Source of the DNA: Bacteroidota bacterium
GTDB taxonomy: Bacteria; Bacteroidota; Bacteroidia; Flavobacteriales; Schleiferiaceae
Length of the DNA: 48,941 nucleotides
Assembly: GCA_003045825.1 (NCBI GenBank)
Contig: PZPA01000004.1
Span: forward strand, 1 to 48,941
Direction: 5' to 3'
Shown: piece by piece, positions 1 to 48,941 of the stretch
Layout of the letters: every line of letters begins with the position of its first letter
Position numbering within the stretch: the stretch's first letter is position 1
Position numbers and translations under genes: made by a program
Notes under the pieces: model-generated
Told to the model about the DNA's origin: nothing
The model's database searches: none
The model's input: the letters and a program-made list of their open reading frames with translations, nothing else

Positions 1-2
1 CT

Positions 3-1826
3 GATCCAAATGCGGTGAACGCCTACACCATTCAAGTAGGAGGGGGATGTGGTCTCTTATCTGATCCTTCCCCAGTATTACAGAATATTCGAGTAGATCT
101 TCAAGCGTTCCCACCACCACCGAACTCATCAATCGCTCAGATCGATTGGAATCCATGGATGCGTGGTAATGATTCAACGGCATATGGTGTTTGGGTTGAA
201 GCTCCAATCAATTCAGGAAATTGGACTCAATTAGGCACTACAACGGATACCACATGGACCGATACCGTAGCTTTTTGTGGGGAGTGGTTAAATTACGAAG
301 TTCGTTACGGTACAACGTGTGTTAGTTCATCAGATAGTGGCTTCTTCTCGGATAAAACTCCACCAGCACCTGTCGTTTTTGATAGTGTTACTGTTGCAGG
401 TGGCAATCTTGCTGCGATGTCGTGGGAAGCGTCTTCAGATAGTGATGTTGTCTATTACCGCATCTATAGGAGAGATAACTCCGGTTTCTTACAACCTGTA
501 GATTCTATTTTAGCTTCGGACTACGCTACCGCAATGCCTTACATCTACCAGCTTTCAAATGCAATGAACGAGAGCGAGGAATATGTCATTACTGCCATTG
601 ACAGTTGTGGAAATCAGAGTAGTGTTGGAAATACTGTTCCTTCAAGTACTATGTACCTATTCTTAGGTATCGACCCTTGTGATGGATATGCTAGAATTCG
701 TTGGAATACTTACAAAACCTGGACACAAACGCAGCCGAAAGAATATAACCTCTATTGTGATATCACCGATCCTTTAGGCGGGGTGATTTCGGGTGTACTC
801 TTGAAGGGCGGAACACTAGATACAACCTTTAACCATTACGGTATTATCAATGGTTATTCATACTGTTACTACGTACGCGCAATAGATACCACGGGAACTA
901 TTACGAGCACGTCGAATAAGGTTTGTAACAGCTCTGCTGTAGTTCAAGGCTCAAAAGTGTTGTATTTAGGTAGAGCATCAGTTACCTCTCAAAATGGTGT
1001 TGATCTTTATGCCTATATCGATAAGGATGCAGATGTCATTGATTATCAAATCCAGCGTGCAGATGCGGAGATTGGACCCTATTTAACAATAGGTAATGTA
1101 GCGAAACCAGCCTTGGGCCCTTGGGAAGTGAAGTTTGTGGATTACACTGCGGACCCAATGAATAGAAAGTATTTTTACCGTATCGCCTCGCGCGATTCCT
1201 GTGGCGCCCTAGACACCTTATCCAACTTGGGTACTAATATGCTTCTGGATGTTGAGGCCTTAGGTAATCTCTCAAACACCTTAACGTGGACACATTACAG
1301 AGAGTTTGATGCAGGTGTCGAAGAATACAAAATTTATAGATCTATTGATGGAGGATCTTCATACTCCTTAGCGGGGTCCACTATGGATTCAGTATACAAT
1401 GATGATATCAAGCCTTATTCGAGCTCAAAAGGTAAGTTCTGTTATTACATTAAGGCCATTGCTAAAGACGGTGTCATTCCTTGGCGTGATGAGTTTGGTG
1501 AGAAATTTAATGCACGCTCTAACGAGGCTTGTGCCGTTCATAAAGCACGTTTATGGGTACCTAGCGCATTCAGTCCAAATTCAAGTGTTATAGAAAACAG
1601 AAAGTGGAAACCACAAGGAGTCTTTGCGCGACCAGATAGTTACACGATGTTTATTATGAACCGCTGGGGACAAGAAGTCTTCAGAACCAATGATCTCAAT
1701 GAAAGTTGGGACGGCAAGGTGAACGGAGAGCCAGCAGCAATCGGTGTTTATACCTACTATATCAAGTATAGAAGTATCGAAGATGTGCCTATTGAAGAGC
1801 GCGGAACCTTTACCTTACTTAACTAA
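3..1826 (+). CDS. Secreted/cell-surface protein with fibronectin-like repeats and a gliding-motility-associated (T9SS type B) C-terminal domain; 5' partial
   Basis: Reading frame stays open upstream of the listed start (GAT CCA AAT GCG GTG...). C-terminus WVPSAFSPNSSVIENRKWKP...FIMNRWGQEVFRTNDLNESWDGKVNGEPAAIGVYTYYIKY is the typical CHU_C/gliding C-terminal domain. Confidence 0.88.
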   Translation, partial: DPNAVNAYTIQVGGGCGLLSDPSPVLQNIRVDLQAFPPPPNSSIAQIDWNPWMRGNDSTAYGVWVEAPINSGNWTQLGTTTDTTWTDTVAFCGEWLNYEVRYGTTCVSSSDSGFFSDKTPPAPVVFDSVTVAGGNLAAMSWEASSDSDVVYYRIYRRDNSGFLQPVDSILASDYATAMPYIYQLSNAMNESEEYVITAIDSCGNQSSVGNTVPSSTMYLFLGIDPCDGYARIRWNTYKTWTQTQPKEYNLYCDITDPLGGVISGVLLKGGTLDTTFNHYGIINGYSYCYYVRAIDTTGTITSTSNKVCNSSAVVQGSKVLYLGRASVTSQNGVDLYAYIDKDADVIDYQIQRADAEIGPYLTIGNVAKPALGPWEVKFVDYTADPMNRKYFYRIASRDSCGALDTLSNLGTNMLLDVEALGNLSNTLTWTHYREFDAGVEEYKIYRSIDGGSSYSLAGSTMDSVYNDDIKPYSSSKGKFCYYIKAIAKDGVIPWRDEFGEKFNARSNEACAVHKARLWVPSAFSPNSSVIENRKWKPQGVFARPDSYTMFIMNRWGQEVFRTNDLNESWDGKVNGEPAAIGVYTYYIKYRSIEDVPIEERGTFTLLN

Positions 1827-1847
1827 TTGTTAAAAGATTAAGAATAT

Positions 1848-1880
1848 AAAGCGGGCGACCAATGGTCGCCCGCTTTAGTT
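1848..1880 (+). terminator. Intrinsic terminator hairpin after the T9SS type B protein
   Basis: AAAGCGGGCGACC-AAT-GGTCGCCCGCTTT perfect stem (1848-1876) about 20 nt after the stop codon. Confidence 0.8.
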
Positions 1881-1893
1881 CGTATAAATTGCT

Positions 1894-1901
1894 TAATTTT
1901 G
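1894..1901 (+). promoter_or_regulatory. Bacteroidetes-type -7 element (TAnnTTTG) upstream of guaB
   Basis: TAATTTTG, 24 nt before the likely guaB ATG at 1926. Confidence 0.5.
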
Positions 1902-1925
1902 GGCGCAATTCAAATCGGAATTGCA

Positions 1926-3398
1926 ATGCCTTACAACAACGATAAAGTTCTAGGTCTAGGACTTACTTACGACGATGTACTATTAGTACCGAACTTTTCA
2001 GAGATTTTACCACGCGACGTGGATTTATCTTCTCGTTTCTCCAAGAATATAGGTATGAAGACGCCCATAGCCAGTGCGGCAATGGATACGGTCACTGAAA
2101 GTGCTATGGCCATTGCCATTGCGCAAGAAGGTGGAATAGGTGTTATTCATAAGAACATGACCATTGAGCAACAGGCCGTGGAGGTTCGAAAGGTAAAACG
2201 TGCGGAAAGTGGGATGATTTTAGATCCTGTTACCCTTACGAAGGATGCTACAGTACGCGATGCAAATGCAATGATGGCTGAATTCCGAATAGGTGGGATT
2301 CCAGTGGTGAATGAAAACAGAGAGCTCATAGGTATTGTCACTAACCGAGATCTGCGCTTTGAAAAGGACAATGACCGCCTTATCAGTGAAGTAATGACGA
2401 AAGATAACCTCATAACGACCAAACCAAACGGTAGTATGGATGAGGCGGAATCTATGTTACAAGAACATAAAATCGAGAAATTACCGGTTGTCGACGAGCA
2501 GAATAAATTGGTAGGTCTTATTACATATCGTGATATCACGAAAATCAAGATTAAGCCAAATGCCAATAAAGATGAATTTGGACGTTTACGTGTTGCCGCA
2601 GCGGTAGGAGTGACGCAAGATGTTGTTGAACGGGTTACAGCATTAAATGAAAGTGGCGTGGATGCAGTGATTATAGATACTGCTCACGGTCATACCAAAG
2701 GAGTTGTAGAGGCGCTTCAGCGCGTTAAAGCAAAGTTTCCTGACCTTGATGTGGTTGTTGGAAATATCGCGACACCGGAAGCTGCATTGTACCTAATGGA
2801 GGCCGGTGCAGATGCTGTAAAGGTTGGAATTGGTCCGGGGTCTATATGTACCACTAGAATTGTTGCTGGTGTAGGTTTCCCACAGTTGAGTGCTGTTATG
2901 GAAATAGCCAAAGCAATTGATAATAGAATACCGGTGATTGCCGATGGTGGAATTCGATTTACTGGGGATATTGTGAAGGCACTTGCGGCCGGCGCAGATT
3001 GTGTGATGTTGGGATCTATGTTCGCTGGAACAAAAGAAAGTCCTGGTGAAACCGTGATTTACGAAGGCAGAAAATATAAGACCTACCGAGGAATGGGAAG
3101 TGTCGAAGCGATGACTGACGGATCTAAGGATCGCTATTTCCAAGATGTCGAGGATGATGTTAAGAAATTGGTTCCTGAGGGAATTGTTGGACGCGTACCC
3201 TATAAGGGGGAAGTAAGTGAAGTAATGTACCAATTCATCGGTGGTTTGCGCGCTGGAATGGGTTATTGCGGCTCTAAAGATATACCTACCTTAAAAGCGT
3301 CGGCAAGATTCATACAAATCACCGCGGCTGGAATGCAAGAAAGCCACCCGCACAATGTCAGTATAACTAGAGAAGCACCTAACTACAGTAGAAGATAA
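1926..3398 (+). CDS. guaB: IMP dehydrogenase
   Basis: MPYNNDKVLGLGLTYDDVLLVP..., CBS domains, GIGPGSICTTRIVAGVGFPQLSAV catalytic loop, RGMGS. The ORF track start (1899) is a TTG; the ATG at 1926 is more likely. Confidence 0.95.
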   Translation: MPYNNDKVLGLGLTYDDVLLVPNFSEILPRDVDLSSRFSKNIGMKTPIASAAMDTVTESAMAIAIAQEGGIGVIHKNMTIEQQAVEVRKVKRAESGMILDPVTLTKDATVRDANAMMAEFRIGGIPVVNENRELIGIVTNRDLRFEKDNDRLISEVMTKDNLITTKPNGSMDEAESMLQEHKIEKLPVVDEQNKLVGLITYRDITKIKIKPNANKDEFGRLRVAAAVGVTQDVVERVTALNESGVDAVIIDTAHGHTKGVVEALQRVKAKFPDLDVVVGNIATPEAALYLMEAGADAVKVGIGPGSICTTRIVAGVGFPQLSAVMEIAKAIDNRIPVIADGGIRFTGDIVKALAAGADCVMLGSMFAGTKESPGETVIYEGRKYKTYRGMGSVEAMTDGSKDRYFQDVEDDVKKLVPEGIVGRVPYKGEVSEVMYQFIGGLRAGMGYCGSKDIPTLKASARFIQITAAGMQESHPHNVSITREAPNYSRR

Positions 3399-3401
3399 AA
3401 G

Positions 3402-5345
3402 ATGAAAAATTTATTATGGATTGCCCTTGTTTGCTTGGGTGTACAATCGCAGGCACAAGAGGTTTTATTTACTGTTGGAGATCAAAGCATAACAACAGAG
3501 GAATTCAAGGCGGTATATGAGAAAAACAAAGGAGTAGGCGCTGCTTTAGATCCAAAAACTCCAGAGGAGTACTTAGAGCTTTATATCAATTTCAAGTTGA
3601 AAATTGCTGAGGCATATTCGCAGCATCGTGATACCGCTGCTAGCTTTAAAAATGAGTTTGGTGGATACCGCGCTCAGCTCGCAAAGCCTTATTTGAGCGA
3701 TCAAGGTGCTGAAGACGAACTGGTTGCGCAGGCCTTCGCTAGAATGCAAGAAGAAGTGCGTGCAGCGCACATCATGATTGCTCTTGAATCGAATGCACTT
3801 CCTTCAGATACTTTAAAGGCGTACAAACAGTTGCAAGATTTACGCACTTCCATTCTCTCAGGAAAGACAAAGTTTGAAGATGCAGCTCGTGAGACCAGTG
3901 CAGATACATGGAGCGCTAAAAATGGCGGAGATTTAGGGTACTTTACTGTATTCAACATGGTATATCCTTTTGAATCAGCGGCATATGAATTGGAAGTTGG
4001 TGATTTATCCAAGCCTGTTAGGAGTCAGTATGGTTACCATTTAGTGAAATTACTGGACCGCCGTTCGGCGAGTGGCGCGGTGCGCGTTCGTCATATTTTC
4101 TTTGCATCGAATGGACAATCCACATTGCAAGAGAAGCAGCGCGCAGCGCGCAGTGCCAGCGAAATTTACAGTCGTCTTGAGAATGGTGAAGATTTTATTT
4201 CACTTCTAGAGTTTAGTGAAGACCGCAAGACAAAAGATGCTTTGGGTGAATTGCCAGAATTTGGCATCAATAAAATGATGCCAGCTTTTGAGGCAGCTGC
4301 GTTTGCGTTAGAATCCCCGGGCGATTATTCTGCACCCGTTGAAACAAGTATAGGCTGGCATGTTATCCAATTGATTGAGAAAAAGCCACTTCCCTCGTTT
4401 GATGCGTTACAATCTGAGCTATCAAAGAAAGTGAAACGAGATACAAGGAGCAGAGTTGGTGCTACCCGATTCATGAAACGTTTAAAGTCCGATTATGACT
4501 TTTCGATCGACGAACGTTGGTTAAGTCGTACCATGAATTTAGTGGATAAAAATGCCTTTGGCACGGGCTCTTGGGAGTTGCCTAGTTTGTCTCGAGATCG
4601 CATTGTTGCGTCCTTTGCAAATGAGCGTATATACCAAAGTGAGGTATTAGAGTTTTGGTTTAAAAATCAGAACCAGAGCGGCGAGGCCGTGCGCGAGGAA
4701 TTGTTAAGAGTACAGTTTAACACTTATGCGAACGATCGCTTGATGGCCTATGAAGACGGTCAGCTTGAAACGAAACATGCCGATTTTCGAAATTTAGTTC
4801 GCGAGTACAAAGAGGGAATTCTTTTGTTTGACCTAACTCAGGAGGCCGTTTGGAATAAGGCTGCTAAAGATTCTACCGGAATAGCTGCTCATTATGAATT
4901 GATTAAAGATCAATACCTCTGGGAAGATCGTATCCGTGCAATTTATTGGGTCAGTAGTGATGAAAAATTGGCTAAAAAGATTTCTAAGTGGACCATTAAG
5001 GGTAAGTCAGAAAAGGTTCAAGAGCTCTTGCAAAATGAAGATGCCTTGAGCGTCTCCGTGAATAGTGGCACTTTTGAGCGTGATGACCATTCAGTGATTG
5101 ATGCTATTTGGCAACAGGAGGCTGGTACATTTGGTCCAATTGCATTAGATAACGGTACTTATGCAGTAGTTCAAATTGAAGAATTCATTCCTAGTGCACC
5201 AAAAGCTTTGAATGAAATCAAAGGATTGGTGATCGCCAGTTACCAAGATGCGCTTGAAAAAGAGTGGGTAAAGGCGTTGAAATTAAAATTTGAGGTCGAT
5301 GTAAATGAGAACGCGAAAGCGGCTCTATTTGCTGAGTTGCGTTAA
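3402..5345 (+). CDS. Periplasmic PpiC/parvulin-type peptidylprolyl isomerase with two rotamase domains
   Basis: Signal peptide; two rotamase modules (VRAAHIMI...GGDLGYF...YGYHLVKLLDRR and VRVRHIFF...GWHVIQLIEKK). Confidence 0.85.
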   Translation: MKNLLWIALVCLGVQSQAQEVLFTVGDQSITTEEFKAVYEKNKGVGAALDPKTPEEYLELYINFKLKIAEAYSQHRDTAASFKNEFGGYRAQLAKPYLSDQGAEDELVAQAFARMQEEVRAAHIMIALESNALPSDTLKAYKQLQDLRTSILSGKTKFEDAARETSADTWSAKNGGDLGYFTVFNMVYPFESAAYELEVGDLSKPVRSQYGYHLVKLLDRRSASGAVRVRHIFFASNGQSTLQEKQRAARSASEIYSRLENGEDFISLLEFSEDRKTKDALGELPEFGINKMMPAFEAAAFALESPGDYSAPVETSIGWHVIQLIEKKPLPSFDALQSELSKKVKRDTRSRVGATRFMKRLKSDYDFSIDERWLSRTMNLVDKNAFGTGSWELPSLSRDRIVASFANERIYQSEVLEFWFKNQNQSGEAVREELLRVQFNTYANDRLMAYEDGQLETKHADFRNLVREYKEGILLFDLTQEAVWNKAAKDSTGIAAHYELIKDQYLWEDRIRAIYWVSSDEKLAKKISKWTIKGKSEKVQELLQNEDALSVSVNSGTFERDDHSVIDAIWQQEAGTFGPIALDNGTYAVVQIEEFIPSAPKALNEIKGLVIASYQDALEKEWVKALKLKFEVDVNENAKAALFAELR

Positions 5346-6190
5346 TGTTGAAGCCCATCTTCATAGTACTTGTTGCGCTGGCAGCAGTGGCGTGCGTCCC
5401 CAATGGGGCGGCGGAATTAGAGGTATTGGCAGAATTGGGCAACAAAAAGCTTTATATAGAAGATATTTCGGACCACCTGCCCAAACCTGGGCAAATGGAT
5501 GAAGCGGATAGTATTTCCTTAGTGAACCGTTTGGTTCGTCAGTGGGCAGAAAATGAACTGTTGGTGGAAGCGGCGGAATTCAACTTGACGACAGAATTAG
5601 AGGATTTCGAGGGGTTGGTAAAGCAATACAGAAATGATTTGCTAAAGCATGCGTACATTGATGGATATGTGCGTCAGCATCTAGACACCACCATTTCTCA
5701 GCAACAAATTCAAGACTATTACGATCAAAACTTGAGCAATTTTGAGCTAAAAGAAAGTATTGTTCAGGCCTATTATGCTGCAGCGCCTTTAAAAGCCCAG
5801 AAGACGCAGGAAGCGAAACGTTGGTTCCTTTCGGACAGATACCAGGAAAAATATTTGGATTGGGCAGAAGTATTTGTCACGAAACAAAGTAATTACGGCG
5901 ATTCGGCCTGGGTACCCATGATGGATTTTCTGCAGGAAATTCCATTTGAATCGACCAACCCGTATAACTATTTAAATAGAAGAAAGAGATTTACCTGCGA
6001 AGACACTGCATTGGTGTATTTTGTGCAGGTGAATGCACTTTTGATAAAGGATAGCTATAGTCCGCTGCCTTATGTTGAAGAACGAATTAAGAAGGTACTG
6101 TTGAACAAGCGTCGACTGACGCTCATCGAGCAGATTGAAGAAAAAATAATTGAACATGCAATTGAAGAAGGCACACTTATTATACATTAA
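5345..6190 (+). CDS. SurA-N-like lipoprotein without an evident PPIase domain
   Basis: Lipobox-like AAVAC; ELGNKKLYIEDISDHLP...VNRLVRQWAENELLVEAA resembles the SurA N-terminal chaperone region; located between two PPIases. Overlaps the next CDS. Confidence 0.6.
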   Translation: MLKPIFIVLVALAAVACVPNGAAELEVLAELGNKKLYIEDISDHLPKPGQMDEADSISLVNRLVRQWAENELLVEAAEFNLTTELEDFEGLVKQYRNDLLKHAYIDGYVRQHLDTTISQQQIQDYYDQNLSNFELKESIVQAYYAAAPLKAQKTQEAKRWFLSDRYQEKYLDWAEVFVTKQSNYGDSAWVPMMDFLQEIPFESTNPYNYLNRRKRFTCEDTALVYFVQVNALLIKDSYSPLPYVEERIKKVLLNKRRLTLIEQIEEKIIEHAIEEGTLIIH

Positions 6191-7511
6191 TTTTTTCGTC
6201 TTACTCTCCGTATTGGCGAGTGCGCAACCTCAGACTGTTGATGGTGTCGCCGCAATCGTAGGGGGTGATGTTATTCTTAAGAGTGATATCGACGAGCAGT
6301 ACGACGTATTCAACCGTCAAAACTTTGGGAAACCAGTATCGTACTGTGAGGTTTTCGAAGAACTGTTGTTTCAAAAGTTACTTATTCACCATGCAGCTAT
6401 CGATTCCATTTCCATTGGAGAAGAAGAAGTAGAGGCGAATATGGATCGTAGAATTCAACAATTGATCATGCAGATGGGTGATCAAAAGAAATTAGAAGAC
6501 TTTTACGAAAAATCCGTTGTCGAGATAAAAGAAGACATGCGAACGCTCATCAAGGAGCAGCTAACCGCGCAGCGAATGCAAATGACGGTAGTAGAAGGTA
6601 TTGAGGTGACGCCATCTGAAGTTCGCGAGTATTACGAAAATTTACCTGCTGATAGTATTCCTCTGATCAGTGCAGAGGTAGAATTGAGTCAGATTGTAAA
6701 ATTTCCAGAATTGTCTGATGAGGCTGAGCAAGAAGTGATTGCTAAGCTAAAAGAGCTAAAAGAACGCATTGAGAACGGCACGTCTTTCTCTTCCATGGCC
6801 ATTCTCTACAGCGAGGATCCAGGATCAAATAAAAAAGGGGGTGAGTACCAAGGCATTCAGCGTGGTGTCTTTGTTAAGGAATTTGAGGCCGTAGCTTTTA
6901 ATTTGCGCAAAGGAGAAATAAGCGACCCTTTTAAGACCGAATTTGGTTATCATATTGTCCAATTATTAGAGAAGCGTGGGGAAGAATTGGACCTTCGTCA
7001 CATCCTGATAAAGCCAAAACTAACGCAAGAAAATTTGCAAGAGGCGAAGAATTTCTTAGATAGCGTTAGCGTAGCAATTGCAAACGGTGAGATGACATTC
7101 GAAGAGGCTTCTAGACGTTTTAGTGATGATGAACAAACGCGATTCAACGGCGGACAGATGAGCAATTTTCAAAGCGGAAACAACAAATTTGAAGTATCCC
7201 AGCTGGACAGGGGACTTTTTGCCTTGATCAGTTCATTAGAAGATGATGAAATCTCAGAGGCGTCGTTTTACCGCACGGAAGACCAGCGTGAGGCGTTCCG
7301 TATTGTTCGTTTGGATGCGAACTATGAACCGCACAAAGCAAATTTAGATTTAGACTTTACACGTATAAAGGGTTTTGCACTTCAGCAAAAGCAAGCAAAG
7401 ACGGTTGAAGATTGGAAGAATGAAAAATTGGCCGATACATTTGTGAAAATCAATGAAGGCTATTACGATTGTGCGGACGAATTAAATTCTTGGAACAGCA
7501 ACAATGACTAA
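6156..7511 (+). CDS. surA: SurA-like periplasmic chaperone/peptidylprolyl isomerase
   Basis: VDGVAAIVGGDVILKSDIDEQY start of a SurA domain; rotamase motifs GGEYQGIQRG...FGYHIVQLLEKRG and LDLRHILIKP. Confidence 0.82.
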   Translation: MQLKKAHLLYINFFVLLSVLASAQPQTVDGVAAIVGGDVILKSDIDEQYDVFNRQNFGKPVSYCEVFEELLFQKLLIHHAAIDSISIGEEEVEANMDRRIQQLIMQMGDQKKLEDFYEKSVVEIKEDMRTLIKEQLTAQRMQMTVVEGIEVTPSEVREYYENLPADSIPLISAEVELSQIVKFPELSDEAEQEVIAKLKELKERIENGTSFSSMAILYSEDPGSNKKGGEYQGIQRGVFVKEFEAVAFNLRKGEISDPFKTEFGYHIVQLLEKRGEELDLRHILIKPKLTQENLQEAKNFLDSVSVAIANGEMTFEEASRRFSDDEQTRFNGGQMSNFQSGNNKFEVSQLDRGLFALISSLEDDEISEASFYRTEDQREAFRIVRLDANYEPHKANLDLDFTRIKGFALQQKQAKTVEDWKNEKLADTFVKINEGYYDCADELNSWNSNND

Positions 7512-8466
7512 CGAAGAAATCATCTCTATTCTCGAGAATGCTCCTGTAAAACTTCAAGCTTTTAAGTCTGAAGTCGGTAAGATTATTATAGGACAGGAAG
7601 AGGCAGTTGATTTGATTACTATGTCTATTCTTTGTCAAGGACATAGTTTGTTAGTTGGTGTGCCGGGATTGGCAAAAACACTATTGATCACCTCCGTAAG
7701 CCAGGCATTGGGTTTAGATTTTGCGCGCATACAGTTTACGCCAGATTTAATGCCTTCCGATATTACAGGTACGGAAGTGTTGAATGCACAACGAGAATTT
7801 ATCTTCCATAAGGGACCCGTATTTTCAAATGTGGTTCTTGCAGATGAAATAAACCGTACACCACCCAAGACGCAGGCTGCCTTGCTTGAGGCCATGCAGG
7901 AAAAGAAAGTAAGTGCAGCAGGTAAAACGATGGATTTACCGAAGCCATTCTTCGTTTTGGCTACACAGAATCCTATCGAACAGGAGGGAACGTATCCATT
8001 GCCTGAGGCACAATTGGACCGTTTTTTATTTAACATCTTCGTTGATTATCCAGCACTCGAAGAAGAACGTGCCGTTGTTCGCGCAACCACTATTGGTAGT
8101 AGCGTGATAGTAAATCCAGTCCTTTCTTCGAAAGAGGTACTTGACCTGCAGTTTGCATTGCGAGCAATGCCGGTGACTGATGCGGTCGTGGAATACGCGG
8201 TTGAACTCGCCCGAAAGACACGTCCCGGAAAAGAAGGCGGCAGCACAGTAGCGGATACTTATTTCTCGTGGGGCGCAGGACCTCGCGCGTCGCAAAATAT
8301 GGTCCTTGCCGCCAAAGCGTTGGCCATGATGCACGGTGAAGGTACCCCGAGCACAGCCCATGTAAAGCAAATTGCGCCTGCCGTGCTTCGCCACCGCGTA
8401 GTGATTAATTACAAGGCGAAAGGTGAAGGATTGACGGTTGATGCATTGATCGGTCAACTTTTATAA
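7504..8466 (+). CDS. MoxR-family AAA+ ATPase
   Basis: IIGQEEAVDLI, GVPGLAKT Walker A, VVLADEINRTPPKTQAALLEAMQE, FFVLATQNPIEQEGTYPLPEAQLDRF. Confidence 0.93.
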   Translation: MTNEEIISILENAPVKLQAFKSEVGKIIIGQEEAVDLITMSILCQGHSLLVGVPGLAKTLLITSVSQALGLDFARIQFTPDLMPSDITGTEVLNAQREFIFHKGPVFSNVVLADEINRTPPKTQAALLEAMQEKKVSAAGKTMDLPKPFFVLATQNPIEQEGTYPLPEAQLDRFLFNIFVDYPALEEERAVVRATTIGSSVIVNPVLSSKEVLDLQFALRAMPVTDAVVEYAVELARKTRPGKEGGSTVADTYFSWGAGPRASQNMVLAAKALAMMHGEGTPSTAHVKQIAPAVLRHRVVINYKAKGEGLTVDALIGQLL

Positions 8467-8532
8467 ATAAGACATCTGTTAAGACGCGTTAAACTTCTGA
8501 GGCATCCCATCAGATAGTTCTATTTTCGTGGT

Positions 8533-9939
8533 ATGTTGAATCAATTCATAGGTAAACTCCGTAAGCACGCATTGACTGCAGTACTTACTGCTGCGGTGCT
8601 TGGCGCGTTGTTATTGCAGTTGAATCTACTCTCCGGTGAATTAGAGTTGCAAAAGCAGCAATTTGATTCGGATGTCAATGCAACTGCTACGACTATTAAT
8701 GAGCGTGTACGCCTCTTTGTAAAAAGAAAAAGTACAGGAGCGCTTAAGCGAAGTACGACGAGTGATTCAACAGTGACCATAAATACTCCGATGGGAACGA
8801 CCACGCTTCGCTGGTCGGCATCTCAAGGCGCATCTCCGTACGGATCAGGGTTTGGCGTGGATACAACCATGATTTCCGGATTTCTTGACGATTTCCAAAG
8901 TTCATTGCCTTGGGAAACGCTTATTACTTCGTCAGAAATGGACAGCTTGTTGCAAAGTGAGTTACGCATTCGAGGAATACGCACAGCGCCAAAGTGGGCC
9001 ATCGTTGAAAACGGTTATTTAAACAGTTTAATCAGCGACGCTTTTGCTACTGATAAGGTGTCATACAACTTCGTTCTAGCGGAAAGTTTTTTTGGCCCTA
9101 CAAGACAGTTGCTCATGTATTTTCCTTCGGGAAAGTTCTATCTGGCATCACGGGTATACCTGAACCTTTTTGTTACACTGTTCTTTTCTACGGTCATTCT
9201 CTTTGCCTTTTTTAGTGTGCAACGTCAAGGACGAAAGCAAAAACGATTGGCGGTTGTAAAAAGCGATTTTATAAGCAACATGTCTCATGAATTCAAAACG
9301 CCGTTAGCGACCATAAGTTTAGCGGTTGATGCGCTGTTGCGCAATGGCGATAAAATGAATGCGGCGCAAATGCAGCAGTATTTGGGTATCATAAAGAGTG
9401 AGAATAAGCGCATGAATGCGCAGATGGAGAGTGTATTACAGATGTCCATGATGGATAAAGAGGAACTGACCTTGACCTTGGCTCCTATGGATATAGAAGC
9501 CTGCTTGCGAGAGGCAGTAAACCATTTCAAACTTTCGGCAGAGCAACGTCAAGGATGGATCGATATAAGCTGCGAAGTAGGAGATTACGAAATGGAAGGA
9601 GATTTGATTCAATTTAAAAGTGCTTTGACCAATCTTATTGATAATGCCATTAAGTACAGTTTAGATGCACCTCAAGTCAGTGTGAAATTGGCCCAAAGCG
9701 TCGATGAATTTCGCATTATGGTGAAAGACCGAGGCATAGGGATGGACGAAGATACCAAGCGACAAGTTTTTGACCGCTTTTATCGAGCAACAAAAGGAAA
9801 CATTCATGATGTGAAAGGACACGGTTTAGGCCTTTCCTTCGTTAAAGAGATTATAGAAAAACACGGCGGCAGCATCCAAGTGGACAGCGCTCCAAATGCA
9901 GGGACTACCTTTACGGTAGTATTGCCAAAAACAGCCTAA
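8533..9939 (+). CDS. Sensor histidine kinase
   Basis: Two TM segments; H-box FISNMSHEFKTPLATI, N-box NLIDNAIKYS, G1/G2 DRGIGMD and GHGLGLSFV. Confidence 0.93.
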   Translation: MLNQFIGKLRKHALTAVLTAAVLGALLLQLNLLSGELELQKQQFDSDVNATATTINERVRLFVKRKSTGALKRSTTSDSTVTINTPMGTTTLRWSASQGASPYGSGFGVDTTMISGFLDDFQSSLPWETLITSSEMDSLLQSELRIRGIRTAPKWAIVENGYLNSLISDAFATDKVSYNFVLAESFFGPTRQLLMYFPSGKFYLASRVYLNLFVTLFFSTVILFAFFSVQRQGRKQKRLAVVKSDFISNMSHEFKTPLATISLAVDALLRNGDKMNAAQMQQYLGIIKSENKRMNAQMESVLQMSMMDKEELTLTLAPMDIEACLREAVNHFKLSAEQRQGWIDISCEVGDYEMEGDLIQFKSALTNLIDNAIKYSLDAPQVSVKLAQSVDEFRIMVKDRGIGMDEDTKRQVFDRFYRATKGNIHDVKGHGLGLSFVKEIIEKHGGSIQVDSAPNAGTTFTVVLPKTA

Positions 9940-9941
9940 AT

Positions 9942-10631
9942 ATGGAAAAGCAGCGAATTTTATTAGTGGAAGACGATGTGAACTTTGGCAACATGCTCAA
10001 GGACACACTTGATTTTAACGATTATGATGTCACTCTAGAACGCGACGGTGTTCAGGGCTTACGTGCGTACAAGCAAGGCACATACGAACTGTGTATATTC
10101 GACATAATGATGCCGAAGAAAGACGGTTTGACCTTAGCCACAGAGGTGAAAGAAATCGATAACGGTCAGCCACTAATTTTTCTGACGGCCAAAGGACAAA
10201 AGGAAGATATAATTGCGGGTTACAGCGCTGGTGCCGACGATTATTTGGTTAAGCCTTTTGATACGGATGTTTTACTGTTTAAGATTCAGGCCATTATAGG
10301 GCGAAAGGCGGCCGAAATGGATGAGGAACCTGATACGTTTAGTATTGGGAGTTTTTCTTTGGAGCCGAAGATTCGTCAATTAAGTCGCGATGGAGAAATG
10401 ATTCGTTTAAGCCCTAAAGAAAGTGACCTGCTCAAGATGCTTATTCAACACAAAAACCAATTAATGCCGCGCAGTAAGGCGCTGCTTAAAATTTGGCGTG
10501 AGGACAACTACTTTACCGGACGTTCTATGGATGTTTACGTTGCGAAATTGCGGAAATATCTTAAAGTAGATGAGCGTATTCGCATAGAAAACGTGCACGG
10601 TGAAGGGTTCCGTTTGGTAGAGGAAGATTAA
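9942..10631 (+). CDS. OmpR/PhoB-type response regulator
   Basis: ILLVEDDVNFG, IFDIMMPKKDG, LTAKG, DDYLVKPF; C-terminal winged helix. 2 nt after the kinase. Confidence 0.93.
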   Translation: MEKQRILLVEDDVNFGNMLKDTLDFNDYDVTLERDGVQGLRAYKQGTYELCIFDIMMPKKDGLTLATEVKEIDNGQPLIFLTAKGQKEDIIAGYSAGADDYLVKPFDTDVLLFKIQAIIGRKAAEMDEEPDTFSIGSFSLEPKIRQLSRDGEMIRLSPKESDLLKMLIQHKNQLMPRSKALLKIWREDNYFTGRSMDVYVAKLRKYLKVDERIRIENVHGEGFRLVEED

Positions 10632-12091
10632 GATTTCTTTGCTCTAGGATTGACCAGTTTTTCTAAAATGAGCTGCGCTTCCAGTTTAGATGCTTTCGTT
10701 TTTTTAATGCCGTAGAGTTGGTCGCTCGCATGTTTTCTAGCGCTTGATAAATCTACTATGGGATGTTTAGGATAGGCTCCAATATTCCATTGTTCCATTT
10801 CCCACATCATTGGAGGAATGGCCCAGGGCTCGTGTAAATGGGGAAGTGGTAACCCCTTTAGTTCAGGCAGCCATTGTTTAATGAATTCCCCTTTTGGGTC
10901 TTGATCAAAACTTTGTTTTATCGGGTTATAAATACGGATTGTATTTACCCCGGTATAGCCGCTTTGCATTTGGAATTGGGTGTAATGTATACCGGGCTCA
11001 AAATCAGTAAAGGTGCTGGCTAGGTAGCGGGCACCAGCTTCCCACGGTAGCCATAGGTATTGGCTGTAGAAGCTAACGACCATGGCACGCATCCTAAAAT
11101 TCAGATAGCCAGTTGCCGCGACACAACGCATGCACGCATCGACCAACGGCACACCTGTAGTACCATTTTTCCATGCATCAAACTTTTGCTGGTCCCAAAT
11201 TTTAGAAGCATCGATAGCGGTGTATGCGCTATTGATGGGGCGGAATTCGTAGCTGCATGCGCTTTCAAATTTTTGGATGAAGTGTGCTTGCCAACGCAAA
11301 CGATCGACGAAAGCGCGTTGGTTTCGTTTACTGCCAGCGAGCTCTACGACCTCCGCCATATGCCATACTTGTCGAATACTGAGGTTACCCCATGCCAAAT
11401 GTGGAGAAATACGGCTGCAGCCTTTTCTGCTCGCGAGAGGTTTAGAAATACTCTGTGCATACCTCTTGATGCGTTCAGTAAGAAAAGAATACAACACGCG
11501 CTCGCCACGTGAAGCGCCTCCTTTTTGAAAGTAAGGATGGGGTTCGAAGCTCTGGCTGTGTTGCCATGATTCAAAAGGGTTGGGCAGCGCCAACGCCTGT
11601 ACTGCATTTATGTCGGTGTGCAGCGGAGCCACATCCACATAGTCATACCAATCTTTAAGCCAATTTCTTCGGTGCTTTAGTCCTCTTTTGACGCCGCCGT
11701 AGTCCCACTCATTCCAAGAAACATCATGGGCATTCAGTAGGCTGGCTACGTCTTTATCGCGCACAAATGTTTTACCTATTCCCGTTTCGCGATGACTGTA
11801 AACGGCCTTCACTCGAAAATTATCGAGACAACGTTTAAAGAATTCTAATGCCTCTACTTTTAGAAAGTAGACAACTTCTTTGCCCGCAATTTCATTTAGG
11901 TCTCGAATGGAATCCCAAAGAAATCGTTCGTGGCGTTCATCATAGGGTTGTTCATTCCAAAGTGAAGGTTCGTATAGGGCAACAAATAGAACATTTTCTC
12001 CCGAGGCTAAAGCGCTGCGTATAGGCGCATGGTCGTGCCATCTAAAATCGCGTTTAAACCAAACAATATGGATGTCTCGCTTAAATGTCAT
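10628..12091 (-). CDS. Cryptochrome/deoxyribodipyrimidine photolyase family protein
   Basis: HIVWFKRDFRWHDHAPI N-terminal antenna domain; FAD-binding domain VPLVDACMRCVAATGYLNFRMRAMVVSF...GIHYTQFQMQSGYTGVNTIRIYNPIKQSFDQDPKGEFIKQWLPEL. Confidence 0.88.
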   Translation of the reverse strand: MTFKRDIHIVWFKRDFRWHDHAPIRSALASGENVLFVALYEPSLWNEQPYDERHERFLWDSIRDLNEIAGKEVVYFLKVEALEFFKRCLDNFRVKAVYSHRETGIGKTFVRDKDVASLLNAHDVSWNEWDYGGVKRGLKHRRNWLKDWYDYVDVAPLHTDINAVQALALPNPFESWQHSQSFEPHPYFQKGGASRGERVLYSFLTERIKRYAQSISKPLASRKGCSRISPHLAWGNLSIRQVWHMAEVVELAGSKRNQRAFVDRLRWQAHFIQKFESACSYEFRPINSAYTAIDASKIWDQQKFDAWKNGTTGVPLVDACMRCVAATGYLNFRMRAMVVSFYSQYLWLPWEAGARYLASTFTDFEPGIHYTQFQMQSGYTGVNTIRIYNPIKQSFDQDPKGEFIKQWLPELKGLPLPHLHEPWAIPPMMWEMEQWNIGAYPKHPIVDLSSARKHASDQLYGIKKTKASKLEAQLILEKLVNPRAKKS

Positions 12092-12710
12092 TAAGCGTTG
12101 ATTTCACCTCTGGAAAGGGAAGGTGTCCGACCGATTTAGGCGTAAAATAATGCTGTAAACCTAGAGCGAGCAATGGAGGCATTTCGAAATGTAAGGTGCG
12201 GTCACTGCGAACAAGGGCGTGACTTAACCCTACATTTTTAACAAGCCCCACGGTATAAAGACAATTATTTTTAAGGGTAAAACCCTCGCTCCATTCTAAT
12301 TCAACCGCCCACAATGCAGTGGTTGGTATGGGATGGGTCCATCCCGAAAGATCCGTGCATGTACCGTTTAAATGTTCCCATTCAAAAACAGATGCATCGT
12401 AAGATGCGCTACAGTCATGCAGCCGTTGCATTTCTTTTTCTGGAAGTGCTACAAGGGTTATGCGCTTGAAGGTCTTGTAGTTCGTATATGTATGACGGTT
12501 TCCATTATCTGGCCGGAATAAAATGCTCATGCTGGCGGGATTTGCTCCTACGTGCGTGACGTTGGTAAAAACACCTGCGTTCCAGTTGCCGTCCTTCCCA
12601 GAGATTGCAAGAAAGGCGGTGCGTATTCCAGAAATGGCATTGATTAGACCGGTACGATCTCTGCGTTCAAGCCCGTCTAACGCTAATGCTGAAAACGCCT
12701 CCTTCCACAT
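12081..12710 (-). CDS. Flavin reductase-like (FMN-binding split-barrel) protein
   Basis: NAGVFTNVTHVGANPASMSILFRPDNGNRHTYTNYKTFKRITLVALP. True start likely the ATG at 12710 (MWKEAFSALAL), 3 nt after the SDR stop. Confidence 0.7.
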   Translation of the reverse strand: MWKEAFSALALDGLERRDRTGLINAISGIRTAFLAISGKDGNWNAGVFTNVTHVGANPASMSILFRPDNGNRHTYTNYKTFKRITLVALPEKEMQRLHDCSASYDASVFEWEHLNGTCTDLSGWTHPIPTTALWAVELEWSEGFTLKNNCLYTVGLVKNVGLSHALVRSDRTLHFEMPPLLALGLQHYFTPKSVGHLPFPEVKSTLNDI

Positions 12711-12712
12711 GG

Positions 12713-13399
12713 TTATAATACGCTTTGACCGCCGTCGATATGCAAGATCTGACCGGTCATCCAACTGCTTTTATCACCCATTAAGAATGCCGCCATCTCC
12801 GCAATATCAGCTGCTTCACCTACGCGCTTCATGGGGTTGTTAGCACCAATAGCTTCCTTTTTCTCCGGAGTGCTCAGTAGTTTTGATGCTAATGGGGTAT
12901 CTGTGAGGCTCGGTGCAATACAGTTGATTCGTGCCTTTGGCGCCCATTCTGACGCTATGGCCCGAGTCAAACCTTCAATAGCTCCTTTGGATGTGCTCAC
13001 GGTGGCATGGAATGGCATTCCGCGCTGGACAGCAACCGTAGAAAACAATACACACGAAGGAATTGTGTCTTTATTGAAATTCTTTTGCGCCGCTTGTAGG
13101 GCTTTGATGGCACCCATTACTTGCAATTGAAAATCAGCTTCGAACACTTCAGGCTTTAAACCGCGAAACGGCTTAAGGTTGATGGATCCCACGCTGTACA
13201 TAAGTCCATCAATATTTTCTGGCATTACATCGTCCCAAGAATCGGTCAATACATCAAATTCTTCCCATTCAATGGTGTGCGCAGGTCCTTCATACGGCGT
13301 CCTACTAAAAACAGTGATTTGGTGTCCTTCTGCGGCCAGTAGTTCTGCCGTGGCTTTGCCGATACCTTTGCTGCCGCCAACGATTACGTAGTGTTTCAT
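12713..13399 (-). CDS. Short-chain dehydrogenase/reductase-like protein with altered active site
   Basis: N-terminal GGSKGIGKA nucleotide-binding motif; C-terminal SSWMTGQILHIDGGQS. The YxxxK position reads VSTSK. Confidence 0.88.
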   Translation of the reverse strand: MKHYVIVGGSKGIGKATAELLAAEGHQITVFSRTPYEGPAHTIEWEEFDVLTDSWDDVMPENIDGLMYSVGSINLKPFRGLKPEVFEADFQLQVMGAIKALQAAQKNFNKDTIPSCVLFSTVAVQRGMPFHATVSTSKGAIEGLTRAIASEWAPKARINCIAPSLTDTPLASKLLSTPEKKEAIGANNPMKRVGEAADIAEMAAFLMGDKSSWMTGQILHIDGGQSVL

Positions 13400-13503
13400 A
13401 GTTACTTCTTCTAAGATTCTAAACCCAATTTTCGCATCATGGTTCGAACTTGTGCGGTATTAAAGACGATGTAGCGTATTTTGTGGTTCCTTAATCACGG
13501 CAC

Positions 13504-15021
13504 ATGAAACTACTAGAAATTGGAACCGCACCTTTATCATATGTTGACTATCAGTTAATTGCCGACGGTTCCGCAGAAATACAGCTTTCAGAAACCGCGC
13601 GCAAGCGCATTTCGGCGTCTCGAAAATTCCTTGAAGAAAAATCTTTGCGAAGCATTGCACCAATCTATGGTGTGAACACCGGCTTTGGAAGTTTATGCGA
13701 TATCGAAGTTGGTGTTGAAGATTTAGGCACCTTACAGACAAACCTTGTTCGGTCCCATGCTTGTGGGACTGGGGATAGGCTGGACCTACCTATTGTCCGA
13801 TTAATTATAGCCTTAAAACTAAAAAGTTTCGCTGTTGGTGTTAGTGGAATTCGCTTAGAAGTTTGCGAAAGTCTTGTTCAGCTGTACAACAGTGGGGCAT
13901 TGCCCGTGCTCTATGCACAAGGCTCGCTTGGCGCTAGTGGTGATCTTGCGCCGCTTGCGCACATGAGTCTCCCTTTATTAGGGGAAGGTAGTTTGTGGTT
14001 TGAAGGTGAAATTCAAGACACGCGAGCAGTTTTGGACCAATTAGGGGCTAAGGCTTGGCGTACCCATACATTGGCGTCAAAAGAAGGTTTAGCGCTTTTA
14101 AACGGCACGCAATTCATGTCCGCACATGGTATTTATGCCACGCTACATGCCCGTCGATTGGATTATTTAGCCGATTACGTTGGCGCATTATCTACCGCTG
14201 CCCACGACGGAAGGATAGAGGCCTTTTCTCACGGTGTACATGCGACACGTCCCCAACATGGACAGGTTCTCACGGCGAAACGTGTTTTCCAATGGCTCAA
14301 TGAGGCACCTATTATGCACGAGGCGAAGTCCCATGTGCAAGATCCCTATAGTTTCCGATGCATTCCCCAGGTGCACGGTGCAAGTAAAAATGCGTTGTGG
14401 CATGCGATGGAAGTGATCGAAACGGAGGCGAATTCTGCAACGGATAATCCGGTGGTCTTAGAGGAGGAGGATGCGGTGATTAGTGCGGGTAATTTTCACG
14501 GACAGCCGTTGGCATTGGTACTGGATTATATGGCTTTGGCCTTACACGAATTGGGATCTATCTCTGAACGCCGCACATACCAACTAATTTCTGGACGAAG
14601 AGAATTGCCGCCATTTCTAACACCAAACCCTGGATTGAATAGTGGATTGATGATCGCGCAATACACTGCTGCAGGAATTGTTAGCCAGAATAAGCAATAC
14701 TGTACACCAGCTTCCGCAGACAGTATTGAGAGTTCTAACGGGCAGGAGGACCATGTAAGTATGGGGGCAAACGCCGCAACGAAATTGGTTAAAGTGGTTG
14801 ATAATCTTTATCAAGTTTTAGGTATTGAACTACTCAATGCATCGCAAGCTTTACATCTTCGCGAGGCCAGTATTAGCCATGATATGCAAGGTTTTATTGA
14901 TGCGTTTAGAGCAGTCGTCCCTGTACTTGATGAAGACCGCTATTTACATCCAGATCTGATAGCTTCCCAGTTATTTTTACGTGGGTTGTCTCTTGAAGAT
15001 GATGTACTTTTGTCCCTCTAA
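13504..15021 (+). CDS. hutH: Histidine ammonia-lyase
   Basis: MIO motif GSLGASGDLAPLAHMSLPLLGEG; NLVRSHACGTG; FHGQPLALVLDYMALALHELGSISERR. Confidence 0.92.
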   Translation: MKLLEIGTAPLSYVDYQLIADGSAEIQLSETARKRISASRKFLEEKSLRSIAPIYGVNTGFGSLCDIEVGVEDLGTLQTNLVRSHACGTGDRLDLPIVRLIIALKLKSFAVGVSGIRLEVCESLVQLYNSGALPVLYAQGSLGASGDLAPLAHMSLPLLGEGSLWFEGEIQDTRAVLDQLGAKAWRTHTLASKEGLALLNGTQFMSAHGIYATLHARRLDYLADYVGALSTAAHDGRIEAFSHGVHATRPQHGQVLTAKRVFQWLNEAPIMHEAKSHVQDPYSFRCIPQVHGASKNALWHAMEVIETEANSATDNPVVLEEEDAVISAGNFHGQPLALVLDYMALALHELGSISERRTYQLISGRRELPPFLTPNPGLNSGLMIAQYTAAGIVSQNKQYCTPASADSIESSNGQEDHVSMGANAATKLVKVVDNLYQVLGIELLNASQALHLREASISHDMQGFIDAFRAVVPVLDEDRYLHPDLIASQLFLRGLSLEDDVLLSL

Positions 15022-15033
15022 AGCAAGAGCAAC

Positions 15034-15306
15034 ATGAGTAAAGACCCCTACGAAGGTTTACGTTTACAGCTTGAAGAACGCGATTGGCCAGCGGTATTTC
15101 TATTTAAGTTTATCGTTCCAGCGGACAATCAGAAAATTGCAGAGGTAGAGGCGTTGTTTGATACTCAACTGGCTCAAATAGAATTGCGCCCGTCCAAAAC
15201 CGGTAAATTTGTCTCAGTAAGTGCCAAAGAAATGATGCTCGATGTAGATAGCATTATCGCTCGCTACAAAGCGGCGACGCAGATTGAAGGTTTAATGGCG
15301 CTTTAA
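15034..15306 (+). CDS. DUF493 (YbeD-like) family protein
   Basis: 90 aa; WPAVFLFKFIVPADNQKIAEVEALFD...RPSKTGKFVSVSAKEMM. Confidence 0.75.
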   Translation: MSKDPYEGLRLQLEERDWPAVFLFKFIVPADNQKIAEVEALFDTQLAQIELRPSKTGKFVSVSAKEMMLDVDSIIARYKAATQIEGLMAL

Positions 15307-15307
15307 C

Positions 15308-16087
15308 TTATTTCCAGCCTTCGTAAACGCCTAAACCGAACAGCGCATAATCCAGTCGCGCAGGGTCGTTGGGTGCTATCTTACGGATGGATAGGTCCAA
15401 TTCCTCCACAGCCTTCCAGTCGTTTTGCTTTCGCTTAAGTAAATTTAGACTCCTTGCGACGCGGCCACTGTGCACGTCTAAAGGCAGGGACAAAAGGGCA
15501 GGATCTATATCCCACAATCCAAAATCAATACCTTCTTTATTGCTTCTTACCATCCATCGAGTAAACATGATTAGTCGTTTACAAGCACTTCCTTTGGAAG
15601 GATCGCCAAAGTGTTTACCCGCACGCAAGGGCAGACCATTACTTAATAAATACCCTTTGAAAGCTTGAAAAGTATGGCCCAAATGTGCATCGCCGTCACG
15701 CACATGTGCTTTAAAAAAGGCACCTAGGCTTTCGTATTCTTGATAGAGCATCTTAAGGCCGCGAGCGAGTCCTTTGATGTCTTCGGATTGGAACGTGCGG
15801 TGGACAAACCCATTAAACGCTTCGAGGTCGGACTTGCTCGCACTGCGAATAAATTCAGCGGGCGAACGGTCCATACGGTCCATTAGATCGTTACTCTTAG
15901 CTATAATGGTTTTGCGATTTCCCCAAGAAAGGGTAGCAGCAATGAGAGCACTTATTTCGATGTCCTCGGCGGATGAAAAGGCATGAGGGATTTGAATGGG
16001 ATCGTCCTGTACAAAGCTGAATTTGGCGTATTGATCGGCTTTTTCAATTAAAAATTGGGCCAATTCAACCTGCGATAACTGCCTCAT
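15308..16087 (-). CDS. TIGR02757 (DUF2400) family protein
   Basis: EDIEISALIAATLSWGNRKTII...LPLDVHSGRVARSLNLLKRKQNDWKAVEEL...DYALFGLGVYEGWK. Confidence 0.8.
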   Translation of the reverse strand: MRQLSQVELAQFLIEKADQYAKFSFVQDDPIQIPHAFSSAEDIEISALIAATLSWGNRKTIIAKSNDLMDRMDRSPAEFIRSASKSDLEAFNGFVHRTFQSEDIKGLARGLKMLYQEYESLGAFFKAHVRDGDAHLGHTFQAFKGYLLSNGLPLRAGKHFGDPSKGSACKRLIMFTRWMVRSNKEGIDFGLWDIDPALLSLPLDVHSGRVARSLNLLKRKQNDWKAVEELDLSIRKIAPNDPARLDYALFGLGVYEGWK

Positions 16088-16101
16088 AAACTAAGAAGGA
16101 A

Positions 16102-16764
16102 TTAGGCCTTGAGTAGACCGTCGGTCATGACCCATTGTTTCTTTCCTAGTGCGGCAAGTTGATCGTTATGGGTGACAACGACAACCGTTTGACCAAACTC
16201 TTCGTTTAACCGGACCAATAAGTCGTGCACAGCATTTGCGTTCGCACTATCTAGATTTCCTGTAGGCTCGTCAGCAAGTAATATGCTTGGATTATTGATG
16301 AGCGCTCTCGCGATGGCCACACGCTGTTGCTCACCACCGCTCAATTCATTTGGTAAATGATGCGCTCTATCTGCTATTCCTAAGAAGGCTAATTTTTCTA
16401 AGGCATCTTTTTCTGATACTTCATCCATTTTTTTTCCGATCCACCTTGGAAGCAATACATTTTCCAAAGCGGTAAGCTCGGGGAGTAGATTGTGGAATTG
16501 AAAGACTAATCCAATCTGCTCATTTCGCATCTGATTCAGTGCGGCTTTATCCAAGTCCTGGATAGCCTGACCTTCGAAGTGGATGGTACCTTCTGTTGCT
16601 GCATCTAAACCCGCAATGAGGTGCAGTAACGTACTTTTACCAGCTCCTGAAGGACCTACGATACTCACGAAGTCGCCGGCGGCTATGGTTGCATCTATGC
16701 CACGAAGGACTTGAGTAGCTCCGTACGATTTCTTTATTCCTTTTAGCGCGATCATAAGTTGCAA
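16102..16764 (-). CDS. lolD: ABC transporter ATP-binding protein, LolD-like
   Basis: GPSGAGKST Walker A, LSGGEQQRVAIARAL signature, ILLADEPTGNLDS Walker B. Confidence 0.85.
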   Translation of the reverse strand: MQLMIALKGIKKSYGATQVLRGIDATIAAGDFVSIVGPSGAGKSTLLHLIAGLDAATEGTIHFEGQAIQDLDKAALNQMRNEQIGLVFQFHNLLPELTALENVLLPRWIGKKMDEVSEKDALEKLAFLGIADRAHHLPNELSGGEQQRVAIARALINNPSILLADEPTGNLDSANANAVHDLLVRLNEEFGQTVVVVTHNDQLAALGKKQWVMTDGLLKA

Positions 16765-16770
16765 ATTAGA

Positions 16771-19179
16771 CTATTTCAGTAACTCCGCATAATCCAAGAA
16801 GTACACGAGCCGTATGGAAAATACCTGATCGGTTCCTGTTTGGCTAATATCCTTCATATTGTTCCAGTAGTTCAGTGCAATAGCATCGTCAGCGCGTGCA
16901 AAGGATGCTCGATACAAAAGGTTGAGCTCACGACCTGGCGCCATCCACCAAACGTATTTAAAGTCCATATTGAAAATATTAATACGCAGATCTTGGTCCG
17001 TGTATGCGGAAGAGGGGGTAAGCCCACCTTCAGATGTCAGGTGAAAAAGTTCTTGGGAATCAATTCTATTCCAAGCATGTCTTGCATTCAACGTGAGGTA
17101 CGAATTAGGGCCAAACAAATATTGACCTTCCAGACTTTGCGTAAATTCTCTGCGTACTCGCATGGCCATGCCAATACTGTCGGTTGAGATGGTTTGTGCC
17201 CAACCCACGTTTTTATGGTTGCCTATCGAAACTTCAGTTCTGAAATTGAAGTGGTCATTGACTCTAAAAATAAACATTGAACTGCCATAGGTTCCACGTG
17301 CTCCCCAATCTGCCCAACGCCACTGACCTCCTCTGAGCTCGTACGCGAAGGGTTTTCTAAAATCTGAACTGACCCAAGCATTGTGCCAAACAGATGCAGG
17401 ATTAATACGGTACCTGCCCCAAACTCTGGGATCGTAATAGTCGTATTCTTTTGGACGGGCTTCGAGCTCATAGCCGTAGGCTAAAAAGCTTTTCGTCAAG
17501 GCAAAATAGCTGTATTCCATGTGTATACGCTCAAAACGCTGCGGTTCAAACAATTGTCTGTATTGCACCTTCACCCGATTCCGACGACGAAGTAATTTTT
17601 CGTTAGGCGTCTGAATTTGATGGCTAAAGGAAAAGTCTTGATGGATCTTATTTCCCCTGCGTTGAAAACCTAAATCATTAGGGTCAAAATTTGGGGTGAC
17701 CAATTCCAATTCATGTTCCCAACGCCATGCACCGGTTTGTTTTCCCATTTCCCAACCTCCAGCACCACCGCTGTAGGGTGATTCCAGGTCATAAATACTG
17801 CTTTGAGCCGCCGTAGCATTTAAAAAATGAGTGTTATTCAATAGGTTGAGGTTCGCGGTAATTGCGGAAACACGGGCATCTCTTGTTGCCCCTGAAGCGT
17901 TAGAGCGAAGCACATGGGTATTGATGAACCCAACGGAATTGTTCGAGCCTATGCGCTGGTCTACGGCAAAGACATTATAATTGGTCATAGGTTCTGTGAG
18001 TACCTCGACAGCTGCACCGGTGGAATCTTTTCCAAGAGCATAGTTATTTGCGGTAAGGGCATTGAGCATACCTATACTCAAGTTTTTATCTGTCGTTCCA
18101 GAAACCTTGGTTGCGTTTAGCATTCGGGTAAAGCTCTGGGTTGTGTTTTCAAGATCACCAAGGTTCGCGTTGGTGAAATTTTTAGGATTACCGCCTATTC
18201 GACGGCTGTAGAACAACTCCGCCTTATTGAACAGATTAACACCTTCTGTGAAAAATTGACGGTTCTCGTCAAAACGTTGTTCGAATGCCTCAAAATTGAT
18301 GAATTGCTCGTCGTATGCCACCTGAGAGAAATCGGGCAGCAAGGTCATATCCAGCGTAAAGCTCTTATTCAGTCCAATTTTAATATCTGCACCCGCCGCA
18401 CCAGTGTTGTTCAGATTGCCCGCACTATTGCGCAATGTTGACCCTGTAATGTTGGGACGTAAACTAATTCTTTTCGGGGGGTTGGTTACGCGAATTCCTT
18501 CTAACAAGCCACTTTGGAGCGATTCATTTTCAAAATTTCGATCGATCGGGTTCCAACTGTAAAGTGTCCGCGCGCTGCGAATAGAGCGTTTAATATTGAA
18601 ACCCCAGGGCTTTGGTGTTTCATCGGCTTTTGTTTCGGGCATGCGCAAAACACGGTAAGGAATAAATATTTCAGCGCGCCACGAATGTTCTGTTTTGACG
18701 ACTGTACTGTACCATACGGCATTCCAACTTCCGTCCTCTCGTTCCCCACTGGTTGCTCTTGAGTCGCCTTGAACCCCAGCGGCACTCAAGTAGAAATTAA
18801 AGTCGTTCGAACCGTCGTTGAAAGGATTTATAATGATTTGAGCCCAATCTGTATTGGCATTCACGCGGTCCCTTGGCGTTAATTGGCTTAAAACAGGTGC
18901 TGTTTCGTCTGAAAATTTAAAAGCGATATACAGTCCTTTTTTGGTATAAAAAAGACGAACGTCATCCGAAATACCCGCTGGCGTAGGTGAAGGTTCGGGG
19001 AAATAACATTCGAGTGGCGCAAGTTGCGCTGCCTTGTTCCATTGGACTTCAGATAATACTCCGTCCACAACCATCCCTTCGTCATAAAGTGAAGGGATAT
19101 GTGCTGACTTTTTCTGGTTCTGCGCAGTGAGGGTGCTAGACAATATAGCCGATAGGAGTAGAAGGTAGGTTTTTGGCAT
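16771..19179 (-). CDS. DUF5916-type outer-membrane protein with N-terminal CBM9-like domain
   Basis: Signal peptide; IPSLYDEGMVVDGVLSEVQWNKAAQL; many amphipathic beta strands at the C-terminus. ORF-track start (19185) is a TTG; the ATG at 19179 is preferred. Confidence 0.78.
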   Translation of the reverse strand: MPKTYLLLLSAILSSTLTAQNQKKSAHIPSLYDEGMVVDGVLSEVQWNKAAQLAPLECYFPEPSPTPAGISDDVRLFYTKKGLYIAFKFSDETAPVLSQLTPRDRVNANTDWAQIIINPFNDGSNDFNFYLSAAGVQGDSRATSGEREDGSWNAVWYSTVVKTEHSWRAEIFIPYRVLRMPETKADETPKPWGFNIKRSIRSARTLYSWNPIDRNFENESLQSGLLEGIRVTNPPKRISLRPNITGSTLRNSAGNLNNTGAAGADIKIGLNKSFTLDMTLLPDFSQVAYDEQFINFEAFEQRFDENRQFFTEGVNLFNKAELFYSRRIGGNPKNFTNANLGDLENTTQSFTRMLNATKVSGTTDKNLSIGMLNALTANNYALGKDSTGAAVEVLTEPMTNYNVFAVDQRIGSNNSVGFINTHVLRSNASGATRDARVSAITANLNLLNNTHFLNATAAQSSIYDLESPYSGGAGGWEMGKQTGAWRWEHELELVTPNFDPNDLGFQRRGNKIHQDFSFSHQIQTPNEKLLRRRNRVKVQYRQLFEPQRFERIHMEYSYFALTKSFLAYGYELEARPKEYDYYDPRVWGRYRINPASVWHNAWVSSDFRKPFAYELRGGQWRWADWGARGTYGSSMFIFRVNDHFNFRTEVSIGNHKNVGWAQTISTDSIGMAMRVRREFTQSLEGQYLFGPNSYLTLNARHAWNRIDSQELFHLTSEGGLTPSSAYTDQDLRINIFNMDFKYVWWMAPGRELNLLYRASFARADDAIALNYWNNMKDISQTGTDQVFSIRLVYFLDYAELLK

Positions 19180-19261
19180 GCGCAAATATCGGTAATCGGT
19201 TGGATATATTGATTTAACAACTTTAGGTCGTTAAAAGATTCATCGTTCGACGGCTGTGCCC

Positions 19262-19269
19262 TAAATTTG
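19262..19269 (+). promoter_or_regulatory. Bacteroidetes-type -7 element upstream of sucC
   Basis: TAAATTTG (TAnnTTTG), 21 nt before the ATG at 19291. Confidence 0.5.
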
Positions 19270-19290
19270 CGCTCAAATCAAGTAAGAACT

Positions 19291-20478
19291 ATGAACCTTC
19301 ACGAATATCAAGGGAAAGAGATTTTAGCCGGCTACGGTGTACGTATCCAGCGCGGTAAAGTGGCTCAAACGCCTTCAGAAGCGGTCGAAGTAGCGAAACA
19401 ACTTACTGCTGAAACGGGTACCTCATGGTACGTGGTTAAAGCACAGGTACATGCTGGTGGTCGTGGAAAAGGCGGTGGCGTTAAGCTTGCAAAAGGTATC
19501 GATAAGGTGGAAGAAGTAGCTGATAGCATTATCGGCATGCAATTGGTTACGCCTCAAACTTCTGCAGAAGGAAAAAAAGTGCATCAGGTGCTTGTCGCAG
19601 AGGATGTTTACTATCCAGGTGAGAGTGAGACCTCTGAATTCTACATGTCGGTGTTGCTTAACCGTTCTACCGGTCGTAACATGATTATGTATTCTACAGA
19701 AGGGGGTATGGACATCGAAACTGTTGCAGAAGAAACGCCGCATTTGATTTTCACTGAAGAGATCGACCCGAAGGTTGGTATGACCGGTTTTCAAGCACGT
19801 AAAATCGCATTCAACTTAGGTTTAAGTGGCGCAGCATTTAAGGATATGACAAAGTTTGTAACGGCGTTGTACCGCGCGTACGAAGGTGCTGATGCTTCTT
19901 TGTTTGAAATCAACCCTGTATTAAAGACATCAGACGACAAAATTTTGGCTGTTGATGCAAAAGTAACCATCGACGATAATGCATTATACCGTCACAAGGA
20001 CATCGCAGAAATGCGCGATACGCGTGAGGAGGATGCTACAGAAGTGGAGGCAGGTGAAGCCGGTTTGAACTTCGTGAAGCTCGACGGTAATGTAGGTTGT
20101 ATGGTGAATGGTGCAGGACTTGCAATGGCTACCATGGATATTATTAAAATGGCGGGTGGAAATCCAGCAAACTTCCTCGATGTAGGTGGTACAGCAGATG
20201 CTGCTCGTGTTGAGCAAGCTTTCCGTATAATTCTTCGCGATACTAATGTTAAAGCAATTTTAGTCAACATTTTTGGCGGTATCGTTCGTTGTGATCGCGT
20301 TGCTCAGGGTGTTGTTGATGCATATAAGAACATGGGCAATATCAATGTGCCAATTATTGTACGTCTTCAAGGAACCAACGCTGAAGAAGCGAAGAAATTG
20401 ATCGACGAAAGTGGACTAGAAGTACATAGCGCTATTGCATTGCAGGAAGCGGCTGACTTGGTTCAAGAGTTGGTATAA
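19291..20478 (+). CDS. sucC: Succinate-CoA ligase (ADP-forming) subunit beta
   Basis: MNLHEYQGKEILAGYGVRIQRG, VKAQVHAGGRGKGGGVKLAK, NGAGLAMATMDIIKMAGGNPANFLDVGG, NIFGGIVRCDRVAQGV. Listed start (19267) is upstream of the real ATG. Confidence 0.96.
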   Translation: MNLHEYQGKEILAGYGVRIQRGKVAQTPSEAVEVAKQLTAETGTSWYVVKAQVHAGGRGKGGGVKLAKGIDKVEEVADSIIGMQLVTPQTSAEGKKVHQVLVAEDVYYPGESETSEFYMSVLLNRSTGRNMIMYSTEGGMDIETVAEETPHLIFTEEIDPKVGMTGFQARKIAFNLGLSGAAFKDMTKFVTALYRAYEGADASLFEINPVLKTSDDKILAVDAKVTIDDNALYRHKDIAEMRDTREEDATEVEAGEAGLNFVKLDGNVGCMVNGAGLAMATMDIIKMAGGNPANFLDVGGTADAARVEQAFRIILRDTNVKAILVNIFGGIVRCDRVAQGVVDAYKNMGNINVPIIVRLQGTNAEEAKKLIDESGLEVHSAIALQEAADLVQELV

Positions 20479-20503
20479 GTCCAAAGAGATAACCTTAAAT
20501 TAG

Positions 20504-20531
20504 CCCCGAGCACCAACGCTCGGGGTTTTTT
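20504..20531 (+). terminator. Intrinsic terminator after sucC
   Basis: CCCCGAGC-ACCAAC-GCTCGGGG-TTTTTT; the T-run touches the pnuC start codon. Confidence 0.85.
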
Positions 20532-21080
20532 ATGTCCTTAGATTTTATTTTAGAATGGAGTGCCACGCTGCTGAGTCTGATCTTCCTTATAGGAATCATT
20601 CAGCGAAAGGTATGGGCATGGCCTGTAGGTACCTTGTCTAGCGCGCTGTCGGTAGTTTTATTCTTCCGCATCGGACTCTATGCGGAAACTGGACTGTACA
20701 TTTTTTATGTAGTAATGGGTTTTTACGGTTGGTCTCAATGGCGCAAGAATACATCAGAAGCGAAGGTTGCGCTTGTTGATATCTCGCTAAAGACGCAGCT
20801 TTTAGCCCTATTGGGAATCCCCTTAGCCATGATTTTAGGCTACGGATTGAACGCTTTGCCCGGCGTTAGTTTTGCCTATTTCGATGCGTTTACTACCGTT
20901 TTTGGATTATGGGCTACTTGGCAGGAAACACGGAGAATTAGAACTGCCTTTCATTACTGGATTCCATTAAATATAGCCTCCGTTGCCCTTTACGGTGCCA
21001 AAGGGCTTTGGGTGTATGCTGTGCTCATGGTAATATATTCTGTAATGAGTGTGGTAGGATATATACGATGGCGCAAATAA
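20532..21080 (+). CDS. pnuC: PnuC-family nicotinamide riboside/vitamin transporter
   Basis: WAWPVGTLSSALSVVLFFRIGLYAETGLYIFYVVMGFYGWSQWRK; seven-TM-like hydrophobicity. Confidence 0.88.
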   Translation: MSLDFILEWSATLLSLIFLIGIIQRKVWAWPVGTLSSALSVVLFFRIGLYAETGLYIFYVVMGFYGWSQWRKNTSEAKVALVDISLKTQLLALLGIPLAMILGYGLNALPGVSFAYFDAFTTVFGLWATWQETRRIRTAFHYWIPLNIASVALYGAKGLWVYAVLMVIYSVMSVVGYIRWRK

Positions 21081-21120
21081 ATCAGTTATTTTAGTGGCCA
21101 ATTCGTAATTACATCGAAAC

Positions 21121-21720
21121 ATGCACGCACAAGAATATATAGACCTCGTAAAATCAACGTTAGACGCTCTCGACCCTAAAAGTTTAGATCAATTGGTGGA
21201 TGCATTCCATACGACCTATTCGAAGGGCGGAAATATTTACACCATGGGAAATGGTGGATCCGGGGCTTCCGCATCTCATGCCGCGGGGGATTTCTTAAAA
21301 GGCGCCAGCTACGGATTAGACAAACGCTTCAAAATGATTTGTTTAAACGACAACCTTCCCTCGATGATGGCCATTGCGAACGATATCGGCTGGGAGAGTA
21401 TATTTATAGAACCGCTGAAAAACTTCCTGCAACCGCAAGATTTAGTCATTGGCATCAGTGGATCAGGAAACAGCAAAAATGTGGTAGCCGCATTGGAATA
21501 TGCGAATGAAAAGGGTGCGACGACTGTAGCTTTAAGCGGTTTTAAGGGCGGTAAAATTGCCCAAATCGCAACCATCAATGTGCATGCACCAGTAATGGAC
21601 ATGGAAGTTACTGAAGATGTGCACATGGTGATCTTCAACATCGTGAAAAAACAAATGATGGCGCGCTTAATGGGAGAAAATCCATCGATGGGATCAACGT
21701 ACGATCAAAGAATAGGATAA
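21121..21720 (+). CDS. SIS-domain sugar isomerase, phosphoheptose isomerase (GmhA)-like
   Basis: MGNGGSGASASHAAGDFLKG, GISGSGNSKNVVAALEYANEKGATTVALSGFKGGKIA, TEDVHMVIFNIV. Confidence 0.82.
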   Translation: MHAQEYIDLVKSTLDALDPKSLDQLVDAFHTTYSKGGNIYTMGNGGSGASASHAAGDFLKGASYGLDKRFKMICLNDNLPSMMAIANDIGWESIFIEPLKNFLQPQDLVIGISGSGNSKNVVAALEYANEKGATTVALSGFKGGKIAQIATINVHAPVMDMEVTEDVHMVIFNIVKKQMMARLMGENPSMGSTYDQRIG

Positions 21721-22701
21721 ATGAAGCGGTTCGCGCTAATTGGGGCAGCTGGCTACATCGCGCCAAGACACCTAAAGGCTATTAAAGATGTCGGTGGTGA
21801 GCTCGTGGCTGCCTACGATCCTAGCGATAGCGTGGGACATCTTGATGCCTATTTTCCTTCAGCGGCGTTTTTTACAGAATTTGAGCGATTCGACCGTCAT
21901 TTAAATAAGTTATCGGAGCGTGGTCAGGGGGTCGATTATATTAGTATTTGTTCTCCAAACTACCTACACGATAGTCATATTCGCTACGCCCTTCGCATCG
22001 GCGCACATTGTATTTGCGAAAAGCCTTTAACCTTGAGGCCATGGAATATTGATGGTTTAAGTTCGGTTAGTCAAAGTGCTGATAAAAAGGTGTTTACAAT
22101 ACTTCAACTTCGTTTGCATGAAAGTGTGATTGCGCTAAAACGACAAGTAGAAGACCAATTAAAATCAGACCCGAATCACATCTTTGATGTTGAATTAACT
22201 TACATCACCTCGCGCGGGAATTGGTATTATGCCTCTTGGAAAGGGGACGAAGAAAAAAGCGGTGGAATAGCCACGAATATCGGTGTTCATTTCTTCGATA
22301 TGTTGCATTGGATTTTTGGTCCGCTTCAACAACAAAAAGTACATGCTCGTTCCCACGATCGTGCGTCTGGAGTCTTGCGCTTTAAAAATGCTAATGTTCG
22401 CTGGTTCTTAAGCATTAATGCAGCAACGTTGCCTGAAAAAGTGGTTCAAAGTGGCGGTAGGATACACCGGAGCTTGCGCTTTGACCAATGGTCTTTTGAT
22501 TTTACGGAAGGTTTTACAGAACTGCATTCGCGCTCTTACGCGCACATTTTAAATGATAAAGGCTTTTCGGAGCGTGATGCGCAGCCGGCCATTAGCATCG
22601 TTCACGGTATGCGAGAATCGCTTATTAGTCCATTAGATTCGGAAGCTCATCCGTTGGCATCATTACCGCAAGACCCGCATCCATTTTATCCTTTGAAATA
22701 A
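21721..22701 (+). CDS. wbpB: Gfo/Idh/MocA oxidoreductase, WbpB/WlbA-like (UDP-GlcNAcA 3-dehydrogenase)
   Basis: FALIGAAGYIAPRHLKAIKDVGGELVAAYDPSDSVG, ISICSPNYLHDSHIRYALRIGAHCICEKPLTL, GGIATNIGVHFFDMLHWIFG. Confidence 0.78.
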   Translation: MKRFALIGAAGYIAPRHLKAIKDVGGELVAAYDPSDSVGHLDAYFPSAAFFTEFERFDRHLNKLSERGQGVDYISICSPNYLHDSHIRYALRIGAHCICEKPLTLRPWNIDGLSSVSQSADKKVFTILQLRLHESVIALKRQVEDQLKSDPNHIFDVELTYITSRGNWYYASWKGDEEKSGGIATNIGVHFFDMLHWIFGPLQQQKVHARSHDRASGVLRFKNANVRWFLSINAATLPEKVVQSGGRIHRSLRFDQWSFDFTEGFTELHSRSYAHILNDKGFSERDAQPAISIVHGMRESLISPLDSEAHPLASLPQDPHPFYPLK

Positions 22702-22771
22702 CTCTAAGTGCCTTAATTACAGTGTTCAGATAAGTAGTCAATAGTTATTCACACTGCTTCATGAAGGCCTA

Positions 22772-22788
22772 TAGTTTTGTTAGCTTTG
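22772..22788 (+). promoter_or_regulatory. Two tandem -7-like elements upstream of dnaE
   Basis: TAGTTTTG (22772-22779) and TAGCTTTG (22781-22788), both matching TAnnTTTG. Confidence 0.45.
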
Positions 22789-22818
22789 AGTATACCTCAA
22801 TAGCGACTTCACGCCTCT

Positions 22819-25800
22819 ATGTTTTTAATATTTGATACTGAAACTACCGGTTTTCCTAAAGATTGGAACGCTCCCATAACGGACCTAGATAATTGGCCAC
22901 GTGTGGTACAATTGGCATGGCAAATCCATGATGAGAACGGGGAATTGGTAGAAGTTCAGGACCATATTATTTATCCAGATGGCTTCGATATTCCATTTAA
23001 CGCGACGAAAGTACACGGTATCTCCACCGAACGCGCGAAGAATGAAGGCAGACCGCTTGCTGACGTTTTAACGGATTTTGAGGAGGCCCTTGAAAAATGC
23101 GAATACCTCGTTGGTCACAACGTCAATTTTGATCTAAATGTTACGGGCTGTGAATATTACAGGGTAACGGGTGAAAACCCATTGGATGCCAAGAAATCCT
23201 TGGATTCCTGTACGGAAACTACGGCCAAATTATGCGAATTGCCGGGTGGACGCGGAGGACGTTACAAGCTGCCAAAGCTAGAAGAATTGCACCGTCATTT
23301 GTTTGGTGAAGGATTTGCAGAGGCGCACAATGCTGCTTTCGATGTTGAGGCGACAGCGCGGGTATTCCTGGAATTATTGCGAATTAAGGTCATCACTCCA
23401 GAGGCCATAGGGAAGCCTTCCTCCTTCTTGGACGGATTTTACGCTGCGAATACAGGGCCCATAGCTTCTATTGGTTTAGCCGTGGATGAGGCCCGTAGAA
23501 AGAGAGAGAAAGGGCTGGATCAGAAGGCAAAAAAGAAAGCTTCCGGTAATGCCGACTTGCATGCTGCCGATGTCGAATTCGCTCACCTGCACAACCACAG
23601 TCAATTTTCTATTTTACAAGCAACTACGGTAGTTAGCGAACTGGTACGTGCTGCTGTGGAAAACGGTCATGCAGGAGTTGCCTTGACAGACTTGGGCAAT
23701 ATCATGGGGGCGTTTCACTTTAACCGAGCGGTGATGGGTGTGCCTGGAAACCGAGAAGCCTATGAGCACAATCAAAAGGTAAAAAGTGGCACTTTGAACG
23801 AGCCGCTTCAAGAATACCCGTTTGTTGGCATTATTGGTTGCGAGTTCTTTGTCTGCGAGGACCGCCTAGATCGCAGTAAAAAAGACGACGGTTACCAGAT
23901 TGTACTTTTGGCCAAGAACAAAAATGGCTATCATAACCTTGCGAAGCTCAGCAGTGAGGGAATGTTGAACGGCTTTTATTATGTCCCTAGAATAGATAAA
24001 TCATACCTCTTAGAGCACAAGGAGGATTTAATTGTACTAAGCGGTGGACTACGCGGTGAAATTCAGCATTTGTACCTCAATGTTGGTGAGGCACAGGCTC
24101 GAGAAGCCTTAGAATGGTGGCGTGACCAGTTTGGCGATGACTTTTACCTAGAACTTAACCGTCACCGACTTGAAGAAGAGGACCACGTGAATCTTCAATT
24201 ACTCAGCTATGCGAAGGAGTACGGCATAAAATACATTGCAGCGAACAATACCTTTTACTTGACTCAAGAGAATGCGGAGGCGCATGATATTTTACTCTGC
24301 GTCAAAGAAGGCGCTCAAAAAAGCACACCTATAGGTCGAGGTCGCGGCTTCCGTTATGGATTCCCAAATCAAGAATTCTACTTTAAGACGAAAGAGGAGA
24401 TGGTGGAATTGTTTTCTGACCTCCCTGAGGCATTGAACACCACTAAAGAAATAATAGATAAGGTTGAACTCTATCCGTTAGAGCGAGATGTGCTTCTTCC
24501 AGAGTTTGATATACCTGAAGAATTTCAGGATCCACAAGATAAAATTGACAGCGGACAGCGTGGCGAAAATGCTTATCTGCGTCATTTAACATATGTAGGG
24601 GCTAAAACACGCTATGAAGATTTGACGCCGGAAATTACTGAGCGCTTGGACTTTGAGTTAGAAACCATTGCACGCACTGGCTATCCGGGGTATTTCTTGA
24701 TCGTACAAGATTTCTGTGAAGCCGCACGACAGATGGACGTAAGTGTCGGCCCTGGTCGCGGTTCTGCAGCCGGTTCTGCAGTCGCCTATTGTACGGGAAT
24801 CACTAATGTGGATCCCATAAAATACGACCTGCTTTTTGAGCGCTTTTTGAATCCGGAACGTGTATCGCTCCCCGATATTGATATTGACTTTGACGATGAA
24901 GGTCGGGATAAGGTCATACAGTATGTTATTGATAAATACGGTGCGTCACAGGTGGCTCAAATCATCACCTATGGTACCATGGCAGCAAAGAGTTCTATAC
25001 GCGATGCTGGAAGGGTGCTAGAATTACCTTTACCAGATACGGATCGTATTGCAAAACTCATTCCTGATATGACCAAGCTCAAGAAGCTATGGGAATTGGA
25101 CGACAAGGAGCTGCGGAGCAAATTTGGATCAGAAGAGGCAGGATTGGTTCAGCAACTTAAGGCGTTGTCAGAAGGTGATACGCTTGAGGCTACAACCATT
25201 AATCAAGCGCGTGTTTTGGAAGGCTCTTTGCGCAACACGGGCATTCATGCATGTGGTGTAATTATTACTCCAAGTGATATTAGAGAATTAGTACCTGTAG
25301 CGCGCGCGAAGGATTCAGAAATGTGGTGTACCCAATTTGACAACTCCGTGGTTGAAGACGCAGGACTGCTTAAAATGGACTTTTTAGGTCTTCGTACGCT
25401 GACCATTATCAAAGAGGCATGCCGTTTGGTTAAACAACGTCACGATGTAGATTTAGACCCGGATAGTTTTCCGCTTGATGACACGAAAACTTACGAATTA
25501 TTTCAACGAGGAGAAACTGTGGGAATCTTCCAGTACGAAAGTGCTGGAATGCAAAAATATTTGAAAGAACTCAAGCCCACAGAGTTTGCAGACCTCATCG
25601 CAATGAATGCACTGTACCGTCCCGGTCCGTTGGAATACATACCGGAGTTTATTGAACGGAAGCACGGAAGAAAGGAGATCGTTTACGATTTAGACGCCAT
25701 GGAGGGCAAGCTCAAGGAAACGTATGGAATTACTGTTTATCAGGAGCAGGTAATGCTTTTGTCTCAGGAACTGGCAGGTTTTACAAAGGGTCAAGCCGAT

Positions 25801-27201
25801 ATTCTTCGCAAGGGTATGGGTAAAAAGCAGAAGCATATCATCGATAAGCTTAAGCCGATGTTCCTGGACGGTGGGGAAGAACGCGGTCACAATAGAGACG
25901 TTCTCGAAAAGGTTTGGAAGGACTGGGAAGCCTTTGCTTCGTATGCTTTTAATAAGTCACACTCTACTTGTTACGCCTGGGTAGCCTTTCAAACGGCCTA
26001 TCTCAAAGCACATTATCCGGCTGAATTCATGGCATCCGTATTATCGAATAACATGTCAGATCTAAAGACAGTAACCTTCTTCATGGAGGAATGCCGCCGC
26101 ATTGGCGTGCCTGTTTTAGGTCCTTCTGTCAATGAAAGTTTATTGCGTTTTTCCGTGAACCCGAAAGGTGCCGTACGTTTTGGAATGGGCGGTATGAAGG
26201 GCGTTGGTGAAAATGCTGTGCGCGAGATTATATCGCAACGCGAGGATGGTGGCCAATTCAAAAATCTCTTCGATTTACTTGAACGAATAGACCTCCGTCA
26301 AGCCAATAGAAAAACCATAGAGTGTCTCATTCTTGGCGGAGCCATGGACGACTTCGAGGGGACGCACCGTGCCATGTACTTCTCAGAAGAGGAGGGTGGA
26401 CGCAGTTTTGTGGAAAAAGCGATCAAATACGTACAAGGCAAGAAAAACGATTCAGAAAGTGCCCAAGCCTCACTTTTTGGTGAAGGTTCTGGCGAAGAAC
26501 TTCCGCCGCCCACTATGCCAGTTGTACCTGAATGGCCTTCTATTGTTGCCCTTAAGAAGGAAAAAGAGATTAATGGAATGTACCTCAGTTCTCATCCACT
26601 GGATGATTATCGAACGGAGATTAAATACTTTTGTAACGCATCTTTGAGCCGTTTGAACCATGTAGAAAGCATCTTGGGACGGGAAGTAACTGTCGCGGGT
26701 ATAGTTACCGATGCGCAGCATAGGATTTCTAAAATGGGCAAAGGCTGGGGGATATTCCGACTCGAGGACTTTCACGGGGACTATGAGTTCAAACTCTTCG
26801 GTGAAGATTACCTTAAGTTTCGACATTTCTTCGATAACGAACAATTGCTCTACATAAAAGCGCGCGGCCGTAAATTTAATCAACGCCAAGGTGAAGGCTT
26901 TGTTGAACGTTTGAGTGTCGATGTTGCAGAGGTTAGATTACTGTCAGAAGTATTGGAGGAAAGCAGCAAGAGCCTTGAGATAAAATTGAACCTGCAGTGG
27001 TTAACAACGCCACTAGTAGATGAACTGCATGAGCTCCTGTCGCTTCATCCGGGCAAGAAACGTGTTAAGTTGCATGTGATAGATGCGGAGGAGAAGCTGG
27101 ATATAAAGTTGCCGGTAAAAGAATTCAAAGTAACCATTGCAAAGGATTTACTGCAGGTTCTAGAGCAACATGAACACTTGCAACCAAAGGTGATTAGCTA
27201 A
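22819..27201 (+). CDS. dnaE: DNA polymerase III alpha subunit with fused N-terminal DnaQ-like 3'-5' exonuclease
   Basis: N-terminal exonuclease motifs FDTETTG, VGHNVNFD, AHNAAFDVEAT; then PHP domain (HLHNHSQFS); polymerase GPGRGSAAGSAVAYC and PDIDIDFDDEGRDKV; OB domain near the C-terminus. Confidence 0.95.
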   Translation: MFLIFDTETTGFPKDWNAPITDLDNWPRVVQLAWQIHDENGELVEVQDHIIYPDGFDIPFNATKVHGISTERAKNEGRPLADVLTDFEEALEKCEYLVGHNVNFDLNVTGCEYYRVTGENPLDAKKSLDSCTETTAKLCELPGGRGGRYKLPKLEELHRHLFGEGFAEAHNAAFDVEATARVFLELLRIKVITPEAIGKPSSFLDGFYAANTGPIASIGLAVDEARRKREKGLDQKAKKKASGNADLHAADVEFAHLHNHSQFSILQATTVVSELVRAAVENGHAGVALTDLGNIMGAFHFNRAVMGVPGNREAYEHNQKVKSGTLNEPLQEYPFVGIIGCEFFVCEDRLDRSKKDDGYQIVLLAKNKNGYHNLAKLSSEGMLNGFYYVPRIDKSYLLEHKEDLIVLSGGLRGEIQHLYLNVGEAQAREALEWWRDQFGDDFYLELNRHRLEEEDHVNLQLLSYAKEYGIKYIAANNTFYLTQENAEAHDILLCVKEGAQKSTPIGRGRGFRYGFPNQEFYFKTKEEMVELFSDLPEALNTTKEIIDKVELYPLERDVLLPEFDIPEEFQDPQDKIDSGQRGENAYLRHLTYVGAKTRYEDLTPEITERLDFELETIARTGYPGYFLIVQDFCEAARQMDVSVGPGRGSAAGSAVAYCTGITNVDPIKYDLLFERFLNPERVSLPDIDIDFDDEGRDKVIQYVIDKYGASQVAQIITYGTMAAKSSIRDAGRVLELPLPDTDRIAKLIPDMTKLKKLWELDDKELRSKFGSEEAGLVQQLKALSEGDTLEATTINQARVLEGSLRNTGIHACGVIITPSDIRELVPVARAKDSEMWCTQFDNSVVEDAGLLKMDFLGLRTLTIIKEACRLVKQRHDVDLDPDSFPLDDTKTYELFQRGETVGIFQYESAGMQKYLKELKPTEFADLIAMNALYRPGPLEYIPEFIERKHGRKEIVYDLDAMEGKLKETYGITVYQEQVMLLSQELAGFTKGQADILRKGMGKKQKHIIDKLKPMFLDGGEERGHNRDVLEKVWKDWEAFASYAFNKSHSTCYAWVAFQTAYLKAHYPAEFMASVLSNNMSDLKTVTFFMEECRRIGVPVLGPSVNESLLRFSVNPKGAVRFGMGGMKGVGENAVREIISQREDGGQFKNLFDLLERIDLRQANRKTIECLILGGAMDDFEGTHRAMYFSEEEGGRSFVEKAIKYVQGKKNDSESAQASLFGEGSGEELPPPTMPVVPEWPSIVALKKEKEINGMYLSSHPLDDYRTEIKYFCNASLSRLNHVESILGREVTVAGIVTDAQHRISKMGKGWGIFRLEDFHGDYEFKLFGEDYLKFRHFFDNEQLLYIKARGRKFNQRQGEGFVERLSVDVAEVRLLSEVLEESSKSLEIKLNLQWLTTPLVDELHELLSLHPGKKRVKLHVIDAEEKLDIKLPVKEFKVTIAKDLLQVLEQHEHLQPKVIS

Positions 27202-28011
27202 ATGAAAAACTGGATAGGATGTATAGTTTTGTTGTTCGCAACCCCTTTGATAGCGCAGGTGAATTGTGTGACAACCGCTGACCAGCTGGGTCCTTACTTT
27301 ATTGCAAACGCACCGCTCATAACTAATGACACTCTTGCACCGGGTATTTCGGATACCTCCAGAGCCTTACAGCTTACCTTTTACGTCTCTTGGAATTGTG
27401 ATACGGTTGATTTAGACACGTTGTCCAGTACTTACATGGTTGAAATGTGGCATGCAGATGCGCAAGGGGATTACAGCAACGTAGACGGCAACCCTAATAA
27501 TTTCGCCTACCGCGGGAAATTGGAGCTATCTGGTAAGTCTACAGTTTTTCATACAGAATTGCCGGGTATTTATCCTTACCGACCCTCACACATTCACATC
27601 AAAAGCTATTTAACGGATGCATGGTTCACTGATACGTTGGTCACACAATTGTATTTTGAAGGTGATTCTCTTCTTCAGTTTGATATCGCTAGTTCTTATC
27701 CGGAGCGCTGGATACGTTTGGACACCACAGCGAAGGGATATATGGGCGGTTTCGCTTTTGGCCTTCAATATATCATTGGGACCGCGGAGGAGGAGAAGAC
27801 TACATGGACTTGCTTTCCCAACCCCGCAGTGGATAAAGTCGCCATAGAATCTTCAAGCCCTTTCGCTCAAATTCAAGTCATGGATGCGATCGGGAGGGTC
27901 TACTACGAGGGGACCTTGCCAGATGGACAAAATCTAGACATAAGCGAATGGCCGCGCGGGACGTACGTTGTTCGTATAAACGAGCAATCGCGTTTGTTAT
28001 TGGTGCGCTAG
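27202..28011 (+). CDS. Secreted intradiol ring-cleavage dioxygenase-like protein with T9SS type A sorting domain
   Basis: Signal peptide; GPYFIAN..., VEMWHADAQGDYSN, FAYRGKL, LPGIYPYRPSHIHIK; C-terminal CFPNPAVDKVAIESS...YEGTLPDGQNLDISEWPRGTYVVRI. Confidence 0.8.
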   Translation: MKNWIGCIVLLFATPLIAQVNCVTTADQLGPYFIANAPLITNDTLAPGISDTSRALQLTFYVSWNCDTVDLDTLSSTYMVEMWHADAQGDYSNVDGNPNNFAYRGKLELSGKSTVFHTELPGIYPYRPSHIHIKSYLTDAWFTDTLVTQLYFEGDSLLQFDIASSYPERWIRLDTTAKGYMGGFAFGLQYIIGTAEEEKTTWTCFPNPAVDKVAIESSSPFAQIQVMDAIGRVYYEGTLPDGQNLDISEWPRGTYVVRINEQSRLLLVR

Positions 28012-28098
28012 GGTTTTTAACAGAATGGTGCCTTTTGGTGTGGATAACATCAATGAGTTCATAGGTATTGACTATAGGTTACAAGGTTATATTGGCCC

Positions 28099-28106
28099 TA
28101 CTTTTG
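28099..28106 (+). promoter_or_regulatory. Bacteroidetes-type -7 element upstream of trxA
   Basis: TACTTTTG (TAnnTTTG), 26 nt before the ATG at 28133. Confidence 0.45.
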
Positions 28107-28132
28107 AATTAAGAAAACGAAATACATTTTTT

Positions 28133-28450
28133 ATGGCACTCGAAATAACAGAAGCAAACTTCGAAGAGATTGTAATGAAATCAGATAAGCCTGTTTTGGT
28201 TGATTTCTGGGCAGAATGGTGTGGCCCTTGCCGCATGGTTGGACCTGTAGTCGACGAATTGGCTGGCGATTACGAAGGTAAAGCTGTGGTAGGCAAATTA
28301 AACGTAGATACAGAAGGTGCAGTGGCGCAGCAGTTTGGTGTGCGTAACATTCCAACACTATTGGTATTTAAAAACGGTGAAATCGTAGACAAGCAAGTTG
28401 GAGCAACAAGCAAGCAAGTACTCGCTGCGAAGCTCGACGGCGCGATGTAA
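28133..28450 (+). CDS. trxA: Thioredoxin
   Basis: MALEITEANFEEIVMKSDKPVLVDFWAEWCGPCRMVGPVVDELA. The listed start at 28025 adds 36 residues not expected for thioredoxin. Confidence 0.95.
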   Translation: MALEITEANFEEIVMKSDKPVLVDFWAEWCGPCRMVGPVVDELAGDYEGKAVVGKLNVDTEGAVAQQFGVRNIPTLLVFKNGEIVDKQVGATSKQVLAAKLDGAM

Positions 28451-28474
28451 GCTACCGCAAAGCAAAATTTCAGA

Positions 28475-28508
28475 AGCCCCCAATCCGTGAGGATTGGGGG
28501 CTTTTTTT
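28475..28508 (+). terminator. Intrinsic terminator after trxA
   Basis: AGCCCCCAATCC-GTGA-GGATTGGGGGCT followed by T-run. Confidence 0.88.
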
Positions 28509-28592
28509 GTTCGCAACTTTTAGTTCTTTACAAAAATTGACTTTTAGAATATGGCGTGCCAATTTGAATAGAAACCTCAAATATCGCGTCTT

Positions 28593-31500
28593 ATGAAAGC
28601 ATTACTACTTCGTCTATTTTCTTGGGTCATTTGTATCCTTATTCCCATTACTTCGAATGCCCAATTGCAAGATTCATTGGATTGGATCTATGAAAAATTA
28701 CCGTCTCATCTTTTCGCTACTGGATTATTGCATGATGTCAGTGCAGTACATTTATTCACCCACCAAGGGCCCTTAGATCCTCATTTTCATACAGGAAGCC
28801 TACCCGGCAGGAGTGCTACGATAGAGCAATTTCAGTACGTATATATGGACTTGTATCAGAGCCAGCTGCGAGATTCCAACAAGGCATTTTATCCACAAAA
28901 TAACTTGCGTCTCATGCCTTGGGATAGTTTGAGTCTAGAGCATAAATACATGGGTAAAGTTGATGTGCCTTTGATGTTACTCTGGGCAACTTTTAACACT
29001 CTTGATTCAACGGCTATTGCTCAAGGATTCTTGGATTTTGATAAAGGCCAATTCGAATTGGTCGACGAATACATTACCATTGACGACCAGGGGCAGTATC
29101 CTGTTTACCAGGGAGATCCACAAAAGTTAGCGCAACAAGCAGTAATGCAAGACACGACTTTCATAGGTTCAGCATTGTATTCCTCAACCTACAGCGAAAC
29201 AAATACGGCATCTGTAACCTTCCAACTCAGTTCAAGTGAAGTTTATCAAAATATAGGGGGTATAGACAGTATCACCGTAGATTTTGCCGATGGTGCAGGG
29301 TTTCGTAGCGTCATTACAAATCAACTGGTGACAATCAACTACCATTGTTCCACTTCGCAGGTAGAGCACGTTGTGAAAGAACTAAGAATAAGAGGATATA
29401 AAAACGGCAAAACGGTGGAGAGTAAGCTTAAAGTGAACGTCGTATTTAATACTCCCGTGGCCCATCAAGAAGTATTGACAGATTTGCTTCCATCATCACC
29501 TTGTGTACCTAATGCGGATCCAGAATATGGCGCACGAGTAACATTAAGATATGCCGACCCTAGCGCGGGCCTTCAAAAGCCTGTTGTGGTGGTGGAAGGA
29601 TTTGAATCTTCCGTACAACCCTACGGTAATCTTACATACAAAAGCATTAGTAGTGGCTATGTGTTTGATGAAAATGGCGACCAGATCTTTCAGCACATTC
29701 ATCCTTTAAGTTGGCTGTATGATTCCCTCACTTTAGCTGGTTTCGATATTGTGCATATAGATTTTCGAGAAGCAAAATTGTCGCTTATGGAGAATAAAAT
29801 CAATGTACTAAAGACGTTGAATTGGTTGCACGCTAAGAATCCTCTGGCTGAGATTACGGTGATTGGGGCTTCTATGGGTGGACTCATCGCGAAGATGGCT
29901 ATAAACGATTTAGCTGCTTCAGGCTGTTGTTATAATATCGTTGGTTATGGGTCATACGATGTGCCACACCGTGGCGCATTTATTCCCGTTGGACTGCAAG
30001 CAGCCAGTAAATATTATGCCGAATTATTACCTTTTGTACCCATGGCTCGAAACCCTTGGTCTGCTGTTGTGAATTCAGATGCTGCGCGCGAATTACTTAT
30101 CTCGCATTTTGATGCTTCTGCCCGTCAAGCGCACGAACAGGTAATGAAAGTTACGGCATTGGCTCCTTCAGGAATGCGCAGGTTCGCTATATCTAACGGC
30201 AGTGACATGGGACTCACTCAAACATTGCAGGATCCTCTCAGTCGCTATTTCAGGCACGGCTTAAGGCTGGAGACTTGTATTCGGCACGCCGTCGCATTTC
30301 ATTCGGATACCATTGCATTTAATATCGATGGATATCGTGATTCCCTTTTAGTCTTTGGTACCGAAGCTGTTGCCACGGATCATGCAGGAACATATCTGTT
30401 TTATGCCACTTCATACCGGCAGTTACTAACGGCATTTAAGATGAATTGGATGGCAGCTTGTTCAGCCCGTAAGGTTCAATTCATTGCTGCTGTAGGTCCA
30501 TATATCCCGGGTGTATCAAAAGCAATGCTCTCAAAAGCAGTCGTTAAAAGACAAAAACGTACAAATCAAGGACTTTTAAAAATGCAGAAGGGTATGACGA
30601 AAGGAGCCCACACGGTATTAAAGAATAAATTCCCTGAACATTATGATGAGGCACCAGGAGGTTGGACAGCAACAGCGACGGCATTTCAGTTACCGATTCT
30701 GAGTGAAATATTCAGCGCTACGCATTGCTTTATACCTTCATTTAGTGCATTAGACGTAAGCGATAGTTTGGCGTACCAGCCCATACGCAATCAACCGATA
30801 CCTTCTTTTCACACTTTCATAGCGCCTGGAATAATTCACGATGCAGTTGGCACCAATCAAGCGCACATCAGCGTTGATTCAACCATTATTTCTTTCGGTC
30901 TGTCTCAATTGCGTACCATCTACGACCAAAAGTTGAGCGATACATTAAAGACCGATTTTAATCTCGCTCAGGAACATACCTATTTTGGGGCCGTTCAGAG
31001 CAATCTAGGAAGACTTATTGTTCCCAAAAATATAACCCTAGGGCTTGGGCTCACTACGGGTATTGGCCCAGCGAATTCGACGGTTGCGAGTGCAGCGAAG
31101 CAAGCGGTGCATTGCTTCGTAGGTCATGGCTGTACCAGGGATACAGTGCATATCTATGGAGACCTACGGATAGGTGATGGCCCAAATAATCTAGCTTCTC
31201 TACGTGTAAATGAATCAAGCGCTTTAGTGCTGCACAAGGGGGCAACTTTATTTATTGAACCGGGCAGTCGATTGGAAATTAGTAGGGAAGGGGCGTTGAT
31301 TGTGGAAAAAGGAGTTTCGATAGTTTTAGATCGTGGTACCATTCAGTTACAGGGCATGCTTGTACTGGAATCAGATGCGCTGTTTCAGCCGCAAGGGCCT
31401 GGTCAATTCTACTTTAGCGGAAATGCTGCTGTAACTGCCGAAAAAGGCGCTGTGATGCATTTGGAGGACGCGGAAATTAAGATTTCCTCTACACTGAACA

Positions 31501-32642
31501 TCCCTTCACAATTGGACCATTTTGCAATGGATCAATGTAAAGTGACCCTTGATTCAGAGGCTACGCTACGTTTGCACAGTTTATCCCAGTTGTGGAATAC
31601 TGAATTTGTCAAAACGGGTAAGAAACAAACAGCTTCCATTTCAGTGCTTGAAGGAGTTTCGGAAGTTCAACATTGTCAATTTCACGGCGGTAATCCAGCA
31701 CTTTCGATTGCTGATTCAGTGCAGTGGGGTTTAGCGAATACGACTTTTTCAGATGCTAATATGGGCTTAAGCGCACTGTCACCACCACAGTTGTTTTCGG
31801 CTAATTCATTCACTGGCAACACCACCGGAGGGATGATCACTGGCGCTGATTTTCTTCTCGAACGCTCAGTTTTTCATAATAATAACGTTGGCATAGTCCT
31901 TAAAGGGCCTGGTAAATGGGTACAGCTGGAATTCTGTAGTTTTTCATCAAATACGTCGGCGGGTATACAAACGAACCAATCAAAGCTTCATGTTTTCTGT
32001 AGTGATTTCGCACACAACACTGTTGGAATTCAAGCCTCTAAAGGCCAATTGAAATTGGCCAAAAATGCTGGAAACACTTTCGAGAACAATACAGTCGGGG
32101 TGAGCTTTCAAAGTTTGGAGAAGCTAGAGCTTCAGCAAGGACATAACACGTTCAATCAGCAAGTATTATACGATGTAACCGGTAGTTTTTCTCCTTCTGC
32201 AAGTCTAAGCTACAATGGATCATACCATTACATATACGCCGATAACACTAGTTTTTCTAAGGCCAACAGTAACCTCTTAACTGTAGGAAAAGACACAGTT
32301 TACTTGTTGTACGCTTCCAGCCAGCCCCCAAGTGTATTGCTGTGTCCAACCAAAGGGGGGAGGAAATCAGAAGATGTTAGTTGGTCTCGTACAGATTCAC
32401 TACCTGAATTTGTCGCTTTTCCGAATCCTGGAAATGAATGGGTCGAATTGGTTTTTCTGACCACGAGTACAAAAGCGGAATTAGCAGTATTCAATCCTCA
32501 GGGGGAGCAAATTTATCTCGAAGAACTGCCAATTGGAACTTATCGTAAGCAATTAAATATTCCCGGAAGTGCTGGCTTATATCTTGTTCGACTTATCGAT
32601 GGGGACCGTATTGCCCAACTCCGTTGGCTTAAGCTCGATTAG
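28593..32642 (+). CDS. Large secreted protein: alpha/beta-hydrolase region, beta-helix-like repeats, T9SS type A sorting domain
   Basis: Signal peptide; VVVVEGFESS...EITVIGASMGGLIAKMAIND (GxSxG); repetitive LRVNESSALVLHKGATLFIEPGSRLEISREGALIV and later NNTVGV-type repeats; C-terminal AFPNPGNEWVELVF...GTYRKQLNIPGSAGLYLVRL. Confidence 0.78.
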   Translation: MKALLLRLFSWVICILIPITSNAQLQDSLDWIYEKLPSHLFATGLLHDVSAVHLFTHQGPLDPHFHTGSLPGRSATIEQFQYVYMDLYQSQLRDSNKAFYPQNNLRLMPWDSLSLEHKYMGKVDVPLMLLWATFNTLDSTAIAQGFLDFDKGQFELVDEYITIDDQGQYPVYQGDPQKLAQQAVMQDTTFIGSALYSSTYSETNTASVTFQLSSSEVYQNIGGIDSITVDFADGAGFRSVITNQLVTINYHCSTSQVEHVVKELRIRGYKNGKTVESKLKVNVVFNTPVAHQEVLTDLLPSSPCVPNADPEYGARVTLRYADPSAGLQKPVVVVEGFESSVQPYGNLTYKSISSGYVFDENGDQIFQHIHPLSWLYDSLTLAGFDIVHIDFREAKLSLMENKINVLKTLNWLHAKNPLAEITVIGASMGGLIAKMAINDLAASGCCYNIVGYGSYDVPHRGAFIPVGLQAASKYYAELLPFVPMARNPWSAVVNSDAARELLISHFDASARQAHEQVMKVTALAPSGMRRFAISNGSDMGLTQTLQDPLSRYFRHGLRLETCIRHAVAFHSDTIAFNIDGYRDSLLVFGTEAVATDHAGTYLFYATSYRQLLTAFKMNWMAACSARKVQFIAAVGPYIPGVSKAMLSKAVVKRQKRTNQGLLKMQKGMTKGAHTVLKNKFPEHYDEAPGGWTATATAFQLPILSEIFSATHCFIPSFSALDVSDSLAYQPIRNQPIPSFHTFIAPGIIHDAVGTNQAHISVDSTIISFGLSQLRTIYDQKLSDTLKTDFNLAQEHTYFGAVQSNLGRLIVPKNITLGLGLTTGIGPANSTVASAAKQAVHCFVGHGCTRDTVHIYGDLRIGDGPNNLASLRVNESSALVLHKGATLFIEPGSRLEISREGALIVEKGVSIVLDRGTIQLQGMLVLESDALFQPQGPGQFYFSGNAAVTAEKGAVMHLEDAEIKISSTLNIPSQLDHFAMDQCKVTLDSEATLRLHSLSQLWNTEFVKTGKKQTASISVLEGVSEVQHCQFHGGNPALSIADSVQWGLANTTFSDANMGLSALSPPQLFSANSFTGNTTGGMITGADFLLERSVFHNNNVGIVLKGPGKWVQLEFCSFSSNTSAGIQTNQSKLHVFCSDFAHNTVGIQASKGQLKLAKNAGNTFENNTVGVSFQSLEKLELQQGHNTFNQQVLYDVTGSFSPSASLSYNGSYHYIYADNTSFSKANSNLLTVGKDTVYLLYASSQPPSVLLCPTKGGRKSEDVSWSRTDSLPEFVAFPNPGNEWVELVFLTTSTKAELAVFNPQGEQIYLEELPIGTYRKQLNIPGSAGLYLVRLIDGDRIAQLRWLKLD

Positions 32643-32703
32643 GTTATATTTTTTAAGCTAACGGATTCGCCCTATTTTGCAGTATAATTCCAATCACCTG
32701 TGT

Positions 32704-33816
32704 ATGCCTATTCCAATGGTAGATTTACCCAAAATCCACGCGCCTTACCAGGGTGCTTTGGACGAAGCTGTACTATCGGTAGTTCATGGCGGTGGGTATA
32801 TTGGAGGTCCAGTTGTAGAGGCTTTTGAGAAACAAGCAGCGTCTTTTCTTGACGCTCCAATCATTGGTGTTGGCAATGGGACTGACGCGCTGCAAATCGC
32901 ATTAATGTCTTTAGGTATTCAACCTGGAGACGAAGTGATTGTGCCGGCTTTTACCTACGCGGCAAGTGCTGAAGTCATTGCATTATTAGGTGCCGTTGCG
33001 GTTTGGTGTGATGTAAATGAATCAACATTTACCATTGACCCGAATTCGGTTAAGGACGTACTGTCTGATAAAACAGCGGCAATTATTGCGGTTCATTTGT
33101 ACGGGCAATGTGCTGATATTGAGTCTTTAGAAAAAATAGCTGTAGGAATTCCAATTGTAGAGGATACCGCACAGGCATTTGGTGCAAAATTCATTAAGGG
33201 TAAGTATTCAGGCAGATTTGCAGGAACCGTCGGGGCCTTTGGAACGTTTAGTTTTTTTCCAACAAAAAACCTTGGAGCTCTAGGGGATGGTGGAGCAATA
33301 TCAAGCACAAACGCTGACTTTTTAGTCAAAGCTAAGTCCATAGCAAGCCATGGTCAGCGTAAAAAATACGAGCATCATTTACTGGGTTTGAATTCTCGAC
33401 TTGATCCTATTCAGGCAGCTGCTCTTGCTGTGAAGTTAAAGTTCCTGCCTGAGGCGCTTTCTGCCAAAACACTCATTTCCGAACAGTATTTAGCCGCTTT
33501 TCAACCTTTGAAACAAGTTGTTGTTCCCGAAACAGCATCCTTCTCTAATCACACGTACCATCAGTTTACACTTACTATTCCAAGCGAAAAACGTGATAGA
33601 TTTGTGGAGTATATGAGAGAAAAAGGCATCTCAACCATGGTGTATTACCCTATTCCTCTGCACAAACAAAAAGCATATGCGCATTTTGAGCCTAGAACTT
33701 CCTTAGCAATAAGCGAAAAGTTGTCTAGGAGCGTTATTAGTATTCCGGTGCATGAAGCATTGGCGCCCAATGATATCTTGGCTATTAAAGATGCAATAAC
33801 AAAATACTTTTCCTAA
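32704..33816 (+). CDS. wbpE: DegT/DnrJ/EryC1/StrS aminotransferase, WbpE/WlbC-like
   Basis: [76 protein letters not shown]. Start is either 32704 or 32716; the listed 32677 is less likely. Confidence 0.85.
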
Positions 33817-33818
33817 TT

Positions 33819-34394
33819 ATGGATGATTTTTTTGTACACGAAACTGCGGTCGTCGATGCGGGTGTTCACATAGGAACGGGCACTAAGGTTTGGCATTTTT
33901 CACATATCATGTCTCATTGCACAGTTGGTGTAGATTGTGTTATTGGCCAAAATGTTTTTCTTGGTGCTTCGGTTAAAATAGGATCAGGTGTAAAAATTCA
34001 GAATAACGTAAGCGTCTACAGTGGTGTCGAAATTGAGGACGACGTCTTTCTCGGTCCATCTATGGTGTTTACAAATGTGAATGCGCCTCGTAGTTTCATT
34101 GAGCAGAAGAATTATTCGAAAACTCTCGTTAAAAAGGGCGCCTCTATAGGAGCAAATGCAACGATCGTTTGCGGCAATACAATAGGAGCTTATGCTTTTA
34201 TTGGCGCCGGTGCTGTTGTGACCAGTGAGGTTCCTGATTATGCATTTATCTACGGAGTGCCGGCCAAGCTAAAGGGGTGGGTGAGTAAGGCTGGCTCACG
34301 TCTATATTTTGAAGACAGTTCTACTGCATTTTGTGATAAAACTGGTGAGAAATATGAATTAAGAAACGGCGCAGTCTTTTTAGTCACCTCCTAA
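33819..34394 (+). CDS. wbpD: Hexapeptide-repeat N-acetyltransferase, WbpD/WlbB-like
   Basis: [42 protein letters not shown]...[36 protein letters not shown]. Confidence 0.85.
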
Positions 34395-34395
34395 G

Positions 34396-35460
34396 ATGAA
34401 GGTTGTTACAGTAGTTGGAGCACGTCCTCAATTCATAAAAAGCGCTCCTGTAAGTAGGGCTCTTCAGTCAGTTGGTTATCAGGAGTTTGTGATTCATACG
34501 GGGCAGCATTATGATCCGGAGATGAGTACTGTTTTTTTTGAAGAAATGAGCCTTCCTAAACCGTATGCTATTTTAAACTGCGGTAATTTGAGTAGGGATG
34601 CGATGCTGTCAAAAATGAAGACAGACTTAAAGCCTATTTTCGAGGCAATACAACCAGATATGGCGCTCGTTTACGGCGATACGAATTCAACGTTAGCTGG
34701 TGCTCGTATGGCGCAAGAGTGCAACGTGCCGCTCATTCATGTAGAAGCTGGTTTACGTTCCTATAATTTGGAAATGCCGGAGGAACATAATAGAATAGAG
34801 TCGGACCAACTTTCAAAATGGCTTTTTACCCCTACGTCACAAGCATCAGAGAACTTGAAAAAAGAGGGATTTAGCGATAATGCCATTACTCAAGTAGGGG
34901 ATGTGATGCTAGATGCTTTGCAGATGTTTCGGTCAAAAGCAGCACATACTTTAAAGATGGGCCCACATTCTTTTTTTAATAAACCCTTCGCACTGGTGAC
35001 TATGCATCGTTTTGAAAATATCAGTCAACCAGAACGATTAGGTTTTTTAGTAAGAGAAATAAATTCGTTTCATCGAAACGTGATGCCGGTTTGGATGCCT
35101 TTGCATCCAGCAACAGCAGTACGCTTAGAAGAATTTGGATTGAAATTGGAGGTCAAAATTGCTCCACCTGTAGGCTATTTAGAGATGCTATGGGCCCTAC
35201 AGCAAACTACGTTGGTGCTGACGGATAGTGGTGGTTTACAAAAAGAAGCCTATTATTCAGATAAACCGTGCGTAACCTTGCGAGGGGAAACAGAATGGAT
35301 CGAATTGATTGAAATGGGTGCAAGCGTATTGTTTGACCCAAATAAAACGGAAAAACTCATACCAACTGCACGAGGTATTATTTCTAGCTTTAAACCCGGC
35401 TCCAAGGATCTTTATGGCGCTGGTAGAGCTAGCCAAGCAATAGTAGCAGCTCTAGGATAG
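34396..35460 (+). CDS. wbpI: Non-hydrolysing UDP-GlcNAc 2-epimerase family protein, WbpI/WlbD/WecB-like
   Basis: VVTVVGARPQFIKSAPVSRAL, HTGQHYDPEMS, VYGDTNSTLAGARMAQ, HVEAGLRSYNLEMPEEHNR, DSGGLQKEAY. Confidence 0.85.
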   Translation: MKVVTVVGARPQFIKSAPVSRALQSVGYQEFVIHTGQHYDPEMSTVFFEEMSLPKPYAILNCGNLSRDAMLSKMKTDLKPIFEAIQPDMALVYGDTNSTLAGARMAQECNVPLIHVEAGLRSYNLEMPEEHNRIESDQLSKWLFTPTSQASENLKKEGFSDNAITQVGDVMLDALQMFRSKAAHTLKMGPHSFFNKPFALVTMHRFENISQPERLGFLVREINSFHRNVMPVWMPLHPATAVRLEEFGLKLEVKIAPPVGYLEMLWALQQTTLVLTDSGGLQKEAYYSDKPCVTLRGETEWIELIEMGASVLFDPNKTEKLIPTARGIISSFKPGSKDLYGAGRASQAIVAALG

Positions 35461-36066
35461 AGTTGTCCTAAGGAATAGTTGCAGCGCCTCTATGCAAGGC
35501 ATATTCAAGTGATGGCCCATGGAATATTCGTGAAACCGGTAATTGGGGTTAGATGCTAAAATTTCAGATGTTGCCTTCGCCCATTCAAAGGGAATAACGG
35601 GGTCCTCTGTGCCATGTGATTGGAAGACCGGAACCGTTGACGTAAACGAATTCAGTGCTTCGCGCCAATCTGGCAAGGCATAGCCGCTCAAGAATACGTA
35701 GCCGGCGGCATTATATCCGCTTGCATAAATGGCCGTTGATAGAATGGCCCCTTGCGAGAAGCCGCCTAAAATCAATGTTCCAGTAATGTCATGGGCTGTA
35801 GTCCATTTTGTGATAGCGTCCAAAACCAGATTTTTTGCGAATTCAACTTCTCCACTATCAATGATTTTGGCGCCATTATTCCAGTCTATAGGATACCAGG
35901 CATAGCCGCCCATACCTATTGCATCTGGTGCTTGAAAGCAAACGAGGTTATATCCTTTGAAATACGGTTGAAGACCGAAAAGATCTTCTTTGTTGCTGCC
36001 ATATCCATGCAATAAAACAATTGTGGGTGATGCTGGCGCTTCTAGATGATGGATGTGCTCTAACAT
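35452..36066 (-). CDS. Alpha/beta-hydrolase (phospholipase/carboxylesterase-like)
   Basis: TIVLLHGYGSNKEDLFGL, ILGGFSQGAILS (GFSQG). Start ATG 36064-36066 overlaps the stop of the upstream gene. Confidence 0.78.
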   Translation of the reverse strand: MLEHIHHLEAPASPTIVLLHGYGSNKEDLFGLQPYFKGYNLVCFQAPDAIGMGGYAWYPIDWNNGAKIIDSGEVEFAKNLVLDAITKWTTAHDITGTLILGGFSQGAILSTAIYASGYNAAGYVFLSGYALPDWREALNSFTSTVPVFQSHGTEDPVIPFEWAKATSEILASNPNYRFHEYSMGHHLNMPCIEALQLFLRTTLS

Positions 36067-36497
36067 TAGTCTATGATATCCCAAGTATGATCTGCCAGCA
36101 GTAATACCTTATTTAAGAACTCATATGGACACTTTCGCCACTCGTGAGGAGCAATCATACTGAGTACATTACTACTTTCGTCCTTCTTGTAAAGGTAGTA
36201 CGTGTGGTTGATTTCAGGTTTAAAGCCCATATGAGCCGAATAGATCTGTTCACTTAGTGCCTTACGTGCCTGAATTTTTCCAGCTTGTTGCGCCAGCAAT
36301 TCAATTTGTTGTCGAATTTGGTCAAGCTGCATATCCGTCTGCATTTCCATGGCATTGACGTCTAGGCTTTTGTTCTTCAGGGTATCTACAGCTTGGAAGG
36401 CTGGCGCAGATACAGACGAACCATAGGGCAGTAAATTCGCATTTTCAGCGATCTTTTCGGGATCGATTGGATTAAATGTTCTTTTCTCTTCAGACAT
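36066..36497 (-). CDS. DUF2452-like protein
   Basis: 143 aa; FNPIDPEKIAENANLLPYGSSVSAPAF...HTYYLYKKDESSNVLSMIAPHEW; family name recalled from pattern. Confidence 0.65.
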   Translation of the reverse strand: MSEEKRTFNPIDPEKIAENANLLPYGSSVSAPAFQAVDTLKNKSLDVNAMEMQTDMQLDQIRQQIELLAQQAGKIQARKALSEQIYSAHMGFKPEINHTYYLYKKDESSNVLSMIAPHEWRKCPYEFLNKVLLLADHTWDIID

Positions 36498-36500
36498 GCG

Positions 36501-37091
36501 TCAAAAATATATGATTCCTTCTTTGTAATCCCCTAGTGCTGTAGCGGTTCCATTTTGATGTTTTAAACAGGCCAACAAGGCCATTAACGCATCCCATTGA
36601 TGCCAATTCTGTACTTCCTGAACTTCTAGTGCGTCTTCCAGATAATCGCTAAAACGGAGTTGCTGTAAGTAATTTACATCCTTTTTATACCGTTTCATAT
36701 CTAGTCCTATCAAGCTGCAAACCATCTTTGGATAGGTTTCAATTACTGATTCAATTCCTTGCGATTTCAGTTTTGCCTTTAATTGCATTGCCCGTGCTGT
36801 AAGACCGCCTAGGAACATGGGACTCATTGCACCTGTAAGCCTGTCGCACTCCCTGTAGTGGTAGTTTTTAAAGAAAGTAGGATCTGTATAAACACCCGGA
36901 AGACTTAATGGTGCGTCAATGGCAACAGACTGCGGTTTAAGTTCGTCTATGAGGGACAGAATCCAAGCATCGGCATCTTTTCCTTTAGTACTCTGAAAGA
37001 TTTGCACTTCACCATTGGAGCAGTAGCTTGCCATTGCAGTAAAACCCGAAGTTTTACTGCCATAATCTATACCTAGTGCGACTACTTCCAC
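36501..37091 (-). CDS. DUF429 family protein (predicted RNase H-fold)
   Basis: ALGIDYGSKTSGFTAMA, VAIDAPLSLPG, RECDRLTGAMSPMFLGGLTARAMQLK, WDALMALLACL. Confidence 0.68.
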   Translation of the reverse strand: MEVVALGIDYGSKTSGFTAMASYCSNGEVQIFQSTKGKDADAWILSLIDELKPQSVAIDAPLSLPGVYTDPTFFKNYHYRECDRLTGAMSPMFLGGLTARAMQLKAKLKSQGIESVIETYPKMVCSLIGLDMKRYKKDVNYLQQLRFSDYLEDALEVQEVQNWHQWDALMALLACLKHQNGTATALGDYKEGIIYF

Positions 37092-37540
37092 TTTCCAAAC
37101 AACTCCTCCGTTTTTCGAACGCGGTAATCAAATATTTGCTCCAGTTTGGGGCGAACGATGATGGGATGGAAGATTTTCCCTAATAAACCAAAGGGTACTT
37201 TGTAATTCACGCGATCGAGCATTTCTACACCACCTTCTATCGCTTTAAAGTGGTGTTCGTGGTGCCAAATACTGTACGGGCCTACACGCTGTTCATCCAC
37301 GAAATAAGAAGGGGCCTCTACATGCGTGATTTCTGTAGTCCATCTCATTTTAATCCCTAAAAGTGGACTTACTTTATAATGAATAAACAACCCAGGATAC
37401 ATTTTAGCCGGCGTTTCAGATAAAATATTGAACCCCATATAATCTGGGGTGATGGCGGCTAAGTTTTCTGGTGATTGGAAAAACTTCCACGCCTCTTCGA
37501 CAGAAATAGGTAAGCGTTGAGTACGTTCGAGGGTATGCAT
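37082..37540 (-). CDS. SRPBCC-family protein
   Basis: RTQRLPISVEEAWKFFQSPENLAAITPDYMGFNI...VDRVNYKVPFGLLGKI-type pattern. Likely start MHTLERTQ at 37540. Confidence 0.75.
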   Translation of the reverse strand: MHTLERTQRLPISVEEAWKFFQSPENLAAITPDYMGFNILSETPAKMYPGLFIHYKVSPLLGIKMRWTTEITHVEAPSYFVDEQRVGPYSIWHHEHHFKAIEGGVEMLDRVNYKVPFGLLGKIFHPIIVRPKLEQIFDYRVRKTEELFGKWK

Positions 37541-37597
37541 CGGTGTTACGTTTAGTTCAGCTAACACCTGAATAACCTATAAGTTCAAGCCCATTCC

Positions 37598-38113
37598 TTA
37601 GATGCGCTTCATTTGTTGTTTGATGTACTTTGTTTGTTCAGCAAGTACATTTTTAGTGTCCAATTTCTTAACCTCAGTTAACAAGATCTGGGCTTCCTTT
37701 TTGCGACGCTTGGTCAGCGCAATACCTGCTAGATTGAGTTTTGCCAATGCTTTGTCTTGATTCATGCGCAGACCAGTGTTTAAAGCCTTCTTTAGCAAAG
37801 TTTCGGCCTTACCTACTTTTCGCTGGCTCTCAATCATCCCCATTAAAAGGTAGTAGTAAGCCAATTGACTTTTAATTAAGGTTTTTTCCGGTTTGCGTAT
37901 GCCGTTTAGCATTTTTTCAGCTTTTGTCACATCACTTTTACGCATGTACCACAGCGAAATGAGCAAGCGTTCATTTCTAAAATAAGTCAACAAAACAAGG
38001 GCTGCTGGAAAGATCAAGGCAATACCGTTACCAATTTCCCCATCTGCAAATTGCAAGCCTGACCAAACCAAAATTGCTGCAGTTAATGCTAATCGAATTA
38101 TCTTACTGAACAT
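37598..38113 (-). CDS. Small TPR-like membrane protein, uncharacterized
   Basis: N-terminal hydrophobic segment then helical repeats (AEKMLNGIRKPEKTLIKSQLAYYYLLMG...AETLLKKALNTG). Start likely MFSKIIRL at 38113. Confidence 0.6.
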   Translation of the reverse strand: MFSKIIRLALTAAILVWSGLQFADGEIGNGIALIFPAALVLLTYFRNERLLISLWYMRKSDVTKAEKMLNGIRKPEKTLIKSQLAYYYLLMGMIESQRKVGKAETLLKKALNTGLRMNQDKALAKLNLAGIALTKRRKKEAQILLTEVKKLDTKNVLAEQTKYIKQQMKRI

Positions 38114-38119
38114 CTCTAT

Positions 38120-38127
38120 TATTTTTG
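38120..38127 (+). promoter_or_regulatory. Bacteroidetes-type -7 element upstream of the TrmH-like gene
   Basis: TATTTTTG (TAnnTTTG), inside a 35-bp divergent spacer. Confidence 0.4.
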
Positions 38128-38148
38128 ACTTGGCAAAGAAACGAAGAA

Positions 38149-38835
38149 ATGAGCACAACTGATTGGATGACCTTAGATATAAGCGAGAAAAGAAAATTGT
38201 ATGCGGAGCTTTCTGAAGGATTGACCGAACACAAGAAAGCGTTATTTAAAACCAAAGTGGCCCAACGGACCCGTCATTTTTCTCTTGGTTTAGAGGATAT
38301 GATGAAGACGCAGAATGCTTCAGCACTCATGCGAACGGCCGATGCGTTCGGGATCCACCGTGTGGATATCTATGATAAAAACGAGCGCTTTAATGTCGCT
38401 TCCGGGATTTCGAAAGGGGTAGAAAAATGGCTCGACACGGCCTTCTTCAATACCTACAATGAGGGAAATCAGGAAAATTGGGTTCGACAATTAAAGTCTA
38501 CAGGTCGTAAGTTGTATGTCACTGCGGTCGATCCTCGAGCACGGCCTATCGAATCTATTGATGCATCGGTTAGTGCGACCATCTGCTTTGGAAATGAACA
38601 AGAAGGTGCAACATCATTACTACAATCCATGGCGGATGAATTGATTTACATTCCAATGCAGGGCTTTGTAGAGAGTTTTAATGTATCTGTAAGCTGCGGA
38701 ATTGTCTTACATCATTTGTCGCATCGAATGGAATTGAGCGGTATTGAGAGAGGACTTGAAGAAGAAGATGAATTGAATACCCTTATAGAGTGGTCGCTAA
38801 GGACAATACCGAATGCGCACGAGTATTACCGCTAA
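38149..38835 (+). CDS. TrmH/SpoU family RNA 2'-O-ribose methyltransferase
   Basis: NASALMRTADAFGIHRVDIY, ICFGNEQEGATSLL, IPMQGFVESFNVSVSCGIVLHHL. Start at ATG 38149. Confidence 0.86.
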   Translation: MSTTDWMTLDISEKRKLYAELSEGLTEHKKALFKTKVAQRTRHFSLGLEDMMKTQNASALMRTADAFGIHRVDIYDKNERFNVASGISKGVEKWLDTAFFNTYNEGNQENWVRQLKSTGRKLYVTAVDPRARPIESIDASVSATICFGNEQEGATSLLQSMADELIYIPMQGFVESFNVSVSCGIVLHHLSHRMELSGIERGLEEEDELNTLIEWSLRTIPNAHEYYR

Positions 38836-39485
38836 AGGCAATATTTAAATCCTTCTTGCGTATCGTGTGTCCATTTAATGACATTCCACCTTACCAATCG
38901 GGCTAAGATTTCGATAGTCTTGCTTCTATGCAACTCCATCACCTTTGCTGCTTTACTGACACTGACCTCATCATAATCTTTCAAATATTGAATAAGCCTT
39001 TGTTCTTTTACGGAAAATGCAACGGGATGCTTGGATTCTTTTAATCGGTCCTGCTTCCAGATTTCTTTTAAGACTGCGTTTGCAATAAAGTTTTGATCGC
39101 CATTTCGATAATAGGCTTTTAAACCGTCTACCTCATCAACCTGGTAGGGCTTATTCTTGCCTTCGCTAATTTCTATTTCCCATACCAGCTTACCATCAAC
39201 ATCATGCGCCCATACTTTTAGCTTTAAGGCAGGTTTAAGAAAAACCTCTGATGCGCTCTCGAGCATGTAAATATCATCCTCGTCTTTAACGCCAGCGATA
39301 CTGCCATTATCTCTTACACCAACAAGTAATCGGCCCCCAGAGGTGTTAGCAAAAGCACTTAATGTTCGAGCAATCTTACGCGCATCGGTAATTCGGTATT
39401 TAAAATCTTGCTCACCATGTTCTCCCTCGCTAATGAGTGTATACAAGTTATTTTGTGAAACTCTTTGGTCGTAATCCTTAAACAT
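38832..39485 (-). CDS. AlbA_2 (Schlafen-type) putative DNA-binding/ATP-binding protein with C-terminal HTH
   Basis: GEQDFKYRITDARKIARTLSAFANTSGGRLLVGVRDNGSIAGVKDEDD; C-terminal EVSVSKAAKVMELHRSKTIEILARLVRW. Confidence 0.78.
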   Translation of the reverse strand: MFKDYDQRVSQNNLYTLISEGEHGEQDFKYRITDARKIARTLSAFANTSGGRLLVGVRDNGSIAGVKDEDDIYMLESASEVFLKPALKLKVWAHDVDGKLVWEIEISEGKNKPYQVDEVDGLKAYYRNGDQNFIANAVLKEIWKQDRLKESKHPVAFSVKEQRLIQYLKDYDEVSVSKAAKVMELHRSKTIEILARLVRWNVIKWTHDTQEGFKYCL

Positions 39486-39511
39486 GAAATTTTTATTCTT
39501 AACTTATTTGT

Positions 39512-39940
39512 GTGGATAATCTCAGAATAAACAACGCTGACATTCTATTTAGTGATGTAGCTAATACAACCAACAGATTAATCGTAAGTAAGTTGTGTTT
39601 CTTGCATGCTTTTCAAGAAATTATACGCGCATTACCGGAACCGTTATTAAAGGACAATGCGCAGGTACAGATCATTTTCGAGTTTAAACAAAACGGTTTT
39701 AACCTGTCACTATTACGTTCACATTCTGTTTATTTTTTCGAGACCTATGGCGCTACGGCACGTCAAGTATTAAATGCGCTTGAGCAATACAGGTTAAGTT
39801 TAAATCTGATTGAAGACGATTTCTTTGAAACATGTTACGAAGAGGTGGCTTGCTATCTAGAAGAGCTCGAGGCCACCTATCACCGAATTACCGATTATAA
39901 AGCACACTTTGACGGCACCTTACTTCATCTCTGTAATTAG
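39512..39940 (+). CDS. Uncharacterized 142-aa protein
   Basis: ORF with GTG start, no recognised motif; ends adjacent to a convergent gene. Confidence 0.5.
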   Translation: MDNLRINNADILFSDVANTTNRLIVSKLCFLHAFQEIIRALPEPLLKDNAQVQIIFEFKQNGFNLSLLRSHSVYFFETYGATARQVLNALEQYRLSLNLIEDDFFETCYEEVACYLEELEATYHRITDYKAHFDGTLLHLCN

Positions 39941-39941
39941 T

Positions 39942-40307
39942 TTATTTCGTGACGTAGATAACGTCCACCATGGCTTGAACGTCTGAATTTCTGCCAAACC
40001 ATCGAGTTTTAAACTCCTCTGTATAAATTCTAATATTTGCGATAGTCACAGAATCACCATATTCTTTGCGCGCTGCGGCTAGCATTTTGTCATAACTGAT
40101 AAGACCGTCGTGAAGAGATATTTCCCGCGTTTTATCGGCAGTAGTAATTTTATCGCTGTAAATGATATCTGGATAAACCATTATAGTGCCCATGTACGTC
40201 CAATTCTGTCCGTAAAGCGTGTTAGCAGTATCGTATAAACTGCGATTAGGACTCGCACAAGAGCTAAATAGGAGTCCAATGGTGGCTATGAGGAAGAATC
40301 GTTTCAT
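39942..40307 (-). CDS. Small putative lipoprotein, uncharacterized
   Basis: MKRFFLIATIGLLFSSCASPNRS lipobox. Confidence 0.65.
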   Translation of the reverse strand: MKRFFLIATIGLLFSSCASPNRSLYDTANTLYGQNWTYMGTIMVYPDIIYSDKITTADKTREISLHDGLISYDKMLAAARKEYGDSVTIANIRIYTEEFKTRWFGRNSDVQAMVDVIYVTK

Positions 40308-40338
40308 TTTATTGGATGTTTTGCCAAAAATAGGGTAA

Positions 40339-40366
40339 AAACATAGCCCTAAATAGGGCTATGTTT
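40339..40366 (-). terminator. Intrinsic terminator for the 44-aa minus-strand ORF
   Basis: AAACATAGCCCT-AAAT-AGGGCTATGTTT, 12-bp perfect stem; read on the minus strand it continues into TTTTT, 8 nt past the small ORF's stop. Confidence 0.7.
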
Positions 40367-40373
40367 ACAATTT

Positions 40374-40508
40374 TCATTGTGCTTTGAGTCGTTCTCGTAA
40401 TACACTATCTGTAATACGTATTCCCCTTACAAGAAGATAATGCTTAACCTTTGGAAGGTCTCCTTTAAAAAGTTTTATGGCTTGGTTAATTCTACAAATC
40501 TGTTTCAT
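40374..40508 (-). CDS. Putative 44-aa basic small protein (not in the ORF track)
   Basis: Read directly from the minus strand: MKQICRINQAIKLFKGDLPKVKHYLLVRGIRITDSVLRERLKAQ*, followed immediately by an intrinsic terminator. Confidence 0.45.
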   Translation of the reverse strand: MKQICRINQAIKLFKGDLPKVKHYLLVRGIRITDSVLRERLKAQ

Positions 40509-40530
40509 AAACAAGTATTTAAATTAACAC

Positions 40531-40545
40531 ATTGTAATCTACAAT
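40531..40545. repeat. Inverted repeat, operator-like
   Basis: ATTGTA-ATC-TACAAT, perfect 6-3-6. Confidence 0.45.
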
Positions 40546-40567
40546 AATTCGAGAGCATGCGCTAAAG

Positions 40568-40580
40568 ATGTTATCAACAT
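40568..40580. repeat. Inverted repeat, operator-like
   Basis: ATGTT-ATC-AACAT, perfect 5-3-5. Confidence 0.4.
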
Positions 40581-40770
40581 AGATTCTAATTCACTATAAA
40601 TTTCTGTCTCCGCGATTCTCGCTGTCTTTGGTGAGTAATATTATTTTGAGAAAGCTGTGATATTAACAAGGATTATGTTCATTCTATTGTTGGAAGCGAA
40701 TTGGTCAATGCTTGAAACTTTTGACTTTTTGATTTAGGTAGATGGCATTTTTTAATAAATTGTAACCACC

Positions 40771-40785
40771 AAACCAAACCAAACC
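40771..40785. repeat. Short tandem repeat (AAACC)x3 in the 5' leader of the Crp-like gene
   Basis: ACCACC AAACC AAACC AAACC AATAACCG, ending 14 nt before the ATG at 40800. Confidence 0.7.
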
Positions 40786-40799
40786 AATAACCGAAAGCC

Positions 40800-41402
40800 A
40801 TGCTGTCTCAAAAAGAGGTAGAACGACTCTATTACGGATTACGTTCTCATATTAATCTTCAAGGTGAAGAGGAAGGCCAAGCGTTGAGAGCACTGAGTAA
40901 TGAATTCATTCTAAGAAATGTCAATATTGGAGAATCCTTATGGGATTTAGATTCAGAAATTGGAGATCTTCATTTTATACTTGAAGGCACTTTCGCAGAA
41001 TATTTAAAACGAGGTACACATTCGTTTATCCTGAGATTCTATCGTCCAGGTAAATTTGCTTTTTCAGAAGACTCCTTGCTATATTCTAACCGCTCAGATA
41101 CCTATTCCAAGGCGCTATCGAAGGCGAAAGTCGCCTACTTACCATCCATACATTTTCAAAACGTTCTTCGTCAAGGAGGCCTTGGTGTTAAATTAATGAA
41201 GGTGTTGATCAACCTAAGTATGACAGAATATCGGAATACTACCTATGAGATGCTCCAGAGCTCGGGAACAAATAGGATTCACGCTGCATTGGAACAATTT
41301 CCAGATTTATTACACTTGATACCCAGGAGAGAATTAGCGGATTATTTAGGCATCTCTCGTGCATCGTTATTTAGGTCCTTAAAAGAAATTGGTCATGAAT
41401 AG
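40800..41402 (+). CDS. Crp/Fnr-family-like regulator (cupin-like effector domain + terminal HTH)
   Basis: FILEGTFAEYLKRGTHSFILRFYRPGKFAFSEDSLL; RRELADYLGISRASLFRSLKEIGHE. Confidence 0.75.
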   Translation: MLSQKEVERLYYGLRSHINLQGEEEGQALRALSNEFILRNVNIGESLWDLDSEIGDLHFILEGTFAEYLKRGTHSFILRFYRPGKFAFSEDSLLYSNRSDTYSKALSKAKVAYLPSIHFQNVLRQGGLGVKLMKVLINLSMTEYRNTTYEMLQSSGTNRIHAALEQFPDLLHLIPRRELADYLGISRASLFRSLKEIGHE

Positions 41403-42009
41403 TGGGGAAAAAGTCGCTATGCGAAACTACTTTGAATCATTACCGGTGTATTCAGAATATTTTGATGAAGCTATAGATGCTATTATTGCTGCAATGGATT
41501 CTGGCATTCGCGCTGAGAAAGGTAGAGTCTTGCTTGAATTGGGCGCAACGAACAAGGACTTCTGGTTTTTAAAAGATGGGTTTTTAAAGGAGATGTATCG
41601 CAGTCCTTATTCGAATGAAGATAGCCTCTTTAATATGATTCCGCCGTCTTCTATTTTCGTGAACGAGGATACCCTGTTCGCAAACAGAAGACCACTACAT
41701 TATTTCGTGGCATATACTAGCGTTGAGATTTTAAGGCTCAAGGAAGCAGAGTATCAGAAGCTTCTTCAACAATATCCAATCTTGATCAATCTATTATACA
41801 TAAGCGGTACAGCGGAGATTCAAAGGGGTAGACGAGAAAGGTTAAATATGTTGCGGATGAACAAAACGCCGGATCGTATAGTCTGGGTGCAACAACATCG
41901 ACGAGAATTGTACCAATTCATGGACAGAATGACACTTGCGCAATACGTTGGCGTGAGCAGGGCAAGCTTATACAGGGCATTCGAAAAGAATAAGAAGTAT
42001 CAATTTTGA
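41395..42009 (+). CDS. Second Crp/Fnr-family-like regulator, overlapping the first
   Basis: WFLKDGFLKEMYRSPYSNEDSLFNMIPPSSIFVNEDTLF; MTLAQYVGVSRASLYRAFEKNKKYQF. ATG at 41395 (the listed 41389 is a TTG). Confidence 0.75.
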   Translation: MNSGEKVAMRNYFESLPVYSEYFDEAIDAIIAAMDSGIRAEKGRVLLELGATNKDFWFLKDGFLKEMYRSPYSNEDSLFNMIPPSSIFVNEDTLFANRRPLHYFVAYTSVEILRLKEAEYQKLLQQYPILINLLYISGTAEIQRGRRERLNMLRMNKTPDRIVWVQQHRRELYQFMDRMTLAQYVGVSRASLYRAFEKNKKYQF

Positions 42010-42051
42010 TACTTAAAACATGTTATTACACAATTAATCACGTAAAAACAG

Positions 42052-42080
42052 CCCGAACTGATTCATATCGGGATTTTTTA
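42052..42080 (+). terminator. Weak intrinsic terminator candidate after the Crp-like pair
   Basis: CCCGA-N11-TCGGG followed by ATTTTTT; stem only 5 bp. Confidence 0.4.
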
Positions 42081-42095
42081 GGTTTAACATGTGAA

Positions 42096-42103
42096 TAAGT
42101 TTG
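42096..42103 (+). promoter_or_regulatory. Bacteroidetes-type -7 element upstream of the 346-aa protein
   Basis: TAAGTTTG (TAnnTTTG). Confidence 0.4.
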
Positions 42104-42144
42104 TTGGACTTTAGCAATGTCGAAAGACATTAAAATAACGAACT

Positions 42145-43185
42145 ATGAAAAAATTATTATTTGGTATTGCATTAACATTGAGCGTCCTAAGCTCAAATGC
42201 GCAATCTAAGCCCTCTGTAGCTGTATTAGATTTTGACACACGTGGTTATAATGAAGTAGAACGCTACCAGATCATTCAAAAGCTGTCCCTAGAGATGATT
42301 AACATGTCCGGGTACGAAGTAATGGATAACTACGACATAGAGTACATTTCTGAACGTGACGGTAAAGATTTCACAGGCTGTTTCTCCAGAATCTGTCTAA
42401 AAGAGTACGGTGAGCAGTTAGAAGTTGATTTTATTTTAACAGGTTCCATGAACTTGCTCGGTGAAAAAGTGAGTACTACCGTACGACTATTTGATGTTAC
42501 GGAAGGAAAATTTGTTAAGAGTACTAATCGAAATTATGTCGATGTTCCTAAAAATGATCTCCTTATGGCAGAACTTGCCCTCAAAGATATGTTGGGTGTA
42601 GAGGTGGATCCAGAGTTAGTTCGTCGCGTCACCGTTGCCAATGATTACGATAACATTCTGAATAACCCGTTTGACAGAACGTTGGTTGCAGAGGGTCCTC
42701 GTATGGGCTTCGGTTTCGTGACGGGGAATAATGCGAAAATTTTAGCAAAGCCTTTAAATGAGGGAGGTTTCAATCAACAGATTCCGTTGTCTTCGCAGTT
42801 TGGTTATCAATTTGAGAAAGCATACATCACCACTGGTAACTGGCAGGCCTTAGCCGAGATTGTTCCGATGATTTCTGGTCTTGAATCGAATCGATTCATT
42901 CCGAACCTAACCATTTTGAATGGTTTACGATCGAACAATTCTGGTTGGGAGTTTGCTTTCGGTCCAACCATCGATGTTTCGAGAACCTTAGACGGTCAAT
43001 TGGACAGTCGCGGTGAAATAAGCTTTAGTACTGCATTAGTATTCTCAGTGGGTAAGACGGTGAAAAGTGGAGAAATGAATTTCCCTATCAATGCCTTTCT
43101 CATACCACCTAAAGACGGATCATCCTACAGGTTTGGTCTTTCAATGGGATGGAATGCAGCGAAGAAGAAAAGGTTGTTTGATTAA
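42145..43185 (+). CDS. Secreted protein with CsgG/FlgO-like N-terminal domain, uncharacterized
   Basis: Signal peptide; PSVAVLDFDTRGYNEVERYQIIQKLSLEMINMSGYEVMD...VDFILTGSMNLLGEKVSTTVRLFDVTEGKFVKS. Confidence 0.6.
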   Translation: MKKLLFGIALTLSVLSSNAQSKPSVAVLDFDTRGYNEVERYQIIQKLSLEMINMSGYEVMDNYDIEYISERDGKDFTGCFSRICLKEYGEQLEVDFILTGSMNLLGEKVSTTVRLFDVTEGKFVKSTNRNYVDVPKNDLLMAELALKDMLGVEVDPELVRRVTVANDYDNILNNPFDRTLVAEGPRMGFGFVTGNNAKILAKPLNEGGFNQQIPLSSQFGYQFEKAYITTGNWQALAEIVPMISGLESNRFIPNLTILNGLRSNNSGWEFAFGPTIDVSRTLDGQLDSRGEISFSTALVFSVGKTVKSGEMNFPINAFLIPPKDGSSYRFGLSMGWNAAKKKRLFD

Positions 43186-43205
43186 TACCGACAATGTTTA
43201 AGCAG

Positions 43206-43240
43206 CCCCCTCTGTGCACTAGTGCAGAGGGGGTTTTCTT
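43206..43240 (+). terminator. Intrinsic terminator after the CsgG-like gene
   Basis: CCCCCTCTG-TGCACTAGTG-CAGAGGGGG followed by TTTTCTTTTT. Confidence 0.85.
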
Positions 43241-43254
43241 TTTACCTTGTGCTC

Positions 43255-45438
43255 ATGTTTAAACTAAAAATGAATCGATCACTTTTTGCTGTAATTGTCT
43301 TGGTGTTTTTATCTGCTTCCTTAATAGGACAGAACGATACAAGCATAATTTTGCAACAAGTAACGGTTATTGATCATGAAGATCCTGCGAAGGTTTTAGT
43401 CAAAGCTTTAAAGCAAAATTGGAGGCGTTTGGAGCGTTCGGCTCCTGACAATTTAAAGTATTACAGCCGGAAGTATACGAGTTCTACTAATGCTGTTGAC
43501 TTTGAGCAAGTTGCTCATGTGTTTTTTAACGGCCCAGTAGTACGACAGGAGGTGCAGGCTTATCGTGATTACAGTAAATACGCACCAAATGATGGACGAT
43601 CTGTACGTTTTGATGCAAGTTTTACTATAAATCCATCTTTTGATTTCAATGGGGATCAGGATGCCGGACTGTTCGAGAAGTATCCTGAGATGTCCTTCGA
43701 TCGTGCTTTCTTTTATCCGTTTAGCTCTAACGAAATACCAGAGGCATCTGCTCGTACTGTTTCAGGATTATTGGACTGGGATTGTTTTAATGTATATGAG
43801 TTTCGTTGGTTAAAGGAATATTTGTTTGCAGGGGAGTCTTTTGTTGAACTAAGTTTTGTTCCAAAGCCAGGCATGAGCGGCTGGTCTGGGACCGTACTTA
43901 TCAATGCATCGCAGTTAAGACCAATTTCATTTAAGGGCACGGTTGGAAAATTGACGGTCGAGCAAACCTACACTAAGGGACATCTATTTTCCAACGCATT
44001 TATTACGATCCGTAATAACGAAATAAAAAGTGTTTTCGAATGGCAATTAGAGGGTATGGATTTGCCTATCATTCCTGCGGTGAAGCGAGCGATGCAGGTA
44101 GGTTCACTGCCAGGTGATCAAATGCGGGATTTAAGTTATTGGGAGGAATATCGCCCAGAGGGCGAGGAATTGGACCAATGGACCCGAAAGCAAGATAGTT
44201 TAATTCGGTATTTAAATTCCGACAGCTATTTGGACAGCATGGATGCGATATATAACGCATTTCATTGGTACGAGCCATTATTTAGCGGGATTGGTTACCG
44301 GAAAAGAAGCCAAGGGACCAATTTTTATTTCAGCCCTCTGATCGGTCAATGGAACCTTCTTGGAATAGGTGGTATGCGCTGGCGACCTTCAGTGGTTTTG
44401 GGAAAGCGCTTTGAAAATGATAATGCTATCAACTTTTACGGCAATCTCAACTACGGTTTTAAGAACCAGGATATGAAGGGGTCGATGGATGTCGGGTATA
44501 CGTATGCTCCATTGCACAATGGCTCAGTTCATTTAAAAGTAGGGGACACCTACGATCAGATTACCCAGAGCATTGATTTAACTGGTTTATTAGCACGCAG
44601 TAATTTTATACAGAAAACGTACGTCGAGAGCTACCACAAATACGAGTGGTTGAATGGATTTTACACACGATTGGGGCTAGAATATAGCAAAAGACAGAGC
44701 ATTGAAGGATTGGAATTCGCCGATTGGTCAAATGATTTATTTGGTGCGCGTAACCAGCCCGGCTATTTTGAAACCTATACCGTAGCTCAATTAGGCGCCG
44801 AAATCTTGATTAGACCGTTCCAACGGTATTATTTGAAAGGGCGGCAAAAAATTGTGTTGAGCAGTCGTTGGCCAGATTTCAGGTTAAGTTTAAAACAAGG
44901 ACTTCCCAATATTTTTGGTTCTGATGTACGCTACACGAAGTACGAGTTTCAGGTGGAGGATATGGTACGCTGGGGGACACCCGGTGAGAGTTTTTACAAC
45001 TTTGTTTCGGGTGGATTTTTGAACGATCCCGCATCGGTTAGGTTTATAGAATACAAATGGTTTAGAGGGGGTGATTTTTTACTATTTACGAATCCCTTAT
45101 TCACTATGCAGAGTTTACCAGAGACGTTTGCTTCACCTGAGGTATATGTTCAGTCTTTCGGTGTCCACCATTTTGATGGCTTCTTGTTGGATCGAATTCC
45201 ATTGCTGAATCGTTTAGGTTTGGGTACCGCAATTGGCTTTAGCGCGTTGTATTTACCTACAAGTAATTTCTCGTATCTCGAGACTTATGTGGGACTAGAG
45301 CGAAAAGTGAAGCTTTGGGATACCCCTACACGTTTTGGTTTTTATTATTTAACCAGTCCTGCAGAAATAGATCCAGGATTTCGACTGAAAATAGGCATTG
45401 ATGTAAGGGATACTTTTAGAGACCGCTGGAATTTCTAG
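43255..45438 (+). CDS. DUF5686-like outer-membrane protein
   Basis: Signal peptide; VLVKALKQNWRRLERSAPDNLKYYSRKYTS; C-terminal beta-barrel-like strands. The listed start at 43222 lies inside the terminator; the ATG at 43255 is preferred. Confidence 0.7.
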   Translation: MFKLKMNRSLFAVIVLVFLSASLIGQNDTSIILQQVTVIDHEDPAKVLVKALKQNWRRLERSAPDNLKYYSRKYTSSTNAVDFEQVAHVFFNGPVVRQEVQAYRDYSKYAPNDGRSVRFDASFTINPSFDFNGDQDAGLFEKYPEMSFDRAFFYPFSSNEIPEASARTVSGLLDWDCFNVYEFRWLKEYLFAGESFVELSFVPKPGMSGWSGTVLINASQLRPISFKGTVGKLTVEQTYTKGHLFSNAFITIRNNEIKSVFEWQLEGMDLPIIPAVKRAMQVGSLPGDQMRDLSYWEEYRPEGEELDQWTRKQDSLIRYLNSDSYLDSMDAIYNAFHWYEPLFSGIGYRKRSQGTNFYFSPLIGQWNLLGIGGMRWRPSVVLGKRFENDNAINFYGNLNYGFKNQDMKGSMDVGYTYAPLHNGSVHLKVGDTYDQITQSIDLTGLLARSNFIQKTYVESYHKYEWLNGFYTRLGLEYSKRQSIEGLEFADWSNDLFGARNQPGYFETYTVAQLGAEILIRPFQRYYLKGRQKIVLSSRWPDFRLSLKQGLPNIFGSDVRYTKYEFQVEDMVRWGTPGESFYNFVSGGFLNDPASVRFIEYKWFRGGDFLLFTNPLFTMQSLPETFASPEVYVQSFGVHHFDGFLLDRIPLLNRLGLGTAIGFSALYLPTSNFSYLETYVGLERKVKLWDTPTRFGFYYLTSPAEIDPGFRLKIGIDVRDTFRDRWNF

Positions 45439-45561
45439 TCTCTTTTTTGAGAGCCCATTGCGTTCGATTGGATTACATTTGAAGGATTTTAAATTTATAT
45501 TCTCATTAATTTGAGATTTCTCTATTGTGACGACCTATAATTCTAGGAGTATATTACATAA

Positions 45562-46338
45562 ATGAAAAGTGTCTTAGGTTTTATTCGCGTTTGCGGAGTT
45601 TTTACTATCATTTTACTGGGGGTGCTCAGCCTTGCGGTTTTATATCCCTTCGCAGGTAGGAGAATCGCGCACCGCGTATTCATGGCACTCCGCTGGGTGT
45701 TACTTTGGATTGTAGGGGTTAAGGTGAGTGGCCCACGCTTTGATAAAATTGGTCCAGGTATTTTGATGGCGAACCATCGCTCTTATTTAGATGTTCTTTT
45801 CGTCCCGACGAGCGATCTTTTTACCATTGTTGGAAAAGCGGAGGTTAAAAGTTGGCCGCTTATTGGTTGGGCTGCAAAAGCCTTGGGTGTGCTTTGGGTT
45901 AAACGAGAAAGTAAAGAAAGTCGCACGAAGACACGTGATAATATTATCGCCGCTATAAAGGATGGTCAAACTGTGGTTCTGTTTCCGGAGGGTACTTCTT
46001 GGGAAGGACCGCAGATGTTGCCCTTAAAACCGGCGATGTTCTATGAAAGTGCAAAGCATGGATTCGACATTTACCAATGGAGTTTGCATTTCGATTCGGC
46101 AAAAACGGGTTTCCCAATAGGGATTAACTTCATCTCACATCTGTGGGCCGTTTGCTGTGAGACAAAAATTAATGCTTACGTCGATGTGAGAGCCGTTCCT
46201 ATTTCCCATACAGACGGAGATGTATTGATTGCGGATGCTCAAGAATGGTGGAAGCAAAGTTTATTAGGTTTGAGCGAAGCCTATCCTGCTCGGGATTGCG
46301 GCTATTGGCCTGACGATCGACTCAAGATACAGGCTTAA
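45562..46338 (+). CDS. plsC: 1-acyl-sn-glycerol-3-phosphate acyltransferase (PlsC-like)
   Basis: MANHRSYLDVLFV and VLFPEGTSW acyltransferase motifs. Confidence 0.85.
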   Translation: MKSVLGFIRVCGVFTIILLGVLSLAVLYPFAGRRIAHRVFMALRWVLLWIVGVKVSGPRFDKIGPGILMANHRSYLDVLFVPTSDLFTIVGKAEVKSWPLIGWAAKALGVLWVKRESKESRTKTRDNIIAAIKDGQTVVLFPEGTSWEGPQMLPLKPAMFYESAKHGFDIYQWSLHFDSAKTGFPIGINFISHLWAVCCETKINAYVDVRAVPISHTDGDVLIADAQEWWKQSLLGLSEAYPARDCGYWPDDRLKIQA

Positions 46339-46943
46339 AACTCTTCAATAGAAAAGGGAAAGGCAAATTGGTCCATGTATACTGTGGTACTTCCTTTGTT
46401 TTCCGTGCTCAAAGAAACGCGTTGTTTTGTAGGGATACTATCGCTGATGCGCTGTGTGAAGGCGATGTTGCCTACTTTTAGTAATTGATCCGATGCGTCA
46501 AGCACAAGCGTTTGTACAGCGGCGCTATTGAATCCTTCTATATTTAACAATTCATTTAAGCGTTTGGGTGTGGCTATAACAACATCAGCGCCAAAGTAGA
46601 TATCTTCTTTCTGCTTTAACAGTTGCGGCCCCTGGTACGCCATCCAAACACGAAGATCTGTATGTTTTCCAAGCGTTTCAAAGTACTGCGCATATTCTTC
46701 TGCGATCTCCGAATTTTGAACAAGGATTAAGGCGCGTGCCACATCTTCATGGCTCTGTTTTAGTTTGTGAATGATGGTCGCTGCTACGGCGACGCGAAGC
46801 GGGGATAGATCTGGAGCAATGAGCCATTTGTTCTGTCCACTTTTAATGGTGCTTACTACGGCGCGTTGAGCGGCACTAAAATTTAGTAGCTCGGCGTGTT
46901 CAAGGGCGCTCAAAACCTCCGCTTGTAATTTCAATTTTGCCAT
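46335..46943 (-). CDS. Degenerate DEAD-box-like protein (single RecA-like domain)
   Basis: VVIATPKRLNELLNIEGFNSAAVQTLVLDASDQLLKVG aligns by eye with motifs Ib/II; Walker A and DEAD not conserved. Confidence 0.65.
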   Translation of the reverse strand: MAKLKLQAEVLSALEHAELLNFSAAQRAVVSTIKSGQNKWLIAPDLSPLRVAVAATIIHKLKQSHEDVARALILVQNSEIAEEYAQYFETLGKHTDLRVWMAYQGPQLLKQKEDIYFGADVVIATPKRLNELLNIEGFNSAAVQTLVLDASDQLLKVGNIAFTQRISDSIPTKQRVSLSTENKGSTTVYMDQFAFPFSIEEF

Positions 46944-47038
46944 TTGCTCATCTTTTATGCAAAACTACGGGGTCTTTAACAAACATGAGGTAAAATGTTG
47001 TTCGGGTTGTACATTTAAGGAGAATAAGAAGATACCTC

Positions 47039-48877
47039 ATGAAGAAGCTATTGATTAGTCTTGTATTAGCATTCGCTATTAACGCGCAGGCGCAGGTTGT
47101 AGAAAAAATTGAGCCTGCAAGCTGGTGGATTGGGATGGAGATGAATACCGTGGAATTTATGGTACACGGTAAAGATATCTCTCAGTTAGTGGCGGAAAGT
47201 ACCACATTGGAAGTCCTAAAAAGTGAAGGATTGGAAAGCCCAAACTATTTGTTTGTGACGGCAACGGTACCGGTGGATGCCAAAGTAGGCGATCATACCT
47301 TGGTCTTTCGCAATACGAAGGGAAAGAAAGTAGGTCGCTTGTCAGTGGCATTAGGTCTGCGTGCGGATGGAAGTGCATCGCGTAAGGGATTTTCTTCAGC
47401 CGATTTTATTTACCTGATCACCCCAGATCGCTTCCGTAATGGGGATGCTAGTAATGACCAAGTTAAAGGCATGTTAGAGGGGCCGAATCGTGAATTTATC
47501 GGTGGAAGACACGGAGGTGATTTGGCGGGAATCATTGAGAGCTTGGATTATTTCGAGAAGATGGGGATTTCTAGCTTGTGGCTGAATCCTGTACTCGAGA
47601 ATAATATGGAAACCTACAGCTACCATGGGTATGCCATGACGAATTTGTACAATGTGGATCCACGCTATGGGACGAATGAGCAATACAAGGAATTGGCAGA
47701 TAAGGCTAAGGAGAAAGGTATTGGGATTATTATGGATCAAGTGGCGAATCATATAGGAAGTCTACACCCGTGGATGAGTGATTTGCCCAGTGAGGATTGG
47801 GTGAATCAATGGCCGGAGTTTACCCAGACGAATCACATGAAAGTCAGCAGGTTCGACCCACATGCAGCAGAGGTGGATCGCAAGCAATTCACAGACGGAT
47901 GGTTTGTGGAGACGATGCCGGATTTGAACCAGCGCAATGAGAAATTGGCCCGTTACCTTATTCAAAATTCCATCTGGTGGGTTGAATATTTGGGACTGCA
48001 CGGTATTCGGATGGATACCTGGTCGTATCCGGACAAGCAATTTTTGGCGGATTGGACCAAGGCCATTCTCGACGAATACCCGAACTTCAACATTGTCGGG
48101 GAGGAATGGGTTAGTGATCCATCGTTGATCAGCTATTGGCAGGCGGGAACAACCAAGATGGACGACTACACCAGCTATTTGCCGAGTGTAATGGACTTCC
48201 TTTTACAATCGGCTCTGATTGAAGGATTGAATGGTGAATCCGGCTGGAGAAGCAGCATGACGAAGATTTATGAGAGTCTGGCTAATGACTACATGTACAG
48301 CGATGTTAACAACATTATGATTTTTCCGGACAACCATGATATGAGCCGCATTTACACGCAATTGAATGAAGATTTTGACAAATGGAAAATGGCGATGACT
48401 TTGTTCTTTACGACTCGCGGTACCCTCCAGTTTTACTACGGTACTGAGATTTTGATGAGCAATCCAGGAACCTCGGATCACGGCGTGATTCGTTCCGATT
48501 TTCCTGGCGGTTGGAAAGGAGATGCTGTGAACGCCTTCACTGGAGAAGGACTGACTGCCCAGCAGAAGGAAGCTCAGGAATACATTCGAGTGTTGGCCCA
48601 TTTACGCAAAAAAAGCTGTGCACTGAATTCAGGAGAATTGCTGCACTTTATCCCTCAAGAGGAGGTCTACGTATACTTCAGAACTTTTGAACAAGAGAAT
48701 ATTATGGTGGTTGCCAACCGCAACAAAGAAGGTAAGACCATTGACCTCGCTAGATTCTCGCAAGGATTAAAGGGAGCCACGAGCGGTGAAAATTTGATCA
48801 CCGAGGAAAAGGTTGATTTGAGTAGAGGCGCCATTGAAGTGGGACCAATGGAGACCTTAATTCTTTGGGTAAAGTAA
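47039..48877 (+). CDS. GH13 alpha-amylase family enzyme, cyclomaltodextrinase/neopullulanase (SusA)-like, exported
   Basis: Signal peptide; DFIYLITPDRFRNGDASND; GIRMDTW, NIVGEEWVSD, FPDNHDMSR catalytic regions. Confidence 0.9.
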   Translation: MKKLLISLVLAFAINAQAQVVEKIEPASWWIGMEMNTVEFMVHGKDISQLVAESTTLEVLKSEGLESPNYLFVTATVPVDAKVGDHTLVFRNTKGKKVGRLSVALGLRADGSASRKGFSSADFIYLITPDRFRNGDASNDQVKGMLEGPNREFIGGRHGGDLAGIIESLDYFEKMGISSLWLNPVLENNMETYSYHGYAMTNLYNVDPRYGTNEQYKELADKAKEKGIGIIMDQVANHIGSLHPWMSDLPSEDWVNQWPEFTQTNHMKVSRFDPHAAEVDRKQFTDGWFVETMPDLNQRNEKLARYLIQNSIWWVEYLGLHGIRMDTWSYPDKQFLADWTKAILDEYPNFNIVGEEWVSDPSLISYWQAGTTKMDDYTSYLPSVMDFLLQSALIEGLNGESGWRSSMTKIYESLANDYMYSDVNNIMIFPDNHDMSRIYTQLNEDFDKWKMAMTLFFTTRGTLQFYYGTEILMSNPGTSDHGVIRSDFPGGWKGDAVNAFTGEGLTAQQKEAQEYIRVLAHLRKKSCALNSGELLHFIPQEEVYVYFRTFEQENIMVVANRNKEGKTIDLARFSQGLKGATSGENLITEEKVDLSRGAIEVGPMETLILWVK

Positions 48878-48878
48878 G

Positions 48879-48941
48879 ATGAAGGGATTTGTCGCAATTA
48901 CTTTAAGCATTCTATTATTCAGCTGTGTTCAGTACCCTGGC
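48879..48941 (+). CDS. Start of a lipoprotein gene, truncated by the window edge
   Basis: MKGFVAITLSILLFSCVQYPG... lipobox, ATG 1 nt after the GH13 stop. Confidence 0.6.
   Translation, partial: MKGFVAITLSILLFSCVQYPG

Follow-up and report, generated by a model that had tools for sequence, protein, structure and literature searches.

The window analysed is a stretch of 48,941 nucleotides that forms contig 13 of a 1.83 Mb assembly (112 contigs; 99.5% complete; G000 below) of a bacterium of the family Schleiferiaceae. The four wbp-like genes reported in the original prediction are all present at the positions given there (Table 1). They form two separate halves, and dnaE, which does not belong to the pathway, lies between wbpB and the remainder together with trxA and two genes for T9SS cargo. 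A strong hairpin resembling an intrinsic terminator follows trxA and likely splits the locus into two transcription units, pnuC-SIS-wbpB-dnaE-cargo-trxA and cargo-wbpE-wbpD-wbpI.

Table 1. Genes and features of the split wbp locus; enzyme functions marked putative are predicted from sequence
Feature	Position	Strand	Basis and remarks
SIS-domain (GmhA-like) isomerase gene	21121..21720	+	TIGR00441 96 bits (below cut-off), PF13580; directly abuts wbpB
wbpB/wlbA, putative UDP-GlcNAcA 3-dehydrogenase	21721..22701	+	PDB 3oa2 (WbpB) 333 bits, 3o9z 312 bits
dnaE, not in the pathway	22819..27201	+	Synteny; name taken from the original prediction
T9SS type A cargo with intradiol-dioxygenase-like domain; dispensable	27202..28011	+	TIGR04183 36.5 bits, PF00775 43 bits
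trxA, thioredoxin; bystander	28025..28450	+	TIGR01068 125 bits
Strong intrinsic-terminator-like hairpin	28472..28505	+	15 pairs, 8 GC, T tail
T9SS type A cargo with right-handed beta-helix domain; dispensable; opens the second unit	28593..32642	+	TIGR04183 27.9 bits, PF13229
wbpE-like, putative 3-keto-sugar aminotransferase	32704..33816	+	PDB 3nyu 249 bits, 7b0d 265 bits; PF01041 315 bits
wbpD, putative 3-N-acetyltransferase	33819..34394	+	PDB 3mqg 213 bits
wbpI, putative UDP-GlcNAc3NAcA 2-epimerase	34396..35460	+	PDB 8sxv 285 bits; marker residues

Conservation of the split locus

Gene order was compared in relatives, as had been suggested together with the original prediction, and the split arrangement was found to be fixed in the genus. 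In nine other genus members, for which the whole region was read, the order is sucC-pnuC-SIS-wbpB-dnaE-(cargo)-trxA-(cargo)-wbpE-wbpD-wbpI, and hence the arrangement is not due to chance; two further genus regions cover only part of this order. Each of the 25 genus genomes gave a match to wbpB, those in G014 and G015 being fragments, and identity is 91-94% in the closest members. A match to wbpI was obtained in 24 of the genomes, and the SIS isomerase gene keeps its place beside wbpB. The wbp module is thus part of the core genome of the genus, whereas the polysaccharide genes that include a TviB/WbpA-type dehydrogenase vary. One member, G001, carries a second wbpB, wbpD and wbpE set on a contig (C12; L065, L066) that also bears TviB-type and other dehydrogenase genes.

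The named-record set comprised 80 loci, the first of which is the genus's own (G024), and the closest wbpB in it was that of a Schleiferiaceae MAG (L091; 91% identical). At the 79 loci from outside the genus, wbpB often occurs with wbpD, wbpE or a WbpA gene, but the arrangement of the genus is absent and the SIS gene adjoins wbpB in none. A conserved link of wbpB with dnaE outside the genus was considered and rejected, as dnaE lay near wbpB at one of these 79 loci (Aquimarina L094), in a different arrangement.

Between G009 and G021 (L052, L053), nucleotide identity drops immediately after trxA, where the terminator lies, from some 96% to some 60%, and therefore wbpB and wbpEDI have had different recent histories in this pair. 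Exchange of a cargo-wbpEDI cassette was considered as the explanation and not upheld. Low identity is found upstream of sucC as well, and farther downstream the value of the sucC-trxA block is not reached again, so that the exchanged part may just as well be this block.

The original prediction proposed that the locus supplies the T9SS cargo linker or a polysaccharide residue, and drew attention to the neighbouring cargo genes. The T9SS type A sorting domains of both are real, scoring above the TIGR04183 cut-off of 23 bits, and the body of the smaller protein resembles intradiol ring-cleavage dioxygenases. A further T9SS cargo gene, of type B (CHU_C, PF13585), is located at 15-1826 of the window. 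A pathway role for the neighbours did not survive comparison: in G010 and G003 neither cargo gene is present although the wbp genes are kept, so these neighbours are not functionally required and a linkage argued through them is rejected. The cargo genes beside wbpE are bystanders.

Identity of the enzymes and the WbpA step

WbpB matches two WbpB chains in the PDB (E 1e-98 for the better one), with other Gfo/Idh chains reaching at most 51 bits. The best PDB match of WbpD is 3mqg, and that of WbpI is 8sxv, the UDP-GlcNAc3NAcA 2-epimerase of Thermus thermophilus. WbpE is the least certain assignment, its sequence being ambiguous between sugar 3-aminotransferases; 7b0d, deposited as a glutamine--scyllo-inositol transaminase, scores above the WbpE structure 3nyu. 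The pathway originally assigned to the genes is accordingly upheld for WbpB, WbpD and WbpI, whose best matches lie in the Wbp/Wlb group, and left ambiguous for WbpE.

Where ordinary UDP-GlcNAc 2-epimerases have Arg, Leu/Met and His/Gln, the T. thermophilus epimerase has Trp307, Ala18 and Tyr96, the residues that adapt it to a 3-NAc uronate substrate (PMC10622841). Trp301 and Tyr93 of the window WbpI align with Trp307 and Tyr96, and Ser16 stands in place of Ala18. A pattern of GxRPQFIKS, VYGDT and TEW is present in every genus WbpI copy examined and was not found in the ordinary WecB-like epimerase of G038. These marker residues, which were checked for WbpI only among the four enzymes, are direct sequence evidence pointing to a 3-N-acetylated uronic sugar as the substrate. 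It is fairly secure, as judged from the sequences, that WbpB and WbpE-WbpD-WbpI represent a sugar pathway of Wbp/Wlb type whose split is unusual but fixed. Together they would act as one module making UDP-2,3-diacetamido-2,3-dideoxy-glucuronic acid and, by epimerization at C2, the corresponding mannuronic form.

The window contains no WbpA gene, as noted at the outset, and a genome search found no TviB/WbpA-type dehydrogenase in the 99.5%-complete assembly either; absence from the genome had been named beforehand as a result that would speak against the proposal. The single full-length NDP-sugar 6-dehydrogenase of the genome (C51:5655-6983) resembles UDP-glucose dehydrogenases (TuaD, AglM), with 3gg2 as its best PDB match. 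It is followed, in a conserved neighbourhood, by a gene of the GDP-mannose-dehydratase/epimerase family (UXS-like), which suggests an ordinary UDP-glucose dehydrogenase and argues against a WbpA role. The missing WbpA is a real gap, but it is not fatal to a linker role of the sugar, since the WbpA step of Porphyromonas gingivalis is assigned to UgdA, the mutant of which is leaky, with PGN_1243 suggested to compensate (PMC4031482; PMC13086638). If WbpA is truly lacking, the first step would fall to another enzyme; UDP-GlcNAcA could be provided by the Ugd-type dehydrogenase on C51 or by a WbpA that the assembly missed.

Across the genus, TviB/WbpA-type genes occur in 9 of the 25 genomes, within variable regions. 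Several have CysN-, PAPS-reductase- and transporter-type neighbours, which likewise vary. They are missing from 16 genomes, compared with 3.7 expected from incompleteness for a core gene. Metagenome assemblies lose variable islands at an above-average rate, and for this reason absence from an assembly is not conclusive, though loss of WbpA in G000 is likely.

The same counts bear on a different chemistry, resembling that of GnnA/GnnB, in which WbpB and WbpE would convert UDP-GlcNAc to UDP-GlcNAc3N and WbpD would acetylate it, so that a neutral 2,3-diamino sugar would be formed with no need for WbpA. Such a start from UDP-GlcNAc would account for the missing WbpA type in G000 and in much of the genus, and WbpB does match an archaeal UDP-GlcNAc 3-dehydrogenase model, weakly (20 bits). 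It is nevertheless improbable, given the wide gap between the scores of WbpB against the two WbpB chains and those against other Gfo/Idh chains, the match of WbpI to an epimerase of a uronic-acid pathway whose marker residues it carries, and the frequent loss of variable islands just mentioned. Still less credit can be given to the notion that the genes are the remnant of an incomplete pathway which, having lost its first enzyme, yields no product. The missing WbpA would fit, but none of the four genes is disrupted and all are retained throughout the genus, dN is low against near-saturated synonymous divergence in all four, and the WbpI signatures are conserved.

VimE, PorU and the linking sugar

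Outside the window, the genome encodes PorU (C45:795-4097; 895 bits), directly followed by a PorV-like gene that was identified by eye. A DUF7033 (PF23019) protein at C41:19626-20915 (L204:7626-8921) matches the NCBIfam VimE model NF053580 with 134 bits (E 4.7e-39), well below the equivalog cut-off of 440 bits, and keeps the DIDN and HPS motifs; no relative of it was found in the PDB. A FemAB-like gene overlaps this vimE homologue, an overlap that recalls the pair of VimE, a deacetylase, and VimA, an aminoacyl transferase, with VimA as a weak assignment. The FemAB-like gene of G000 contains a run of N and no protein of G000 matched the FemAB model TIGR03019 at 1e-3, while the relative in G038 matches it at 8e-5. 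A search with PF01522 likewise found no Vim enzyme in G000. The conclusion drawn from these two blanks, that the Vim branch is absent from the genome, was overturned by PF13480 matches in other genus members, through which the DUF7033 gene was recognized as a member of the VimE family.

In three other families (G038, G037 and G042) a WbpI-type epimerase gene adjoins the VimE homologue, which in G042 (Paludibacteraceae) reaches 498 bits and thus exceeds the cut-off. This proximity is the main new argument for a linker role. In Tannerella forsythia, the predicted epimerase BFO_2566 is numbered next to the VimF homologue BFO_2565 (PMC7468200).

Co-occurrence was examined with at least one genome from each of 16 families of the order, and mostly one per family. 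PorU is present in 11 families. A Wbp/Wlb 3-dehydrogenase, counted as such if of the WbpB type or if an alternative Gfo/Idh protein lay beside WbpD or close to WbpE, was found in 9 of the 11 families with PorU and in none of the 5 without it, in a small test whose categories were set after seeing the data (one-sided Fisher p 0.005; 0.011 without a 0.3 Mb genome). VimE with intact motifs shows the same tendency in this sample (8/11 against 0/5; p 0.013). VimE-family proteins that have lost the motifs occur in two PorU-negative families (G027, G033) and in three Flavobacteriaceae-type records (G057-G059), where the genes are mostly kept near radC and/or a HAD gene.

The best explanation is that the genus-fixed module, the VimE/VimA-like pair and PorU serve a single end, the attachment of cargo through a linking sugar, and a probability of roughly one half is assigned to it. 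The sugar would be handed to the distant VimE/VimA-like pair on C41, assembled into a surface glycan and would there provide the amine onto which T9SS cargo is coupled by PorU, the sortase. The linker would be closer to the mannuronic type of T. forsythia than to the glucuronamide of P. gingivalis, because WbpI is present. What has been gained for the original idea is the PorU-PorV pair, the VimE homologue and the co-occurrence with PorU; what has been lost is the argument from the cargo neighbours, and WbpA was not found, so that three of the four members of the Wbp/Vim set of WbpA, WbpB, WbpE and WbpD are in the genome. Also to be counted against a linker role are the low score of the VimE homologue, the blank with TIGR03019 and the run of N in the VimA-like gene, the location of the wbp genes, which are adjacent to neither porU nor vimE, the lack of an intact VimE in three families with PorU, and the degenerate VimE-family proteins of two families without it. 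The same diacetamido-uronic sugar is, moreover, a common O-antigen residue. The odds that the sugar acts as a linker are therefore put at about even.

UDP-ManNAc3NAcA might instead be destined only for an O-antigen or another polysaccharide of the cell surface, which is its role in Pseudomonas and Bordetella; the VimE-like pair would then serve another glycan. This is a serious alternative, albeit not a probable one. The pathway is classically used in this way (PMC4031482, PMC10622841), and close relatives of WbpB are often encoded near WbpA, WbpE or WbpD genes. Similar enzymes are found in Helicobacter and Arcobacter records, in which the VimE profile found nothing; the second wbp set of G001 lies near TviB-type and other dehydrogenase genes; and WbpE, WbpD and WbpI evolve faster than WbpB, as surface-glycan genes often do. 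Opposed to this are the window proteins, among which no glycosyltransferase, flippase or polymerase was found in those scanned, the genus-wide fixation of the module, in contrast to the variable polysaccharide islands, and the association of Wbp 3-dehydrogenases with PorU at the family level.

Relation to known systems

The sequences of WbpB, WbpE, WbpD and WbpI and the marker residues of WbpI resemble those of the Wbp/Wlb UDP-ManNAc3NAcA pathway of Pseudomonas aeruginosa, Bordetella and T. thermophilus. Here, however, dnaE and trxA split the genes, the assembly has no WbpA and no glycosyltransferases lie alongside. With the Wbp/Vim pathway, known in P. gingivalis (SAGA) and in its mannuronic form in T. 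forsythia (PMC7468200), the genome shares scattered wbp genes, PorU and a VimE-family/FemAB-like pair, and its WbpI fits the T. forsythia form with the predicted epimerase BFO_2566 (PMC7468200). It differs in having a divergent VimE, a weak VimA and no WbpA that could be found, and in belonging to the Schleiferiaceae rather than the Bacteroidales; a linker is predicted here from genes.

Within the literature covered, the chemistry of the T9SS linking sugar has been described for three species only, P. gingivalis, T. forsythia and P. intermedia, and the sugar of P. intermedia is unrelated (PMC11969387). Should Schleiferiaceae and related families use the Wbp/Vim route, this way of linking T9SS cargo would be widely shared, and the anchoring chemistry of gum-disease bacteria may exist outside that group. 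The full generalization, that covalent T9SS anchoring of the Wbp/Vim type is widespread in the order outside the Bacteroidales, with a divergent VimE-FemAB pair, a mannuronic-type linker made by WbpI and a WbpA step carried out in the genus by a different, possibly Ugd-type, enzyme, is put forward as a tentative and rather unlikely proposal. Candidate genes for the linker can now be named, namely wbpB, wbpEDI and the VimE-FemAB pair.

Alternative Wbp clusters of the WlbA type are present in other families of the order, in genomes with PorU. Their pathway logic is alike, but a distant Gfo/Idh dehydrogenase (27-30% identity) stands beside WbpD or WbpE in place of the WbpB type found here. Elsewhere in the window, three consecutive genes at 3402-7511 were observed, two of them with paired PPIC-type PPIase domains (SurA-like) and the middle one without a Pfam match.
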